DNA of 64,000 nucleotides from Peteryoungia rhizophila (GTDB lineage Bacteria; Pseudomonadota; Alphaproteobacteria; Rhizobiales; Rhizobiaceae). The stretch covers positions 930,001 to 994,000 of the forward strand of contig NZ_STGT01000002.1 of assembly GCF_004912145.1 (NCBI RefSeq), written 5' to 3'. Numbering within the stretch: position 1 is the first letter of the stretch; every line of letters starts with the position of its first letter. This document shows positions 1-64,000 of this stretch, in pieces. The notes under the pieces were generated by a model, which was not told the origin of the DNA, did not search any database, and saw only the letters and a list, made by a program, of their open reading frames with translations. The position numbers were made by a program, and so were the translations under genes.

Positions 1-1
1 C

Positions 2-205
2 GTTCTGGCCTCGCTGACGCCGCGTGAAGAACGCGTGCTGCGCATGCGCTTCGGGATCGGCATGAACACCGACCATACGCTCGAAGAAGTCGGCCAGCAG
101 TTCTCGGTCACCCGCGAACGTATCCGTCAGATCGAGGCGAAGGCGCTCAGGAAGCTGAAGCATCCGAGCCGTTCGAGGAAGTTGCGGTCGTTCCTCGACA
201 GCTGA
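2..205 (+). CDS. rpoD: RNA polymerase sigma factor RpoD, C-terminal end (partial)
   Basis: The reading frame is open from base 2 to a TGA at 203-205 and encodes the last 67 residues of the primary sigma factor. The visible part is region 4.2: the stretch from [15 protein letters not shown] through [20 protein letters not shown] is the helix-turn-helix that contacts the -35 element, followed by the conserved basic tail ending [10 protein letters not shown]. Housekeeping sigma-70 proteins of rhizobia end this way. The start and regions 1-3 lie outside the window. It is followed by a hairpin with a T-run that probably ends its transcript. Confidence 0.97.
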
Positions 206-233
206 GTGGCTACGCAGCATCTGAATTTGGAAG

Positions 234-259
234 CCCGCTGGAGCGATCCGGCGGGTTTT
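234..259 (+). terminator. Intrinsic terminator after rpoD
   Basis: A hairpin with outer arms CCCGC/GCGGG (234-238 and 251-255) and inner arms GGA/TCC around a GCGA loop is followed directly by TTTT. It lies 29 bases after the rpoD stop codon, in the correct orientation to end that transcript, and just before the convergent toxin gene. Confidence 0.75.
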
Positions 260-265
260 GCATTG

Positions 266-688
266 TCAGAGGAGCTGAACCGGGTGGCCGATCACATGGC
301 AGGCCGCCGCCATCACCTTGTCGAGCGTGGCGATCGGCAAGCCGGACCTGATTGCAATGGCGATGTGAAGACTGTCTCCGGCGCGCAGGCCGAGCTCGGT
401 CCGATCACACAAGCGCGCAGCCGCGTGAAAGTCCGGCAGGGCGGCCGGAAGCATCACGAGCGAGCGGTAGACGAGACGATTGAAGGCTGCCAGTGCCATC
501 GTCTTCTGTGCGATATCAACCTGGCCCGTTCGAAGCTTCAGCGACAAGGCCGAGGAGAATTCTGTCATCGTCCATCCACTGACATGCAGGGAGCCGGTGG
601 CCTGTTGTCGTAGCCACACCGTGACCCGGTCTGCTGCCGGCTCACGGGTCAGGAGAGCGACGATGATGGAGGTGTCGAGATAGTTCAT
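266..688 (-). CDS. vapC: VapC-type PIN-domain toxin
   Basis: This 140-residue protein is a single PIN domain, the fold of VapC ribonuclease toxins that cleave tRNA or rRNA. The acidic metal-binding residues expected of the family are visible: Asp5 in LDTSIIV, Glu in TMTEFSSAL, Asp in RAGDSLHIAIA, and Asp in IATLDKVM near the C-terminus. Length is normal. Its ATG overlaps the stop of the upstream antitoxin gene by one base (TGATG), indicating translational coupling. The pair looks intact. The RNA target cannot be predicted from sequence. Confidence 0.9.
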   Translation of the reverse strand: MNYLDTSIIVALLTREPAADRVTVWLRQQATGSLHVSGWTMTEFSSALSLKLRTGQVDIAQKTMALAAFNRLVYRSLVMLPAALPDFHAAARLCDRTELGLRAGDSLHIAIAIRSGLPIATLDKVMAAACHVIGHPVQLL

Positions 689-921
689 CAGTAACGGTCT
701 TCATCACGCAGACGGCGCGTACCATCCGCGTCTGTCGGCGGCATTGTCTGGATCAAACCATCCAGCCAGTCGAAGTCGATGGGTTCGCGAGATTGTTCTG
801 CGGGGACCAAGCGGGCCACAGGCCTGCCGTGACGCTCTATTTCTATCGTCTCGCCCTGTTCGGCCTTGACCACGAGTTCACTCAGATGCGCCTTGGCCGT
901 CGCGATGTTGACCCTTGTCAC
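688..921 (-). CDS. vapB: Phd/YefM-type antitoxin of the VapC toxin
   Basis: This 77-residue protein has the N-terminal Phd/YefM DNA-binding fold. It begins TRVNIATAKAHLSELV, followed by the hallmark motif GETIEIERHGRPVARLVP (about residues 23-40). The acidic, Trp-containing C-terminus (DFDWLDGLIQTMPPTDADG) is the likely toxin-neutralising segment. It is transcribed first, ahead of vapC, as usual for these modules. A 6-bp inverted repeat 22 bases upstream of its start (944-965) is a good candidate for autoregulation by the complex. Confidence 0.9.
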   Translation of the reverse strand: MTRVNIATAKAHLSELVVKAEQGETIEIERHGRPVARLVPAEQSREPIDFDWLDGLIQTMPPTDADGTRRLRDEDRY

Positions 922-943
922 TTCGCTTCTCCGTGAGAATGTA

Positions 944-965
944 GATGACTAGAATTATGGTCATC
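944..965. promoter_or_regulatory. Candidate VapBC autoregulatory operator
   Basis: Perfect inverted repeat GATGAC-N10-GTCATC placed 22-44 bases upstream of the antitoxin ATG. Phd-type antitoxins repress their own promoters through such palindromes. The assignment rests on position and symmetry only. Confidence 0.45.
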
Positions 966-1057
966 ATAGCCCTATCTGGGAAGTAGTAAATGGGATGGCA
1001 GGCGCCATTGTTTAGGCACAGCGTTCTTTCGCCTCCCTTTTCGCCGCAATCGTCGCT

Positions 1058-2122
1058 ATGGATCAGACCATGACGGATACGAGGAAGACTGGTTGGCGGC
1101 GCCTCGGCGGAGGGTTCGCCGTTTCGCTGTTGCTGCATGGGCTTGCAGTGGCCGTCTTCCTGTTGAGTTTCGACAACCCGGTCGAATTGAGTGAGCAGGA
1201 GCAGGCAATCGAGGTGACGCTGGTTGCGCCGCCCGAAGAACCCGAGCCGGTGCCGGTTCCCGAGGAGGCCGAGGAAGCGCAAGAGGAGCCGGCCGAGCCG
1301 GAGCCGTCCGAACCGCCGCCCGCACCCGAGCCAGAGCCTGCCCCAGAGCCCGAGGCTCAGCCGGAGCCGCCCGCACCTGCGCCGCAACCAGAGCCCGCCG
1401 AGCAGCCGCCTGTGCCGGAACCCGAATTGCCGGATGCGGCGACGGCGCCGATCCCGGTCCTGCGGCCGGTGGTGCGATTCGGGGAACGTGACAGCGGCCC
1501 TGAGCTGTCGCGCGGAACCGAGGCCGAACCCGATGCTGCCGAAGAAGCGCAGGCCGAGGAGCAGGCGGAAGAGGTAGCCGACGCCGCGCCGACGCTCGCC
1601 CAGCCGGAGATCGCTTTGCCCGAGGCGCCGCCGATGGAAGGTGCGCTCGACGAAGCGGCTGAGGAGACGCTGGAGGGTGCTGGCGAGGAAGAGGCATCCG
1701 CCGAGGACCAGCCCAGCGATGCGGCTGTCGTCACCGCTGTTGCCGAGGCAGCGCTTCAGCCTCGAGAAGTGACCGAGCTCTTTTCGTCTGCCATCTCTGG
1801 CGATCAGGCAGCGATGACCGCCATGGCGGGGCTCACGCGCCAGGAACGCGGCGACCAGCTTTGCGGCACCGAACTCAGCCAGCAGCTTCGCAATGGTTCG
1901 CCATCCTATGTGCCGTATCTTCTGCCCATCCTCAGGCTGAAGGAGGGCAATGTCGTGGATGTACCGCTTGCCGCCTTCCGGGACATCAATGGCGCCTGGA
2001 TCAACATCGGCGTTCGCTGTGAGGTAGATGACGACGCCACCGAGGTGGTGCGTTTCTCGCTGTCGATCGGAAAGACCGTGCCGCGTGCCGAATGGGCCGA
2101 GCGCGGCTTTCCGGACAGCTGA
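1058..2122 (+). CDS. DUF930 protein with TonB-like N-terminus
   Basis: This 354-residue protein has three parts. Residues about 17-40 form one membrane helix with the motif S23-LLL-H27, the same Ser-x3-His spacing that is functionally essential in the TonB membrane anchor. Residues about 55-215 are a long Pro/Glu/Ala-rich stretch suited to spanning the periplasm. Residues about 240-354 match the rhizobial DUF930 domain, with conserved-looking Cys in DQLCGTE and GVRCEVDD and an ending of the type VPRAEWAERGF. There is no recognisable TonB C-terminal domain. An inner-membrane protein reaching into the periplasm is inferred; its function is unknown. ATG 1058 was taken as start, with ATG 1070 as an alternative. 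Confidence 0.8.
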   Translation: MDQTMTDTRKTGWRRLGGGFAVSLLLHGLAVAVFLLSFDNPVELSEQEQAIEVTLVAPPEEPEPVPVPEEAEEAQEEPAEPEPSEPPPAPEPEPAPEPEAQPEPPAPAPQPEPAEQPPVPEPELPDAATAPIPVLRPVVRFGERDSGPELSRGTEAEPDAAEEAQAEEQAEEVADAAPTLAQPEIALPEAPPMEGALDEAAEETLEGAGEEEASAEDQPSDAAVVTAVAEAALQPREVTELFSSAISGDQAAMTAMAGLTRQERGDQLCGTELSQQLRNGSPSYVPYLLPILRLKEGNVVDVPLAAFRDINGAWINIGVRCEVDDDATEVVRFSLSIGKTVPRAEWAERGFPDS

Positions 2123-2141
2123 TCCTTCTTTGGATCAGCTG
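2116..2141. terminator. Inverted repeat between convergent genes
   Basis: A perfect 10-bp inverted repeat (CAGCTGATCC / GGATCAGCTG) with a 6-base loop overlaps the stop codons of the DUF930 gene and the convergent M20 gene. No long T-run follows on either strand. It may act as a bidirectional terminator or 3'-end stabiliser. Confidence 0.5.
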
Positions 2142-3283
2142 AGCGTCTGCCGGATGACCGCCATGAAGACCCTTGCGCCTATGGCAGTCAGATCATCGGG
2201 ATAGTCGTAGTCGGGGTTATGAAGAGCCGGATGCTTCTCGCCAGCGCCCAGAAAGAACATGGCCGACGGGCAGACAGTGCGCAGGCGTCCGAAATCCTCG
2301 GAGGCGCGCATCGGCAAGTCGCCTTCGTCGAAAGGCACTTTCTCGGCCGCAAGTGCGGCTTCGAGATGGGCAACGGCATCCGGTGCATTTTCGCAATGGA
2401 AGAAAATGTCGTGATAGCTGACCGCGTGTTCGAGGCCGGCTTCGCGGGCGGCTTCGGCCACCAGGTCCTCTGCTTTGCCGCACAGATCCGCCATGCGGTC
2501 GTCGATGAGCGTGCGGAGCGTCACCCAGATCTCGGCATCGCCGGGGGCAATGCCGAAGGCCTGTTCGCCGAGCGAAGCGTGGGTCACGGTTGCCAGCGTG
2601 AAATCGGTCGCAGGCGGTGCACCGTGGGAGTGGGCGGTGAGGGCCGGCATCAGCTGCGAGATCGCGGCCATCGGCGAGAGGCCGGTCTCGGGCTGCGAGG
2701 CATGGGCCGTTTTGCCGGACAGCCTGATCTTCATGCCGCGCGAGGCGCAGTTGACCGGGCCACTTTTCAGCGCGGCCGTGCCGAAGGCGAGCCCCGGCAT
2801 ATTATGCAACGCATAGGCAAAGTCGGGACGGATTTCTGCAAAGCGGGGATCGGCTAGCACGGCGGCAGCACCACTGCCATCTTCTTCCGCTGGCTGCCAC
2901 AGCAGAACAACACGCCCGCGCGCCACGGGTGTGCGCGACAGGCCGGTTGCCAGTGCGAGGAGGATGGTGGAATGGCCGTCATGGCCGCAGAGATGCCCTT
3001 TCCCCGGGGTCGTCGAGCGATGGTCCGCCTCCGACTTCTCTTCGATCGGCAGGGCGTCCAGTTCGGCGCGGAAGAGCAGGGTGGGGCCGGATGCACTCCC
3101 CTCGAAGACGGCTGCCACGCCGTGACCGCCGAGATTGGTTATCACCTTTGCCGGTGCCAGGGGGCGGAGCGCCTCGACGACCCGACGCGCCGTTTCGCGT
3201 TCCTCGCCCGAGACTTCCGGGTGCCGGTGCAAGTCATGCCGGAAGGCCTGAAGCTCCACCATGTCGCGATTGGTCAGGAACAT
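2135..3283 (-). CDS. M20 family amidohydrolase (hippurate/N-acyl amino acid type)
   Basis: This 382-residue cytosolic metalloenzyme is of the M20D peptidase/amidohydrolase family, which removes acyl groups from N-acyl amino acids or opens related amides. Metal-site and catalytic motifs are present: FRAELDALP near residue 74, GHLCGHDGHSTIL near 97, WQPAEEDGSGA near 131, and a late MRASEDFG motif. Length matches the family. A GAGGAGAG ribosome site precedes the ATG. It stands alone between a convergent neighbour and an exporter gene. The substrate cannot be read from sequence. Confidence 0.88.
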   Translation of the reverse strand: MFLTNRDMVELQAFRHDLHRHPEVSGEERETARRVVEALRPLAPAKVITNLGGHGVAAVFEGSASGPTLLFRAELDALPIEEKSEADHRSTTPGKGHLCGHDGHSTILLALATGLSRTPVARGRVVLLWQPAEEDGSGAAAVLADPRFAEIRPDFAYALHNMPGLAFGTAALKSGPVNCASRGMKIRLSGKTAHASQPETGLSPMAAISQLMPALTAHSHGAPPATDFTLATVTHASLGEQAFGIAPGDAEIWVTLRTLIDDRMADLCGKAEDLVAEAAREAGLEHAVSYHDIFFHCENAPDAVAHLEAALAAEKVPFDEGDLPMRASEDFGRLRTVCPSAMFFLGAGEKHPALHNPDYDYPDDLTAIGARVFMAVIRQTLS

Positions 3284-3359
3284 TGCTCTCTCTCCTCAAC
3301 TCGTTCGGCCATGTCTTACATCAACGCGCCGAACAAACGCTAGCACAGCGCGAAGGGGA

Positions 3360-3959
3360 TCAGAGCAGCAGCTTGATCGCAATCGAGGCCATGACGAGGG
3401 CGATGACACCATCGAGGACACGCCAGGAGGCGGGTCTCGAGAACAGGGGGGCGAGAAGCCGGGCGCCATAACCCAGGCTGAAGAAGAAGAAAAAGGATGC
3501 GGTCATGGCTCCGAGCGCAAAGGCCCGTTCATGGCCGGCATACCGGGTCGAGATCGAACCGAGCAGCACGACGGTATCGAGATAGACATGCGGGTTCAGC
3601 CAGGTGAAGGCGAGGCAGGTGAGAAGGGCCGTTCGTAGGCTCGTCCCGGCAGTCTCGCCTGCACGCAGGCTGTTGCCGCCCGTCCAGGCGGAATAGGCGC
3701 TGCGGAGTGCATAGGCGATGAGGAAGGCGGCACCGCCATAACGGAGGACAGGTTCCAGCCACTCCACACGCGACAGCACGGTTGCGAATCCCGCCACGCC
3801 GAGCGCAATCAGGATCGCGTCGGAGATGGCGCAGGTGAGGACCAGCGGCAAAACATGTTCGCGCCGCAGACCCTGACGCAGGATGAAGGCATTCTGCGCG
3901 CCGATCGCGACGATCAGGCTGAGGCCCAGGAAGAACCCGGCAGTGGCGGCAACGATCAT
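3360..3959 (-). CDS. argO: LysE/ArgO-type basic amino acid exporter
   Basis: This 199-residue membrane protein of the LysE/ArgO family exports arginine or lysine when these accumulate. It starts MIVAATAGFFLGLSLIVAIGAQ. The GAQNAFILRQGLRREH signature at the first/second helix and LNPHVYLDTVVLLG in the middle are diagnostic. About six hydrophobic segments are visible. The start at 3959 was chosen because the longer frame to 4133 would run into the divergent regulator, and because GGGGAG stands seven bases upstream of this ATG. The divergent LysR neighbour (4048) is the ArgP type that classically activates this exporter. Confidence 0.92.
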   Translation of the reverse strand: MIVAATAGFFLGLSLIVAIGAQNAFILRQGLRREHVLPLVLTCAISDAILIALGVAGFATVLSRVEWLEPVLRYGGAAFLIAYALRSAYSAWTGGNSLRAGETAGTSLRTALLTCLAFTWLNPHVYLDTVVLLGSISTRYAGHERAFALGAMTASFFFFFSLGYGARLLAPLFSRPASWRVLDGVIALVMASIAIKLLL

Positions 3960-4047
3960 GATGAACTCCCCGTTTGATGCCGCTTTGACTAGTGGGAGAC
4001 GGTGAATTAGAGAAGGTAATAAATCTAATCCGGAATAAGCTGCCCTA
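3960..4047. promoter_or_regulatory. Shared ArgP/argO promoter region
   Basis: This 88-base gap between the divergent exporter and LysR genes is AT-richer than its surroundings (TTAGAGAAGGTAATAAATCT). It must hold both promoters and the regulator site. No perfect dyad stands out. Confidence 0.5.
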
Positions 4048-4950
4048 ATGTTCGATCCTGCACAACTCGCGGCCTTGTCAGCGGTTCTCAGAACCGGCAG
4101 TTTCGAACGCGCGGCGCAGATGTTGCATGTCACCCAGTCGGCGATATCGCAGCGTGTGCGTCAACTCGAGGAACAGGTCGGAACCTCACTCGTCATTCGT
4201 TCGCAGCCCTGCCGGGCAACAGATGCCGGGGACCGGCTGTTTCGTCATGCCGAGGAAGTCCGGCTCCTTGAACAGGGGGCGCGACGCGATCTGGGGCTCG
4301 GATCGAAAAATGAGGCAGAGAGCGACGGCTGGCCGACGCTGAGGCTCGCGGTCAATGCCGACAGCCTCGCAACCTGGTTCGTGCCGGCCATGGCGCGTGT
4401 CGATTCCGTCCTTTTCGATCTCGTGATTGACGATCAGGATCACAGCGCGGAATGGCTGAGACGTGGTGACGTCAGGGCTGCCATCAGCGGCTCGGCGAAA
4501 CCGGTTCAGGGCTGCGACTGCCGGCCGCTCGGAGCGCTGCGGTATCTCGCCACCGCCAGTCCCGCCTTTGTCGATCACTGGTTCGGGGCAGACGGCGTGG
4601 CGCCTAGGCAGATCGCCCGTGCGCCTGTCATCACCTTCAATGCGAAGGATCGCCTCCAGACGCGTTGGGCGGAGCAGGTCCTCAACGTGTCTGCGACTGG
4701 GCCGTCCCACTGGCTGCCATCGAGCCATGCCTTTGTCGATGCCGCCTGTGCCGGCCTCGGCTGGGGGATGAACCCGGAGCCATTGGCGGCGGCGGCATTG
4801 GCCGATGGTCGGCTGAGGGAGCTCATTGCCGGGCAGCCACTCGACGTGCCGCTCTACTGGCATGTCAGCCGCTCCGTGGCGGGCGCGCTCAAGCCCCTGA
4901 CCGATGCGGTGGTGCGGGCGGCGGGCGCCGTGCTTCATCCGATCGCCTGA
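4048..4950 (+). CDS. argP: LysR-family regulator, ArgP/IciA type
   Basis: This 300-residue LysR-type regulator has an N-terminal winged helix-turn-helix (SFERAAQMLHVTQSAISQRVRQLEEQVG, about residues 18-45). An effector domain follows, with FDLVIDDQDHSAEWLRRGDV as in ArgP. ArgP senses lysine/arginine and switches on argO/lysE. The divergent arrangement with the exporter supports this role. The gene starts close to the exporter start, so the two share one control region. Confidence 0.92.
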   Translation: MFDPAQLAALSAVLRTGSFERAAQMLHVTQSAISQRVRQLEEQVGTSLVIRSQPCRATDAGDRLFRHAEEVRLLEQGARRDLGLGSKNEAESDGWPTLRLAVNADSLATWFVPAMARVDSVLFDLVIDDQDHSAEWLRRGDVRAAISGSAKPVQGCDCRPLGALRYLATASPAFVDHWFGADGVAPRQIARAPVITFNAKDRLQTRWAEQVLNVSATGPSHWLPSSHAFVDAACAGLGWGMNPEPLAAAALADGRLRELIAGQPLDVPLYWHVSRSVAGALKPLTDAVVRAAGAVLHPIA

Positions 4951-5024
4951 CGCCTTCGGCAATACGGGCGGATCTTGTCCCGGCGACAGCATTGCCTAGA
5001 TTAGATCAAGAGAAGGAGTAGCCC

Positions 5025-5405
5025 ATGTCACTTGAAAACCAGACACTTGCCGTTATCGATGCCCTCAATCGTCATGACTTCGACGCGCTGCTCCCGATGT
5101 TCGAGGAGGAGGCGGTACTCGATCTGCCCGATGGCATCAGGGTGATCGGCCACGCCTCCTTCCGGGATACGCTCGCGGCCTATGTGCTGCGCCACGGCAT
5201 CACGCTGTCGGATCATGTCGTGATGACCGACGGTGCCGGCTTTCGCGTCGCCGTCGAATGCACCCTCAACGGTTCGGATCGTCATGACGCCGAATCAGGC
5301 TCCGATGGGGATGCGGGCCCCTATGCCCTGCCTGCCGTTCTGGTGTTGGAACGCGAGGGAGATCTCTTCACGCGCCTCAGCCTGTATGCCGGTACGCGGC
5401 CCTGA
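5025..5405 (+). CDS. SnoaL-like/NTF2-fold protein
   Basis: This 126-residue protein has the pattern of the SnoaL-like branch of the NTF2 fold. It has an N-terminal helix (TLAVIDALNRHDFDALLPMFEEEAVLDLPDG), then a helix (GHASFRDTLAAYV) and a sheet ending in LEREGDLFTRLSLY. Members are small cone-shaped pockets serving as isomerases, hydrolases or ligand binders. GAAGGAG lies eight bases before the ATG. No neighbour points to a pathway. Confidence 0.7.
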   Translation: MSLENQTLAVIDALNRHDFDALLPMFEEEAVLDLPDGIRVIGHASFRDTLAAYVLRHGITLSDHVVMTDGAGFRVAVECTLNGSDRHDAESGSDGDAGPYALPAVLVLEREGDLFTRLSLYAGTRP

Positions 5406-5417
5406 GCCTCATATCGA

Positions 5418-5879
5418 TTAGTTCGCGGCGAGCAAACCTTCAAGTACGGTAACGATCATCGCGTGATCCTCCTCGGACTTGAGGCCGGAGACCGTGACGG
5501 CGGCCACGACGCCGGTGCCGGCGACACGGATCGGGAAACTACCGCCATGGTCGGCATAGTCCATCGGATCGAGGCCGATCTCGGGAGAGACGCCGCGACC
5601 GCGGCTGCGATTGAGCTCACCGACGCGCAAGGAGGCCTTGTGCATGCGCAGCGTCACATTGCTCTTGCGGCGTGCCCAGTGATCGTTGTCGGGTGAAGCG
5701 CCCGGCAGGGCAGCGTGAAACAGCGTTCGGTCCGGCGTGCGGATGTCGATCACGACAGGCGCGTTTTCGGAGAGAGCAAGATCCACCAGCCGTCGACCGA
5801 CCTCGAGTGCCACGAGCTCGTCGAAGCTCTTGAAAACGAGCAGGCTTTCCTGTTTTTCGATGGTTTCGATCAGGCTCAT
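5418..5879 (-). CDS. UPF0303 / heme-degrading-domain-like protein
   Basis: This 153-residue protein belongs to the UPF0303 family (GlcG/HbpS-like fold). Family marks are LALSENAPVVIDIRTPDRTLFHAALPG (about 37-63), DNDHWARRKSNVTLRMHKAS, and GSFPIRVAGTGVVAAVTVSGL followed by DHAMIV. The fold binds small ligands or heme in some relatives, but the role of UPF0303 itself is unsettled. Length is normal and the gene is convergent with the SnoaL-like gene. Confidence 0.8.
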   Translation of the reverse strand: MSLIETIEKQESLLVFKSFDELVALEVGRRLVDLALSENAPVVIDIRTPDRTLFHAALPGASPDNDHWARRKSNVTLRMHKASLRVGELNRSRGRGVSPEIGLDPMDYADHGGSFPIRVAGTGVVAAVTVSGLKSEEDHAMIVTVLEGLLAAN

Positions 5880-5979
5880 GGTCCGTGGTTCTCCCTATTC
5901 GGGCGGAGACTACAGAGGCGAATGAAGGCTGACTAGAGGCGGGGCGTGGTTCTCCCCGCGAGAGAGTGAGGTGCGACAC

Positions 5980-6396
5980 ATGGCGATGCAGCGGCTTTCG
6001 ATTTCCACACGGGGGCAGGGGCTCTACGAGTTCACCGATGAGGCTCATGGTTTTCTGCGCAAGACGAGCGCCGAGGAGGGGATGATGACGGTCTTCGTGC
6101 GCCACACATCCTGCTCCTTGCTCATTCAGGAGAATGCTGACCCCTCTGTTCAGACAGACCTCAAGGCCTTCTTTCGCAGGCTCGTGCCGCCCACCACGGA
6201 TCCGCAGATGAACTGGATAACGCACCGCGACGAGGGACCCGACGATATGCCGGCGCATATCAAGGCAGCCCTACTGCCTGTCTCGCTGTCGATCCCGTTT
6301 TCCGGCAATCGGCTTCTGCTCGGCACCTGGCAGGGGATCTATCTGTTCGAACACCGCGACAACCCGCATCGCCGGGAGATGATCCTGAATGTCTGA
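5980..6396 (+). CDS. YjbQ / UPF0047 family protein
   Basis: This protein of about 138 residues is of the YjbQ (UPF0047) family, often labelled secondary thiamine-phosphate synthase because E. coli YjbQ shows that side activity. The conserved features are present: FVRHTSCSLLIQENADP with the His/Cys pocket, then HRDEGPDDMPAHIKAALL, and LGTWQGIYLFEHRD near the end. ATG 5980 is preferred over GTG 5971 because GTGAGG sits eight bases upstream. Its true substrate is uncertain. Confidence 0.88.
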   Translation: MAMQRLSISTRGQGLYEFTDEAHGFLRKTSAEEGMMTVFVRHTSCSLLIQENADPSVQTDLKAFFRRLVPPTTDPQMNWITHRDEGPDDMPAHIKAALLPVSLSIPFSGNRLLLGTWQGIYLFEHRDNPHRREMILNV

Positions 6397-6549
6397 TGGG
6401 ACGCCCTTCGCGCAGGTGACAAGGTGAACATTCGCTGAATGCGGGATTCGGACTGCATTCAGCCGAGCTCTCCTATCCTCACATCAATCGCTCGACATGG
6501 CGGGATGGAAACGACGGCGCCGAGGGGCGCTTCTTCAAGGAGAGAGAAA

Positions 6550-6915
6550 ATGTTCGGCATGCTTCGCAAAATCGGTCTCGTAGCAATCGTCTCTGTTATG
6601 GCGACCACCGGTCTCGCCTCCACGGCCTCTGCCGACAGCTTCGGCTGGGGCGTCTATATCGACGGTCCGCGCCACGGCGGCCCTGGCTGGGATCGCCCCG
6701 GCCATCGCCCGGGCTGGGATCGTCCCGGCATGGACCGTCCGCGCCGTGGCGAATGCCGCCCGCATCATGCCGTCGAAAAGGCTCGCTGGAACGGTCTGCG
6801 CCGTGCCTTTGTCGCTGACGTGACGCCGCGTCGCGTGGTCGTTGCCGGTATTCGCCATGGTGGCCGTGACCGGATGGTCTTCGCCAATATCCGCGGTTGC
6901 CCGATCATCCGCTGA
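6550..6915 (+). CDS. Small exported Gly/Pro/Trp-rich repeat protein
   Basis: This 121-residue protein has a clear signal peptide (LRKIGLVAIVSVMATTGLASTASA, cleavage near residue 29). A short repeat region follows (GPGWDRPGHRPGWDRPG), then a basic, Arg/His-rich C-terminal half with two Cys, one in GECRPHHAVEKARWNGLRRA and one in RGCPIIR. It is probably periplasmic. GGAGAGAGAAA gives a good ribosome site at this ATG; the longer frame from 6439 lacks one. Family unknown to me. Confidence 0.75.
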   Translation: MFGMLRKIGLVAIVSVMATTGLASTASADSFGWGVYIDGPRHGGPGWDRPGHRPGWDRPGMDRPRRGECRPHHAVEKARWNGLRRAFVADVTPRRVVVAGIRHGGRDRMVFANIRGCPIIR

Positions 6916-7330
6916 TCTCCAAGTGGCGACGGCCTCGATCGGCCGGATGGCTCATCTTTCGTGCCTCGATCGCCCGTCGCCCGGGCCATGCATCAAAGGG
7001 CCTCACAAGACCCTGGCTGCATGGCCCACTCCATTTTTGACGGGTCGTCACGACGCCTTGATCCCGCCCGAATCGATCCCCATATGGCGATCAACCCGCT
7101 GGTCCGGGCCCCTCTGGCAAAAGCCTCCGGCGCTTTTGCGATGTCGGACCGTTTCGACACCGCTGCCGGTCCAAGGACCAATTCATGCCACGCTACCATT
7201 CTATTCTGATCAGCCCGGGTCGCTTCCCGAGCCTCGATGGTGCTTCTTTGCGCCCCGGCCATCCGAAGCCGCGTATCCTTTCGCCGCGGGGCGGCGAAGC
7301 AGGGTCGTTGGCGCTCAAGGAGGTGCGCCG
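6916..7330. other. Gene-poor gap (415 bases)
   Basis: Open frames run through this stretch on both strands, but none has a convincing ribosome site, family motif or clean boundary with its neighbours. The AAGGAGGTG just before 7331 is the only clear signal. I see no RNA gene or large repeat here. Confidence 0.4.
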
Positions 7331-7633
7331 ATGATTGCTGAATTCATCGCTTCCGTGTTTGCATTCTTTGTCGTCGATCCGGTCCAGGCAGAAATAGAGG
7401 CACGGCTGCAGGATGCTCGGGCCCCGGTCGAGATCATGAGCCAGGCCCGCGCTTGCCTGAGCACGACCGGGCCAATCCTGATCGAACGCGCGACGGGCGA
7501 CATGTGGTGGGCAGGAACGACTATCGTCAGTGTCGCCACGGGGCTAACCAGCCCGGCCGAGCTTCTGGACGCCGGCAATCCCGCCTGCGTACCGGTCGCC
7601 ACTCATCTCACCGCTGCTGAAGCGGAAGCCTGA
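7331..7633 (+). CDS. Small exported or anchored hypothetical protein
   Basis: This 100-residue protein is unrecognised. It begins with a hydrophobic segment (AEFIASVFAFFVVDPVQA) that could be a signal peptide or anchor, then has a helix and single Cys residues in RACLSTT and NPACVP. The start is fixed by AAGGAGGTGCGCCG directly before the ATG. A frame open further upstream from 6842 was rejected because it overlaps the previous gene and has no ribosome site. The zeta-like gene follows 23 bases on with its own AGGAGG, so the two may form an operon. Confidence 0.65.
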   Translation: MIAEFIASVFAFFVVDPVQAEIEARLQDARAPVEIMSQARACLSTTGPILIERATGDMWWAGTTIVSVATGLTSPAELLDAGNPACVPVATHLTAAEAEA

Positions 7634-7656
7634 TAAAAATCGAGGAGGAACCAGCC

Positions 7657-7983
7657 ATGTCTTCAACATCTGCCCCGACACCCCCGCCGTCAGGCGAGGC
7701 GCATCATCACGAAGAAGAAGCACTCGGCAGCATCCGCGCCAGGCGCAATCTTCTCGCCGGCTATTGGGCCGGCTCGCTGATTGGCTTCGCGGGCGACGAT
7801 CTCGGCCGTTATGCGAAGGACCTTCACGCCGTGGATCATGAGGTCGCCGGCGACGGCGACGTTATCTCGCGGCTCTCGCGCGACCTTGCGACTGCCGGGC
7901 ACAGCTTCAGCAAGGCCGATATCGAAGCGGCACTGCGTCGCTTTCATGCCCAGGCGCTGAAGGATACCGGCTGCACCGAATGA
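7657..7983 (+). CDS. DUF1476 (F1-ATPase inhibitor zeta-like) paralogue
   Basis: This 108-residue protein resembles the alphaproteobacterial DUF1476 family, whose best-known member is the zeta subunit that blocks F1-ATPase hydrolysis. Matching elements are ARRNLLAGYWAGSLIG (family: ARRNKLLGLWAAELLG), a GDD..RYAK helix, and DGDVISRLSRDLATAGHSFSKADIEAAL. The N-terminus differs: in place of the inhibitory segment with its DDRERAFE-type sequence there is a Thr/Pro/His-rich leader (TPPPSGEAHHHEEE). Binding to F1 is therefore not assured. AGGAGGAACCAGCC precedes the ATG. Confidence 0.75.
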   Translation: MSSTSAPTPPPSGEAHHHEEEALGSIRARRNLLAGYWAGSLIGFAGDDLGRYAKDLHAVDHEVAGDGDVISRLSRDLATAGHSFSKADIEAALRRFHAQALKDTGCTE

Positions 7984-8005
7984 GTGTGCCTGCTCGGCCG
8001 GCGCG

Positions 8006-8233
8006 TCATCCCAAGCCGATCGGCAGGGCGACGAGTGGGCCGATCAGCATGACTGTCGCCATGGCGAGCGCGATCTTGTCGTTGGTCTCGAACAGAGGTC
8101 CGCGAAAGGCCGACGCCGGATAAAAGCGACGAATTTCCGCGCGACTCGCGTCATCCGCCAACGGCGCGGCTGTCGGGGCAGTTCGGATATCGTCGGCTGG
8201 CACTGGATCGTAAGTGTCAATGGTGGTCTGCAT
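8006..8233 (-). CDS. Small single-pass membrane protein
   Basis: This 75-residue protein is not recognised. The N-terminal 50 residues are polar and acidic, and the last 23 (KIALAMATVMLIGPLVALPIGLG) form one membrane helix with a C-terminal tail-anchor arrangement. The start at 8233 is supported by GGAG upstream; the longer frame to 8365 lacks a site. It is convergent with the zeta-like gene. Confidence 0.55.
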   Translation of the reverse strand: MQTTIDTYDPVPADDIRTAPTAAPLADDASRAEIRRFYPASAFRGPLFETNDKIALAMATVMLIGPLVALPIGLG

Positions 8234-8443
8234 CGGAATTCTCCATCTGGTCGTTGAGAAGAATGCCCAACCGCCGGTGCACCATAGAGTTCCCCCACCG
8301 CTCACAGGGCGGCCGTCGGTCACGCTGCAAGAGTCCAATTCCTCGTATGGGATGACGTCTCCCACATTCTCGCATTGTTTCCCGTGCCAGACGCGCTACA
8401 CTCTCCAGTGTCAGCATGAAAACGCTCGGGGAGGAGCAATTTG

Positions 8444-8815
8444 ATGAGACGTATGTGGCCTGAGGAATTCGGTTTCATTCTCGACGCGGCAGAGGAAGTG
8501 ACCCTCGACAGTCCGGCGCGCGACCGGGAGGACGGTTCGCACAGCGAGGCAATCCATCGACGGGCCCTGAAGGTTCGCATGACGCAGGCCGACTACGAGC
8601 GCATCTGGCCGCTGGCCGAAGCGCGCTATCGCCTACAGGGGCGGTTCCCCGGAAAGGCGATCACGCTGATCGTCAACAATCCTCACTACAGCCAGTGGCA
8701 TCCGGCTGACGGCGGTACGGTCGAGAGCGTCTCCGACAGCGGGCGGGCCTATTCGACCCGCTATGTTGTCGTGCATTTTCTGCTCGACGATGTTCGCGAA
8801 ACGGTCGAAGCCTGA
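8444..8815 (+). CDS. Hypothetical protein
   Basis: This 123-residue cytosolic protein has no recognised family. It has mixed helix and strand character, an aromatic-rich centre (DYERIWPLAEARYRLQGRFPGKAITLIVNNPHYSQWHP) and no Cys. The start follows CGGGGAGGAGCAATTTG, a strong ribosome site. A hairpin with a T-run 45 bases after the stop (8860-8893) fits transcription as a single gene. Confidence 0.65.
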   Translation: MRRMWPEEFGFILDAAEEVTLDSPARDREDGSHSEAIHRRALKVRMTQADYERIWPLAEARYRLQGRFPGKAITLIVNNPHYSQWHPADGGTVESVSDSGRAYSTRYVVVHFLLDDVRETVEA

Positions 8816-8859
8816 AGGCTGGCCGGCTGCAAGGCGTTCAGCGCTTCAACTTCTTATCA

Positions 8860-8893
8860 GACACCCTGCGGCACAGGCGGTGGGGTGTCTTTC
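8860..8893 (+). terminator. Intrinsic terminator after the 8444-8815 gene
   Basis: Arms GACACCC (8860-8866) and GGGTGTC (8883-8889) pair perfectly over seven bases, and TTT follows. The position fits the end of the preceding plus-strand gene. Confidence 0.65.
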
Positions 8894-9055
8894 ATGTTTG
8901 GAAGAGGCTTGAATGCTCGTAGCATGGCAGGGCTCGGTCTCCGGAAGTGTTGCCTTGGTCACGAATGACGCAACTGGCGCAGTAAGTCAGCGAGCCGTAA
9001 AGAGATTGGAACAATCCCACGCCGTCAGACTTTCCCAGAAATTGGGAGCGCCATC

Positions 9056-9298
9056 ATGATGACAAGCGAGATTTTGACGGAAGACGTGGCGGACTTTGCG
9101 TCCCGGCTCGAAGCGATGACCGAAGACGAAGTCTTCGCGGCCATGCGGTCGCTGGAAATATCGAGCGAGAACCAATCCGCCGACCGAGACGACGTTCTCT
9201 CGAGGATCGCGCTCGTGGAAGAGGAGATCGAACGCCGCTTTCCGGGGCAGTTGCTGGCACCCTACCGCAATTGGCAGAAAGACCAGCCTCTGACGTGA
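9056..9298 (+). CDS. Small acidic hypothetical protein
   Basis: This 80-residue protein is almost entirely charged and helical (LTEDVADFASRLEAMTEDEVFAAMRSLEI, then a second helix DDVLSRIALVEEEIERRFP). It is probably a helical hairpin. GGGAG lies a few bases before the ATG-ATG start. No family was recognised. Confidence 0.5.
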   Translation: MMTSEILTEDVADFASRLEAMTEDEVFAAMRSLEISSENQSADRDDVLSRIALVEEEIERRFPGQLLAPYRNWQKDQPLT

Positions 9299-9317
9299 CG
9301 AGCCCAGACCGCATTCG

Positions 9318-9329
9318 AGCCGTACGGCT
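9318..9329. promoter_or_regulatory. 12-bp perfect palindrome upstream of the aldehyde oxidoreductase operon
   Basis: AGCCGTACGGCT lies about 100 bases before the start of the iron-sulfur subunit gene. With no loop it is a poor terminator and a plausible operator. No cognate regulator gene is adjacent. Confidence 0.3.
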
Positions 9330-9431
9330 TTGACACATTTCATCCCATGACGGTGATATCCCGGAAACACCCCTCACTCCATGTGCATGAGCTCCTGACC
9401 TGGGAGCCAGCTTCAGACACCAGGACATTCA

Positions 9432-9950
9432 ATGAGTTACAGCACTAAACTCTCCCTGACGATCAACGGTCAGCCTCGCGATTTGGAGTTGGACAACAGG
9501 ACGACTCTGCTCGATGCCTTGCGCGAGCACCTGCATCTCACCGGCACGAAAAAGGGCTGTGATCACGGTCAGTGCGGTGCCTGTACCGTTCTGATCGATG
9601 GACGTCGGGTCAATGCATGCCTGACGCTTGCCGTCATGCATGAGGGTGACGACGTCACGACGATTGAGGGGCTGGGAGAGCCTGGCAACCTCCACCCGAT
9701 GCAATCAGCCTTCGTCAAGCATGACGGTTTCCAGTGTGGCTATTGCACGCCCGGCCAGATCTGTTCCTCCATCGCGGTGCTCGACGAGATCAGGGCGAAT
9801 ATCCCGAGCCATGTCACATCCGACCTGACCGCAGAAGCTACCGTGACGGATGAAGAGATCCGCGAGCGGATGAGCGGCAACATCTGTCGATGCGGCGCCT
9901 ATTCCAACATCATCGATGCCATCACCGAGGTTGCGGGAACACGAGCATGA
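9432..9950 (+). CDS. paoA: Aldehyde oxidoreductase, 2Fe-2S subunit (PaoA-like)
   Basis: This 172-residue electron-transfer subunit belongs to a xanthine-oxidase-family aldehyde oxidoreductase. The plant-type [2Fe-2S] cluster is bound by Cys43, 48, 51 and 63 ([13 protein letters not shown]), and the second, helical cluster domain by Cys102, 105, 152 and 154 ([16 protein letters not shown]). The first residues ([15 protein letters not shown]) go straight into the ferredoxin domain. Unlike E. coli PaoA, there is no twin-arginine signal, so the complex is predicted to be cytosolic. Its last bases overlap the next start (ATGA). Confidence 0.93.
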
Positions 9951-10897
9951 GAGCCTTTACCTTTGAACGCGCCTCCTCCGTCGAGGCTGCGGCGCGCGTT
10001 GCCGCCTCCAATCCGGACGCCAAGTTCATCGCCGGTGGTACCAATCTTCTCGACCTGATGAAGCTCGAGATCGTGGCACCGACCCATCTGATCGACGTCA
10101 ACGGGCTGGGCCTGGACCAGATCGAACGGACGCCGGACGGTGGCTTAAGGATCGGCGCTCTGGTGCGCAACACCGATCTCGCGGCGCATGACCTCGTTCG
10201 GCGTGACTACCCGCTGCTGTCGCGAGCATTGCTGGCCGGTGCGTCTGGCCAGTTGCGCAACAAGGCGACGACCGCCGGGAACCTGCTGCAGCGGACACGC
10301 TGTCCTTACTTTTACGATACCAATCAGCCCTGCAACAAGCGCCAGCCCGGCAGCGGCTGTTCCGCCATCGGCGGGTTTAGCCGCCAGCATGCTGTGATCG
10401 GCGTTAGCGACGCCTGCATCGCTACGCATCCGAGCGACATGGCAATTGCCATGCGTGCGCTGGACGCGGTCGTCGAGACGGTGAAGCCGGACGGCAGTCA
10501 TCGTGTCATTGCGATTGAGGACTTTCATCTCCTGCCCGGAGATACGCCGCACATCGAAACGGTGCTGGAGCAGGGGGAGATCATCACGGCCGTCGTGCTT
10601 CCGCCGCCGGTGGGTGGACGGCAGATCTATCGCAAGGTGCGCGATCGGGCGTCCTATGCCTTTGCCCTGGTGTCCGTCGGCGCCGTCCTGCAAGAGGACG
10701 GCTCAGGGAGGGTCGCTGTCGGCGGCATCGCCCACAAGCCTTGGCGGGTCGAGGCGGCCGAGGCGGAGCTCACGAAGGGCGCGCGGGCTACGTCGTCCAT
10801 ACTGCTGGCCGGCGCACGTCCCACGGAGCAGAACAAGTTCAAGGTCGATCTGGTGGAGCGCATCCTGAGCGCCGTGATCGCGGAAGCAAGAGGTTGA
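9947..10897 (+). CDS. paoB: Aldehyde oxidoreductase, FAD subunit (PaoB-like)
   Basis: This 316-residue FAD-binding subunit carries the family FAD loop [13 protein letters not shown] (about 27-39) and [11 protein letters not shown]. Cys119, 129, 138 and 157 lie in an insertion and match the extra [4Fe-4S] cluster site that distinguishes PaoB from other xanthine-oxidase-type FAD subunits. The start at 9947 overlaps the paoA stop by four bases, so the longer frame upstream was dropped. It relays electrons between the iron-sulfur subunit and the acceptor. Confidence 0.93.
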
Positions 10898-10901
10898 GGC
10901 C

Positions 10902-13100
10902 ATGAAGTTCGACACGCCAGCAACCACCAATCCCATCGACAACCTGAAGGTCGTGGGCCGACCGACCCACCGCATCGACGGCTCATTGAAGACGACCGGT
11001 CGGGCGACCTATGCCTATGAATGGCACGATCCGGACCTGCGCTATGCCTATGGCTATCCCGTCGGGGCAGCGATCGCGAAGGGACGTATCCTCTCGATCG
11101 ACGCCACTGATGCCAAAAGCGCACGCGGCGTGCTTGCGGTGGTCACGACACTCGATGTCGGTGATCGCAAGAGGGGCGAATACAATACCGCAAACCTGTT
11201 CGGCGGTAGCCAGGTGCAGCATTACCACCAGGCGATCGCCCTTGTAATCGCGGAGACCTTCGAACAGGCGCGAGCGGCGGCCTCCCTGATCAAGGTTGAG
11301 TATGCCGAGGAAGCTGGCTCATTCGACCTTGCAGGCGCCATGGAGACGGCGGTCAAGCCTGATGACGATCAGGCGCCCGATACGGCCTTCGGTGACTTCG
11401 ACAAGGGCTATGCCGACGCGCCCGTGACACTCGATGCGAAGTACAGCACGCCGGATCAGTCGCATGCGGCGATGGAACCGCATGCCTCCATCGCGGCCTG
11501 GGACGGTGACGAGGTGCAGGTCTGGACCTCGAGCCAGATGATCGACTGGTGGCGGGGAGACCTCGCCACGTTCCTCGATATCGACAAGGACAAGATCCGC
11601 CTCATGTCGCCGTATATCGGCGGCGGTTTCGGTGGCAAGCTGTTCCTGCGGGTGGATGCCGTGCTCGCAGCGCTGGGGGCAAAGGCCGTCGGGCGCGCCG
11701 TCAAGGTCGCGCTGCCGCGGCCCTTCATCATGAATAACACCACCCATCGACCGGCCACGATCCAGCGGGTGCGCATCGGTGCCACGGCAGACGGTCGGAT
11801 CCAGGCCATCGCGCACGAGAGCTGGTCCGGCGACTTGGCAGGCGGGAAGGTCGAGCCGGCCGTCAACCAGACGCGGCTACTCTATGCCGGAGCCAACCGC
11901 ATGACCGCGATGCGGCTTGCGACGCTCGATCTGGCGGAAGGAAATGCCATGCGCGCGCCCGGCGAGGCGCCCGGCCTCATGGCGCTCGAAGTCGCTATGG
12001 ACGAGATGGCGGAAAAGCTCGGGCTGGATCCCATCCAGCTTCGGGTCATCAACGACACGCAGGTCGATCCGGAGAAGCCGGAGCGGCCATTCTCCAAACG
12101 GGACCTCATCGGTTGTCTGCGCCTCGGGGCCGAGCGTTTCGGCTGGAGCGATCGGGGCCAGCCGGGGTCACGCCGTGAGGGAAACTGGATGATCGGGACG
12201 GGCGTTGCCGCGGCCTATCGTGACAATCTTCTCATTCCATCGGGTGCCCGCGTGCGACTAGGCCAGGATGGCGTAATCACCGTCGAGACCGACATGACCG
12301 ACATCGGCACCGGCAGCTATACGATCATCGCGCAGACGGCTGCGGAGATGATGGGAGTGACGGTCGATGAGGTCGAAGTACGGCTCGGGGATTCCCGTTT
12401 TCCGATTTCGGCCGGTTCCGGCGGACAGTTCGGTGCCAATTCCTCGACCTCCGGTGTCTATGCGGCTTGTGTGAAACTGCGCGAAGCCGTCGCCCAGAAG
12501 CTCGGTTTCAACTCCGACGAGGTCGTCTTCGAAAACAGCAAGGTTCGCGCGGGCAATCGCTCCGTCACGCTCTCGGAGGCCGCCGGGCCGGAGGGTCTGG
12601 TCGGCGAGGACACGATGGAATGGGGTGATCTTGCGAAGACCCACCAGCAATCGACCTTCGGCGCGCATTTCGTCGAGGTCGGCGTGGATGTGTTCACCGG
12701 CGAATGCCGGGTTCGGCGCATGCTTGCCGTCTGTGCGGCCGGCCGCATCCTCAATCCGATCACGGCACGAAGCCAGGTGATCGGGGCGATGACCATGGGC
12801 GTTGGCGGCGCGCTTTCGGAAGAACTGGCCGTGGACACGCGCCGCGGCTTCTTCGTCAATCACGATCTCGCCGGCTATGAAGTCGCCGTGCATGCGGACA
12901 TCCCGCATCAGGAGGTGATCTTCCTTGACGAGACCGATCCGATGTCGTCGCCGATGAAGGCCAAGGGTGTCGGCGAGCTCGGTCTTTGCGGGGTTTCTGC
13001 GGCGATTGCCAATGCGGTCTACAATGCCACTGCCGTGCGGGTGCGCGACTATCCGGTGACGCTCGACAAGCTGATCGGTGGTCTTCCCGAGGTGGCATGA
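10902..13100 (+). CDS. paoC: Aldehyde oxidoreductase, molybdenum subunit (PaoC-like)
   Basis: This 732-residue catalytic subunit binds molybdopterin cytosine dinucleotide and hydroxylates aldehydes to carboxylic acids. Visible hallmarks are YIGGGFGGKLFLRVD near residue 240, AMRAPGEAPG in the middle, GSGGQFGANSS, and the catalytic Glu692 in KGVGELGLCG, at the same residue number as in E. coli PaoC. It lies four bases after paoB. No PaoD-type Mo-cofactor maturation gene follows here, so insertion of the cofactor would need a chaperone encoded elsewhere. Confidence 0.93.
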   Translation: MKFDTPATTNPIDNLKVVGRPTHRIDGSLKTTGRATYAYEWHDPDLRYAYGYPVGAAIAKGRILSIDATDAKSARGVLAVVTTLDVGDRKRGEYNTANLFGGSQVQHYHQAIALVIAETFEQARAAASLIKVEYAEEAGSFDLAGAMETAVKPDDDQAPDTAFGDFDKGYADAPVTLDAKYSTPDQSHAAMEPHASIAAWDGDEVQVWTSSQMIDWWRGDLATFLDIDKDKIRLMSPYIGGGFGGKLFLRVDAVLAALGAKAVGRAVKVALPRPFIMNNTTHRPATIQRVRIGATADGRIQAIAHESWSGDLAGGKVEPAVNQTRLLYAGANRMTAMRLATLDLAEGNAMRAPGEAPGLMALEVAMDEMAEKLGLDPIQLRVINDTQVDPEKPERPFSKRDLIGCLRLGAERFGWSDRGQPGSRREGNWMIGTGVAAAYRDNLLIPSGARVRLGQDGVITVETDMTDIGTGSYTIIAQTAAEMMGVTVDEVEVRLGDSRFPISAGSGGQFGANSSTSGVYAACVKLREAVAQKLGFNSDEVVFENSKVRAGNRSVTLSEAAGPEGLVGEDTMEWGDLAKTHQQSTFGAHFVEVGVDVFTGECRVRRMLAVCAAGRILNPITARSQVIGAMTMGVGGALSEELAVDTRRGFFVNHDLAGYEVAVHADIPHQEVIFLDETDPMSSPMKAKGVGELGLCGVSAAIANAVYNATAVRVRDYPVTLDKLIGGLPEVA

Positions 13101-13181
13101 TGCTTGGGGCCGCAGGGTGGTGTGCGCTGCGGTCCAGCCCACCCAACCCATCCCAGGTGAGCCCGGCCGGCAGCCTGATAG

Positions 13182-14878
<1,697 letters not shown>

Positions 14879-14882
<4 letters not shown>

Positions 14883-15823
14883 GACAGAACGATCCTCGGG
14901 AAGTAGAAGGAGACGACCCAGTTGGGCATGTCGACGATTTCGCTGATCCTGAGGTCTCCGCAGACCGAGCAGAGCATGTAGGCGTCGACCGGGTTCATGC
15001 CGTGTTCGGCCGTGAGCAGATCGATCATCCGCATGACGGCTTCCTGCGCACCGGTCATCAGGTCGGGACCGATGCCGGTCGTAACCTCGTAGCCGGCGCC
15101 GTCGAGATGGCGGGTTACCGGTTCGGTCGTCGTGAATCGCGGCGACTTCAGGTTGGCGCCCTTGACCAGATCAAGGGTCAGCTCGACGTTCATCTGGCTT
15201 TCGATTGCGGTACCGCAGACTTCGCCATCACCCTGGGCGGCATGCGTGTCGCCGACCGAGAAAAGTGCGCCCTCGACTTCGATCGGAAGATAGAGCGTCA
15301 CGCCCGAGGTCAGGTCGCGGATGTCCATGTTGCCGCCGACGCGGCGGGGAGGGACGACAGAATGAAGGCCTGCCTCTGCGGGTGCCACGCCGATCGTGCC
15401 GGTGAAGGGTTTGAGCGGCACTTTACCACCGGGGCCATAGGCGGCCGGGGCCATCGAGGCGGTGTCATAGGACCAGACATGCAGCGCCGGATCCTTGAAC
15501 TGGTCAGCGAGAAGACCGAAGCCCGGGATGTTCGCGGTCCAGCCATGGCCTGACGGGTGGAATTTCCGGATCGTGACCTTCAGGGCATCACCGGGTTCGG
15601 CGCCTTCCACATATACGGGTCCCGATACCGGATTGATCTTGCCGAAATCGAGGTTGGCAAGCGTGTCGAGTGTCGCGTCGGCTCCGAGCTGTCCGCCGGA
15701 GGAATCCAGGCATTCGAACAAGATCGTTTCGCCCGGCTTGGCGACGAGGGCAGGGGAGAAGTCCTTGTTCCAGCCGAAATTATGCTGGGCCCGATGGATG
15801 GTGTGGTTGCAGGCGACGCACAT
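14879..15823 (-). CDS. fmdA: Acetamidase/formamidase (FmdA family)
   Basis: This 314-residue enzyme hydrolyses short-chain amides such as formamide or acetamide to the acid and ammonia. Family motifs are GWNKDFSPALVAKPGETILFE in the N-terminal part, GGNMDIRDL, and the strongly conserved GALFSVGDTHAAQGDGEVCG region. There is no signal peptide, so it acts in the cytosol on imported amide. It lies between the substrate-binding protein gene and the ATPase gene. GAGG precedes the ATG. The amide-sensor genes at the head of the operon agree with this activity. Confidence 0.93.
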
Positions 15824-15900
15824 GATGATGCCTCAAGTTTTCTCGTATGTTTCCGCAGGCGCTCCCCCCTCGTGAGGAGGGAGGAGCAAGGGCAGTTGCG

Positions 15901-17520
15901 TTACTGCTTCACGAAGATCGCGTCGTAATTGATGACGCGGGTCGGATCGATGTAGATGTTGTCGGGACCGCCCATGCGCATCGACTTGGCGACGACACGA
16001 CGTTCGTTGATCACGGGCACCCACGGCGCATCCGCCATGATGTCGGTGAAGATCTTGCCCCAGGCCGCCTGGCGCTCGGCAACCTTGGCCGGATCGGACA
16101 TCGAGTCGGCCTCGATCGCCCGCTTGTCGAGCGCTTCGTTGCAATACCAGGACCAGTTCCAGCCACCCTGAACCGCGCCGCCGCAGCCGAGGATCGGGCC
16201 GTAGAAGTTGGACGGATCCGGGAAGTCGGCGATCCAGGCCATGCCGCCAGACCAGATCATCGGGGCTTCGCCTTCGGTGCCGCCGGCCGCAATCACATTG
16301 CCCTGCGCCAGTGCACGGACTTCGGCCTTGACGCCGATGGCGGCCAGATCCTGCTGGATCGCCTGGGCGATGCGCGGCTGCGGATCGGTGTTGGTGGAGT
16401 AAAGCACCGTTTCGAAGCCATCGGGCAAGCCGGCTTCGGCGAGCAGGGCCTTGGCCTTTTCAACGTCGAAGGCATAGCCGGGATATGCCTTGTCGTAACC
16501 CGGCATCAGCGGCGGCAGGGGCTGGTTTGCCGGTGTCGCTCGACCGTTCAGAATGCGGGTGATGCGCTCCTTGTTGACGGCCATGTTGATCGCCTGGCGG
16601 ACCTTGACGTCATCCAGCGGCTTGATCTTGGTGTTGAGCGTCAGATAGCCGGTATGCAGCTGTTCGCCATCGACGATCATCTGCGCGCCTTCAGGCGAGT
16701 TCTTGATCTCCAGGAACTTGGCCGGCGGAATGCCGTCGCCGGCGATGTCGACTTCGCCCTGCTGCAGACGCAGGAGCGCCACGAGCGGCTCCTGGCCGAC
16801 TTCGACGGTGACCTTGTCGATGTAGGGCAGATCCTTGTTGAAGTAGTCGGGATTGCGGTCGAAGACGAGCCGTTGGCCGATCGTCCAGTCCTTCAGGATG
16901 AAGGTGCCGGATCCGACCGGCTTCTTGCCGAAGTCACCGGCTGCTGCTTCCACGGCTTCCTTCGGCACGACCGAGGCGAAGTTGATCGCCAGCACGTGCA
17001 GGAAGGTGGCGTCGGGGCGCGACAGCTTGAAGACGACGGTCATGTCGTCAGGTGTCTCGATGCCCGACAGGGTTTCCGACGTGCCGCCCGACACGGCATC
17101 GAAGCCGTTGATCGCGCCGAAGAAGCCGGCGCCGGGGCCTTGCGTCTTCGGATTGACGGCGCGTTCGATCGAATACTTGACGTCGGAGGCGACGACTGCG
17201 CGACCGTTGGAGAATTTGACGCCGGGCCGCAGCTTGAAGGTGTAGGTCAGGCCATCGGCCGAGACGTCGAAGCTTTCGGCGAGCGAGGGTACGAGATTGG
17301 CGGTGCCGGGCTCGTAGTCCATCAGGCGGGAATAGAGGCTCTTGATCATCGACCAGTTGACCCAGTCGTAGCCGATGGCCGGATCGAGAGTGGTGATGTC
17401 GTCCTTGTAGGTGACGACGATATCGCCGCCCTTGGTGGGCGTGTCCTGGGCGCTGGCCGCAAGCGGCATCAGCGCCATCAGGGCGGCGGCGGTTGAGTTG
17501 AGAAGCATACTTCTGAACAT
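15901..17520 (-). CDS. Peptide/nickel-family ABC substrate-binding protein of the amide operon
   Basis: This 539-residue periplasmic protein is of the SBP_bac_5 (DppA/OppA) class. It has a signal peptide ending near LMPLAASAQD. Class motifs are ITTLDPAIGYDWVNW, LVPSLAESFDVSADGLTYTFKLRPGVKFSNGR and DVKVRQAINMAVNKERI. AGGGGAAC precedes the ATG. The class normally binds peptides, but operon context (AmiC, AmiR, FmdA) suggests an amide-bearing ligand. The ligand is inferred, not read from sequence. Confidence 0.9.
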   Translation of the reverse strand: MFRSMLLNSTAAALMALMPLAASAQDTPTKGGDIVVTYKDDITTLDPAIGYDWVNWSMIKSLYSRLMDYEPGTANLVPSLAESFDVSADGLTYTFKLRPGVKFSNGRAVVASDVKYSIERAVNPKTQGPGAGFFGAINGFDAVSGGTSETLSGIETPDDMTVVFKLSRPDATFLHVLAINFASVVPKEAVEAAAGDFGKKPVGSGTFILKDWTIGQRLVFDRNPDYFNKDLPYIDKVTVEVGQEPLVALLRLQQGEVDIAGDGIPPAKFLEIKNSPEGAQMIVDGEQLHTGYLTLNTKIKPLDDVKVRQAINMAVNKERITRILNGRATPANQPLPPLMPGYDKAYPGYAFDVEKAKALLAEAGLPDGFETVLYSTNTDPQPRIAQAIQQDLAAIGVKAEVRALAQGNVIAAGGTEGEAPMIWSGGMAWIADFPDPSNFYGPILGCGGAVQGGWNWSWYCNEALDKRAIEADSMSDPAKVAERQAAWGKIFTDIMADAPWVPVINERRVVAKSMRMGGPDNIYIDPTRVINYDAIFVKQ

Positions 17521-17547
17521 TGAACGTTCCCCTTTTGTCGTTAGGCT

Positions 17548-18468
17548 TCAGTGTGAACGGATACGCGGGTCGATGACCGGCGCAATCAGGTCGGCAATCA
17601 GATTGCCGGTGATGATGGCAAGTGCAGAGGTGAGCGTGACGCCCATGATGATGGGTATGTCGACCTGCTGGATGGCCTGCCAGGCGAGCTGGCCGATGCC
17701 GGGCCAGCCATAGACGGCCTCGACCACGACCACGCCGCCCATGAACTGGCCGATATCGATGCCGATCATGGCGATGATCGGCAGGATGGCATTGGGCAGG
17801 ACATGGCGCAGGATGACGCGGGCTCCGGACAGTCCCTTGGCGCGCGCGGTGCGGATATAGTCCTGGTTCAGCACGTCGATCATGGCCGAGCGGACCATGC
17901 GGGCGTACCAGCCGGCTCCGAGCATGCCGAGAGTCGCAGCCGGCAGCACGACATGGGCTGCCGTGCCATAACCAGACATCGGGAACCAGCCGAGCGTTGC
18001 GGCGAAGACGTAGAGCAGGAGCAGAGCGACCACGAATTGCGGGGCGGAGACCCCGACAAAGGCGGACATCATGACCGTGCGATCGAGAAGGCCGCCGCGA
18101 TTGAGGGCTGCGATCGAGCCGAGCACCACGCCGAGCAGCACTTCGAGAAAGATACCGGCGGCCATCAGGGTCAGCGTCGCCGGCAAGCGGGCGGCGATCA
18201 GCGTGATGACCTCGGTCTTTTGTGCGTAGGAGCGGCCGAGGTCGCCCTGGACCAGCCCGCCGACATATTGCGCGAACTGCACCGGCAGGGGCTGGTCGAG
18301 GCCGAGCTCCTTCCGGATATTTTCGACGGTCTGAGGGGTAGCGCTTCGTCCGGCGAGCATGCGTGCCGGATCCGCCGGCAGGGCGTAGAGCAGGACGAAG
18401 GTGATCGCCGCCACGCCGAACAGGATAAAGATGGACTGAACCAGTCGTTTTCCGAGCAGTTCCAGCAT
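17548..18468 (-). CDS. DppB-type ABC permease of the amide operon
   Basis: This 306-residue inner-membrane permease begins LELLGKRLVQSIFILFGVAAITFVLLYALP, typical of the DppB/OppB subunit. The coupling-helix EAA motif is visible in DYIRTARAKGLSGARVILRHVLPNAILP. About six membrane helices are expected. The start at 18468 overlaps the stop of the partner permease by one base (TGATG). A longer frame reaching 19416 is only an out-of-frame shadow of the partner gene. Confidence 0.92.
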   Translation of the reverse strand: MLELLGKRLVQSIFILFGVAAITFVLLYALPADPARMLAGRSATPQTVENIRKELGLDQPLPVQFAQYVGGLVQGDLGRSYAQKTEVITLIAARLPATLTLMAAGIFLEVLLGVVLGSIAALNRGGLLDRTVMMSAFVGVSAPQFVVALLLLYVFAATLGWFPMSGYGTAAHVVLPAATLGMLGAGWYARMVRSAMIDVLNQDYIRTARAKGLSGARVILRHVLPNAILPIIAMIGIDIGQFMGGVVVVEAVYGWPGIGQLAWQAIQQVDIPIIMGVTLTSALAIITGNLIADLIAPVIDPRIRSH

Positions 18469-19316
18469 CAGCCTCGCCCCCGCTGAGTCGGGTCGAGGAT
18501 GTCGCGCAGGGCGTCCCCCACCAGGTTGAAGGCAAGCGCGGTCAGCAAGATCACGGCACCCGGGAAGAAGACCAGCCAGGGGGCTGCCTGGAAATAGCTC
18601 TGGCTCTCGAAGATGATGTTGCCCCAGGACGGGTTCGGCGGTTGGACGCCGATGCCGAGGAAGGAGAGCGTAGCTTCGAGGAGCACTGTGGTGGCGATCC
18701 CGAGCGTGCCCCAGACGATGGCGGTAGGGACGAGGTGGGGCAGAATGTGCAGGAAGAGGATGCGGGCGTGACCGGCGCCGAGCGAGCGCTCTGCGAGAAT
18801 GAAGTCGCGCTCCACCAGTCCGCGCGTCTCGGTATAGACGATGCGGGCAACCTGCACCCAGTTGACCAGTGCAATCACCATGGCGACGATCCAGAGGCTG
18901 GGTTTCAGAAGCGCCGCAAGCACGATGGCGAGCAGCAGCGCCGGGAAAGCCATCATCAAGTCGGTGAACCGCATCATCAGGTTGCCGGCCCAGCCGCGCA
19001 TGTAGCCGGCAGTGATCCCGACAAACAGTCCGATGGTGACCGCCACGCCATTGGCAACCAGGCCGATGATGAGGGAGGTGCGTGCGCCGAAAAGCATGCG
19101 GGAGAGGAGATCGCGCCCGAGCGTGTCCGTGCCGAGCGGGAAGGGGCCGCCGGGCGGCATGGGCGCGCCCTCCAGAGTGAGGCCATCGAACATCTGCTCG
19201 TCGGGATCGAAGGGCGCAAACAGCGGTGCGCCAAGGGCGGCGATCAGAACGAGGCCGATCACGATGAGGCCGAAGAGTGCCGCAGGCTGGCGCCCGATTT
19301 CCTTGAAGATCCGCAT
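18468..19316 (-). CDS. DppC-type ABC permease of the amide operon
   Basis: This 282-residue partner permease of the DppC class starts RIFKEIGRQPAALFGLIVIG. It has the usual long periplasmic loop with FPLGTDTLGRDLLSRMLFGARTSL and a late EAA region (ERSLGAGHARILFLHILPHLVPT). ATG 19316 overlaps the stop of the upstream regulator gene, so the 84 extra bases of the open frame are not needed. Translational coupling runs through the whole operon. Confidence 0.9.
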   Translation of the reverse strand: MRIFKEIGRQPAALFGLIVIGLVLIAALGAPLFAPFDPDEQMFDGLTLEGAPMPPGGPFPLGTDTLGRDLLSRMLFGARTSLIIGLVANGVAVTIGLFVGITAGYMRGWAGNLMMRFTDLMMAFPALLLAIVLAALLKPSLWIVAMVIALVNWVQVARIVYTETRGLVERDFILAERSLGAGHARILFLHILPHLVPTAIVWGTLGIATTVLLEATLSFLGIGVQPPNPSWGNIIFESQSYFQAAPWLVFFPGAVILLTALAFNLVGDALRDILDPTQRGRG

Positions 19317-19900
19317 CAGCCGGCCTCGCACAGTGTTTCGAGCCCACCGACGAGGAGCGCTGCCAGTTGTTCGATGGGAATGCGCCGCCGCATGGCGCAT
19401 GTCCGGAGCAAGACATAGGCCTGTTCGTCGTCGATCTGTCGCTCGATCTTCAGGCGATTGACTGCCGCAAAGACAATGGGGCGCAGTTTCAGCCGCTCTT
19501 CGAGCTTTGCGATGCGCGCCTCGTCTTCAAGACGCTGCTCATGGGCCGTGACGGCGAGAACGAGGGCCGGGTAGATGGTCGAGACCGACACGGGTTTCGG
19601 AATGAAGGACGCCGCACCGCAATCGATCGCCCATGCAATGCGCCCTGGCGCTTCCGAGCCCAGAAGGGCTGCGACGGGGCGAGCAGGTTTGCGCCGTGCC
19701 CATGGCAGGAGTTCATCCCAGCCGCGGTCCGCGTCGACGATGACGAGGTCCGGCAGATCATCGCCCGACAGGGGCAGCCACTGAAGGGAGGCGGATACGC
19801 CAAGCAGTGTCAGATGACGGCGCAGCTTCTCGGTGTTGGAATCGTCCTCTGCGAGGATCACAACGCGCCAGCCGGTGAAATTGGGTGTCCTGGCGGTCAT
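19316..19900 (-). CDS. amiR: AmiR/NasT-type ANTAR antiterminator
   Basis: This 194-residue RNA-binding regulator has a receiver-like N-terminal domain (about 11-118; WRVVILAEDDSNTEKLRRHL), a coiled coil (about 120-142) and a C-terminal ANTAR helix bundle (about 129-187; DDEQAYVLLRTCAMRRRIPIEQLA). ANTAR proteins bind hairpins in leader RNA to prevent termination. In Pseudomonas, AmiR is held inactive by AmiC until an amide binds. Here its gene follows an AmiC-like gene with a four-base overlap, and the operon leader has a strong terminator. Confidence 0.9.
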   Translation of the reverse strand: MTARTPNFTGWRVVILAEDDSNTEKLRRHLTLLGVSASLQWLPLSGDDLPDLVIVDADRGWDELLPWARRKPARPVAALLGSEAPGRIAWAIDCGAASFIPKPVSVSTIYPALVLAVTAHEQRLEDEARIAKLEERLKLRPIVFAAVNRLKIERQIDDEQAYVLLRTCAMRRRIPIEQLAALLVGGLETLCEAG

Positions 19901-21033
19901 GATACGACCTTCAGACGTGGTTCTCGCCGTGCACTGCCGCCCGTCAGGTAAGGGTCGGCCGCCAAAGGCGGTCGGGCGGCGATCACGTCGAAACCGCGCT
20001 CGGAGTTGATGCGGCCGAGCAGGAAGGGCAGGGCGGCGTGGTTGGTCACGGGATCGACGGCCATGTCACCGAAGAGGCCGGGCCAGGTTCGGCCGTGCAC
20101 CTGCCGGCGCACGGTGGCGGGGTCGCTGTCGGCCGATGCCTCGATGGCTGCGATACACATGGTGACGGCCGTGTAAGCGCTGGCGAAGATGCAGGAGACG
20201 CGTCGCGTCTCGGGCTTGAAGGCGCGCAGCCGCGCCTTGAACGCGTGGTTTTCTGTGCTGTCGAGCGTGTCGAAATACGAGGCGGCGCAAAGCTGGCCGA
20301 TCGCCGCACCTGCGGCGATTTCATCGAGTTCGCTTTCTTGCAGGTCACAGCTGGCAACGGGGCAATTCTCCGGCAGAAATGCCGGATCGCGTTTGCCGAG
20401 TTCGTGCATGGCTTCGAGGAAAGCGTAGCTCGACGGGCCGATGAGATTGTTGAGGATGAAGCTCGGGCGCTTTTCCGCGATGTCGGCGATGATGCGTTCC
20501 ACCGCAGTTTCCTCGAGCGGCAGGTAGCGTTCGCCCAGCACCGTGCCCCCGGCATTGGCGACGAGTTCACGCGCCAGCCGGTTCATCTCCCAGCCCCAGA
20601 CATAGTTTGCGCCGACGAGATAGGGTCGTGCACCGAAGCGCGGGACGAGATGTTCGAAGAGGGGGATCAGGTGCTGGTTCGGACAGCCGCCAATATAAAT
20701 GACGTTCTCGTTGGCCTCGAAGCCCTCATAGGGGCACATGTACCACAAGAGACCGTCGTGCTTTTCGACAAGTGGCAGCACTTCCTTGCGGGCGGCAGAG
20801 GTGATCGTGCCGATGATATGGCGGCAGCCACTGTCACGGATCAGACTGCGCGCACCTTCCAGATAGGCGGCGAGATCGGCATGGGGATCGAAAAAGACCG
20901 GCTGGACGCGTGTGCCGCCTGCGTTCCTGTATTCGTGGAAGGCGAATTCCACGCCGTCGAAGGCATCGCGGCCCATGGCGCCATAAGGCCCGGTCGTCGA
21001 GTAGAGGATGCCGATTTTGACTGGGTCCAGCAT
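19897..21033 (-). CDS. amiC: AmiC-like amide sensor
   Basis: This 378-residue protein has the periplasmic-binding fold of the AmiC/UrtA group (VKIGILYSTTGPYGAMGRDAFDGVEFAFHEYRNAGG). It lacks a signal peptide, as expected for AmiC, which works in the cytosol as a ligand-controlled partner of AmiR rather than in transport. YMCPYEGFEANENVIYIGG and VGANYVWGWEMNRLARE are typical of this group. It is the first gene of the operon, so sensor and antiterminator are made from the transcript they control. Confidence 0.9.
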   Translation of the reverse strand: MLDPVKIGILYSTTGPYGAMGRDAFDGVEFAFHEYRNAGGTRVQPVFFDPHADLAAYLEGARSLIRDSGCRHIIGTITSAARKEVLPLVEKHDGLLWYMCPYEGFEANENVIYIGGCPNQHLIPLFEHLVPRFGARPYLVGANYVWGWEMNRLARELVANAGGTVLGERYLPLEETAVERIIADIAEKRPSFILNNLIGPSSYAFLEAMHELGKRDPAFLPENCPVASCDLQESELDEIAAGAAIGQLCAASYFDTLDSTENHAFKARLRAFKPETRRVSCIFASAYTAVTMCIAAIEASADSDPATVRRQVHGRTWPGLFGDMAVDPVTNHAALPFLLGRINSERGFDVIAARPPLAADPYLTGGSARREPRLKVVS

Positions 21034-21048
21034 GTGAATTCCAAACGC

Positions 21049-21091
21049 AAAAAACCCACAACGCGGGTCCCGGCGATCGGGGCGTTGTGGG
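21049..21091 (-). terminator. Intrinsic terminator in the leader of the amide operon
   Basis: Read on the minus strand, a perfect 10-bp stem CCCACAACGC/GCGTTGTGGG (21082-21091 and 21055-21064) is followed at once by TTTTTT (21049-21054). It ends about 15 bases before the amiC start codon, so it would abort the transcript before the first gene. It is the strongest terminator in the window and the expected target of an ANTAR antiterminator. Confidence 0.85.
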
Positions 21092-21152
21092 GCAATGTTG
21101 CCCGTTGACGGATGTCGTCGATGTGAAAGATATGACCGTTCTGCTCAGAACG
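21090..21152 (-). promoter_or_regulatory. Candidate ANTAR-binding hairpins in the amide leader
   Basis: On the minus strand, hairpin 1 (21137-21152) is CGTTC-TGAGCA-GAACG and hairpin 2 (21090-21103) is GGGC-AACATT-GCCC. Each has a six-base loop. Hairpin 2 shares its last bases with the 5' arm of the terminator, so the two cannot form together. Known ANTAR sites are paired hexaloop hairpins with conserved A1 and G4. Here loop 1 has only G4 and loop 2 only A1, so the match is partial. Confidence 0.55.
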
Positions 21153-21160
21153 TGTGCATG

Positions 21161-21190
21161 ATTAAAATATGCTCAATCGCGGTTTGTCAA
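21161..21190 (-). promoter_or_regulatory. Sigma-70 promoter of the amide operon
   Basis: On the minus strand, TTGACA (21185-21190) and TTTAAT (21161-21166) are separated by 18 bases, a near-consensus housekeeping promoter. Transcription would begin near 21154, just before hairpin 1, giving a leader of about 120 bases. A strong constitutive promoter followed by a regulated terminator fits antitermination control. Confidence 0.65.
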
Positions 21191-21275
21191 GCGGTGGTGT
21201 AGAGCGAGACCAGAATGTGCGTAGGTCTTCACGCCCGGCGAAACGCTTTGCATTTTCAGAGGCTGGCGTCCGACA

Positions 21276-21920
21276 TCATCCAATGAGTTGCGCTTCGAGA
21301 AATGCGCGCAAGTCTTGGATATCCTGTGCAATTCGGATTTCGCCACGGCTTTCCGCCGCGTGGAATATGCCATCGAGATGAAGGCCGACGAAGCGCGCCA
21401 GCATGTCGCTATCCAACGGCCGATAGCGCCCCTGCGTCATGCCTGCTGCCAGCGTCGACAAGATCAGATCGCGTTCGAAACGATAGAAGCCCTGCACGAG
21501 AGCGTCGAGTTCCGGATCCTTGACCGGTTGGGCCGCCTGATCCGACATCAGTTTGACCATGCGTGACATCATCGTCGGCGCCATGGCGGTGTGGGTCGCA
21601 AACCAGGCGCCGATGTCGCCGAGGATATCATCTTCGTGAGCCGCGCGGCGGCTCTCGAAGTCGTCCGTGATCAGGCCGAGCGCACGCGACAGCACGGCGC
21701 GGATCAGGTGATCCTTGCTGCTGAAGTAATGATAGAGCAGGGCGACATTGACATCGCAGGCCAGCGCGATGTCGCGCATGGTGACGACGCTGAAATGGGA
21801 TGTGCCGACCAGACCGAGCGTCGCATCGAGAATGAGTTCCACCCGCCGACTGGGGTCCAGTCTTTGTCGCGCCACCTTTGCCAATTCGTCTCCCTTTCTT
21901 GTTCTGCCCAGCCGTATCAA
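21276..21920 (-). CDS. TetR/AcrR-family regulator
   Basis: This 214-residue regulator has an N-terminal TetR helix-turn-helix (RRVELILDATLGLVGTSHFSVVTMRDIALACDVNVALLYHYFSSKDHL, about residues 25-72). A helical ligand-binding domain follows (FYRFERDLILSTLAAGMTQGRYRPLD). It is transcribed away from the transporter/monooxygenase operon starting at 22126 across a 205-base gap, so it is the likely local repressor. A near-palindrome at 21971-21984 is a candidate site. Its ligand is unknown. Confidence 0.9.
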   Translation of the reverse strand: MIRLGRTRKGDELAKVARQRLDPSRRVELILDATLGLVGTSHFSVVTMRDIALACDVNVALLYHYFSSKDHLIRAVLSRALGLITDDFESRRAAHEDDILGDIGAWFATHTAMAPTMMSRMVKLMSDQAAQPVKDPELDALVQGFYRFERDLILSTLAAGMTQGRYRPLDSDMLARFVGLHLDGIFHAAESRGEIRIAQDIQDLRAFLEAQLIG

Positions 21921-21970
21921 GCCGCTTCAACGCCCTCGATCGGCAATTTTTCTGGCGCTCAATTGTGCAT

Positions 21971-21984
21971 TGCAGCGCGTTGCA
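21971..21984. promoter_or_regulatory. Candidate TetR operator
   Basis: TGCAGCGCGTTGCA is a 14-bp dyad with one mismatched pair, located between the divergent TetR gene and the transporter operon, 51 bases from the TetR start. TetR-family repressors favour short palindromes in such positions. Confidence 0.35.
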
Positions 21985-22125
21985 TCGCTTAAAAAATAGC
22001 AATTCGCAGAAAGACTTCCGCATGCTGCCCATAATTTGATCTTCGTCATTTTTGCACTTGCGAAGCTATTAAACGCTTGCTTAGTTGAGGGCAATCCTCA
22101 GTGCGACAAGGTCGGGAGATAGCCC

Positions 22126-23211
22126 ATGAAATTCTCATTTCGAGCCTTAACCCAGTCCCTCATCATCACCCTTGGTGCTTCTCTGGCCCTGGCCGGAAGC
22201 GCAATCGCGGCGCCCAAGACCTCGTTCAAGGTCGGCTACACCATCTATGTCGGCTTCATGCCGATGGGCTACCTCAAGGACAGCGGCATTCTCAAGAAGT
22301 GGGCCGATAAATACGGCATCGAGATCGAGATGATGGCGGTCAATGACTATGTCGGCTCCATCAACCAGTTCATCGCTGGCGACCTCGACGCTGTCGGCGT
22401 AGCCGGCATGGATGCTCTCACCATGCCCGCGGCTGGCGGGGTCGATACGTCTATCTTCCTGATTACCGACTACTCGAACGGCAATGACGTGCTGATGTCG
22501 AAATCCGCGTCTTCGATCGCCGAGTTGAAGGACAAGGAAGTCTATCTCGTCGAATACAGCGTCTCACATTATCTGCTCAATCGCGCACTTGTGCTGAACG
22601 GCATGAGTGGTGTTGGCGAGGTCAAGACGGTCAACATTTCCGACGCCGATATTGCCGCCGCCTATCTCGCCAATCCGGACATTCAGAACGCAGCCGCCTG
22701 GAAGCCGATGACCGCGGACATGATTTCCGGCTCACCCGATACCAAGGTCCTGTTCGACAGCGCCCAGATCCCGGGCGAAATCATGGACGTCTTCATCGGC
22801 AATACCGAGGTGCTGAAGGAAAACCCCGCCTTCGGCAAGGCGCTGACAGGCGCCTGGTATGAAGCCCTGGCCGCCATCAAGGCAGGTGGCGAGACGGCCA
22901 AGCCGGTGAACGAGTATATGGCCAGTGCGCTCGGGACGGATCAGGCCGGTCTGAAGACCCAGATCGACACGACCTTCTTCTTCTACACGCCAGCGGAAGC
23001 GGTGACATTCCTGACCGATGCCAAGACCGGCACGATCATGGATGACATTCGCAAGTTCTCCTTCGATCGCGGGTTGTTCGGACAAGGCGCGACCAATGTC
23101 GACGCCATCGGCATCGAGCTTGCTGACGGAACCGTGCTCGGCGATCCGGCCAATATCAAACTCCGGGTCGACGCCTCCTACGCCAAACTCGGCGCAGACG
23201 GCGGGCTCTGA
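22126..23211 (+). CDS. ABC substrate-binding protein, urea/guanidine-carboxylase-region type
   Basis: This 361-residue periplasmic protein has a signal peptide ending near residue 28 (ALAGSAIAAPKT). It belongs to the SsuA/NitT/TauT fold. Motifs such as VGYTIYVGFMPMGYLKDSGILKKWADKYGI, INQFIAGDLDAVG, ALTMPAAGGVDT and VEYSVSHYLLNRAL recall the binding proteins coded next to urea/guanidine carboxylase genes. That assignment is from memory of the family and is moderate. No carboxylase is nearby. It is first in an operon with permease, ATPase, LLM monooxygenase and flavin reductase. Confidence 0.82.
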   Translation: MKFSFRALTQSLIITLGASLALAGSAIAAPKTSFKVGYTIYVGFMPMGYLKDSGILKKWADKYGIEIEMMAVNDYVGSINQFIAGDLDAVGVAGMDALTMPAAGGVDTSIFLITDYSNGNDVLMSKSASSIAELKDKEVYLVEYSVSHYLLNRALVLNGMSGVGEVKTVNISDADIAAAYLANPDIQNAAAWKPMTADMISGSPDTKVLFDSAQIPGEIMDVFIGNTEVLKENPAFGKALTGAWYEALAAIKAGGETAKPVNEYMASALGTDQAGLKTQIDTTFFFYTPAEAVTFLTDAKTGTIMDDIRKFSFDRGLFGQGATNVDAIGIELADGTVLGDPANIKLRVDASYAKLGADGGL

Positions 23212-23246
23212 AGGAAACAGGTGGGGCAGGGCAGGGGAACAGGTTC

Positions 23247-24065
23247 ATGAAACGGATCATCAACTACCCTCCCTCCCGCGGTCAGAGCCTGTTTCTTGGG
23301 CTGCTGCCCTTCCTGCTGATCCTTCTCGCCTATGTGCTCGCCTCCGAAGCGCGCCTGTCCGGCAATCCGACGGACAAGCTGATGCCAGCGCTCTCGTCCT
23401 TTTCCGCTGCCATGCAGCGGCTGATGTTCGAGCCGGATCGCGCCAGTGGTTCGCTTCTTTTCTGGTATGACACCTATCTCAGCCTCTGGCGTCTCTTCGT
23501 GGGGCTCGGCATTTCCGCCGTGATGGGGCTCGTGCTCGGCGCTCCGATCGGCTTCATTCCGCAGTTGCGGGCCGTCTTTAATCCGGTGCTGGCCGCGATC
23601 TCTCTGGTGCCGCCGCTGGCCGTTCTGCCGATCCTTTTCATCCTGTTCGGCCTCGGCGAAGTCTCGAAGATCGTTCTGATCGTCTTCGGCGTCGCCCCCT
23701 TCCTGATGCGTGACGTGGTGCTCAGGGTGGAGGCCATCCCGCGCGAGCAGATCATCAAGGCCCAGACGCTGGGCGGTTCCACCTGGCATATGCTGGTGCA
23801 TGTCGTCTTGCCGCAGGTGCTGCCGGGACTGATCAATGCCGTTCGTCTCTCGCTCGGGGCAACCTGGCTCTTCGTTATCGCCGCGGAAGCGATCACCGCC
23901 GAAGGCGGGCTCGGCTACCGCATCTTCCTCGTTCGTCGCTACCTCGCGATGGATATCATTCTGCCTTATGTCATCTGGATCACGCTGCTCGCCTTCCTCG
24001 TCGATCTGGCGCTCCGCAAGCTGTCGGCCTGGCTCTTCCCCTGGTCGGTCTTGAAGGAGGGCTGA
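23247..24065 (+). CDS. NitT/TauT-type ABC permease
   Basis: This 272-residue inner-membrane permease of the SsuC/TauC/NrtB class has about six hydrophobic segments. The cytosolic coupling motif reads EAIPREQIIKAQTLGGSTWHMLVHVVLPQVLPGLINAVRLSLG, typical of this class. It follows the binding-protein gene by 35 bases, and its stop is one base from the ATPase start, so the genes are co-transcribed. Confidence 0.92.
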   Translation: MKRIINYPPSRGQSLFLGLLPFLLILLAYVLASEARLSGNPTDKLMPALSSFSAAMQRLMFEPDRASGSLLFWYDTYLSLWRLFVGLGISAVMGLVLGAPIGFIPQLRAVFNPVLAAISLVPPLAVLPILFILFGLGEVSKIVLIVFGVAPFLMRDVVLRVEAIPREQIIKAQTLGGSTWHMLVHVVLPQVLPGLINAVRLSLGATWLFVIAAEAITAEGGLGYRIFLVRRYLAMDIILPYVIWITLLAFLVDLALRKLSAWLFPWSVLKEG

Positions 24066-24066
24066 G

Positions 24067-24855
24067 ATGGTCGAGATCGTCATCGACAAGGTCTGGAAGG
24101 AATATGGCGACGCGATCGTGCTCGAAAATGTCAGCCTGACCCTCAAGGATCACGAGTTCCTGTCGATCGTCGGCCCGAGCGGTGTCGGCAAGACAACGCT
24201 GCTGCGGCTGCTGCTGAGCCAGGAAGTGCCGACCCGCGGCCAGATCCTGCTCGACGGCCAGCCGATCGCGGGCGAACCGACCGATGACCGCGGCGTCGTC
24301 TTCCAGCGCTATTCAGTCTTTCCGCACAAGACCGTGCTCGGCAATGTCATGCTCGGTCCGCAATGGCGTGGCTCCGCCTTTCTCGGCACACTGTTCGGTG
24401 TCCGGCGCAAGGTGCTGCGCGACCGGGCCATGGCGCTGCTCGAGCGGGTGGGCCTCAAGGATGCGATCGACAAATATCCGCAGCAATTGTCGGGCGGCAT
24501 GCAGCAGCGGCTGGCGATTGCCCAGGCGCTGATCATGCAGCCCAAGGTGCTGTTGCTCGACGAGCCCTTTGGCGCGCTCGATCCCGTCACCCGCAAGAGC
24601 ATGCATGTTCTGATCCGAGAATTGTGGACCGAGCGGCAGATGACCATCGTCATGGTGACCCATGACATGGGCGAGGCCTTTGAACTCGGCACCCGCGTCA
24701 TCGCGATCGACAAGCACCGCAAGGATCCCCAAGCGCCAGAGCGCTATGGCGCCGGGATCATTTCCGATTTCGAGGCAAAACCGCGCATCGTGCGCGATTC
24801 TGCCCGCTTCGAATTCAGCCGTTCCAAGATCATTCCGCTGCAGACCGCCCGTTGA
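24067..24855 (+). CDS. NitT/TauT-type ABC ATPase
   Basis: This 262-residue nucleotide-binding subunit shows Walker A GPSGVGKTT (about residue 38), signature LSGGMQQRLAIAQAL, Walker B VLLLDEPFGALD and the H-loop in VMVTHDMGEAF. It energises the permease just upstream. The C-terminal 40 residues (GIISDFEAKPRIVRDSARFEF) extend slightly past the usual NrtD/SsuB end. Confidence 0.93.
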   Translation: MVEIVIDKVWKEYGDAIVLENVSLTLKDHEFLSIVGPSGVGKTTLLRLLLSQEVPTRGQILLDGQPIAGEPTDDRGVVFQRYSVFPHKTVLGNVMLGPQWRGSAFLGTLFGVRRKVLRDRAMALLERVGLKDAIDKYPQQLSGGMQQRLAIAQALIMQPKVLLLDEPFGALDPVTRKSMHVLIRELWTERQMTIVMVTHDMGEAFELGTRVIAIDKHRKDPQAPERYGAGIISDFEAKPRIVRDSARFEFSRSKIIPLQTAR

Positions 24856-24870
24856 AAGAGGAGACGCTAG

Positions 24871-26181
24871 ATGCCCAAGAAGATGCACCTGGCCTGGTTC
24901 ATGAACTTCACGCCGGATGAGTGGCGCGAACCCTTCGGCCAGGGCGGCAATCCCTGGGACGGGCGGTTCTACATGGAGATGGCCCAGACGCTGGAACGCG
25001 CCTGCTTCGATTACATCATGATCGAGGACAAGCTGATGGTGCCGCAGACCTATGGCGGCTCGCGCGATTTCGCGCTGAAGAACGCGATGATGGTGCCGAA
25101 GCACGATCCGGCACCGCTCGCCACCGCCATGGGCATGGCGACGTCGCGACTGGGCATCGTCGCCACCATGTCGACCATGGCCTATCCACCTTTCCTGCTC
25201 GCGCGCCTCTGCTCGACCATCGACAGCCTGACGCGTGGTCGTTTTGGCTGGAACATCGTCACCAGCGCCGAGGATCTCGCCGCCAAGAACTTCAACATGG
25301 ACAAGCTGCCGTTGCGCGAGACGCGCTACGAGATGGCAGAGGAATATATGGAAGTCGTCAACAAGCTCTTCGACAGCTGGGACAAGGACGCCGTCGTCCT
25401 CGACCGGGAGAAGGGCATCTATGTCGATCCGTCCAAGGTCCGCACGATCGACCACGTCGGCAAGCATTACCAGGTGCGCGGGCCTCTGAATACGGTGCCG
25501 TCGCCGCAGCATCGCCCGATCTACGTCCAGGCCGGCGCTTCGCCGCGTGGCCGTGACTTCGCCGCCCGCTTTGCCGATTCGATCATTTCTGTTGCCTCTG
25601 GTCCGGCCCAGATGAAGGCCTTCCGCGATGATATCAGGGCCCGTGCGGCAGAGGCGGGCCGCGATCCTGACGAGATCAAGGTGCTCTTCTGCATCACGCC
25701 GACGCTCGGCGAAACGGAATTCGAGGCGCAGGAAAAATACAAGCGGCAGATGTCGTCCGAATACTTCATCACCGACACGCTGGCCTCGATCTCTGCGATC
25801 ACCGAAATCGATTTCTCGCAATTCGATCTCGACAAGCCGCTTCCGGAAAAGCTGGTCACCAACGGCGAGTCCGGCTCGCTCGACAAGTTCCAGCAGTGGG
25901 GCAGCGGCATGACCCTGCGTGAACTGGTGGTGTCCGGCGGCGGCGGCCTCGTCTCCTCCGTCGAGCTGATCGGCACGCCTGACCAGGTGGCCGAGCGCAT
26001 GGGCGAGGTGATGGAGGAGGTCGGCGGCGACGGCTTCCTGGTGACGACGCCGGTGCTGCGCGTCAGCCGCCGCTATCTGGCGGAAGTCGCAGACGGCCTG
26101 GTTCCGGCGTTGCAGAAGCGTGGGCTCGCCCGCACGAGCTACGCCCACGAACTGCTGCGCGACAACCTCAGGGAATTCTGA
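24871..26181 (+). CDS. LLM-class FMNH2-dependent monooxygenase (NtaA/DszA type)
   Basis: This 436-residue enzyme is of the bacterial luciferase-like superfamily, NtaA/SnaA/DszA branch, which uses reduced FMN and oxygen to cleave C-N or C-S bonds. Family features are HLAWFMNFTPDEW at the start, DYIMIEDKLMVPQTYGGS, STIDSLTRGRFGWNIVTS, RYEMAEEYMEVV, and PIYVQAGASPRGRDFAARFAD. It lies 15 bases after the ATPase gene and is followed by a flavin reductase gene. The imported compound is the probable substrate; its identity is open (a nitrogen compound is favoured). Confidence 0.9.
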   Translation: MPKKMHLAWFMNFTPDEWREPFGQGGNPWDGRFYMEMAQTLERACFDYIMIEDKLMVPQTYGGSRDFALKNAMMVPKHDPAPLATAMGMATSRLGIVATMSTMAYPPFLLARLCSTIDSLTRGRFGWNIVTSAEDLAAKNFNMDKLPLRETRYEMAEEYMEVVNKLFDSWDKDAVVLDREKGIYVDPSKVRTIDHVGKHYQVRGPLNTVPSPQHRPIYVQAGASPRGRDFAARFADSIISVASGPAQMKAFRDDIRARAAEAGRDPDEIKVLFCITPTLGETEFEAQEKYKRQMSSEYFITDTLASISAITEIDFSQFDLDKPLPEKLVTNGESGSLDKFQQWGSGMTLRELVVSGGGGLVSSVELIGTPDQVAERMGEVMEEVGGDGFLVTTPVLRVSRRYLAEVADGLVPALQKRGLARTSYAHELLRDNLREF

Positions 26182-26256
26182 GATCTCCAGGGTTCGGGTT
26201 CGCAAACGCCCGACCTTGTTGCCCATCGTTTGATCCGAGCTAACAGGAGAAAAGCC

Positions 26257-26784
26257 ATGACAGCGATCCCGGCCGAGCCCCAATCGTCAGGTGCCGTTTT
26301 TTCACCGGTGACCCGCGAAACCTATCGCGATGGAATGGCGTCGCTGGCAGCTGCCGTCAACCTGATTGCCACGGATGGGCCGGGCGGGCTTGCCGGCTTC
26401 ACTGCGACCGCCGTGACCAGCGTGACCGATGATCCGCCGACGCTGCTCGTCTGCCTGAACCGAACGAGTTCGGCGACCCCTGCGGTCCTCGCCAACAAGG
26501 TTCTCTGTGTCAATGCGCTGGCGCCCGGCCACGAAACGGTCTCGTCCCTGTTCGGCGGAAAGACCCCCATGGCAGAGCGTTTCGCGTCGGCCGAGTGGAC
26601 GAAGGGCAAGACCGGCGCCCCGGTGCTCCACGATGCACTGGTTTCCTTCGACTGCATCATTTCCGAAATGGTGGAAGTCGGGACCCATTTCATCCTGATG
26701 TGCCGGGTCGTCGATGTGCGCGCCAACGACTGTGAGGCGGCCCTCGTCTATTTCCGCCGTGCCTATCAGGCCGTCAGCGTCTGA
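26257..26784 (+). CDS. Flavin reductase (FMN supply to the monooxygenase)
   Basis: This 175-residue NADH:FMN reductase of the HpaC/RutF/NtaB family shows [40 protein letters not shown] near the N-terminus, KVLCVNALA, and [16 protein letters not shown]. It would provide FMNH2 to the LLM monooxygenase directly upstream. The start at 26257 follows AGGAGAAAAGCC; the frame open to 26230 has no ribosome site. It is the last gene of this operon. Confidence 0.92.
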
Positions 26785-26825
26785 TGATTCTGGCGGGGAG
26801 GTGAGCTGGCGGAAATGAAGGGAAA

Positions 26826-27109
26826 TTAGTCGTTTGGCGTGTGTGGCTCGGTTTGCCTGAACAGTATCGGGCGTTTTGTTACGTGGATTTCTGCCTCGAT
26901 TGTGTCGCCAACATCATTGGTGCCAGCGCGTTGAGGTTGGCGTCGGGTATTGTAGAAAGTCAGATATCGGCCGATGCCGACGCGGGCCTCTGATACGGTC
27001 TTGAAGGCGTGGAGATAGACCTCCTCGTATTTGATCGACAGCCAGAGCCGTTCGACGAAAACATGGTCCCGCCAAACGCCCTTGCCATCCATAGAGATGG
27101 CAATTCTCT
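26826..27109 (-). pseudogene. IS3-family transposase (OrfB) 3' fragment
   Basis: About 90 codons match the C-terminal part of IS3-family OrfB: the segment IAISMDGKGVWRDHVFVERLW, then SIKYEEVYLHAF with the last catalytic Glu of the DDE triad, then RYLTFYNTRRQPQRAG. The first two catalytic residues and OrfA are missing. The upstream boundary falls inside a ManC fragment near 27110. It is a dead remnant with no terminal repeats that I could find. Confidence 0.8.
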
Positions 27110-27331
27110 GCTTTCTTCAGCACCGCCGCTCCCAGCGGCTCCTGTACTGCGCGCCAACGGTTGCAGGATGATGCCTCGACCTTGACGCCGAGACACGGGC
27201 CAGGGGCCTCTGCAGCAGAGTCTCGTCGCCGGGGACAGGGTGAATTACTTGGCGGCGGCCGTGCGCGACAGGGGCCAGAGCCGGGTTCCCTTGCCGCCGG
27301 CCTTGATCACCGGCAGGATCTTGATGCTCAC
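27110..27331 (-). pseudogene. manC: Mannose-1-phosphate guanylyltransferase (ManC) fragment
   Basis: From GTG 27331 on the minus strand the peptide reads IKILPVIKAGGKGTRLWPLSR, the nucleotidyltransferase signature at the start of ManC/CpsB. It then hits a stop after AAAK. After a frameshift, HPVPGDETLLQRPLARVSA continues the alignment, and a further piece RGIILQPLARSTGA recalls the EPEGRNTAPA region after an internal deletion. It is broken by frameshifts and by the IS3 remnant. Intact ManC makes GDP-mannose for polysaccharides. Confidence 0.72.
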
Positions 27332-27380
27332 GTTTGCATGCTTGGGTTGTGCGATTGAAATGTGAGGCTGGCTTTGGTTT

Positions 27381-28020
27381 TCAAGACGGCGCTGTCGATT
27401 GTGATGTTTTGAGAGCCTGTAGGGTTTCGTGAGCGACCATATTCCACGTTCTAAGTGTTCTCTTGCTATTCTGGATCTGGTTTCTCAGATCCATCTGCAA
27501 GTCATGGTCCGTCATCAGATGGTGGATTGTCGAGGCAAGATTGGATGCATCGTCGGGACTTGCGTGCTCGATGAGGAACCTGTTGTCGGCAAGGAAATTG
27601 CGATCGACTTTGCGGAAGCGCTTCGTTCCCCCGTCATGCAAAGGCATGAAGTCGTGCACCAATGGCACGAAGGCGACGATGGATTTTCGACCAAAAAGTG
27701 CTCTCACCATGTCCATGATCAGCTTCGGCCGGCCCGCAGAGAGGAAGATGCTGTTATCGATCGCGACGGGCTTCAGATGCGCCGCGTGTTTCAGCCAATT
27801 GTCTCCGTTTTTCCTCGCCGTGCCCTGGTTCAAAAATCTGAAGATGAGCGGAAGGATGGGGTTCCTCCCGAAATAAACCTGACCCATTTCTGACCGACGT
27901 CCTTCGGCAGATCGAATGCGACGCTTCCACCTTTGACAGCTTGCCAATTGATTTCGTAAAATTGCTGGGTGCCGAATGAAAACACGACGAACCGGATGTC
28001 GTGCCTGAACGCAGGCCATA
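27381..28020 (-). pseudogene. Degenerate glycosyltransferase
   Basis: Two frames are needed to read this gene. The upstream part (about 27870-28020) gives VFSFGTQQFYEINWQAV, and the downstream part gives SIFLSAGRPKLIMDMVRALF, FVPLVHDFMPLHD and a C-terminal FLIEHASPDDASNLASTIHHLM. The VHDFMPLHD and IEHASPDD elements resemble GT4-type glycosyltransferases, but the middle is shortened. It lies in the same orientation as the ManC fragment, so both may come from one lost polysaccharide locus. Confidence 0.5.
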
Positions 28021-28080
28021 GGTGCGTGCCGCTGATGGTTGTCCTACAGGATCAGCCAGAGCTGCGAACTCGTCGATCAG

Positions 28081-28488
28081 TTAGAGTGGTTGCTTTCCGG
28101 GGGGCTGATCCCGCGCCATCTCGGTCAGGCTCTGAGTGACAAGCCGTCTGAGCCGCCACGAATGGTCGATAGGCGCTCCGGCGGCAGGACGAGGAAGTGG
28201 TGGGTCACCGTGCTTCGGATCGGCGAGGTGGAAGTCCAATCGCTTCAATGTCTCCACCATGCGCGGACTGTCGAGGAAAAAAATGCGTTTGGTGTTTTGC
28301 GGCCGAGAGAACGCCTGCCGCTTCCCGGTTCGCCTTGCCGAGATGACAATTTGGCGGGCTTGCCCGACCGCTGTGGCCTTGAACTCGTCAGATCGGAACC
28401 GCCGCAACTGTCGCGGCGAGACGTCAAGACGATCGGGCACCGCCTCGATCATTCGCATCAATCCAAGGCTAGCCGCAGGCCCAGACAT
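28081..28488 (-). CDS. Unrecognised open frame next to the decayed locus
   Basis: A 135-codon frame with GAGG before its ATG. The product is basic and Arg-rich and shows no family motif that I recognise. Being between a glycosyltransferase remnant and a BLUF gene, it may be another fragment rather than a working gene. Confidence 0.25.
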   Translation of the reverse strand: MSGPAASLGLMRMIEAVPDRLDVSPRQLRRFRSDEFKATAVGQARQIVISARRTGKRQAFSRPQNTKRIFFLDSPRMVETLKRLDFHLADPKHGDPPLPRPAAGAPIDHSWRLRRLVTQSLTEMARDQPPGKQPL

Positions 28489-28500
28489 AGATCCTCACAT

Positions 28501-28962
28501 TCAGAGAAGTCGTATGTCCGAAATCCTCTGCTCGCCATCAGGCGCGCCAGATGGGGTCTCCTTGCCGTTTGCGCTGCTGCGAAGCCGTAGGAAGAAGTCC
28601 GTGACCTCAGCTGGAGTCGTTCGCTCGAGGGCGCCGTCTGCAATCTCGCTTTGGGTCCAGATCCATGTTGCTGCCGGATCGTGCAGCATGGCCCATTCTC
28701 CGAACGCCCGCTCTGCTACATGTTCTGCAACATGCACCTTCACATCGAGGTGGCGGTCATCGCGCTCAATGCGCTCAAGGGCCTTCAGGACCTGCAGCTC
28801 AGGCCCTTCGAGCCACTGCAGGTAGATGTCTGCGCGGCAGATTAGAGCGCCTGTGATGCCGTCCCGAACATTCGCGCGCCGGGCCTCCATGAGGATTCCG
28901 CTTAGAATCGTGCTGTCATAGCCGAAAGGTTGTGACGTGTAGATGGCCCGAAACACATCCAT
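28501..28962 (-). CDS. BLUF-domain blue-light photoreceptor (short)
   Basis: This 153-residue protein is one BLUF domain with a short C-terminal tail. Residues essential for FAD photochemistry are present: Tyr8 (AIYTSQP), Asn31 (ARRANVRDGITGALI) and Gln49 (IYLQWLEGP), plus the FGEWAML segment with the semi-conserved Trp and Met. No output domain is attached, so it probably signals through a protein partner. The start at 28962 was chosen where the BLUF fold begins. It is an apparently intact gene beside decayed ones. Confidence 0.88.
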   Translation of the reverse strand: MDVFRAIYTSQPFGYDSTILSGILMEARRANVRDGITGALICRADIYLQWLEGPELQVLKALERIERDDRHLDVKVHVAEHVAERAFGEWAMLHDPAATWIWTQSEIADGALERTTPAEVTDFFLRLRSSANGKETPSGAPDGEQRISDIRLL

Positions 28963-29681
28963 GCGGTCTTGTCTCCTGTCTTGGGACGTCCTGATTGACG
29001 CTGCCTCGTAACGCGCCACCCGAGGAATGTTGTGAGGCTGCGTCTGCCAGATACGACCTCGAACCGAGAATTTTCATCATACGACCAAGCGTCGAGAAAG
29101 TAGCGAGCCTGAATGTAGCATGCCACTGGGCGAGCTTGCTACAGAGTATTGGAATCCGGCGAGTGTCTCCGTCGCGGCGAATCTGTTGACGGACTCTTTG
29201 CGAGACCAGAGAGTGAACCAGGTTTGCCTGCGCCAGAACTCTATACTGGATCGCAGGTTCGGGTCCCTTCAGGTTCGGGCACCTATCGAGCGGCAATGTT
29301 CCATGCTGAATTATCAGTCGCCTTCAAGGTTGGACGCCAGCGGTGATTGAACAGCACCGGCTTTGCAGGACACGCCAACTCAGGAGAAGCAGGGTCTTTG
29401 ACAAGTAAGACGACGAACACGTTCTCTCTTGAAGTCCGTGCCCGCGCCGTTTGAAAGGCGGCTGAACACGGAGCAGAACAACCGCCTCGATGAACGGCAG
29501 TTTATTCGACTGCTGCCAAGATCGGCTGTTCAGCGGATATGCCGAATGAGTGCCGCCATCGTGATGACGAAGATCCGCACTGAGCGTGACTGGACACTAT
29601 CTATTGGGCCGTTCCCAGATCAACATGCGAGGCAGGTCTGCTTCCGGTGAACGAGCGTGGGCCAGCAAGCGCTTTTGCCGT
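28963..29681. other. Non-coding or decayed gap (719 bases)
   Basis: Short open frames occur on both strands but none carries a family motif or a good ribosome site. The minus-strand 3' end of the large transporter operon (29682) abuts it. I see no tRNA or convincing terminator. Confidence 0.4.
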
Positions 29682-31565
29682 TCAGCGCAGCTGGACGAAA
29701 TGCCCCTGGCTGACTTCGCGGTATTCGCGACGGGGCGGTGTGTAGCCGGTTGGCCGCACCGGGCTTTTCAATTCGTCGATGGCCGCGCTGCGCCTCAAGC
29801 CTCGGCGCTCAGGATCGGGAACCGGCACTGCTGCCAACAGCTTTTTTGTGTAGTCGTGTTGCGGGTTGTCGAAGATCGCGGCGCGCGGACCGATCTCGAC
29901 GATTTCGCCGAGATACATGACAGCAACCCGGTGGCTGATCCGCTCGACCACAGCCATGTCATGGCTGATGAACAGGAAGGCGAGATTGAACTCTTCCTGC
30001 AGGTCCATCAGGAGATTGCAGACCTGTGCCTTGATGGAGACGTCAAGGGCCGAGACGCTCTCGTCGGCGACGATTACCTTGGGATTGAGCGACAGCGCGC
30101 GGGCAATCGCGATGCGCTGGCGCTGGCCGCCGGAAAATTCATGCGGATAACGATCCATCATCTCCGGGGCGAGGCCAACCTTGCTGAGGAGATCCGCAAC
30201 TTTGGCCTGGGCCTCCTGTCGGGTGCCGAGACCATGCTTGAGGTAAGGTTCTGCGATCGTGGCTCCCACCGTCATGCGTGGGTTGAGGCTCGAGAACGGG
30301 TCCTGGAAGATCATCTGCACGCTGCGGCGCATCGCGCGCAGGCTTGGCTGGTCGAGCCTCAGGACGTTGTAGCCGTCGAGATGGACCTCGCCACTCTCAG
30401 GCTCGACGAGACGCGTTATCGAACGCCCGGTGGTCGACTTGCCGCAACCGCTTTCGCCGACGATCGAAAGCGTCTCGCCCTGGAAAAGGTCGAACGAGAC
30501 ATCCTCAACCGCATGCACGGCGCCTGTCTGCCGGCCGAAGAGACCGCTGCGGATGGGGAAGCGTGTCACCAGATTCTTGACCGCAAGCACCGGCGTCTTG
30601 CGTGTGTCGACAGTGTTCGCCACTTCGCTCGGTTCGCTTGCCAGACCAGTGCCGATATCGACGATCGGGAAACGCAGCGGCCAGGCATGGCCGTGCATCG
30701 AGCCGAGTTTCGGCACGGCCGCGAGCAATGCCCGCGTATAGGGATGCTGGCCGCGGTGGAAGACGTCGGCCGTCGCTCCCTGTTCGACCACGTCGCCGCG
30801 CAGCATGACGATGGTGCGTTCGGCGATCTCGGCGACAACGCCCATGTCATGGGTGATGAAGAGAACGGACATGCCGTCTTCCTCCTGCAGCTCCTTGAGC
30901 AAGTCGAGGATCTGGCCCTGAATCGTTACGTCGAGCGCTGTTGTCGGTTCGTCGGCGATCAACAGGTTGGGGCGCGAGGCAAGCGCCATGGCGATCATGA
31001 CGCGTTGTCGCATGCCACCGGAAAACTGGTGCGGATAATCATCAAACCGGCTTGCCGCATTCGGAATGCGTACCTTGTCCAACATGCGGATCGTCTCGGT
31101 ACGGGCCTCTGCTTTTGTCAGGCCTTTGTGCCAGGTCAGCACTTCCGAGATCTGGCGTCCGATCGTGAAGATCGGATTGAGGCTGGTCATCGGCTCCTGG
31201 AAGATCATCGCAGCCTCATTGCCGCGCACCCTCTGCATATCCTTTTCCGTCAGCGCAAGAATGTCCTGCCCGTTCAGCCACACGCGACCTTCGACGCGGC
31301 TCTGTTCCCGGGCCAGCAGCCGCATGATCGACAATGAGGTCACGCTCTTGCCAGAGCCGGATTCGCCGACGATGGCGACAGTCTCACCGGGGTTTACGTC
31401 GAAGGAGATATTGCGCACGACCGTCCGCCAACGACCATCGACGAGAAAGGACGTTGTCAGCCCCTCGACGGAAAGAACTGCGGGTGTCTCTGTCTTGGCG
31501 GCAGCTGGCGTCATGGCTTTCAGGTTCCGATCCTTGCAGTGCGGTTCTGATATCGTCTTGCTCAA
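29682..31565 (-). CDS. gsiA: Fused ABC ATPase, GsiA-like (glutathione/peptide import)
   Basis: This 627-residue protein has two nucleotide-binding domains. Walker A is GESGSGKS and GESGCGKS (about residues 70 and 372), and signatures are FSGGMRQR and FSGGQRQR, each with a Walker B and H-loop. The layout matches GsiA, the ATPase of the glutathione importer. It is the last gene of the operon and its start overlaps the DUF1028 stop by four bases. Peptide transport in general cannot be excluded, but the gamma-glutamyltransferase in the operon supports a gamma-glutamyl substrate. Confidence 0.9.
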
Positions 31566-32320
31566 GTGAGCTTCAGCGGCGTGGCATAGGAAGGCGAAGC
31601 GCGACCTGCTGCGATGCGGGCCGCTTCAAGGGCAGCAATCTTCTCGTCGATCAGTCGCCGGTCTGTCAGGCCATGTGGATTGGTGCGGGTCGGCATTGTC
31701 TCCGCAACGTGCAGGTAACGCTCCTGGGCCACCGCATATAGCCTCCGTAATTCCGCCAGCGGATCGGGATGGTCGTCTGCGCGAATGTCGAGCCATGCAA
31801 AATCCTGATCTCTGTAGATCTTCAGTGCCGCCGATTGCCGCCCACGCTTGTCGCCTCCCGCGGCCTCGCCAGCATCCATGGCAGCCAGAAGCCGCTCGGC
31901 GAGTGGTGCGCCTGCAGTTTCCTTGTAGACGCGCACGGTCTCGGCAATGACCCGGGGGCCGGCGAGCATGTTGCCGGCAACCGAGACATTGTCGTCCACA
32001 AGGTGGCCGGCCCAGTCGATGCATTTCTCACCCGTGAATGCTGCATTGCGGCCTTCACCGTCGATCAGATGCATCTGCCTTTGTTGGCATCCGTCATCGC
32101 GATCCGTCAGGGTTGCGAGGATCCAGTCCGGCGACAGGCCCTCGGCCAGTAACGTCAGGCCATCGCTACCATAGAGCGGGCTGATGAAGGCCTGGGTGGC
32201 AATTGCGCCGATCCCGCCGCGCATGAAGGGGACGATGGCACCGACCGCGAAAAAGCGGCTGGCAACGGCGATGCCGAGATGGCCGGTGTCAGGATCACGC
32301 GCAACGATGGACCAGGTCAT
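31562..32320 (-). CDS. DUF1028 protein (putative Ntn-type hydrolase)
   Basis: This 252-residue protein of the DUF1028 family starts TWSIVARDPDTGHLGIAVASR and continues PFMRGGIGAIATQAF and HLIDGEGRNAAFTGEKC, all typical. The family resembles Ntn hydrolases and is often found beside amino-acid or peptide catabolic genes, but no reaction is established. It lies three bases after the gamma-glutamyltransferase gene, which suggests a linked step such as cleavage of a product. Confidence 0.88.
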   Translation of the reverse strand: MTWSIVARDPDTGHLGIAVASRFFAVGAIVPFMRGGIGAIATQAFISPLYGSDGLTLLAEGLSPDWILATLTDRDDGCQQRQMHLIDGEGRNAAFTGEKCIDWAGHLVDDNVSVAGNMLAGPRVIAETVRVYKETAGAPLAERLLAAMDAGEAAGGDKRGRQSAALKIYRDQDFAWLDIRADDHPDPLAELRRLYAVAQERYLHVAETMPTRTNPHGLTDRRLIDEKIAALEAARIAAGRASPSYATPLKLT

Positions 32321-32323
32321 GGA

Positions 32324-34123
32324 TTATCTCCCGATCGCGTAGGCTTGCATGAGCCTTGGCGTCGCCGCTGCCCGCAGCAGTCCATCAGCATCACGACGTG
32401 CCGCAGTGAGCCGGCCGACAGTCCAGGGATCAGCCTCGGTGATGTCGTGGCCCATGGCCTTCAGCGCCTTGATCGTCTCTGCGCCGATGGAGCTTTCGAT
32501 CATCACATTGCCCGGCTGGCTGGTGCGCGGATAGAAGGAGCCGGGGAAATGCGCCGTGTGGAACAGCGGCATGTCGATCGCGGCCTGCAGGTTCTGCTTG
32601 TGATGCACATAGCGCAGGAAGAAGGACAGCTGCCACTGGTCCTGCTGGTCGCCGCCAGGCGTTCCAAACGCCAGGGTAGGACGACCTTCGTAGAGCGCGA
32701 TCGATGGTGTCAGCGTGGTGCGGGGCCGCTTACCGGGCGCGAGCGAGGTTGGAAGACCGGGCTTCAGCCAGAACATCTGGGCGCGCGAATTGAGGCAGAA
32801 ACCGAGACCGGGGATGATCGGCGAGGATTGCAGCCAGCCGCCCGACGGCGTGACCGAGACCATATTGCCCTCGCGGTCGATAACGTCGATGTGGACTGTG
32901 TCGCCGCGCTTTTCCGTCAGATGCGACATGGTCGGCTCATAGACGGCGCCCGTGCCGGACATGGATGCCAGCATCTCCATCGTCAGGTCATGCTGGCTTT
33001 CGAAACCAGGCAATCGGCCCGGACGCAAGTCCATGGAGGCGGTGGTGCCGATCAGCTTGCGGCGCTCGTCATTGTAGGCATCCGACAACAGGTGTTGCAT
33101 CGGTATGCTGGCAAAGGCCGGGTCGCCGTAATAGACCTCGCGGTCGGCATAGGCGAGTTTCATCGTTTCGACGACCGTGTGGACGAAATCTGGACCCAGC
33201 GGGTCCATGGCGCCGACATCAAAACCCTTCAGCAGCGCCAGCGATTGCAGCAGCACAGGCCCCTGGCCCCATGGCCCCGTCTTGGCGATTGTCCAGCCGT
33301 GATAGTCAAAGGTTTGCGGCGCTTCCACCGTTGCCGACCAGCCGGCCATATCGGCTGCGGTGAGCACGCCCTTGTGGCGACTGCCGCTGGCATCCATCAC
33401 TTCGGCGGTCTTCAGATAGTCCTCGATCGCCTCGGCGACGAAGCCGCGGTAGAAGGCGTCGCGGGCCGCGTCGATCTGGTTCTCGCGACCAGTGGCGCTT
33501 TCGGCTTCGGTGACGATACGGCTATAGGTGGCGGCGAGAACCGGATTGCGAAACAGCGCATGCGGCTCGGGCGCCACGCCCCCCGGCAGCCAGGTCTCGT
33601 AGGATGTCGGCCATTCCTTCTCGAAGAAATCGGCTAGTCCCTTGATGGTGGCCGAGACGCGCGGCAGCATCGGGTGGCCGTGTTCGGCATAGTGGATTGC
33701 CGGCTCCAGCACGTCGCGCACGCTCATCGTGCCGTAATTACGCAGCATCAGCATCCAGCCGTCGAAGGCTCCGGGAATGACGGTGGCGAGTAAGCCGTCG
33801 CCGGGGATCAACGTCAGCCCTTCGGCTGTATAATGCTCGATCGTCGCCCCGGCCGGAGCCGGTCCCTGCGCACAGATCACCTCCACCTTGCCGGTCTTTG
33901 CCGAATAGATCAGCGCCGGCATGTCGCCGCCCGGACCCACCAGATGCGGCTCCAGAATCTGCAGCACAAACCCGGTCGCAACCGCCGCATCGAAAGCATT
34001 GCCGCCCTTTTCCAGGATGCTCATGCCGACGGCAGAGGCGATCCAATGGGTGGAGGTGACGACACCAAATGTGCCGAGGATCTCCGGGCGGGTGGTAAAC
34101 TCAGTCATCCAGTATTCCTTCAC
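32324..34123 (-). CDS. Gamma-glutamyltransferase family hydrolase (cytosolic)
   Basis: This 599-residue member of the GGT family (an Ntn hydrolase precursor) would self-cleave at Thr in the motif DTVHIDVIDREGN and release or transfer the gamma-glutamyl group. The N-terminal GNAFDAAVATGFVLQILEPH, GPGGD and late RAQMFW, PGKRPRTTLTPSI are family marks. No signal peptide is present (TEFTTRPEILGTFGVV), so it is cytosolic, unlike E. coli Ggt. With a GsiABCD-like importer the model is uptake of intact glutathione or a relative and internal breakdown. Confidence 0.92.
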   Translation of the reverse strand: MKEYWMTEFTTRPEILGTFGVVTSTHWIASAVGMSILEKGGNAFDAAVATGFVLQILEPHLVGPGGDMPALIYSAKTGKVEVICAQGPAPAGATIEHYTAEGLTLIPGDGLLATVIPGAFDGWMLMLRNYGTMSVRDVLEPAIHYAEHGHPMLPRVSATIKGLADFFEKEWPTSYETWLPGGVAPEPHALFRNPVLAATYSRIVTEAESATGRENQIDAARDAFYRGFVAEAIEDYLKTAEVMDASGSRHKGVLTAADMAGWSATVEAPQTFDYHGWTIAKTGPWGQGPVLLQSLALLKGFDVGAMDPLGPDFVHTVVETMKLAYADREVYYGDPAFASIPMQHLLSDAYNDERRKLIGTTASMDLRPGRLPGFESQHDLTMEMLASMSGTGAVYEPTMSHLTEKRGDTVHIDVIDREGNMVSVTPSGGWLQSSPIIPGLGFCLNSRAQMFWLKPGLPTSLAPGKRPRTTLTPSIALYEGRPTLAFGTPGGDQQDQWQLSFFLRYVHHKQNLQAAIDMPLFHTAHFPGSFYPRTSQPGNVMIESSIGAETIKALKAMGHDITEADPWTVGRLTAARRDADGLLRAAATPRLMQAYAIGR

Positions 34124-34135
34124 GATGTCGTCTTT

Positions 34136-35011
34136 TTAGGATTCCCGGGGGTCGAGCGCATCGCGCAGGCCATCACCGAGCAGGTTGAAACCGATCACGA
34201 CCAGGAAGATCGCCGCACCTGGCCACATGGCCATCCAGGGTGCCTGATCGAGGAAGTTCTTCGCGACATTGAGCATCGAGCCCCAGCTTGGAGCGGGAGG
34301 CTGTTGGCCAAGCCCCAGGAAGGAGAGGCTCGCTTCCGCAATGATGGCGGTTGCCACCGTCAGTGTCGCCTGGACGATGATCGGCGCGGTGATGTTGGGC
34401 AGGATGTAGCGGAGCATGATGTCGAGATGGCCAAGGCCGATCGAGCGGGCACCTTCGACATAATCCTCCATCTTGACCGCCAGTACCTGGCCACGGGTCA
34501 GCCGGACGAAGACCGGCATGGCCGACAGGCCGATGGCAATCATCGCATTGCTGAGACTTGGTCCGAGAAAGGCGGCGAGTGCGATCGCCATGATCAGGAA
34601 GGGCAGGGCGAGGAACGCCTCGGTGATGCGCGAGATGACCTGATCGACCCAGCCGCCGAAATAGCCGGCAATCAGGCCGAAGGGAACGCCGATGACGACC
34701 GCGATCACGACCGAAAATATGCCCGCCATCAGCGAGGCCTGCGCCCCCCAGATCATCCGGGACAGGATATCGCGGCCGATATCGTCGGTGCCCATCCAGT
34801 GCGCAGCGGATGGTGCCTTGCGGATGGCAGTCCAGCTGGTGGCCAGCGGATCGGCAATCGGTAAAAGGGGGGCCGAGAGTGCCAGGAGCGCAAAGAAGAG
34901 GATGATGCAGAGGCCAACCAGGGCGCTGCGATTGGCTTTCAGCTTGCGCCAGGCCCGATTGCCGCTTTTGGGCGGCGTCACCACGGCCGCTGTCTGTTGA
35001 AGCGTCGTCAT
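34136..35011 (-). CDS. gsiD: ABC permease, GsiD/DppC type
   Basis: This 291-residue permease has an N-terminal cytosolic stretch (TTLQQTAAVVTPPKSGNRAWRKLKANRSAL). It then has about six helices, MGTDDIGRDILSRMIWGAQASLMAG in the first loop and an EAA region EGARSIGLGHLDIMLRYILPN. ATG 35011 overlaps the end of the partner permease gene by four bases. The longer frame to 35521 is a shadow of that gene. Confidence 0.92.
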   Translation of the reverse strand: MTTLQQTAAVVTPPKSGNRAWRKLKANRSALVGLCIILFFALLALSAPLLPIADPLATSWTAIRKAPSAAHWMGTDDIGRDILSRMIWGAQASLMAGIFSVVIAVVIGVPFGLIAGYFGGWVDQVISRITEAFLALPFLIMAIALAAFLGPSLSNAMIAIGLSAMPVFVRLTRGQVLAVKMEDYVEGARSIGLGHLDIMLRYILPNITAPIIVQATLTVATAIIAEASLSFLGLGQQPPAPSWGSMLNVAKNFLDQAPWMAMWPGAAIFLVVIGFNLLGDGLRDALDPRES

Positions 35012-35961
35012 AGGCTGGCCCTCATGCGCGGATTGAGGAGGACATAGAGCACGTCGGCCACCAGGTTCATCAGGATGAAGCCGATGGCGGTGCACAGAAC
35101 CACGCCCTGCACGACGGCATAGTCGCGGTTGAACACGGCATCGACGATCAGCTTGCCGAAGCCCGGAATGGTGAAGATCTGCTCGGTCAGTACGGCGCCG
35201 GCCAGCAGTTCGCCGAACAGAAGAGCGCTCAAGGTGACGATCGGCAGCAAGGCATTGCGGAAGGTATGGCTGAGGATGACGACCCGTTCCGACAGTCCCT
35301 TGGCGCGCGCCGTGCGGATGTAATCGGCCTTCATGACGCTCAGCATGGCCGAACGGGTGTGGCGCATCAAGGTGGCGGCGAGTGCTGTGCCTAGCACGAA
35401 GGCCGGCATGATCATGGTTTCGATCGAGCGGACGGGATCGACGAAGATCGATTCGTAGCCGGAGGCCGGCAACCAGCCGAGTTTTACCGAGACCAGCAGG
35501 ATCAGCATGATGCCAAGCCAAAAATTCGGGATCGATAGGCCGGATAGTGCGACGATATTGGCGATATAGTCGATGACCGTGTTCTTCTTGACTGCCGCCA
35601 GGATGCCCATCGGCACGCCGATGACAAAGGCGAAAATCATCGACATGATTGCTAGCTGGATGGTGACCGGCAACTTTTCCCCGATCAGTTCGAGCACCGG
35701 CTGGTTGGTGCGCAGCGACATGCCGAAATCACCCTGCAGCACATTGGCGATCCAGTAGCCATATTGGTAGATGACGGGATCGTTCAGGCGGTATTTCTCG
35801 CGCAGGAACTCGATGACCTGCGGATCGCGCTCTTCGCCGGCCATGGCGAGGATCGGGTCGCCCGGCAGCAGCTTCTGCAGCGAGAAGACGAAGATCGACA
35901 CGATCAACAGCGTCGGGATGGCGACCAGCAGCCGTTTTCCGATGTAGATATGCATGAACAT
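35008..35961 (-). CDS. gsiC: ABC permease, GsiC/DppB type
   Basis: This 317-residue permease of the DppB class starts IYIGKRLLVAIPTLLIVSIFVFSL. It has the class motif LLPGDPILAM and EAA sequence YIRTARAKGLSERVVILSHTFRNALLP. It forms the membrane channel with the 34136-35011 product. The first of two close ATGs was taken as start. Confidence 0.92.
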   Translation of the reverse strand: MFMHIYIGKRLLVAIPTLLIVSIFVFSLQKLLPGDPILAMAGEERDPQVIEFLREKYRLNDPVIYQYGYWIANVLQGDFGMSLRTNQPVLELIGEKLPVTIQLAIMSMIFAFVIGVPMGILAAVKKNTVIDYIANIVALSGLSIPNFWLGIMLILLVSVKLGWLPASGYESIFVDPVRSIETMIMPAFVLGTALAATLMRHTRSAMLSVMKADYIRTARAKGLSERVVILSHTFRNALLPIVTLSALLFGELLAGAVLTEQIFTIPGFGKLIVDAVFNRDYAVVQGVVLCTAIGFILMNLVADVLYVLLNPRMRASL

Positions 35962-36025
35962 CCGGTCCTGATTTTAGGAAGTCCCTGCGGAGCGGCTGGC
36001 GCCCCGCAGGTGTGATCGGGAAGGA

Positions 36026-37534
36026 TCAGCCCTTCTTGACGCCGAGCAGGCGGATCATGCCGTCCGGCGACGGAACGAAGCCGGTCACATCTTTCTTGGT
36101 CGCCCAGATCCACGACTGGTGGCCGAGGTAGATCACCGGCAGGTCGTCGTTGAGGATCTTGCCGGCCGCATCGTATTTCTGCTTGCGCACGGCATCGTCC
36201 GCCGAGGCGCGGGCTTCGTTCAGAAGGGTATCGACTTCCGGATTGCAGTATTTGGTGTCGTTGATACCGCCCTCGCAGGTGACGAACTGGTGCAGGTTGC
36301 CATCGGGATCGACGCGGCCGGACCAGTCCGAGCGGCTGAGCTGATAATTGCCGGCGGTCTGTTCGCTGAGCAGAGTGGCAAACTCGGTGGTCTTCAGGCT
36401 GACATCGAAGCCGGCCTCGGCCACCATTGCCTGGACGATCTGCATCATCTGGGCGGCAACCGGATTGTTGGGGACCTGCATTTCGATCGGGACGCGCTCG
36501 AAACCGGCTTCCTTGATCAGGGCTTTGGCCTTTTCGAGGTCACGGGCCGGAACTGGTACGTCCTTGTTGAACCATGGGCTGTTCGGCGGGAAGGGCTGGT
36601 TGCCGCCAACCGCCGTGCCTTCATAGACGACCTGGTTCAGCGCTTCGCGGTCGATGGCCAGCGAAAAGGCCTGGCGCAGACGCTTGTCCTTGGCCAAGGG
36701 ATTGTCGGCGCGCGCGCCATTGGCAATGTTCACATAGAGCGCCATGTAGCCAATATTGACGACGTCGGCATAGGTGAGGCTGTCGTCGGCCTTGACGGAT
36801 GCCGCATCGGTCGCGGCCAGCCGCTCGATCATGTCGAGTTCGCCGGAGCGGAGGTTGGCCAGCCGCACCGTGGTGTCGGGGATCGGCAGGTAGGTCACCT
36901 TGTCGATGAAGACCTTGTCCTTGTCCCAGTAGTCGGCGAACTTTTCGAGCACGATACGATCCTGCTGGATGCGCTCGACGAACTTGAACGGTCCAGCGCA
37001 GACTGGCGCGGAGCCGAAATTGGCACCGAGTTCGGTGGCAGCCTTCGGTGAGACGATCATTCCGGCACGGTCCGAGAGCTGCGCGAGCAGCGTGACATCG
37101 GGCGCCTTGAGCGTGAATTTGACCTCGTAGTCGCCGGTGGCTTCTACCTTCGAGACCGAGCTCAGCTCGCTCTTGCGACGCGATTCCGGCAAGGTCATGT
37201 TGCGCTCGATGGTGGCAACGACGGCGGCAGCATTGAGTGGTGTGTCATCATGAAACTTGACGCCTTCGCGCAGCTTCATGGTCAGTTCCTTGCCATCGGC
37301 GGACCAAGCCCATTCGGTCGCAAGTTGCGGCACGATCTTCAGGTCTGGTGAAACGTCGACAAGCTTGTCGCACATGGCCGTGTAGACGATGCGGCCGACA
37401 AAGGTCCGCGATTGGGCAGGGTCGAGCACGTCGGCGTCGTCCTGCAGGCCGATGCGCAGTTCGGCAGACTGGGCGGGGCCCGCAAGCATGGCGCTCGCCA
37501 GGAGTATGGTGGATAAACGCGACATTATCTTCAT
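36026..37534 (-). CDS. gsiB: ABC substrate-binding protein, GsiB/DppA class
   Basis: This 502-residue periplasmic protein has a signal peptide (KIMSRLSTILLASAMLAGPAQSA). SBP_bac_5 marks are LQDDADVLDPAQSRTFVGR, LVDVSPDLKIVPQLATEW, LREGVKFHDDTPLNAAAV and LRQAFSLAIDREALNQVVYEG. The start at 37534 was preferred to 37570 because AGAGGA stands nine bases upstream and the signal peptide then begins normally. It is the first structural gene after the regulator; ligand class (gamma-glutamyl peptide) is inferred from the GGT. Confidence 0.9.
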   Translation of the reverse strand: MKIMSRLSTILLASAMLAGPAQSAELRIGLQDDADVLDPAQSRTFVGRIVYTAMCDKLVDVSPDLKIVPQLATEWAWSADGKELTMKLREGVKFHDDTPLNAAAVVATIERNMTLPESRRKSELSSVSKVEATGDYEVKFTLKAPDVTLLAQLSDRAGMIVSPKAATELGANFGSAPVCAGPFKFVERIQQDRIVLEKFADYWDKDKVFIDKVTYLPIPDTTVRLANLRSGELDMIERLAATDAASVKADDSLTYADVVNIGYMALYVNIANGARADNPLAKDKRLRQAFSLAIDREALNQVVYEGTAVGGNQPFPPNSPWFNKDVPVPARDLEKAKALIKEAGFERVPIEMQVPNNPVAAQMMQIVQAMVAEAGFDVSLKTTEFATLLSEQTAGNYQLSRSDWSGRVDPDGNLHQFVTCEGGINDTKYCNPEVDTLLNEARASADDAVRKQKYDAAGKILNDDLPVIYLGHQSWIWATKKDVTGFVPSPDGMIRLLGVKKG

Positions 37535-37631
37535 GGTCGAAAATCCTCTGGTCTGGTTTTCTGTTTTCATGGATGTCGCCGGTTATGGCTCCGGCGTTCA
37601 GGTCTGGCCGGCGATTGCCGGAATGCGTCTG

Positions 37632-38363
37632 TCAGGACACCTCGCCCAGCGGGTCGCCCTCCAGATGGTCCATGGATGTCTGGCGGATCAGCCGCTCCTG
37701 CAGCATCAGAAGGTGCTGACGCATGGCTTCGCCGGCCTTGGCCGGATCGCGCGATGCTATCGCATCGATGATCGCGGCATGCTGCGCATTTGACAGGCTC
37801 ATGGTGTTGGTATTGCTGCGGGCGCGCTCGCGGATCGATTGCCAGGCGTCGTCCTGACGCACCCGGTTGATCACGTCGAAGATGGACAGGAAAAGCTGGT
37901 TGCCGGCGGCCTGCGCGATCTGGCGGTGTAGTGCGCCGTCCCAGAGTTCCTTGGCATCCGCATCCTCGCTGCCGAGGATCTTCTGGGCGAGTTCGCGCAT
38001 GCGGTCGATGTCGCTGCCCTTGGCGCGAAGGGCAGCCAGTTGTGCGAGCTGCGGCTCGATGCGCAGGCGCACTTCCATGATCTCCATGAAATTGGTTCCG
38101 GCGACGATGGTCTCGAGCCGGTCGCTCCATTCGTCAGGCTTTTGACCGGCAAACGTGCCCGAGCCCTGCTTGCGCCAGATCGCGCCCTCGGCCTCCAGGA
38201 CTTCGAGCGCGCGGCGGATCGCCCTGCGGCTCAGGCCGAGCTTTTCGCAGAGTGTCCGTTCGGTCGGCAGTTTCCCATCCGTGCCGATGTCGCCGTGGCG
38301 AAGAAGCTCCCGCAGCTTTTCCAGGGCATAGTTGGAGTTTTCTTGGGGCGAGATCTCTGACAT
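37632..38363 (-). CDS. GntR/FCD-family regulator of the first GGT operon
   Basis: This 243-residue regulator has a winged helix-turn-helix of the GntR type (LREL..GKLPTERTLCEKLGLSRRAIRRALEVLEAEG, about 18-62). A helical FCD ligand domain follows, with likely metal-site residues (Asp/His in DGALHRQIAQAAGN and a late QHAAIIDAIASRD). It lies upstream of and in line with the transporter operon. A perfect inverted repeat 12 bases before its ATG suggests self-control. Confidence 0.9.
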   Translation of the reverse strand: MSEISPQENSNYALEKLRELLRHGDIGTDGKLPTERTLCEKLGLSRRAIRRALEVLEAEGAIWRKQGSGTFAGQKPDEWSDRLETIVAGTNFMEIMEVRLRIEPQLAQLAALRAKGSDIDRMRELAQKILGSEDADAKELWDGALHRQIAQAAGNQLFLSIFDVINRVRQDDAWQSIRERARSNTNTMSLSNAQHAAIIDAIASRDPAKAGEAMRQHLLMLQERLIRQTSMDHLEGDPLGEVS

Positions 38364-38374
38364 GAAAGGTTCGG

Positions 38375-38391
38375 ACCAATTTGCGATTGGT
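38375..38391. promoter_or_regulatory. Candidate GntR operator
   Basis: ACCAAT-TTGCG-ATTGGT is a perfect 6-bp inverted repeat with a 5-base spacer just upstream of the GntR start codon. Size and spacing suit an FCD-subfamily dimer. No second copy was seen before the binding-protein gene at 37534, so the site may control the whole operon through the regulator's promoter. Confidence 0.5.
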
Positions 38392-38891
38392 TCAGTGAAT
38401 GTCGAAACTCTTCACGCGTCAAGACGTTTTTTGTGCAGATATGAAATTGCTCAATATTGCGGCAGGGTGGTGCGGAAAAGATTGGGGATCCCAGATCCGG
38501 AGTGGATCTCAAGAGAAGCCGGCCGAAGCTCAGCCATTCCCGCTGGTGAGCAGCATGTTGTGAGCGTCGCGGGAGGTATCCTGCAGCGCCTTTTGATTAT
38601 TGAGCCCTTCAACGGCATAGCTGTTGAGAAACTGGCGTCCGGCCATTAGTCAGCAAAGGACCGAGCTTACGTCTGCTGCGTCACAGAGATCTTTCCCAGT
38701 GCCGTTGATCAGCATTGCCTGCGTGGCTTCGTTACGGGTTCGACCTTGCGCTCTCATCCTGAAAACTGGGCCAGTTCACGACAGGAGTTTTCTATCCTGA
38801 TTTCCCGACTGGAGACGCCTGGATCCTCTCGAGGGTACCAAACGGTGTTCAACCTGCCATCGCTCTTCACCAGGCAACGGATATGTAAGTG
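38392..38891. other. Gap with possible small open frame (500 bases)
   Basis: Mostly without convincing genes. A minus-strand frame at 38530-38646 (38 codons; starts MAGRQFLNSYAVEGLNNQKA) has protein-like composition but no known family and no strong ribosome site, and may be a gene fragment. The left part carries the promoter of the GntR gene. Confidence 0.3.
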
Positions 38892-40343
38892 CTAGCAGCA
38901 GCCGTTATAGGCCATGTTCCATTGCGCGAGGGCTGCCTCGATGAGGGGCCAGTCGCGACTCAATGCGTCGAATCGTCGAACCGACTGTCGGTAGGTGCTG
39001 CGCAATTCGTTCTCCACGGCTTGGAGGTCTATGCCGGGTAAATAGCCTTGCGCGACAATGGTCTTCCCCGCCACGATCACCTGCAGCACATGTCGTAAGT
39101 TTGCGCGAGCAAAGAACAGGTCGACGGGCTCAACCTCCATGATCCTGTCGCGATCGAGTCGGTCGTAGTCGAGCTGAAGGAAATCCGCCGGTTCTCCGAC
39201 AGCAATCTTGCCGGTCCCGGGCATGCCGACCGCCTGCCGTCCATGGGAGATGCTCTGCAGGAGGAAGTCCTGCCGCGACCAGGTCTGCGTAAAGCCCGTC
39301 CCGCCGTGCAGGGCGTTGGCGAGACGGATCTCGCGGATCATGTCGTCGTCCTCGTCGAAGGCCTGGCCATCCACGCCGATCGCGACGTGGCAGCCGCGCC
39401 GCCGAGCATCGGCGACGGGTCCTAGGCCGGAGCGCAGATGCAGGTTGGATCCGGAGTTGGTGACAATGCGGCAGCCCGCATCGGCGATGATGTCCAGCTC
39501 ATGCGGACGGGCATGGACGCAATGCGCCAGGGTCAACCGCGGCGAGAGCATGCCGATGTGCTTGAGGTAGCTGACGATGCCTTGCGGGAAAGTGAGGTCC
39601 GCCCACCGCCTCTGATAGGGCGTCTCGAGGAGGTGCATATGGACCCTGCGGCCGGTTTCGGCAGAGCGGCGGGCTATCGCCCGGAGAAGTTCATCGGAAC
39701 ACCATTGCACGCCAGCCGGTCCGAACTGCACATCGACCATGTGTCCCTGGATGGCTTCGGCGATCTGTTCCGTCGTCTCGATCAGGCGCTCGGGAGAAAG
39801 GGATGGCCGGCAATAAGTATCCCGCAGCAGGGTCGCAATGTCGGGTGGAAGGGTCTCGAGCACGGCCGTTTCGTCGCCGTAGACAAGCGGGTTGCGGTCG
39901 CGGATCGCCGGGGCAAAGGCAATCTTCAGACCAACGTCCCGTGCGGCCCTTGCCACTTCGCAGGCTTCCTCGACAGGATCGAGTTTGCCGCTGGGGCGTG
40001 TGTAGTGGACCATGACCGCGCCACAGCCGGACAGGGCCGCGCGCGCGAGCGGCGCCAAGGCGGCCTTGTAGGCCTCCGGCGGGGTCGCAAGGACCGTACG
40101 CGGCAGCCATGCCTCCAGGGGCAGGAATGCCGTCCCGAAGGATGACATCGGCAGCGGCCGTACATGATCATGGGCATTGGCCAATGCCGGCATCACCAGT
40201 GTGCGCTGGATACCGGGTGCTGCAGGGCCAGCGTCTTCCACGGCCGTGATGACTCCCTGCTGCCATCGGATAAGGCGCCTCTTCTGCGCACCTTGAGGCT
40301 CGCCGATCGTGTGGCTGGCATAGAGCTCTCCGGAATGGGTCAT
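38892..40343 (-). CDS. Amidohydrolase-superfamily metal-dependent hydrolase
   Basis: This 483-residue enzyme is related to cytosine deaminase/AtzB-like hydrolases. Metal-site motifs are ANAHDHVRPLP (HxH), HMHLLETPYQRRWA, TLAHCVHARPHELD and the Asp in VAIGVDGQAFDEDDD, and the C-terminal beta-sandwich part reads GKIAVGEPADFLQLDYD. It is cytosolic. Its start overlaps the second GGT gene by four bases, so both enzymes act in one pathway, probably ring opening or deamination of an imported compound. Substrate unknown. Confidence 0.87.
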   Translation of the reverse strand: MTHSGELYASHTIGEPQGAQKRRLIRWQQGVITAVEDAGPAAPGIQRTLVMPALANAHDHVRPLPMSSFGTAFLPLEAWLPRTVLATPPEAYKAALAPLARAALSGCGAVMVHYTRPSGKLDPVEEACEVARAARDVGLKIAFAPAIRDRNPLVYGDETAVLETLPPDIATLLRDTYCRPSLSPERLIETTEQIAEAIQGHMVDVQFGPAGVQWCSDELLRAIARRSAETGRRVHMHLLETPYQRRWADLTFPQGIVSYLKHIGMLSPRLTLAHCVHARPHELDIIADAGCRIVTNSGSNLHLRSGLGPVADARRRGCHVAIGVDGQAFDEDDDMIREIRLANALHGGTGFTQTWSRQDFLLQSISHGRQAVGMPGTGKIAVGEPADFLQLDYDRLDRDRIMEVEPVDLFFARANLRHVLQVIVAGKTIVAQGYLPGIDLQAVENELRSTYRQSVRRFDALSRDWPLIEAALAQWNMAYNGCC

Positions 40344-41944
40344 CGGTTCTGGTCCGGCGATAAGGAAACATCAGCCGCGCAGCCGTCGCCGCGGGGATCA
40401 TGGGCACCTTCCACCGTTCCATCGCTAGACAGGCGGATCACGCCTGCCTGCCCGAAAATCGGGGAGAGAGCAGGCAGCACTGCGACTTCATGGCGGAGGG
40501 CCGAAAGCGCGTCGACCTCCTCGGTACGCAGCGACCCCTCGATCTTCAGACTGTCGCGGCTGTCGGAGAAGGTCCGTCCCAGCAAGAAGCGCGACTGGGC
40601 CAGCGCCGCCTGGGGCGCCATGCTGTCGTCAATCAGGCTGGTCAGCAATACCGACAGTGTCTGCGGTTGGCCGTCGGCACCTTGCGTGCCGTAGAGGAGA
40701 AAGGGGGCGCCATCGCGGATCGCGATGCCCGGGTTGAGGGTGTAGAAGGGCCGCTTACCCGGCGCCAGGCAATTCGGGTGGCCGGGTTCAGTCGAGAAGG
40801 CTGCACCACGATTTTGCCAGAGAATGCCTGTCCCGGGGACGGTGATACCGCTTCCCCAATCGAAATAGGTGCTCTGTAAGACGCTGGCGCAACGTCCCGC
40901 AGCATCGGCGACGGCGAAGAAGACGGTGTCTGCAGAATTGGCTGGATGCGGCCAGGGCATGGCGGATGCGGGATCGATTTTGCGTGCCCCGGCGTCGAGG
41001 CTGTCGGCCTCAAGCATGGCCGCGGCAGGATCGGTGGTTTCAGCCCTGAAATCCGGGTCGCCGATCGATGACCGGTTCAGGAATGCCTGCTTGGTCGCCT
41101 CTACCAGCAGATGCATCCGGGCGGCGGTCGCCGGGGCCGTCTCTGCGAGATCGAACCGGGAGAGGATGCCCATGATGGCAAGCGTCGAGCAGCCCTGCGT
41201 CGGGGGCGGCGGCGCCAGGAGCAGCGTACCGCGATAATCGAGCGCCAGCGGATCGACCTCGCGCGTGCGGGTGGCAGCAAGATCCACGGCGTTGAGCGGC
41301 GAGCCTGTTTTCGCAAGGCCGTCCGCGATCGCTTCGGACAGGGCGCCTTCATAGAAGCTGCGGTATCCGTCGTCTGCAAGGCAACGGAGGCTTGCGGCCA
41401 ACTCTGGCTGGCGTAGCAGCCCTGCGTCGCTGCGATGGTCGAAGATGGCTGCAAACCCGGGCCATGCGGGATGCTCTTGCGCGCGAAAGTCCAGCCAGAA
41501 ATCCTGGGAGGCGCTTGGGGTATACCCACCATCGGCCAGTTCGATTGCCGGAGACATGAGGTCTGCGAAGCTTTCCCGACCAGCCCAATTCGCTGCGCTG
41601 AAGGCGAGGGCATGACCCCAGCTGTCGACGGCGCAGGCGGACGTCAACATGGATGACGGGCCGCGGGTTGGAATGGCGTGGGTCGGAACGGTAACCCCGG
41701 CGGCAGCCTGGCCGATGCCGAGAAAACAGCGCCGTCGACCCTCCCGGTCGCAGACAAGCCAGACGGCATCGCCGCCCAGGCCGCAGAAATGGGGCATGAC
41801 CACGGCCAATGCCGCGGCCACTGCGACAGCCGCTTCGATCGCGTTGCCCCCACGTGCCAGCACGGCCCTGCCGGCTTCCGTTGCCAGCGGGTGAGGGCTG
41901 ACGACGACGCCTGTTTCCAATGGGTTGGAATTGGTTGGCTGCAT
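40340..41944 (-). CDS. Second gamma-glutamyltransferase family protein (cytosolic)
   Basis: This 534-residue GGT-family protein is divergent from the one at 32324. Family marks: GNAIEAAVAVAAALAVVMPHFCGLGGD near the N-terminus, the nucleophile Thr in ADTVFFAVADAAGR, and PGKRPFYTLNPGIAIRDG. It has no signal peptide. Short relatives of this kind act on other gamma-glutamyl or acyl-amide substrates, so glutathione is only one option. It is flanked by an amidohydrolase and a NitT/TauT-type transporter in the same operon. Confidence 0.88.
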   Translation of the reverse strand: MQPTNSNPLETGVVVSPHPLATEAGRAVLARGGNAIEAAVAVAAALAVVMPHFCGLGGDAVWLVCDREGRRRCFLGIGQAAAGVTVPTHAIPTRGPSSMLTSACAVDSWGHALAFSAANWAGRESFADLMSPAIELADGGYTPSASQDFWLDFRAQEHPAWPGFAAIFDHRSDAGLLRQPELAASLRCLADDGYRSFYEGALSEAIADGLAKTGSPLNAVDLAATRTREVDPLALDYRGTLLLAPPPPTQGCSTLAIMGILSRFDLAETAPATAARMHLLVEATKQAFLNRSSIGDPDFRAETTDPAAAMLEADSLDAGARKIDPASAMPWPHPANSADTVFFAVADAAGRCASVLQSTYFDWGSGITVPGTGILWQNRGAAFSTEPGHPNCLAPGKRPFYTLNPGIAIRDGAPFLLYGTQGADGQPQTLSVLLTSLIDDSMAPQAALAQSRFLLGRTFSDSRDSLKIEGSLRTEEVDALSALRHEVAVLPALSPIFGQAGVIRLSSDGTVEGAHDPRGDGCAADVSLSPDQNR

Positions 41945-42004
41945 TGTGGATTGCTCGCGCGGGGTTGTGGCCGGCGGCAGGAGGCCGCCGACCTGGTCAC
42001 TGGA

Positions 42005-43027
42005 TCAGTTGACTGTGTAGGTGAGCTTGCGCTCTTCGAGTGGCGGCAGGAATTGACGGTCGAAGATCTGATCGGCCGTTGGCTTGGAGGGCAGTTGATA
42101 GCCTTCGGCCACGATGTCGATGGATCGTGTCAGCCGGCTGTCATCGAGATCGCCAAGGCCGAGCTTTTCGACTTCAGGGGAGACGATCAGGTTCTCGTAG
42201 GAGAACTTGAGGCGATCGTGCTCGAGGTCCCGCTTGACGAGGTTGTCGTAAGCGACAACGGAATCCATTCCCTTTTCGGTGTCGAGTCCGATCTCGATGG
42301 CGGCCTTGTTGACGGCACGCACCAGACCGGCGACGGCCTGCGGGTTCTCGGCGATCAGCTTCTGCGACACCATCAGCCCGTTCGAGTAGAGATCGAGGCC
42401 GTGATCACCAAACAGCAGCCAGTTGTAGTCCTTTGCCGGATCCTGGCGGTTGTTGATGAGGTTGAACCAGCTGGTGATGTTGAACACCAGCGCGCCGTCG
42501 ATATCACCCTTGATCAGCATGGGTTCCTGCAGGTTGGGGCCCATATTGTCGATTTTCACCTGGGTCATGTCGACGTCGTTGAGGGTGGCGAGAACGGTCA
42601 CCAGCCGGGTCGTCGGCGTTCCCTGTGCGCCACCGAGCGTCTTTCCGACGAGGTCGGCCGGCGCCGTGATGTTGGTCTCCTTCTTGCTGACGATCGCAAA
42701 GGGCGGCTTGTTCCAGATCTGGTAGACCATGACCGGTGCCTCATCGGGACGGGTCGCGGCGTTCTGAATGATGGCATTGATATCGCCGAAGCCTGCGTCG
42801 TAGCTGCCCGACATGATGCGCGTGACGGTGGCCGCTGAGCCTTCGCCCTGGTCGATGGTGACGTCGAGACCTTCCGCTTCAAAATAGCCTGCCTCCTTGG
42901 CCAGCAGAAAGGCGGCGTCCGACCCTTGTGTCTTCCAGCCCAGGGTGAGCCTGATCGTGGTGTCCGCAAGTGCCGCGCTGTTCAGGCAAAGGCCGAGAGC
43001 GACGGTGGAGAGAAATGTCTTCAGCAT
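42005..43027 (-). CDS. ABC substrate-binding protein, NMT1/THI5-like
   Basis: This 340-residue periplasmic protein has a signal peptide (LKTFLSTVALGLCLNSAALA). It is of the NMT1/SsuA class: TIRLTLGWKTQGSDAAFLLAKEAGYFEAEGLDVTIDQGEGSAATVTRIMSG is the typical start, followed by GFGDINAIIQ and LGGAQGTPTTRLV. Relatives carry pyrimidine precursors, sulfonates or other small compounds. The start at 43027 is the ATG with the signal sequence; the longer frame is a shadow of the permease gene. Confidence 0.88.
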   Translation of the reverse strand: MLKTFLSTVALGLCLNSAALADTTIRLTLGWKTQGSDAAFLLAKEAGYFEAEGLDVTIDQGEGSAATVTRIMSGSYDAGFGDINAIIQNAATRPDEAPVMVYQIWNKPPFAIVSKKETNITAPADLVGKTLGGAQGTPTTRLVTVLATLNDVDMTQVKIDNMGPNLQEPMLIKGDIDGALVFNITSWFNLINNRQDPAKDYNWLLFGDHGLDLYSNGLMVSQKLIAENPQAVAGLVRAVNKAAIEIGLDTEKGMDSVVAYDNLVKRDLEHDRLKFSYENLIVSPEVEKLGLGDLDDSRLTRSIDIVAEGYQLPSKPTADQIFDRQFLPPLEERKLTYTVN

Positions 43028-43050
43028 GGTGAGCTCCGATTGTTCGAGGG

Positions 43051-43827
43051 TCAGGCGGTGGTGGTGAGATCGTTGCGGCGGTTCGCCCATCCGGCGACAC
43101 GCATTTCGATGAGAGAGAAGGCGGCGTAGAGAAGCACGCCGAGCACAGCGAGGATGAACAGCCCCGCAAAGACCAGCGGTACGTCGAAATTGGAGGAGGC
43201 CGTCATCATCACATTGCCGATGCCGCGGTTGGAGGCGACGGTCTCCGACAGAACGGAGCCGACGAAGGCAAAGGTCGCGGCGATTTTCAGAGAGGCGAAG
43301 AAGAAGGGCATGGTCCGTGGCAGACCGACATTCCACAGGATGTCCAGCTTGCTCGCCCCCAGAGACTTCAGGACGTCCTCAAGTTCGGGCTCTGTGGTGG
43401 CAAGGCCCGTTGCGATGTTGACGACAATCGGGAAGAAGCACATGGCCAGCGCCGTCAGGATCGCCGGCACGGAACCGGATCCGAACCAGAGGACGAAGAT
43501 CGGTACCACGGCGACCTTGGGGATCGAGGAAAAGCCGATCAGCAGGGGATAGGCGGTGTCATAGGCAATCCGCGAGGTGCCGATGCAGGCGCCGATCAGC
43601 AGGCCGACGGTGACGCCGAGGAGGAAGCCGACCATCGTGGTCCACAAGGTCTGCAGGATATGCGGCCAAAGGACATCGAAGCGGTCCACCAGCGTCGCCA
43701 TGATCTGCGAGGGGCGGGGCAGGACGAGATCGGAGACCTGCAGCGCGATGCACAGGACCTCCCACAGGCCGAAGAATGCGAGTATCAGGAAGCCTGCCCA
43801 GAAACGGCGGCGAAAAGCATAGGACAT
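43051..43827 (-). CDS. NitT/TauT-type ABC permease
   Basis: This 258-residue permease of the SsuC class starts SYAFRRRFWAGFLILAFFGLWE. The coupling motif EPELEDVLKSLGASKLDILWNVGLPRTMPFFFASLKIAATFAFVGSV is clear. It lies between ATPase and binding-protein genes. ATG 43827 lies one base beyond the end of the ATPase gene, so translation is coupled. Confidence 0.91.
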   Translation of the reverse strand: MSYAFRRRFWAGFLILAFFGLWEVLCIALQVSDLVLPRPSQIMATLVDRFDVLWPHILQTLWTTMVGFLLGVTVGLLIGACIGTSRIAYDTAYPLLIGFSSIPKVAVVPIFVLWFGSGSVPAILTALAMCFFPIVVNIATGLATTEPELEDVLKSLGASKLDILWNVGLPRTMPFFFASLKIAATFAFVGSVLSETVASNRGIGNVMMTASSNFDVPLVFAGLFILAVLGVLLYAAFSLIEMRVAGWANRRNDLTTTA

Positions 43828-43828
43828 C

Positions 43829-44665
43829 TCAAGCCTCCTCGGCGACGTCGGCGCGGGCATCGATGATCAGCTCCCGCAGGCGCTGGTTGAGCGCGGTGAA
43901 TTCCGGTTCAAAGGTCATCGCGACCGTGCGGGGGCGGGCGAATGTGACGGTGCTGTCGTCGATGATCCTGCCGGGGCGGGCGCTCATCACGCAGATGCGC
44001 GATGCCAGGAAACCGGCCTCCTTGAGGTCATGCGTCACCAGAAGGACGGTCGGCTTGCGCTTCATCCAGAGCGACTGCATCGTCGCCCAGAGCTCCTCGC
44101 GGGTGAACTGGTCGAGCGCCCCGAAGGGTTCGTCGAGCAGGAGAAGGCTCGGGTCATGGACCAGCGCACGGCAAAGATTGGCGCGCTGCAGCATGCCGCC
44201 GGACAGCTGCCAGGGATAATGGTTGGCGAAGCGCTGCAGCCCGACGTCGGCCAGAAGGGCGTGGACGCGATCGCGATACTCCGCATTCTTCTTGGAACGG
44301 TACTGCGAGCGGAACGGACGGACGATCTTCAACGGCAGCATGACGTTGCGTTCGATGGTCAGCCAGGGAAGAAGCGTTGGGTTCTGGAAGGCCATGCCGA
44401 TGCGCAGGGCCTTGGCGCTGACCTCCTTGCCGCCGACGATCACCGCGCCGCGGCTCGGTTGCAACAGGCCGGAGGCCAGTTTCAGAATCGTCGACTTGCC
44501 GCACCCGGACGGGCCAACGAGTGCGAGGAATTCGCCCTCGGCAATCTTGAGGCTCGTTTCCTGCAAGGCCGAGACGGCTCTCTCTCCGCGGCCGAAGGAT
44601 ACGGCCGCCTGGGACAGCTCGACTGCCACTGGATGTCTGTCTCCCGTTTCTGAAAAATCGATCAT
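43829..44665 (-). CDS. NitT/TauT-type ABC ATPase
   Basis: This ATPase of about 278 residues shows Walker A GPSGCGKST, signature LSGGMLQRANLCRALVHDP, Walker B LLLLDEPFGALD and the H-loop VLLVTHDLKEA. It is the first gene of the operon formed with 43051, 42005, 40340 and 38892. The start is ambiguous: 44665 was chosen for homology, while ATGs at 44677, 44698 and 44743 are also in frame. Confidence 0.9.
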   Translation of the reverse strand: MIDFSETGDRHPVAVELSQAAVSFGRGERAVSALQETSLKIAEGEFLALVGPSGCGKSTILKLASGLLQPSRGAVIVGGKEVSAKALRIGMAFQNPTLLPWLTIERNVMLPLKIVRPFRSQYRSKKNAEYRDRVHALLADVGLQRFANHYPWQLSGGMLQRANLCRALVHDPSLLLLDEPFGALDQFTREELWATMQSLWMKRKPTVLLVTHDLKEAGFLASRICVMSARPGRIIDDSTVTFARPRTVAMTFEPEFTALNQRLRELIIDARADVAEEA

Positions 44666-44690
44666 GCACCTCACCATCAGTTGTTGGGTG

Positions 44691-44705
44691 AACTGCATGC
44701 AACGA
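44691..44705. promoter_or_regulatory. Candidate GntR site, copy 1
   Basis: AACTGCATGCAACG, one of three related elements in this neighbourhood sharing the core (A/G)(C/G)TGCAT(A/G)CA. It lies in the control region of the transporter operon. Function inferred from repetition near the regulator gene. Confidence 0.4.
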
Positions 44706-44770
44706 GCATGCCAGATCTTTCGATCGACGTCGAAGTCCGGCAATCAAGGTGATTCTGGCCCCTGAACATG

Positions 44771-44794
44771 TCCATGCAAAAAGTGCATGCAATT
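44771..44794. promoter_or_regulatory. Candidate GntR site, copy 2
   Basis: AAGTGCATGCAATT (44781-44794) repeats the core of copy 1. It also forms the right arm of an inverted repeat CATGCA-AAAAG-TGCATG starting at 44773. It sits between the divergent ATPase and GntR genes. Confidence 0.45.
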
Positions 44795-44886
44795 AATTTG
44801 TGCAGTTTGCTTGCTGTTGCAGCATCGACACGAGTTGAAAAAGCGGTGTGGGTGGATTATCCAGAGCAGCATGAAGGGAACCAGTC

Positions 44887-45591
44887 ATGGCATCTGAGAA
44901 GCGTCGGCCGCGGAGCGAAATCGATCGCGTCCAGGGCATTTGCCATGCTCTTCGCACGGCCATCATCGAGCGCGCGTTGCTGCCGGGGGACCGGCTGCCC
45001 GAAGATGCGCTGGGTGAACGTTTCGGCGTCAGCCGCACGATCGCCAGACATGCGCTTGGTCAGCTGGCGGCCGAAGGTCTGGTGGACCTGAGGCGCAACC
45101 GGATTGCCGTTGTGGTGACGCCTTCCTTCGAGGACGCCAGAGACATCTTCGACATCCGTGTCGATCTGGAACGGCAGGTGGTGCGCCATCTGGCGGGCAA
45201 GCTGACGGACGCTCAAGTCAAGCAGTTGAAGGCTATCGTCGAGGCAGAGCATGAAGCACGCCACGGCGCAGAAGGCACATCAATTCGGCTGGCCACGGAA
45301 TTTCATGTCCGGCTTGCGGAGATGACTGGAAAGCCCATTCTCATTCGCTACGTCACGGAGATCTGCTACCGCGCCGGCCTGTCCCTGTCCGCTTTCGCAC
45401 GTCCTCATTCTTCGGACTGTGCTGTCAGCGAGCATCTGGAATTGATCGACGCCATCAAGCAGGGCCCAGCCGAGCGGGCCTGCGCATTGATGGACGACCA
45501 TCTGGAGGCCGTCGCATCGCGGGCCCTGTTGCAAAGTGCGGGCGCCAGAAGCCGGGATCTGATGAATATCCTTGCGCCCTACGCCGATTGA
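44887..45591 (+). CDS. GntR/FCD-family regulator of the second GGT operon
   Basis: This 234-residue regulator has a GntR winged helix (ALLPGDRLPEDALGERFGVSRTIARHALGQLAAEGLVDLRRNR, about 34-76) and a C-terminal FCD domain (DIFDIRVDLERQVVRHLAGKL, then EFHVRLAEMTGKP with the expected His). AAGGGAACC precedes the ATG. It is divergent from the transporter/GGT2 operon, and related dyads occur in that gap and before the amidohydrolase at 46092, so it may control both transcription units. Confidence 0.9.
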   Translation: MASEKRRPRSEIDRVQGICHALRTAIIERALLPGDRLPEDALGERFGVSRTIARHALGQLAAEGLVDLRRNRIAVVVTPSFEDARDIFDIRVDLERQVVRHLAGKLTDAQVKQLKAIVEAEHEARHGAEGTSIRLATEFHVRLAEMTGKPILIRYVTEICYRAGLSLSAFARPHSSDCAVSEHLELIDAIKQGPAERACALMDDHLEAVASRALLQSAGARSRDLMNILAPYAD

Positions 45592-45610
45592 ACTTGTCTA
45601 GGCCTGCATT

Positions 45611-46012
45611 TCATTGCCGTGCGCAGGTGGGATCGAGGATCCATTCGGCACTGTCGTTCCACACGTCGGTCTCGACGATCAGCCCATCGCGCACGACGAA
45701 GCGGTCCACATAGCGATTATTGTCGAAGCCACGGCCATCCGGCCATTCGCCGTAGAGATAGCCGAGGCTGTAGACGATCGTCTCGCCGTCACCTGGCATG
45801 ACGTCATAACGCTCGATTCGCTTCTTTACCCATTTGTAGCGGGAGGCGTTGAACCCGGTGGGGCCGCTCGGCGTATCGAACACGCGATTGCCTGTGAACC
45901 TGCAGACGAAGTTTGCACCCACATATCGCGCTGCCCGCACGGGGTCTGGCGCCATGGAGGCCTCCAGGTAATCCTTGACTGCCTGAAGGTCGCGCTGGGC
46001 ATTGTCGTTCAT
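45611..46012 (-). CDS. SnoaL-like/NTF2-fold protein
   Basis: This 133-residue protein has the SnoaL-like pattern: an N-terminal helix (QRDLQAVKDYLEASMAPDPVRAARYV), then strands ending in DGRGFDNNRYVDRFVVRDGLIVETDVWNDSAEWIL. The start at 46012 gives the usual length; the frame is open to 46054. It is divergent from the amidohydrolase at 46092 across an 80-base gap containing a copy of the proposed GntR site, so the two are likely co-regulated. Confidence 0.72.
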   Translation of the reverse strand: MNDNAQRDLQAVKDYLEASMAPDPVRAARYVGANFVCRFTGNRVFDTPSGPTGFNASRYKWVKKRIERYDVMPGDGETIVYSLGYLYGEWPDGRGFDNNRYVDRFVVRDGLIVETDVWNDSAEWILDPTCARQ

Positions 46013-46046
46013 CTTATATCCCCGTCTGTTGCCATGATCGACATTA

Positions 46047-46060
46047 AACTGCATACAGTT
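46047..46060. promoter_or_regulatory. Candidate GntR site, copy 3
   Basis: AACTGCATACAGTT is a perfect inverted repeat (AACTG-CATA-CAGTT) between the divergent SnoaL-like and amidohydrolase genes. It matches copies 1 and 2 in the core TGCATRCA. Confidence 0.5.
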
Positions 46061-46091
46061 ACTCTATTCAATTCTTGTTTTGGCTTCAAGC

Positions 46092-47360
46092 ATGCGTTCC
46101 ATTCCCACCTTCGATACCCTGATCCGCAACGCTGCCCTGCAGGGGCGCGGGGCCCTGAGTGACATCGGCATCCGTGATGGGCGCATTGCCGCGATCATTC
46201 CTGTTGCGCAGCGCGGGGAAGAAAAAGCTCATGTCGTAGAGGATGTCGGGGGCCGCCTGGTGCTGCCGGGTTTCGTGGACACCCATGTCCATCTGGACAA
46301 ATCCTGCCTTCTCGCCTGCTGCAAGGGCGTTGGGGGAGGTTTGAAGGGTGCAGTGGCGGCCGTGTCGCGGCTGAAGCAGCAATTCACGGAAGAAGATGTC
46401 TATCGGCGTGGTGCCCGAACCATCGAAATGGCGATCCTGCAAGGCACCATGCACATGCGCACGCATGTCGAGGTCGATCCTCGCGTCGGTCTGCGAAGCC
46501 TTGCGGCCATCCAGCGGCTGAAGCGCGACTATGCCTTCGCCATCGACCTCTCTATCTGCGTCTTCCCGCAGGAGGGCCTGTTCAACGATCCCGGCACCGA
46601 GGCACTGCTGGAGCAGGCGCTGGACAGTGGCGCGGATCTCTTAGGGGGCTGTCCCTATACCGACAGCGATCCGTCCGCGCATATGGAGCGGATATTTGCC
46701 ATGGCAGAGAGCCATGATGTCGATCTCGACTTCCACCTGGATTTCGATCTCGACCCAAGCTGGACCCATATGGATGACATCTGTCGTTTGACGGAAGCCA
46801 AGGGGCGGCAGGGACGAGTGGCGATCGGACACGTCACCAAACTCGCCGCGATGGAGGAGGGGACCTTCGAGCGGCATGTCACGCAGCTATCGGCCGCCGG
46901 TGTTGCGGTCACTGCCCTGCCATCGACCGATCTCTATCTCAACGGGCGCGACAAGGGGTTTCGTGCCGCACGCGGTGTGGCGCCTGTCCATATTTTGGCG
47001 GAGCGCGGCATAACGACGTCGATCGCGACGAACAATGTGATGAATCCGTTCACGCCTTATGGGGATTGTTCCTTGCTCCGCATGGCCAATCTCTACGCCA
47101 ATATCATGCATATCGGTCCCGACGGCTTCTCCCGGTGCCTTGATCTGATCACGCGAGACGCTGCCCGGCTGATGCGTATCGACGCCTATGGCTTAGCACC
47201 CGGCCACTTCGCAGATCTGATCGTTCAAGATGCCACGGATGAAGACGAGGCTTTCGGCAGCATTGCTCCTGTCCTGATGGGTTTTAAGAAAGGCAGGAAG
47301 ACTTTCGAGCGACGGGCGGAAATTTTGTCGTGGTCGACAAGCGCCGATCCGACAGGCTGA
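46092..47360 (+). CDS. Cytosine-deaminase-like amidohydrolase with an Asn-substituted metal loop
   Basis: This 422-residue amidohydrolase-superfamily enzyme has VDTHVHLDKSCL (HxH, residues 65 and 67), MRTHVEVDP, DFHLDFDLD and AIGHVTKL as in cytosine deaminase. The late loop, usually TDN..DPF with a catalytic or metal Asp, here reads ATNNVMNPFTPYGD, giving Asn at about residue 314. Either another Asp serves or the chemistry differs. ATG 46092 was chosen over TTG 46080. The ribosome site is weak. Proposed partner of the GGT2 pathway. Confidence 0.83.
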   Translation: MRSIPTFDTLIRNAALQGRGALSDIGIRDGRIAAIIPVAQRGEEKAHVVEDVGGRLVLPGFVDTHVHLDKSCLLACCKGVGGGLKGAVAAVSRLKQQFTEEDVYRRGARTIEMAILQGTMHMRTHVEVDPRVGLRSLAAIQRLKRDYAFAIDLSICVFPQEGLFNDPGTEALLEQALDSGADLLGGCPYTDSDPSAHMERIFAMAESHDVDLDFHLDFDLDPSWTHMDDICRLTEAKGRQGRVAIGHVTKLAAMEEGTFERHVTQLSAAGVAVTALPSTDLYLNGRDKGFRAARGVAPVHILAERGITTSIATNNVMNPFTPYGDCSLLRMANLYANIMHIGPDGFSRCLDLITRDAARLMRIDAYGLAPGHFADLIVQDATDEDEAFGSIAPVLMGFKKGRKTFERRAEILSWSTSADPTG

Positions 47361-47511
47361 TACCGCCGCCGCACGCAATCGAAGGCCAGTCCGTTGCTCG
47401 AATGGCGAGCCGCTATTGCGAAGTTCGAGTATGCGCGGTCAAGGAGCCTCAGCGCAGCTTGGTCGAGCCAAGCCAATCATTTTAGTTTCCCACAGGCGGT
47501 GTATTTGAAGC

Positions 47512-48349
47512 CTAGCTGACATCAAACGCCAGTGACAGCCGCCACTCGCCTTTTCGATTCATGAGGAAGGCGATGTTCTTGACGTGGTGGTCGTGGTTTC
47601 GGACGAGTATGTTGAAGACAGCTCGACGAAACTGTTGCTCGATGTCGGAAGTGGGCAAGTGGGTAGGCCGAGCAGCCGGATCGTCTCGACCTCCTGTTCG
47701 TAGGAATGGCTCCGGCCGCATTAAAATCACAGTGGCGTATGGCAGCGAGCGACTGCATGTGGAACTTCTGGCCGCTGACGGTGCGATCGAAGCATTGCGT
47801 CATGAAATGTAATCGGCCGCCTTCGTGGTGGACGCGGCATTCGGTCATGTCGATGCCGGCAGCGCAGCCCTGCGGATCGGCCAACTCCTTGTCGCGATTG
47901 TTTGAGATGCCGTCGAGCTTCATGAGCCAGTGGGTGAAGCCTTCCCAGGCTTTGACCTGGCCGGATCGAGATTCGCCGGTCTCCTCGTTCCATGCGAGGA
48001 TGGCCTTGGCGCGCGCGTGCCTTGCGGATGTCCCGACGCGAAGGATCTCCTGCAGCGTTTCGTGGTCGTCATTGTCTTTGAGGACATCGGTGAGGTTGGC
48101 GCGATTGTTGAGGACCTCGTTGGCGAGTTTGGTCCGCGAATCAATTTCTAGGCGCTGTGATTTGCGCGGCCCTTTGAAAATCGTGGAGTGAAACTCAAGC
48201 GCGCCCATGCCGCGCGTACCGATATAGCAAAGGCGCTCGACCGGATTGAAGCTGCCAGCCGATCGCCCCTGCGTCGCGAGCCATGTATCTTTCAGAGCGA
48301 TGCCGAACGTGTCAGGGAGGGAGTCGGCGAGCATGCCTGGCAGACCCGG
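47512..48349 (-). pseudogene. hipA: hipA toxin kinase fragment, frameshifted
   Basis: The reading starts abruptly at PGLPGMLADSLPDTFG, a segment from the N-terminal third of HipA, and continues SFNPVERLCYIGTRGMGALEF, DGISNNRDKELADPQG and FMTQCFDR. It then changes frame to end with FRRAVFNILVRNHDHHVKNIAFLMNRKGEWRLS, the kinase catalytic/metal region. The N-terminus is missing and no hipB is present. The 5' break lies exactly where the traA fragment begins on the other strand. Not expected to be functional. Confidence 0.85.
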
Positions 48350-48351
48350 AT

Positions 48352-49530
48352 GACGAGGAGGCAGCACGGCGCGATGCCGAGCTGATCCGGCAGAAGCCGG
48401 AGCAGGTTCTGACGCTGATTGCCGGGGAGAAGAGCGTCTTCGATCGATACGATGTCGCCCGCGCGCTTCGTCGCTACATCTAAGATCAAAAGGGGTTTGC
48501 AATGCGTTTGCCGCAGTCATAGCCTCGAAGGCCCTGATGGAATTGCAGAAGGAAACAGGCGGTGAGCTTGCCCGCTACACAACGCGCGAGATTCTGGAGA
48601 TCGAGCACGCCATGGCCGTGCGTGCGGATCGCATGAGCCGCCACTCATTTACTCAAGTCGGCTCGCACGCATCCCATAATGGGAGCGGCCATGGCGTCGA
48701 TCGACATCATGTCGACCGCGCCTTGAGGCTATAGGACGAGGCCCTCAGGGCAATGACAGATGGCTCAACCTCGCAAACAGTTGAACAGCACACACCAGCT
48801 TCACCCACAGGTGAGCCCCGTTCGACGCTACACGCGGGCCTGAGCGAAGAACAACGTCTTGGCGTGTGGCATGTCACCGGACCTGAGCAGATTGCCGGCG
48901 TCATCGGCTTTGCAGGTGCCGGCAAGTCGACCATGCTGGAAGCGGCGCGCACTGCGTGGAAGGCGCAGGGCTACCGGGTGCACGGCGTAGCGCTGGCCGG
49001 CAAGGTGGCGGAGGGGCTGGAGGAACCCTCCGGGATCCTCTCCCGAATGCCCGCCTCCTGGGAACACAGATGGCCGGCGGGCAGGGCAGAACCTGGATCA
49101 GGCGAATTTTCGTCTTCGATGAGGCTGGAATGATCGGCAGCCGACAGCTTGGCGGTTCGTCGAGGAGGTCGAGCAGCGAAGCGCAAAGCTTGTGCTCGTC
49201 GAAGAGCATGAACAGCTGCAGACAATGGGGCGGGTTCCCCTTCAGGGCAAACGCCGAGCGGATCGGTGCCGTCGAACTCTCGGAAAGCCGCCGGCAGAAA
49301 GAGGAATGGCAGAGGCGTCGATCGCCTTTGCCACGCATCTGACGGGTGAGGGGCTGGGGGAGGGCGTTGCCCTTAGGAGAGAGGTCGTCATGGGCACTGT
49401 CGCACGCCAGGCTTCCGATCGGCCGGCGGCTCACTACGGCGCTATGGGTGAGGGTGCCGGTGTTTTCAAAGGAGAGTGGAAAAAGCATCACATTCGCTCT
49501 TGCGTGGGGGGTGAGTTGCCGCTATGAGAC
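48352..49530 (+). pseudogene. traA: Ti-type conjugative relaxase TraA fragment
   Basis: At least three frames carry pieces in order: RDAELIRQKPEQVLTLIAGEKSVFDRYDVARALRRY, then ELARYTTREILEIEHAMAV, then LSEEQRLGVWHVTGPEQIAGVIGFAGAGKSTMLEAARTAWKAQGYRVHG with a helicase Walker A, then VFDEAGMIGSRQL, then ERIGAVELSESRRQKEEW. These match the middle of TraA, the relaxase/helicase of rhizobial plasmids. The relaxase domain and C-terminus are missing. It is a relic of a plasmid or integrative element. Confidence 0.88.
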
Positions 49531-49563
49531 AGCCCGCGCCAACAAGCGCCGACCAGTGTGACC

Positions 49564-49650
49564 GGAGAGGTGGCTGAGTGGTCGAAAGCACAGCACTCGA
49601 AATGCGGCATACTCGCAAGGGTATCGTGGGTTCGAATCCCACCTTCTCGT
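49564..49650 (+). tRNA. tRNA-Ser(CGA), probably defective
   Basis: The stretch folds as a class II tRNA-Ser with anticodon CGA at 49598-49600, a long variable arm (CATACTCGCAAGGGTATC) and a perfect T-arm (GTGGG-TTCGAAT-CCCAC). Three faults are visible: position 1-72 is G-G, the anticodon stem has A28-G42, and no CCA is encoded (discriminator region TTTG). Rhizobial tRNA genes usually encode CCA. It is more likely a relic copy or element-borne tRNA than the main tRNA-Ser gene. Confidence 0.75.
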
Positions 49651-49986
49651 TTGTCGAGAGCGGTCTATGAAGTGGCTAGCTTAGGAAGCCTCTTTTTTGG
49701 CCGATGGTTGGCAGCAACCAGATATTGGTATGGCTTCACCGCGAATTTTGTCGGCCCGTTCCTTCTGCCTTAAAGTCTTCCTTCGGTGCTGGCGTAGAGT
49801 GCGCGGTCGCTGCCTATTGAGCAATCTGCGATCGATGCCGGTTTTTGGGCGTTGTGGTGCTTCGTGCCGGCACGGCGCCTCTGTGTCTGTGTTTAAATCT
49901 GCGACACTTTCATCGAAACCGATTTGCCCGTTGAGCAGAAAGGCGGAGTTCGATTCCTCATAATCACGACTGGTTTGTTATGATGC
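49651..49986. other. Gap before the polysaccharide cluster (336 bases)
   Basis: No convincing gene. A short GGCT/AGCC stem at 49674-49690 followed by TCTTTTTT could end transcription from the left. The remainder should hold the promoter of the polysaccharide cluster, but I cannot single out a box with confidence. Confidence 0.35.
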
Positions 49987-51261
49987 TTGTACATTGATTC
50001 GTGGGTGTTGGATGCGGTGAGAGAACAGGATAGGCTAGAGGGCCGCAACGACTATGTTATTGCAGTCGCGGCTTCGTCCGTGGTCTACAACAGCATGCTT
50101 GCGATTATAAATGCGCATGTGATGCCGCTCAGTTTTTCTCACGTGGCGGCTGCAGAAATCCTGATCTTGCTCGCTGGCTTGTTCTTCATTCTGGGCAAGG
50201 GCATGTCCAGAGACGATATCGGCATTTCCTGCTTCATGGCGTTCACACTTGTGATCGCGTTCTATATGTCGGCTATCAACCGTATCGTATTCGTCGATTA
50301 TCTCCGCAACATTCTTATCGTTTTTTGCTTCGCGACTCTTGGGTCATGGGCCAATCGAAGAACGGTCAAGGCCGCCTTTATGGTCTCGCTGGCGGTTGTA
50401 ATGGCAGTGTTGCTATGTGAGATTTTCTCACTTCCGCTCTACGCCGACATCTTCGAGCCCGGCTATTATTTCGAAACGACACGCGGGCTCAAACCGCCAG
50501 AATGGGATACGACCGGCCTGTTTGGCAATGCACTCGGCTTCGAGGGGCGGCTCAGCTTTGGATTGATTGGCCACAGAGCCTCTTCGCTCTTTCTTGAGCA
50601 GGTCTCGTTGTCAAACTTCGCCGGCGTCATGATGATGTATACCTTGTACTTTTGGGACGAGCTGCGGCGCGGGATGAGATTTCTGCTCATCGCCTGCATC
50701 GCATTGATTTTGCTGACGACAGCCTCTCGCACCATGCTGACTTTCTCTGCGATTTGTTTCGTGGGGTATTTCGTGTTTCCGCTCTTGCCGAAACTCCTAA
50801 GCCTCTTGACGATGCCGCTGATCCTTTTTGCAGGTACTATGGTGTATCTATTCAAGCCGGACGCGAGAGGCGACAATCTCAGCGGCCGTATCGTGCTCAC
50901 CATGCGCCACATATCCGAAATGGATATCTATGGCTTTCTTGGCTTCTATGCCGATAAGGCCGCGCTTTTCGCCGATAGCGGCTATGTCTATATTGTCTAT
51001 GCCGGGACGATTTTCGGAATGCTGGGGTTCTGGTTGTTCGTATCTCTCTATCCTGCCGGACGAACGCCGGCACAGCGAAGGCTGGCCCAGGCGCTGCCGA
51101 TCTTCATGTTCTTCAACTTGATGATCGGTGCAACGCCTGTATTCACCGCAAAGATCGCCGGCTTGATGTGGTTGCTACTGGGACATGCCCGGCACCAAAC
51201 AGTGCCGCGAGTGGGCTCTCAATCCGTTTCAGTGGGCAGCGCTGTGTCGAGACAAGCGTGA
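49987..51261 (+). CDS. Polysaccharide polymerase / O-antigen ligase-like membrane protein
   Basis: This 424-residue protein has about ten membrane helices. A long periplasmic loop (SLPLYADIFEPGYYFETTRGLKPPEWDTTG..GFEGRLSFGLIGHRASSLFLEQ) lies between helices five and six, the arrangement of Wzy/ExoQ/WaaL proteins. SRTMLTFSAI and DNLSGRIVLTM are similar to ligase/polymerase loops. The start is unclear (TTG 49987 or a later GTG), as no ATG is in frame near the beginning. It is the first gene of a plus-strand polysaccharide cluster. Confidence 0.75.
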   Translation: MYIDSWVLDAVREQDRLEGRNDYVIAVAASSVVYNSMLAIINAHVMPLSFSHVAAAEILILLAGLFFILGKGMSRDDIGISCFMAFTLVIAFYMSAINRIVFVDYLRNILIVFCFATLGSWANRRTVKAAFMVSLAVVMAVLLCEIFSLPLYADIFEPGYYFETTRGLKPPEWDTTGLFGNALGFEGRLSFGLIGHRASSLFLEQVSLSNFAGVMMMYTLYFWDELRRGMRFLLIACIALILLTTASRTMLTFSAICFVGYFVFPLLPKLLSLLTMPLILFAGTMVYLFKPDARGDNLSGRIVLTMRHISEMDIYGFLGFYADKAALFADSGYVYIVYAGTIFGMLGFWLFVSLYPAGRTPAQRRLAQALPIFMFFNLMIGATPVFTAKIAGLMWLLLGHARHQTVPRVGSQSVSVGSAVSRQA

Positions 51262-51414
51262 GGCATTTCTGCCTATTGGGCTCTCTTGCGTTGTCCGAAG
51301 GATCGTAGTTCACAGGCGTGAGATTAACCCTTCTGACACAATCAGCCTGCAATCTATGATGCTCTCCTTTAGTGTGCGTGGCTTGCGCATGTAAACTGAA
51401 GGTACGCATCGGAC

Positions 51415-53067
51415 ATGTACAAATTTTTTAATCGGTGTTCCGTTGTTGTGGCGATATCGGCCGTCTGCGTTGTCCTGCTCTTCTTCCTGGAACGGGACAA
51501 TAGAAGCGTACCTTTCGCAATTGCCGTTGTTTTGACGCTAACGGTACTGATTTTCAATTTCACCCAACGTGTTCGAGCATCTTTGTTGTTGGCGTGGTGC
51601 ATCGTTTTCATTGTCGCTGCGATCTCGCTTACGAAGCAAAGATTGATGGGTTTCAATGTGCATGTATTTGACCTGCTGAGTTTTGCAACTGACAGCGACA
51701 GCTTGCATTTCGTGCTGATAAACTATTGGAAGACGCTTATCCCTTTGCCTGTTGCGCTATTGCTGGCAGCATGGTTCGTGCGCGGCCTTTTTCGTGCCGA
51801 CAGACCCTTGCATATTGCTCCTCTTTGGCGCCTTGCAGGAATTTTCTCTGTAGCCGTTTTCCTGACGATCAGTTACCCGCGATCGCCTGGCGATCATGGC
51901 TACTACATGGGTGGCCACTTCGCGACGTCGCTCTTCGTTTCTTTGACGGACACCTCGTTCCTGTTTGAAGAGATAGAGCTAACCCGCGAAGTTGCCGCAC
52001 GGGAGGTTGCTGCTCCGTTTGATCGCGGTCAAATCTGTGGCGACATGTCATCGGCTCCTGACCTTTACATTATCCATATGGAGTCGATGTTTTCCCCTTC
52101 GCTCTATCCTGACTGGAAATTTGGTGGACCCGACAGTTATCTCGCGCGTGAAACTGCTGATTGGAGGCCCTTGCGGGTCGAAACCTTCGCGGGCGCATCA
52201 TGGACGACGACGTTCTCCTTGATGACTGGTCTGCCTGCGATAGATTTCGGGTGGATGCGTCCCTATTTGCCCATCTTCATGGCGGGGAAGGTTAAGAATG
52301 CACTGCCGCAATTGTTGGCAGCATGTGGTTATCGAACTCTTGCCGTCATGCCGACACGCTACGAGATGGTCAATGAGGGGCCATTTTTGAAATCGATTGG
52401 TTTTGAGGAAGTCTATGACCGTGACGACGTTGGCGCGGGCGCATCTCATGCGCGCGACAGGTTGTTCTACGAGTTCACCATGGCGCTTGTATCCGACCAC
52501 AAGAACTCCACCGATCGTCGTCCTCTTTTCGTCTTCGTGCAAACAATGACGACTCACGGTCCTTATGATGACGTCAGTCAGCCGGAAGACGCTGTTGGAG
52601 GAATGCCGTTCGGCAATCGGCCTGATATAGACGAATTTCTGAGACGAATGACGCTCGCACGGCAGGATTTTGCGCCCTTCCTTGCTTTTGTTGACCAAAA
52701 CAAGGCGAAGGGCGGCGCCGTGGTGGTGGAGTATGGTGATCACCAGCCAAGCGTCTCGCAGGATTCAGCCGACGCGGCGGTCCGGGGACAGGCCGCGGCC
52801 GATTGGAACTCTCCACTCTACCAAACCTACTTCGACGTTCACGCTTATGGCCGAGATGTCAAATCTCTCCCACCGATGACCATGGATGTCGGGTTTCTCG
52901 GCGTCACGATCGCCGATGCTGTTGGCCTGCCTAACAATGCAGCTCAACGGGCACTTTTGATGCTGCGTGACCAGTGCGCTGGATCGTATCACTCCTGTGC
53001 CGACAAGGCGCTCGTCTGGGATCACTTGGGCAAGCTGACAGTTTCCGACTTGTTGGAACTACCGTGA
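51415..53067 (+). CDS. LTA-synthase-like phosphotransferase (sulfatase fold)
   Basis: This 550-residue inner-membrane protein has four to five N-terminal helices (about 1-165). A periplasmic alkaline-phosphatase/sulfatase domain follows: DLYIIHMESMFSP (metal Glu), GASWTTTFSLMTGLPA (probable nucleophile Thr), FVFVQTMTTHGPYDD and VVVEYGDHQPS. Relatives move phosphoglycerol or phosphoethanolamine onto glycans (LtaS, OpgB). In this cluster it would decorate the polysaccharide made by its neighbours. Donor not predictable. Confidence 0.83.
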   Translation: MYKFFNRCSVVVAISAVCVVLLFFLERDNRSVPFAIAVVLTLTVLIFNFTQRVRASLLLAWCIVFIVAAISLTKQRLMGFNVHVFDLLSFATDSDSLHFVLINYWKTLIPLPVALLLAAWFVRGLFRADRPLHIAPLWRLAGIFSVAVFLTISYPRSPGDHGYYMGGHFATSLFVSLTDTSFLFEEIELTREVAAREVAAPFDRGQICGDMSSAPDLYIIHMESMFSPSLYPDWKFGGPDSYLARETADWRPLRVETFAGASWTTTFSLMTGLPAIDFGWMRPYLPIFMAGKVKNALPQLLAACGYRTLAVMPTRYEMVNEGPFLKSIGFEEVYDRDDVGAGASHARDRLFYEFTMALVSDHKNSTDRRPLFVFVQTMTTHGPYDDVSQPEDAVGGMPFGNRPDIDEFLRRMTLARQDFAPFLAFVDQNKAKGGAVVVEYGDHQPSVSQDSADAAVRGQAAADWNSPLYQTYFDVHAYGRDVKSLPPMTMDVGFLGVTIADAVGLPNNAAQRALLMLRDQCAGSYHSCADKALVWDHLGKLTVSDLLELP

Positions 53068-53151
53068 ACCCATTGTTTTCAGTCAGGTCACCATCATAGG
53101 TGCGTCTCACACCAGTTCTGCAGGGCTCGAAGGACGAAGGATGATTGCGAC

Positions 53152-54228
53152 ATGATTGGCCACAGTAATTGCAACAGACTCTGTCGCGCAGTGTTTTTTT
53201 GTCTGGCTTCATTTGCAAACGCGGGTTCCGGCAATGCTGCATCTGCAGACCTTTGTTTTCGGGGGCTGAACCTTTCTGGCGCCGAATATGGAGAGTTAGA
53301 CGGTGTGGAGGGTGTGAACTTCATCTATCCCTCGACGTCCACGGTGAACTTTTTCGCAGACAAGGGGTTTGATTCCGTGCGTTTGCCTTTCAAGTGGGAG
53401 AGGCTTCAGCCACGCTTGGGCGGTGCCTTCGACCAGACCGAACTGGAGCGGCTGAAGGCAAGTGTAAATGGCCTGCGCGGCAAGGGTCTGACCGTCGTTC
53501 TTGATCCGCATAATTATGCTTATTACTCCGGTCAGATGATCGGATCAGCTGCAGTGCCTACGCGACAGTTCGCACAGTTCTGGATCCGGCTCGCGGCCGA
53601 GTTCGCCAATGAAGACGGCATCGCCTTTGGGCTGATGAACGAGCCGCATGACATTGCCCCGGCCGTCTGGCTCGATGCGGTAAACCGCGCGATTGCGGGT
53701 ATCAGGGCCGTCGGTGCGCGCAATCTCGTCCTCGTGCCCGGCACGCATTGGAGCGGTGTGGTCTCCTGGCCTGAGGATTTCGGCCGGGGATCGAATGCGA
53801 CGACAATGCTCGGCGTCGTCGATCCGATCGACAATTATGCCTTCGAAGTGCACCAGTACATGGACAAGGACCTGTCGGGCACGAACGAAGCCTGCGTCAA
53901 TGCAGATCTGGCGGTCGACGGGATTGTGAAACTCTCGGAATGGCTGCGCACCCACGACAAACGCGCATTTCTCGGCGAATTCGGCGGATCGAAGGATGCG
54001 GATTGCCTTGCCGGTCTGACGCGCATGATGGATCAGATGGCCGAGGATTCCGACGTCTGGCTCGGCTGGACCTACTGGGCCGGTGGGGACTGGTGGTCGC
54101 CGGACGAGGGCAACAATATCCAGCCGACGGAAGCGGGAGATCGCGCACAGCTCTCCGTTCTTCTTCCGGCGCTCGAACCCGCTGCCGCAGATCCCGGTGC
54201 ATGCGTGCGTATTCCGCCCGCGGGATAA
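53152..54228 (+). CDS. Secreted glycoside hydrolase family 5 protein
   Basis: This 358-residue beta-glycanase of the GH5 (cellulase) family has a signal peptide (LCRAVFFCLASFANAGSGNAASA). Catalytic residues are the acid/base Glu in GLMNEPHD and the nucleophile Glu in FLGEFGGSKD, with the substrate-site motifs VRLPFKWERLQP, LDPHNYAYY and VHQYMD also present. A hydrolase inside a polysaccharide cluster usually trims or releases the product during export. The substrate is some beta-linked glucan or mannan. Confidence 0.92.
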   Translation: MIGHSNCNRLCRAVFFCLASFANAGSGNAASADLCFRGLNLSGAEYGELDGVEGVNFIYPSTSTVNFFADKGFDSVRLPFKWERLQPRLGGAFDQTELERLKASVNGLRGKGLTVVLDPHNYAYYSGQMIGSAAVPTRQFAQFWIRLAAEFANEDGIAFGLMNEPHDIAPAVWLDAVNRAIAGIRAVGARNLVLVPGTHWSGVVSWPEDFGRGSNATTMLGVVDPIDNYAFEVHQYMDKDLSGTNEACVNADLAVDGIVKLSEWLRTHDKRAFLGEFGGSKDADCLAGLTRMMDQMAEDSDVWLGWTYWAGGDWWSPDEGNNIQPTEAGDRAQLSVLLPALEPAAADPGACVRIPPAG

Positions 54229-54303
54229 GACTTAATTAACCGTAAATACTCATAGTTCGGCAAGAAACGGACGTCTTTCGACGTCCGCTGGACCTCTACA
54301 TAC

Positions 54304-56043
54304 ATGGGCAAGACAATCGTGAAAGATTCAACCCGAGGACTGGGAGAATTCGACCCGCGGCCTCGTGATGCGGGCGCACAATCGACGTCCACAGCGGGCG
54401 GGGCGAATGTCAGCTTGCGCCGCTATCTCGGCGCGTCTGTCGATGAGCGCGAGGTGCAAGAGCCACGATCCCGCCGGCCGCTCACCATGGATGACATCGA
54501 GCAGCGGGCCCGTGAACGGTTCGGCTGGGATCTCTCGGGCGGCAATGACGCGCCACAGGATGTGCATGGTGATGTGCATCCCGACGCAGTGGACGAGCCC
54601 TTGCCGAACGAGCGCCCGGCGGCCGTGCAGCCGCCGGTCCCGACTCCCGACGCCCCACTCGTCATCGACCTGAAGTTCGTTGCTCTTGCTGCCTGGCGGT
54701 ATCGCATGGCGGTCCTCGCGGGCGCCGTCGTCTGCGCGCTTGCGGGCGGCGCCATGACGACGCTGCTGGCCAAGAAGTACAGCGCGACTGCGACGCTCTA
54801 TTTCGATCCGCAGAAGCTTGCCGTCGAGCTCGTCGAGAACGACAGGGCGACGTCGCCGGAAGTGCTCAACGCGACGATCGACAGCCAGACGCAGATCATC
54901 ACGTCGCGCACTGTGCTGGAGACCGTTGCCGGCAATCTGAAGCTCACGACGGATCCCGAGTTTCTCGGTCGCTCCTCGGACAATGCCGCCTCCGACATGA
55001 ACAGGGTGATCTCCAACCTGCAGAAGCAGATCCTGGTCTCGCGCCAGGAAGGCACGTTCATCTTCCAGGTGAAGGTGACGACCAGGGAGGCGGAGAAGTC
55101 GGCCGCAATCGCCAATTCGCTGGTGGCCGCCTATCTCAAGGACAGTCGCGTCAATGCCGAAGACAGTTTTGGAAGCGTCAATACGAGCCTTGTCAATCAG
55201 TTGACGGCGCTCAGCAAGGCCGTCATCGCCGCCGAGGCCGAGGTGCGCGCCTTCACCTCTCAGAACGATCTCTTTGCCGTGGGCGGTGACCAGATCGCCG
55301 ACAAGCGTCTGCAGTCGCTCGACGATCTGCTTGTTGCGGCACAGCAGAAGATCATCGAGGCCAAGGCGCAGCTCGATACCGTGTCCAGGCTCGACATCAA
55401 CGATGTTCTCGTCGGGGACGCCGCGGCATCGCGAACGCTCGGAGATCTCCGCAATCAGTATGCGAGCCTTTCGGCCAATGTGAGCAGCCTGACGGAACGT
55501 CTCGGCCCGCGACACCCGCAATTGCAGTCGGCCAAGGCGTCGCTCGGCGACATCGAACGGCAGATCCGCCTCGAACTCGAGCGCATGGTGGTCGCCGCCC
55601 GCAGCGCCTACGAATCGGCGCAGAAGGAAGAGGTCGACATCCTCAAGGAGCTCAACGTCCAGAAGGCATCCCAGGCGACCAATTCGACGGCTCTGATCGA
55701 GCTCAGCGAGCTGGAGCGCAAGGCCAAAGCCGCACGCGACGTCTACGAGGCCGTGCTCAAGCGCAGCGAGGAAACGGCGGCCGAGATGAGCCTCTATTCC
55801 AGCAATGTCCGCATCGTCGCCGACGCCTTCCCGGCTCAGGCTCCCGATGGTCCGGGGCGTAAGGTGCTGCTGATGGCCGGCGCCTTCGGTGGCGGCCTCT
55901 TCGGCCTCGGTCTGGGGATCGTGCTGGCTGCCGGATTTGCCCTGTTCCGGCAGATGTCGCAGAAGGTGGTAGGCCCGGAGGGCACACCGTTCTTAAGTAA
56001 ATCCAACGAGTTGGCTCCATATGGGTCAAAACGGAGAAATTAG
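54304..56043 (+). CDS. Wzz/GumC-type polysaccharide co-polymerase without kinase domain
   Basis: This 579-residue protein has an unusual 125-residue cytosolic, Pro-rich N-terminus, a first membrane helix near 139-158 (MAVLAGAVVCALAGGAMTTLLA) and a Wzz domain (KYSATATLYFDPQKLAVEL). A long coiled-coil periplasmic region with SNVRIVADAFPAQAPDGPGRK follows, then a second helix near 520-548. The usual ExoP/Wzc tyrosine kinase domain is absent. It sets chain length together with the polymerase upstream. ATG 54304 was taken as start. Confidence 0.9.
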   Translation: MGKTIVKDSTRGLGEFDPRPRDAGAQSTSTAGGANVSLRRYLGASVDEREVQEPRSRRPLTMDDIEQRARERFGWDLSGGNDAPQDVHGDVHPDAVDEPLPNERPAAVQPPVPTPDAPLVIDLKFVALAAWRYRMAVLAGAVVCALAGGAMTTLLAKKYSATATLYFDPQKLAVELVENDRATSPEVLNATIDSQTQIITSRTVLETVAGNLKLTTDPEFLGRSSDNAASDMNRVISNLQKQILVSRQEGTFIFQVKVTTREAEKSAAIANSLVAAYLKDSRVNAEDSFGSVNTSLVNQLTALSKAVIAAEAEVRAFTSQNDLFAVGGDQIADKRLQSLDDLLVAAQQKIIEAKAQLDTVSRLDINDVLVGDAAASRTLGDLRNQYASLSANVSSLTERLGPRHPQLQSAKASLGDIERQIRLELERMVVAARSAYESAQKEEVDILKELNVQKASQATNSTALIELSELERKAKAARDVYEAVLKRSEETAAEMSLYSSNVRIVADAFPAQAPDGPGRKVLLMAGAFGGGLFGLGLGIVLAAGFALFRQMSQKVVGPEGTPFLSKSNELAPYGSKRRN

Positions 56044-56849
56044 AAAAAACAGAAGGTTAAGATTTTCTCCGTCCCACTTTTATGGGCTGCTTTCGGAGCG
56101 ATCTTCCTGCTGCTCAAGCCCGCAGGGAGGGTCGTATGAGTGTTCGCCGACCCTTCAGGGAAGTGGAGGAGGCTGCGAGGCGAAAGGAGTTTTTGAGGGC
56201 TTCATGAGCATAGTCGAGATACCACTTGCGGCCGTCCAAGGTGGCAATCCCAGGAAGCCATGCTGCCCCTTTGATGCTCCTCCAACAGTTTATTTGAACC
56301 TGCGATACTTGCTGTACCAGCATTCCTGAAAATACGTAGGCCGAGACACTGACTTGTAAGTGTGCAAGTCTGAAGTTCGACAAATGGGTTAGACGCGTGA
56401 TTTATTGGAATCATGCCAGGAAGCCCTCCGGCGTCAAATCGACACGGGGGACCTGGCCGTCAACCGGGTTTGGTCGACCAGCCCGTGACATAACCCGCTA
56501 GTGATGCAAGTACCCTCGCGTCTCAGGGCCAAATTTCTGAAAGCTTGCATCGGCGCTCTGGAGGAAGTTAGCGCGCCCTGACTGCCGGGAAAGCAGCTCA
56601 ATTCTCTCTGAGAGTGTAGGCTGGGGCAGCTATGCGCCCTCAACTCGGCCATAACGGCCGTTACAGCGCCGGCCTGGAAGCAGACATTGCCCCCGCCGCC
56701 TCACGTCGCCTGCGCGCCAAAAGCAGCCACTGGCACGCATTAGGAATATTGCCTATGGTGAGATGTCGTTCATTTCGTCGCTTGTCCTGTCGACTGTCCA
56801 CGACAAGATATGGCTGCGCATCAATGTCGCCAATTGAAAGCAAGCAGGC
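56044..56849. other. Non-coding gap after the polysaccharide cluster (806 bases)
   Basis: Only short frames without family motifs or ribosome sites occur on either strand. The last 110 bases contain the dyad at 56741-56755 and belong to the LysR gene's control region. No tRNA or IS remnant could be recognised. Confidence 0.4.
56741..56755. promoter_or_regulatory. Candidate LysR autoregulatory site
   Basis: TAGGAATATTGCCTA (TAGG-N7-CCTA) lies about 95 bases before the LysR GTG start. LysR proteins often bind such partial dyads near their own promoter. Assignment by position only. Confidence 0.3.
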
Positions 56850-57743
56850 GTGAATCCGCGAATACCTTCGACAGCAGGACTCCGGGTCCTCATCGCACTG
56901 GCTGAACGAGGGTCGACGGTCGCAGCGGCCGATGCGGTGAACCTGTCCCAGAGCGCGGTCAGCAAGCAGTTGTCGAAGCTCGAGGCCTCGGTGGGCCAAA
57001 GCCTCTTCATCCGGCACACGTCAGGTCTGCAGTTGAGCGAAGCTGGGCATATCTACCTGGAACACGCCAAGATCGCCTTGAAGGCGCTGGAAGACGCCGC
57101 GCTTCGGGTGGCGCGTCTCTCGAGCGATCCGGACGTCCTGCGCCTCCATCTGCTGCCGATCCTGGGTGATCGCTGGCTTCTGCCGCGATTTGCACGATTT
57201 GCCGAGCGATATCCGACGATCGACGTCCAGTTCACGAGCTTTGAGACGCCCGGTCAGGCCGAACCCGATGCGGCCTTTCGTTATGGTGCACCGCCGTGGC
57301 GCGGGCAGACGGCCGATTATCTGTTTGGCGCCGATGTCGCTTTGGTGGGGGCGCCCGAGTATATCTGTAGGGTGGGTGGGCTGGAGGTTCTGGACGACAT
57401 CGGGCGATTCACGCTTCTCGAGCATCCGCAGACGCCGAACTGCTGGCAGAACCTGCGCACCGCGCTGGCGTTGCCGGCGGAGGCGCCCGAGCCTCGCCAC
57501 TATGTGCGCTTCGGTTTCTATACGCTGGTCATCCGCGCTGCGATTGCGGGTCAGGGATTGGCGATCATCCCGCGCGAACTGATCGTCCGGGAACTTGCTT
57601 CGGGTGATCTGGTCAATCCGGGCGGGATCGGATTCGATAGCTCCAACTGCTACTGGTTCACCCGACCTGCGGACCGGACGTCCCGCCGCGCGCTCAACCT
57701 TTTCCATGACTGGTTGATGGAAGAGATCACACGGCGGGACTAG
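56850..57743 (+). CDS. LysR-family regulator (GcvA-like)
   Basis: This 297-residue regulator has an N-terminal helix-turn-helix (GSTVAAADAVNLSQSAVSKQLSKLEASVGQSLFIR, about 22-56) and a GcvA-type effector domain (LLPILGDRWLLPRFARFAERYPTIDVQF; FRYGAPPWRGQTADYLFGADVALVGAPEY). It begins with GTG 56850. It is convergent with the argininosuccinate-lyase/ABC operon and is the only regulator gene beside it, so it is the likely controller. Confidence 0.9.
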   Translation: MNPRIPSTAGLRVLIALAERGSTVAAADAVNLSQSAVSKQLSKLEASVGQSLFIRHTSGLQLSEAGHIYLEHAKIALKALEDAALRVARLSSDPDVLRLHLLPILGDRWLLPRFARFAERYPTIDVQFTSFETPGQAEPDAAFRYGAPPWRGQTADYLFGADVALVGAPEYICRVGGLEVLDDIGRFTLLEHPQTPNCWQNLRTALALPAEAPEPRHYVRFGFYTLVIRAAIAGQGLAIIPRELIVRELASGDLVNPGGIGFDSSNCYWFTRPADRTSRRALNLFHDWLMEEITRRD

Positions 57744-57749
57744 CGGCTG

Positions 57750-57776
57750 GACCAGAATGACGGCGTCACGCTGGTC
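57750..57776. terminator. Hairpin between convergent genes
   Basis: GACCAG-AA-TGACG-G-CGTCA-CG-CTGGTC is a near-perfect long dyad seven bases after the LysR stop and 15 before the end of the convergent binding-protein gene. It lacks T-runs. A two-way transcription stop or RNA stabiliser is likely. Confidence 0.5.
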
Positions 57777-57790
57777 TGGAACGCCTTCGC

Positions 57791-58627
57791 CTATTCGCCC
57801 TGGTTGAGGGCGATCGCGTCGATCTCGTTGGCGGCGAGACCGTGTTCGGCGAAGATTTCGGCATAGCGGCCGCTTTCCTTCAGTCTCTCAAGCGCGCCCT
57901 GTACAGCCTCGCGGATCTGGACGCCTTCCTCGGTCTTGAGGAAGGGAATACCGGCGAGCGAACGTGTGAAGGGCTCTCCCAGCAGCACATAGGTGTCGGG
58001 CTCCAGGTTCTGGAAGTAGGGAAGGGTCTCATTGCCCTGCACGGCCGCGTCGAGTCGCTGGCTCTTCAGCTGGGTGCGTGCATCGACCGAACCTTCGGTA
58101 CCGATGACTTCGATCGGCGTCAGGCCCTTTGCCTCGCAGTTTTCCTGGCTCCATTCGGCGATGTCCTTCGGCCAGTTCGTGTTACGCGAGGCGCCGACGC
58201 GCTTGCCGCACAGGTCGGCGGTGCCCGTGATGTTTTCCGACAGCGCCTTCAGGGTGTAGAACTGGGCACCGGAGACCATGTAGTCGACGAAGTCGACGGT
58301 TTCCCGACGGGACGGAAGGTCGGACATGCCGGCCATGGCCATGTCGACGCGACCTGTCTGCAGCGAGGGCAGCATCTGAACGAATTCAGTTTCCTGCCAC
58401 TCGACCTTGACGCCGAGCTCTTCGGCAATGGCTTCGCCAAGCGCGATGTCGAGGCCCTGGAGCGTGTTCGTCGCCGGATCCTTGTAGACGATCGGCGCGT
58501 AGTTCGGGTTCGTCGCCGCAACAATGGTGCCCGCGTCGCGGATACGCTGCGGCAATTCCTGGGCGCCTGCGAAGGTGGCCGTGGCCACAAGGGCAGTGCC
58601 GGCGATCAGAAGTGTTTTCAATGACAT
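57791..58627 (-). CDS. Polar amino acid ABC substrate-binding protein
   Basis: This 278-residue periplasmic protein of the HisJ/GlnH family (SBP_bac_3) has a signal peptide ending ATFAGAQE. Class motifs are IVAATNPNYAPIVYKDPATNTLQGLDIALGEAIAEELG, DMAMAGMSDLPSRRETVDFVDYM and VGASRNTNWP. It is the last gene of the operon that starts with the lyase gene. The ligand is an amino acid or an amino-acid conjugate. Confidence 0.9.
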   Translation of the reverse strand: MSLKTLLIAGTALVATATFAGAQELPQRIRDAGTIVAATNPNYAPIVYKDPATNTLQGLDIALGEAIAEELGVKVEWQETEFVQMLPSLQTGRVDMAMAGMSDLPSRRETVDFVDYMVSGAQFYTLKALSENITGTADLCGKRVGASRNTNWPKDIAEWSQENCEAKGLTPIEVIGTEGSVDARTQLKSQRLDAAVQGNETLPYFQNLEPDTYVLLGEPFTRSLAGIPFLKTEEGVQIREAVQGALERLKESGRYAEIFAEHGLAANEIDAIALNQGE

Positions 58628-58657
58628 TTTCAGTTCCTCTCTTGTTATAAGCCGGCC

Positions 58658-59446
58658 TTACGACAGCACGGCCGCTATGAAGTCTCTTGTCCGCTGTTCC
58701 GAAGGTTCCCCCAGGACACGGTCCGGAGCGCCGGTCTCGACGATCCGGCCGCCGTCCATGAAGATGACGCGATCGGCCACCTCGCGCGCAAAGCCGAGCT
58801 CGTGGGTCACGACGATCATTGTCATGCCACTGGCGGCAAGGTCGCGCATGACGGTCAGCACTTCGCCGACCAGTTCAGGATCGAGCGCGGATGTCGGCTC
58901 GTCGAACAGCATCAGCTTCGGCTTCATGGCCAGCGCACGGGCGATCGCCACACGCTGCTGCTGGCCACCCGACAGCTGTGCGGGATAGGCGTCATGCTTG
59001 TCCGACAGACCGACCCTTTGCAGCAAGGCGATGGCCTCTTGGCGCACCTCCTGACGCGGTCGCTTGAGGACAGTGACGGGGCCTTCCATGATATTCTGCA
59101 AGGCCGTCATGTGATTGAACAGGTTGAAACGCTGGAAGACCATGCCGCAGGCGAGGCGCTGGCGCGCGATGGCGCGATCGTCCAGTTCGTGGAGCGTGTC
59201 TCCGTCCTGACGGTAGCCGATCAGCTCGTCGTCGATCCAGACCGCGCCGCGATCGAAGCGTTCGATCTGGTTCAGGCAACGGAGCAAGGTCGACTTGCCC
59301 GAACCCGAGGGGCCGATGATGCACAGGACTTCACCGCGCATGACGTCGAGATCAACCGCATCGAGGGCCGTCAGGCTTCCGAAGGTCTTGGTGACCTTTC
59401 GCGCGGACAGCAGCGTCTGCGTCGATTGTTTTGGGTCAAAGCTCAT
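58658..59446 (-). CDS. Amino acid ABC ATPase (GlnQ/HisP type)
   Basis: This 262-residue ATPase shows Walker [10 protein letters not shown], signature [19 protein letters not shown], Walker [20 protein letters not shown] and the H-loop in [23 protein letters not shown]. Its start at 59446 overlaps the permease stop by four bases. The longer open frame to 60226 is a shadow. Confidence 0.93.
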
Positions 59447-60318
59447 TGTCCGCGCCCCCGGTTGGCCTGTCCGCGCGAAAAGCGGCGCTCCAGGAAGTGT
59501 TGTCCGAAGGACATCACCGAGACCACGGAGATGTACCAGATGGCTGCCACGATCAGGAGCTCGATGACGCGGCCGTTGGCGAAGTAGATCGTCTGCGCAT
59601 TGCGCAAGATCTCGGAGAACTGGATGACCGAGGCCAGCGAGGTCAGCTTGACCATGCTGATGAATTCGTTGCCGACCGGCGGGATGATGACACGCATAGC
59701 CTGCGGCAAGACGATGCGGCGCATGATCGTCGGGCGCGCCATGCCGATCGACTGGGCGGCTTCCGTCTGGCCCTGGTCCACCGACAGGATGCCGGCCCGC
59801 ACGACTTCGGCCGTGTAGGCGCCCTGGTTGATCCCCAGTCCAAGGAGTGTCGCCATGAAGGGAGTGATGACATCGACCGTCCGGAATTCGAAGAGGCCAG
59901 GGATCCCGAGTGTCGGAAACACCAGCGCCAGGTTGAACCAGAGCAGGAGTTGCAGGATCAGCGGCGTGCCGCGGAAGAACCAGATGTAGCCCTTGGCGGA
60001 GTAATGCAGCACCGGGTTCGGCGACATGACCATCACGGCGAAGAGGACGCCGAGGGTGATGCCGAGTGCCATGGCGGCGATGGCCATGATGATGGTGTTG
60101 ACAAGGCCAAAGAGGATTGCCGGCGCGGTCAGGAACTGGGCCACCACGGACCATTCGATCTGGCCGAGCGCAAACGCCCTGACGATGCTGCCAATGGCGA
60201 GAAGAATGAGCGCCGTTGCCAGCCATCGTCCGTAGTGACGGCGTGGCATGATGGTGAAGGCAGTCGGATCCGGTCTCACCGGGGTGCGATAGGCTTCAGA
60301 GCCGGCGGCAGTGGTCAT
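59443..60318 (-). CDS. Amino acid ABC permease (GlnP/HisM type)
   Basis: This 291-residue permease of the polar amino acid class has [12 protein letters not shown], the typical [44 protein letters not shown] coupling region and [13 protein letters not shown]. It has five to six helices and a basic N-terminal tail. It overlaps both neighbours by four bases. One permease subunit would form a homodimer. Confidence 0.93.
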
Positions 60319-61730
60319 TGCGCACCCTCCTCTGCCCAGGTCCGGAACGGCGCCAAGGTCAGGCCGAGGCGACCGATCTGGCGCTGGACAGCTTCAGGGG
60401 CCGTGCCGCCCTGCGCCGAGCGTGCTGCAAGCGCGGCCTCCACCGAGATGTGCTCCATGATCGAAGGCTCCAGCGACGGATCGATTTCCGCCAGCATCTG
60501 GGGTGTGAGGTCTTCGAGCGTGATGCCCTGATCCTCGCAGTAGCGTACGGCCCGGCCGGTGATTTCATGGGCATGCGAGAAGGGCACGCCGCGCAGCGCC
60601 AGCCAATCGGCCATCTCGGTTGCAAGCGTGAAGCCCTGGGTCGCCGCTTCCCGCATGCGGGCCGTGTCGAACTGCAGTGTCCGCACGAGGCCGCTCATCG
60701 CAGGCAGCGCCATGTGCAGGGTGTCGACAGCCTCGAAGGCAGCCTTTTTATCCTCGATCAGGTCCCGGTTGTAGGCGAAGGGCAGACCTTTGAGGGTGGC
60801 CATGATGCTCGACAGGCAGCCGATCAGCCGCGCGCTTCGCCCTCGGGTCAGTTCGGCAATGTCCGGGTTCTTCTTCTGCGGCATGATCGAAGAGCCGGTC
60901 GAGAAGGCATCGTCCAGCTTCGCCCAGGAGAAGGACTGGGAACACCAGAGGATGATCTCCTCTGACAGTCGGGAGAGGTCGATGCCGATCATCGCCGTGA
61001 CGAAGATGAATTCGGCAACGTGGTCGCGACTGCCGACCGCATCGATAGAGTTCTCGAAGGAGCCTTCGTAGCCGAGTTCCAGCGCGGTTTCATGCGGATA
61101 ACGGGCGATCGCGCTGCCGGCAAGGGCCGCTGCTCCCAACGGTGAGCGGTTGCTGCGCCGATGCCAGTCGTGCAGCCGGTCGAGATTGCGTGACAGCGCC
61201 TGGGCGTGGGCCATCAGCTGATGACCAAAGACGATCGGCTGTGCAGCCTGAAGATGCGTGAACCCCGGCGCCGGGCTGTCCAGATGGGCGGTTGCCTGGC
61301 CGATCAGGGCGTCGATCAGCGCCAGAAGCTCGATCGAGACGGCCTTGGCTTCTTCCCGAAGATAGAGCTTGAGGTCGTTTGCGGCCTGGTCGTTGCGCGA
61401 GCGACCCGCGCGCAACTTGCCGCCCAGGTCACCAAGGCGTTCCATCAGATGACGCTCGATGAAGGTGTGAATATCCTCATCTCCGGCGACGGGCGTGATC
61501 TCTCCGCTGCCGGCTTGCGCGGCAATCGCGTCGAGTGTCGCCGCAATGCTCCGGCATTCGTCATCGTCGAGGATGCCGGCACGCACGAGTTCGCGGGCGT
61601 GGGCCCGCGACCCGGCAACGTCGAAGCCGACGAGGCGGATGTGGCTTGCATCGGAGCGCGAGTAGCGGGTCAGCGTGGGGTCGGGGGCTGACCGGAAACG
61701 ACCGCCCCAAAGGGCCTTGGTTGAGCTCAT
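60315..61730 (-). CDS. argH: Argininosuccinate-lyase-family protein in a transport operon
   Basis: This 471-residue member of the argininosuccinate lyase/fumarase fold reads LWGGRFRSAPDPTLTRYSRSDASHIRLVGFDVAGSRAHARELVRAGI at the start. HLQAAQPIVFGHQLMAHAQAL, SPLGAAALAGSAI and the catalytic Ser loop GSSIMPQKKNPDIAELTRGRSAR are also clear. It heads an operon with an amino-acid importer and has its own promoter region. This suggests catabolism of an imported argininosuccinate-like or aminodisuccinate compound rather than arginine synthesis. EDDS lyase is a known relative. Confidence 0.88.
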   Translation of the reverse strand: MSSTKALWGGRFRSAPDPTLTRYSRSDASHIRLVGFDVAGSRAHARELVRAGILDDDECRSIAATLDAIAAQAGSGEITPVAGDEDIHTFIERHLMERLGDLGGKLRAGRSRNDQAANDLKLYLREEAKAVSIELLALIDALIGQATAHLDSPAPGFTHLQAAQPIVFGHQLMAHAQALSRNLDRLHDWHRRSNRSPLGAAALAGSAIARYPHETALELGYEGSFENSIDAVGSRDHVAEFIFVTAMIGIDLSRLSEEIILWCSQSFSWAKLDDAFSTGSSIMPQKKNPDIAELTRGRSARLIGCLSSIMATLKGLPFAYNRDLIEDKKAAFEAVDTLHMALPAMSGLVRTLQFDTARMREAATQGFTLATEMADWLALRGVPFSHAHEITGRAVRYCEDQGITLEDLTPQMLAEIDPSLEPSIMEHISVEAALAARSAQGGTAPEAVQRQIGRLGLTLAPFRTWAEEGAQ

Positions 61731-61804
61731 GACTTTCTCCGCATTCGATGGGCCATAGTCGCTTTGGTCTGCAACCCGGCAAAATGAAAAGATTTCCGGC
61801 CGGT

Positions 61805-61819
61805 ATTCCATTTGGGAAT
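61805..61819. promoter_or_regulatory. Candidate LysR-type box before the lyase operon
   Basis: ATTCC-ATTTG-GGAAT is a perfect inverted repeat containing a T-N11-A core, about 75 bases upstream of the lyase ATG. This fits a LysR recognition site and the LysR gene at the far end of the operon. Confidence 0.4.
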
Positions 61820-62594
61820 TGGTTGCGGTTGGGAAGTGGTGCCGAGGGATACGCGGGAGGAAGTCCTCCGCGCATGTTTGGTCCAGATCGGGGCCGGGGG
61901 CAGACGCTTGGATGCGGATGGGAAGAGGACGTCAACTCAGAATTGCCGACCGCTCTTTGACCATCGCATCGATATGACAGGTCTGCGTCAACCGCGAAGA
62001 TGTGCTTCTCCTAACGCACTCCTCGATTAGGGCAGTTAGGGGGCAATCCGATCTCAGGGTACCGAATGGCGCGAACGGTGCCCCTGCGTCGCCACCGCCT
62101 GCCTTCACTGTTTGCTTTGCCAGGAGGGCTGCTTCTGTGGCTCGAATGGCAGTAGCGGACAGTCCAGTTTCGGCCCCGAACAAGACCAAATTTTCGATCA
62201 AACTGGTCCAGTTTCTATCGGGCGTGGCACCCATAGACCAGTTTTTCGGAGTGCCATCACGAGCATGGAGGAGTGCTACGGCACGTCCTATGCAGCATGA
62301 CGTTCGTTCCGCTGGACGCCAACCCCTGGTGAACTCGACGCTCATGGCACGTGACGCCAATCTCAACGGCTCACACAGGTGACGACAGTCTTGCAAGACG
62401 GCAGTGAGAGCTTGGCGTGCATCTTCGTCAAACACCGCGATGAACTCGTCGTCTTCAGTTAATCTATCCAACCTCAAAAGACTTCACAGTTTACAAGGCT
62501 CGCTTCCTTCAGGCTTCTTGAGAACCAGGACGTGGACGGATTGGCGAGTCGGTGTGGCGCCGAAGGTGCGTCGCCTTCACGGACTGTCGCGAGG
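61820..62594. other. Gap with weak open frame (775 bases)
   Basis: A minus-strand frame of 181 codons (61932-62477, TTG start) lies downstream of the Fic gene but shows no recognised family and a poor start, so it is not called as a gene. The left end carries the lyase promoter region. No repeats of note. Confidence 0.3.
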
Positions 62595-63998
62595 TCAGGG
62601 TTCGTCTGGGCCTCTGTCCGATATTTCGTTGGTCCGTGCGCTGGTGCCGCCGATTTGCGGGAGTATTTCCTGGTAGATGGCTTCAATTCTTGAGGCTTCC
62701 GTAAGGGTGAGGTTGGCGAACTCGTTTTCTCGCGCACGTTTGGAAAGCATTCCATCATTCTGCCTCAGGAAGCGGAACAAGAGGTCGATCAAACGGTCCG
62801 GCATGTCAATGAGTACAGAGACATGCTTCTTGAAAGCATCGTATCCAGCCAGAAACGCCGTTTCCGTGGGCAAATCAATGTCAACCGTGCGCGCGACGCA
62901 TGAAAACAGGAATTCAGCCTGCGGTGTCGCATCAACGAAGCGGTAGAAATCTGCGGTCTCGTTCAGCACTTCGACATTACCGCGCTCAGTCTCTGTCCAC
63001 TGGATCAACGGCAGCAGTCTTCTGGAGTAGCTTTCCAGGGTGCGCCTGTACTCGTCGATGCGATCAAGGATTACGGCTGACACCGGAAACACAATCCCGG
63101 GAGGGTTGAACCCTCCTGCGGCCAGAACGTGATGGATCAGATAGCGATGAAGGCGCCCATTGCCGTCTTCGAATGGGTGGATGTAGACGAAGCCAAATGC
63201 GAGACATGCGGCCGCAATGACCGGATCGAGTTCGGGAGTCGCTACGCGTTCGAATGCAATCAGGCCCTCCATCAGTTCCTTGAGGTCCTGATGCCTGGCG
63301 CTGATATGATCCGGGATCGGTGTTCCGGTATTGCGGTCATGTTCGCCGACGAAGCCGCCTTCACTGCGAAGGCCAAGCTGGACGAAACGCGCATCGCCGA
63401 TGACGATGCGCTGCAGGCGTAGCAGCTCGTGCAGGGTGATTGAGCGCCGTCCGGCTTCGCCGATGACCTGGCCCCAGCGCTGGATGCGATCTTGCGGGGG
63501 GGCTTCGCCTTCAATTTCGAAGCTGGAACGGGAATCCTTCAACAGGAGGAATGCTGCCGTACGCGCCAGCAGATCTGCTGGAACATTTGCGATCAGCCTG
63601 CTTGCCTGTGCGGCGAGGTTGCGATGGACGAAGGCGTTCAGCGTCTGTGTCCTGAACACCATGGGGCAGAATTGCGCTGTGCCCGGGAGATTGTTTCTGA
63701 CACGATGGCGAGTGGAGTTCGATCCGGTGATCGCCCATTGCTGTTCAGGGTCGACGACGAGCGCATAAGTTCCAGTTGTCGCATCGGGCAGGTCGAGCTG
63801 CTCCTGCAACAGCCATTCATAGAGAAACCAGATGCGACGAGCATAGGATCCGGTCGGGGCCATACGCACGATATCGGCAATGGGCTCGGGGCCGGTTGCT
63901 CGGAAGAGTGCTTTCAGCACTAGTAGATCGAGGCCTTCATAACGCAGGGCGAATGTAAGGTGAGCACCAAGCGTATTGGCGGGTTGATGGCGTGGCGT
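62595..63998 (-). CDS. Fic-family AMP-transferase, class II type (5' end outside window)
   Basis: The frame is open from 62595 to the window edge, giving at least 467 residues; an ORF start at 63920 is not the true start, because homologous-looking sequence (PANTLGAHLTFALRYEGLDLLVLKALF) continues upstream. The catalytic motif HPFEDGNGRLHR (63144-63179) matches HPFxxGNGRxxR. A motif SFEIEG near 63510-63530 matches the inhibitory (S/T)xxxE(G/N), placed N-terminal to the Fic core as in class II self-inhibited enzymes. The protein would transfer AMP to target proteins; the target is unknown. Confidence 0.92.
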   Translation of the reverse strand, partial: TPRHQPANTLGAHLTFALRYEGLDLLVLKALFRATGPEPIADIVRMAPTGSYARRIWFLYEWLLQEQLDLPDATTGTYALVVDPEQQWAITGSNSTRHRVRNNLPGTAQFCPMVFRTQTLNAFVHRNLAAQASRLIANVPADLLARTAAFLLLKDSRSSFEIEGEAPPQDRIQRWGQVIGEAGRRSITLHELLRLQRIVIGDARFVQLGLRSEGGFVGEHDRNTGTPIPDHISARHQDLKELMEGLIAFERVATPELDPVIAAACLAFGFVYIHPFEDGNGRLHRYLIHHVLAAGGFNPPGIVFPVSAVILDRIDEYRRTLESYSRRLLPLIQWTETERGNVEVLNETADFYRFVDATPQAEFLFSCVARTVDIDLPTETAFLAGYDAFKKHVSVLIDMPDRLIDLLFRFLRQNDGMLSKRARENEFANLTLTEASRIEAIYQEILPQIGGTSARTNEISDRGPDEP

Positions 63999-64000
63999 GA

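What the first reader, a model, noticed from the sequence alone, without database searches (positions are those of the whole stretch)
21034..21190. Complete antitermination leader for an AmiC-AmiR operon
Minus-strand order is TTGACA/TTTAAT promoter, a hexaloop hairpin right after the expected start site, a second hexaloop hairpin sharing bases with the next stem, then a 10-bp stem with six Ts about 15 bases before amiC. This is the layout expected for an ANTAR protein target, and amiR is the second gene of the same transcript. The loops carry only half of the conserved A1/G4 pattern each, so this may be a variant recognition class.
Basis: partly seen in the sequence, partly recalled or inferred. 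Interest (0 to 1): 0.75.

Follow-up and report, generated by a model that had tools for sequence, protein, structure and literature searches.

The report
AmiR antitermination leader, altered recognition loop
The stretch before the amide-sensor gene amiC looks like a genuine RNA switch that stops or permits transcription under control of the neighbouring AmiR protein, and it belongs to a large group of rhizobial relatives whose RNA lacks a base that was thought essential for this kind of protein to bind.

Summary
On the minus strand a TTGACA/TTTAAT promoter is followed by a 5' hairpin, a hexaloop hairpin (P2, GGGC[AACATT]GCCC) and a 10-bp terminator sharing two bases with P2; 0 of 1000 shuffles reached the P2+terminator score. 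P2+terminator precedes amiC in 105 of 106 relatives (94 distinct); the terminator covaries, P2 is almost sequence-invariant. A leader model hits 31 of 346 family genomes, 27 of the 28 with close AmiR; two extra hits also precede amiC-amiR, two do not. AmiR-controlled antitermination is the best reading, untested at the bench. The variant-class guess holds for P2: A1 and the C-G closing pair stay, but G4 is absent in 94 of 94 distinct leaders. A single clade without G4 fits the AmiR tree (AU p 0.52). Published work finds G4 needed by EutV and selected by NasR. The 5' hairpin is heterogeneous, and in the window P2 can coexist with an 8-bp remnant of the terminator. New variant of a known kind.

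The parts
21185..21190 (-). -35 box TTGACA
   Evidence: a loose TTGAC plus TTTTAAT-like pattern fits 93 of 94 distinct relatives
21161..21166 (-). -10 box TTTAAT, 18-nt spacer; transcript start near 21153-21155 is inferred
   Evidence: the tool's scan requires A at position 2 and lists no promoter
21137..21152 (-).
   Evidence: hairpin score of 11 or more in 90 of 94 distinct 5' segments, shuffles mean 47.1, max 59
21120..21125 (-). CACATC, the ACAT-type box before HP-B
   Evidence: alignments A1 and A2
21107..21119 (-).
   Evidence: 39 of 49 leaders outside the G4 groups, shuffles mean 7.7, max 16; its three counted pairs kept in 37 of 37 rows of A2
21090..21103 (-). P2 hexaloop hairpin GGGC[AACATT]GCCC; putative AmiR site and antiterminator
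21055..21091 (-). intrinsic terminator, 10-bp stem CCCACAACGC/GCGTTGTGGG; its first two bases are shared with P2
   Evidence: covariation; terminator scan
21049..21054 (-). T run (six T)
19897..21033 (-). amiC, amide-sensor gene
   Evidence: Peripla_BP_5 1.5e-99; PDB AmiC 1pea 2.6e-44
19316..19900 (-). amiR, ANTAR antiterminator gene
   Evidence: ANTAR 33.8 bits over cut-off 27.3; AmiR_N 23.8 under cut-off 27; PDB AmiR 8.3e-07
13182..19400 (-). downstream genes of the putative operon: two ABC permeases, family-5 binding protein, FmdA/AmdA amidase, double ABC ATPase
   Evidence: amiR and both permeases accompany amiC in 79 of 80 named loci; the genes beyond the permeases were not compared

Best explanation
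The leader is a transcription attenuator of the AmiC-AmiR operon. By default the nascent RNA folds the full terminator and stops before amiC. When AmiC binds an amide it frees AmiR (recalled from the Pseudomonas system), and AmiR binds the hairpins and holds P2. That takes the base pairs next to the T run away from the terminator, so polymerase reads on into amiC, amiR, an ABC transporter and an amidase: an autoregulatory loop. In this clade P2 would be recognised without G4, by A1, the C-G closing pair and the stem, probably together with HP-B and the 5' hairpin. Shown by sequence: P2 overlapping the terminator, conservation, covariation of the terminator, linkage to amiC-amiR, a single site in the genome by the searches made. 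Inferred: AmiR binding, ligand control, antitermination, operon extent, the manner of recognition.
For: P2+terminator in 62 of 77 amiC leaders of the order and phylum samples, two more set by eye, and in 105 of 106 closer ones, 94 distinct. Terminator: 94.5% of cells paired, 8 of 15 pairs changed on both sides, 47 such cells, covariation score 0.289; 0 of 500 shuffles reach each of these. HP-B in 39 of 49 leaders, shuffle max 16. Own genome: one pattern hit, this locus, reversed control 0. 397 order genomes: 8 hits of a stricter pattern, 7 in amiC leaders. Leader model R1: 31 of 346 family genomes, with 27 of the 28 that have close AmiR; two further hits (G801, G765) proved to precede amiC-amiR. 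AmiR has the residues matching EutV Arg142, Tyr164, Arg168, Met172, Arg175. Full terminator favoured over P2 by a median 3.8 kcal/mol in 37 leaders.
Against: No expression, binding or termination data. P2 lacks G4, which EutV needs and NasR selects. In the window P2 (closed to a tetraloop) plus an 8-bp terminator remnant is 0.6 kcal/mol better than the full terminator, so the exclusion is partial there and the balance unlike most relatives: P2 is in the optimum of 8 of 37, the terminator's bottom pair in 28. P2/HP-B covariation is slight: 2 of 7 pairs, reached by 15 of 500 shuffles, and a slide of +3 scores higher, 0.106 against 0.073. Further pair types of the terminator: 9 of 500 shuffles reach the count. 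The 5' hairpin is heterogeneous. Of the 31 genomes with model hits, G813 shows no amiC behind it and G1018 only a fragment match; G885, with AmiR, is missed. Part of the 27 matching genomes supplied rows of the model. EutV's Lys143, Lys147, Lys149 are not kept. 11 intact leaders of distant AmiC (32-42% identity) show no such element.
Confidence: 0.84

Rival explanations
1. The terminator simply ends transcription coming from the tetR gene upstream, and the hexaloop overlap is incidental.
For: A TetR-family gene lies upstream on the same strand (21276-21920).
Against: A conserved promoter-like pair lies between tetR and the hairpins; tetR was found in none of the 80 named loci (up to 2.5 kb upstream, less in a few) while the leader stays; P2 and HP-B before the terminator are conserved too.
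Confidence: 0.04
2. The leader is a small-molecule riboswitch or an attenuator for another factor, and AmiR acts elsewhere.
For: No direct evidence of AmiR binding; G4 is absent; HP-B and the ACAT box add structure beyond a minimal ANTAR site.
Against: The element goes with amiC-amiR; P2 keeps A1, the C-G closing pair and the terminator overlap of ANTAR targets; distant members of the same AmiR family have a P2 with G4 at the same place.
Confidence: 0.08
3. A variant of the best reading: AmiR recognises HP-B or the 5' hairpin rather than P2, and P2 is only a folding device.
For: HP-B is conserved next to P2 and is commoner outside the G4 groups (39 of 49) than in them (5 of 14).
Against: HP-B loops differ in size (3-9 nt, the limits of my search) and sequence, whereas P2's GGC-A...GCC is nearly invariant: closing C-G 62 of 62, A1 56 of 62, A1 94 of 94 in the closer set. 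The terminator overlap accounts for the 3' side only.
Confidence: 0.2

Closest known systems
Pseudomonas aeruginosa ami system (AmiC/AmiR, amiE leader)
   Same: AmiC-type sensor and ANTAR-type AmiR; a leader with hairpins and an intrinsic terminator (passages of PMC3369931). That AmiC releases AmiR on binding amides is recalled.
   Different: There the known leader precedes amiE and both loops have A1/G4; here it precedes amiC, the genes behind it include an ABC transporter and an FmdA-type amidase, and P2 lacks G4.
Enterococcus faecalis eut leaders / EutV
   Same: Hexaloop P2 overlapping the terminator; residues matching EutV Tyr164, Arg142, Arg168, Met172, Arg175 are present in the window's AmiR (numbering placed by me on the alignment).
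   Different: EutV is a phosphorylated response regulator; its loops need A1 and G4, and G4 is its only base-specific contact; Lys143, Lys147, Lys149 are not kept here.
Klebsiella oxytoca nasF leader / NasR
   Same: Two-hairpin motif with terminal C:G pair and A at loop position 1 (SELEX, passages of PMC7496416).
   Different: NasR selects G at position 4; NasR senses nitrate itself.
Second ANTAR gene of the same genome (L001; NasT-like by eye, name recalled)
   Same: An ANTAR protein next to a binding-protein-like gene.
   Different: By eye it keeps the residues at EutV Lys143 and Lys149; its target RNA was not searched for.

Membership tests
ANTAR-target dual-hexaloop antiterminator RNA | ANTAR protein encoded in the genome, linked to the element | tested here: met
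   amiR follows amiC on the same strand; two ANTAR matches in the genome
ANTAR-target dual-hexaloop antiterminator RNA | P2 stem of at least 3 bp with hexaloop overlapping an intrinsic terminator | tested here: met
   overlap of two bases in the window, and an 8-bp terminator remnant can coexist with P2
ANTAR-target dual-hexaloop antiterminator RNA | P1: an upstream hexaloop hairpin | tested here: inconclusive
   GTTC[TGAGCA]GAAC in the window, also a tetraloop fold; loops of relatives run from 3 to 15 nt, the limits of the search
ANTAR-target dual-hexaloop antiterminator RNA | A at position 1 of both loops | tested here: not met
   P2 has A1 (94 of 94 distinct relatives); the window's 5' hairpin has T1
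ANTAR-target dual-hexaloop antiterminator RNA | G at position 4 of both loops | tested here: not met
   P2 position 4 is A; in 94 distinct relatives T 59, A 35, G 0; the 5' hairpin read as a hexaloop has G4
ANTAR-target dual-hexaloop antiterminator RNA | terminal C:G closing pair | tested here: met
   P2 62 of 62
ANTAR-target dual-hexaloop antiterminator RNA | linker of 2-25 nt between the hairpins (PMC8164766, passages) | tested here: inconclusive
   34 nt from the 5' hairpin (counted with its outer pair) to P2, holding HP-B; 3 nt from HP-B to P2, but HP-B has a 5-nt loop
ANTAR-target dual-hexaloop antiterminator RNA | ANTAR-dependent antitermination | not testable with these tools
   needs transcription and binding assays
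AmiC-AmiR regulatory pair | AmiC-type binding protein | tested here: met
   Peripla_BP_5 1.5e-99, PDB AmiC 2.6e-44
AmiC-AmiR regulatory pair | AmiR pseudo-receiver plus ANTAR | tested here: inconclusive
   ANTAR over cut-off; AmiR_N 23.8 bits, under its cut-off of 27; PDB AmiR aligned over residues 15-186

The most novel reading that the evidence does not exclude
A large clade of alphaproteobacterial AmiR proteins uses a second RNA code: a hexaloop with A1 and a C-G closing pair but no G4 (A or T there in the Rhizobiaceae set, often G at position 5 elsewhere), read in a compact three-hairpin leader in which HP-B takes over the role of the canonical first hairpin. If the change happened once, as the AmiR tree allows, the two codes can be compared within one protein family.
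Probability: 0.43. Interest if true: 0.65.

Novelty: new variant of a known kind. Interest (0 to 1): 0.5.

Why it matters
G4 is described as obligatory for EutV-mediated antitermination and as EutV's only base-specific contact. A natural clade without it, with the rest of the switch kept, would show which contacts the ANTAR fold really needs. It may also mean that search models seeded with A1/G4 loops overlook such leaders (not tested here against the published models). Rhizobium and Shinella relatives offer an apparently single-site, autoregulated system in which to test it.

Tried and rejected
Rfam at low stringency in the leader: nothing. RNAalifold on A1 found only P2's three inner pairs, as MAFFT scatters HP-B; HP-B was therefore tested as a hairpin against shuffles. 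A link between loss of G4 and loss of the aromatic residue that stacks on it in EutV was weighed: 14 of 14 G4 rows have Y or F, and so have 41 of 48 others; the contrast is weak and shares ancestry, and P. aeruginosa AmiR seems to have His there (my reading of the alignment), so I do not claim it. The tetR-terminator and riboswitch readings were ranked low. Structure prediction was not run: it would not decide RNA recognition.

One search shows partial coexistence in the window, and the free tree needs three changes counting L009, while one clade without G4 is not rejected.

Rows handled by hand: P2 was set by eye in L048, L052, L054 and L058 (L052 and L054 had been missed, the other two automatic picks replaced). 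Left out: L063 (same as L034), L002 (same as L003), L042 and L044 (cut by contig ends), L085 (its AmiR did not pass my tblastn cut-off, so it is not in the tree). The 49 leaders include L009, which has G4 but lies outside the G4 groups. L104 had no P2+terminator by my detector, though model R1 hits its genome G1006. L124, L133, L110, L146, L109, L145 were left out of the alignment list; A2 holds 37 rows picked for diversity from the remaining list plus L003 and L004.

Full report
What is there. The terminator's first two bases are P2's last two. amiC matches the Pseudomonas AmiC structure (2.6e-44) and amiR carries an ANTAR domain over cut-off. Downstream on the same strand lie two ABC permeases, a family-5 binding protein, an FmdA/AmdA amidase and a double ABC ATPase. 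That these form one transcript is inferred.

Chance and folding. The combined P2+terminator score of the window leader was reached by 0 of 1000 dinucleotide shuffles, though 105 of 1000 held some weaker combination. RNAfold alone is less striking: z = -2.0, 5 of 200 shuffles as good. The two folds exclude each other only in part: in the window, P2 with its loop closed by A1-U6 plus an 8-bp remnant of the terminator, set off by two bases from the T run, is at -26.1 kcal/mol, the full terminator at -25.5. Over the 37 leaders of A2 the full terminator is favoured by a median of 3.8 kcal/mol (range -0.6 to 11.0); its bottom pair is in the optimum of 28, P2's pair in 8. Losing the pairs next to the T run should still weaken termination; that is inference.

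Relatives. AmiR was sought in 397 genomes of the order (87 with a match at E 1e-12) and 398 of the phylum (33 at 1e-8, partly the same genomes). Of 77 extracted amiC leaders (one a duplicate), 62 have a hexaloop hairpin overlapping a terminator, and two more by eye; two were cut by contig ends and 11 others, with AmiC of 32-42% identity, show none. Named relatives place the window in the Rhizobiaceae: nearest AmiC in Rhizobiales bacterium R1607_A (98%) and Rhizobium sp. TH135 (96%), then Ciceribacter, Shinella and other Rhizobium. Of 106 loci from the family sample and the named set, 105 have the element, 94 of them distinct. 79 of 80 named loci hold amiR and the two permeases (the other yielded none of these); none shows the window's tetR.

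Covariation. On 37 diverse leaders (A2) the terminator has 94.5% of cells paired, 8 of 15 pairs changed on both sides, 47 such cells and a covariation score of 0.289; 0 of 500 shuffles reach each, 9 of 500 reach the count of further pair types, and slid versions have at most 45.9% paired. HP-B and P2 have 100% of counted cells paired but hardly vary; 2 of 7 pairs changed on both sides, reached by 15 of 500 shuffles, and the slide of +3 has a higher covariation score (0.106 against 0.073). So the terminator has strong covariation, P2 mainly sequence conservation. Across the wider set, 39 of 49 leaders outside the G4 groups have a hairpin scoring 10 or more within 4 nt of P2, shuffles mean 7.7, maximum 16; the stems differ in sequence (GGCC/GGCC, GCTCT/AGAGC, GCGGC/GCCGC, CCGGC/GCCGG); in the G4 groups it is 5 of 14. 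The 5' segment has a hairpin scoring 11 or more in 90 of 94 distinct leaders (shuffles mean 47.1, maximum 59), but of many shapes; a [G/A]GC-A patch recurs in it.

Specificity. A loose P2+terminator pattern matches the own genome once, here; its reversed control matches nowhere. A stricter pattern, which the window itself does not meet, hits 8 of 397 order genomes: seven lie before amiC, the eighth just behind an unrelated gene's end. The covariance model R1 built from A2 hits 31 of 346 family genomes, one place each except G1018 with one weak place on both strands; 27 of the 28 genomes with AmiR at E 1e-35 are among them, G885 is missed. Ten rows of A2 come straight from such genomes and others are named copies of them, so those matches are not independent. 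Of the four other genomes, G801 and G765, which were not on that AmiR list, carry amiC-amiR directly behind the match; G813 does not, and G1018 is a fragment match whose surroundings I did not fetch.

The loop. In 94 distinct leaders of the closer set P2 position 1 is A in all, position 4 is T in 59 and A in 35. In the wider 62 rows the closing pair is C-G in 62, position 1 is A in 56, position 4 is G in 14. On the AmiR tree the G4 rows need three changes (shuffled mean 12.9): two groups of 9 and 4 rows keep G4, and L009 alone has it among the rest. Several forks are open, long branches meet, and the root is a midpoint. Holding all non-G4 rows and L009 as one clade is not rejected (AU p 0.52; group named after seeing the tree), so a single loss is possible, not shown. 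Of the 48 non-G4 rows 27 have G at position 5.

Comparison with print. Ramesh et al. 2012 (PMC3369931; passages and part 1 of section 10) report that changing A1 or G4 of either eutP loop lowers induction and binding, and that the amiE and nasF leaders share A1/G4. The EutV-RNA structure (PMC8934654; passages and section 21) gives G4 as the only base-specific contact, held by Tyr164, Arg142, Lys149 and Glu160, with Met172 in the loop. NasR SELEX selects the C:G closing pair, A1 and G4 (PMC7496416, passages). On the alignment the window's AmiR has the residues of Arg142, Tyr164, Arg168, Met172, Arg175, Asp for Glu160, Val for Lys149, Ala for Lys147, Pro for Lys143; the Lys149 column is V, I or T in all 62 rows, G4 group included, so its loss alone does not explain the loss of G4. 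Bradyrhizobium NasT has predicted leader hairpins too (PMC6759348, passages). I saw no paper on rhizobial amiC leaders or a class without G4 in the listings of five searches of the open-access library; subscription papers and the supplementary tables of PMC3369931 were not seen.

Conclusion. An AmiR-dependent antiterminator controlling its own operon is the best reading (0.84). It works like the known ANTAR leaders, but by the published definition of the RNA motif it fails the G4 test in P2 and the A1 test in the 5' hairpin, so it is filed as a variant rather than a standard member.

Noticed in passing
21276-21920 (-): A TetR-family gene directly upstream of the leader on the same strand; not found in any of the 80 named loci searched, so it looks specific to this lineage.
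   Followed up: partly
7096-7156 (+): Rfam terC RNA (RF03067), 65.1 bits.
   Followed up: no
L001 (G000:C20:43659-43817): The genome's only other ANTAR match, NasT-like by eye next to a binding-protein-like gene; its target RNA would be an internal A1/G4 control.
   Followed up: no
L057, L059, L061: By eye, distant AmiR relatives carry a farther-upstream A1/G4 hexaloop (GGGC[AAAGAT]GCCC type) as well as an A1/G4 P2, the canonical layout.
   Followed up: partly
L078-L081: P2 loops GAGGGC or GAAGGC: G4 kept but A1 lost, the mirror image of the window's class.
   Followed up: no
window 21090-21103 and L125: The P2 loop AACATT can close by an A-U pair to a tetraloop, which tips the computed balance to P2 in the window and L125, unlike most relatives.
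   Followed up: partly
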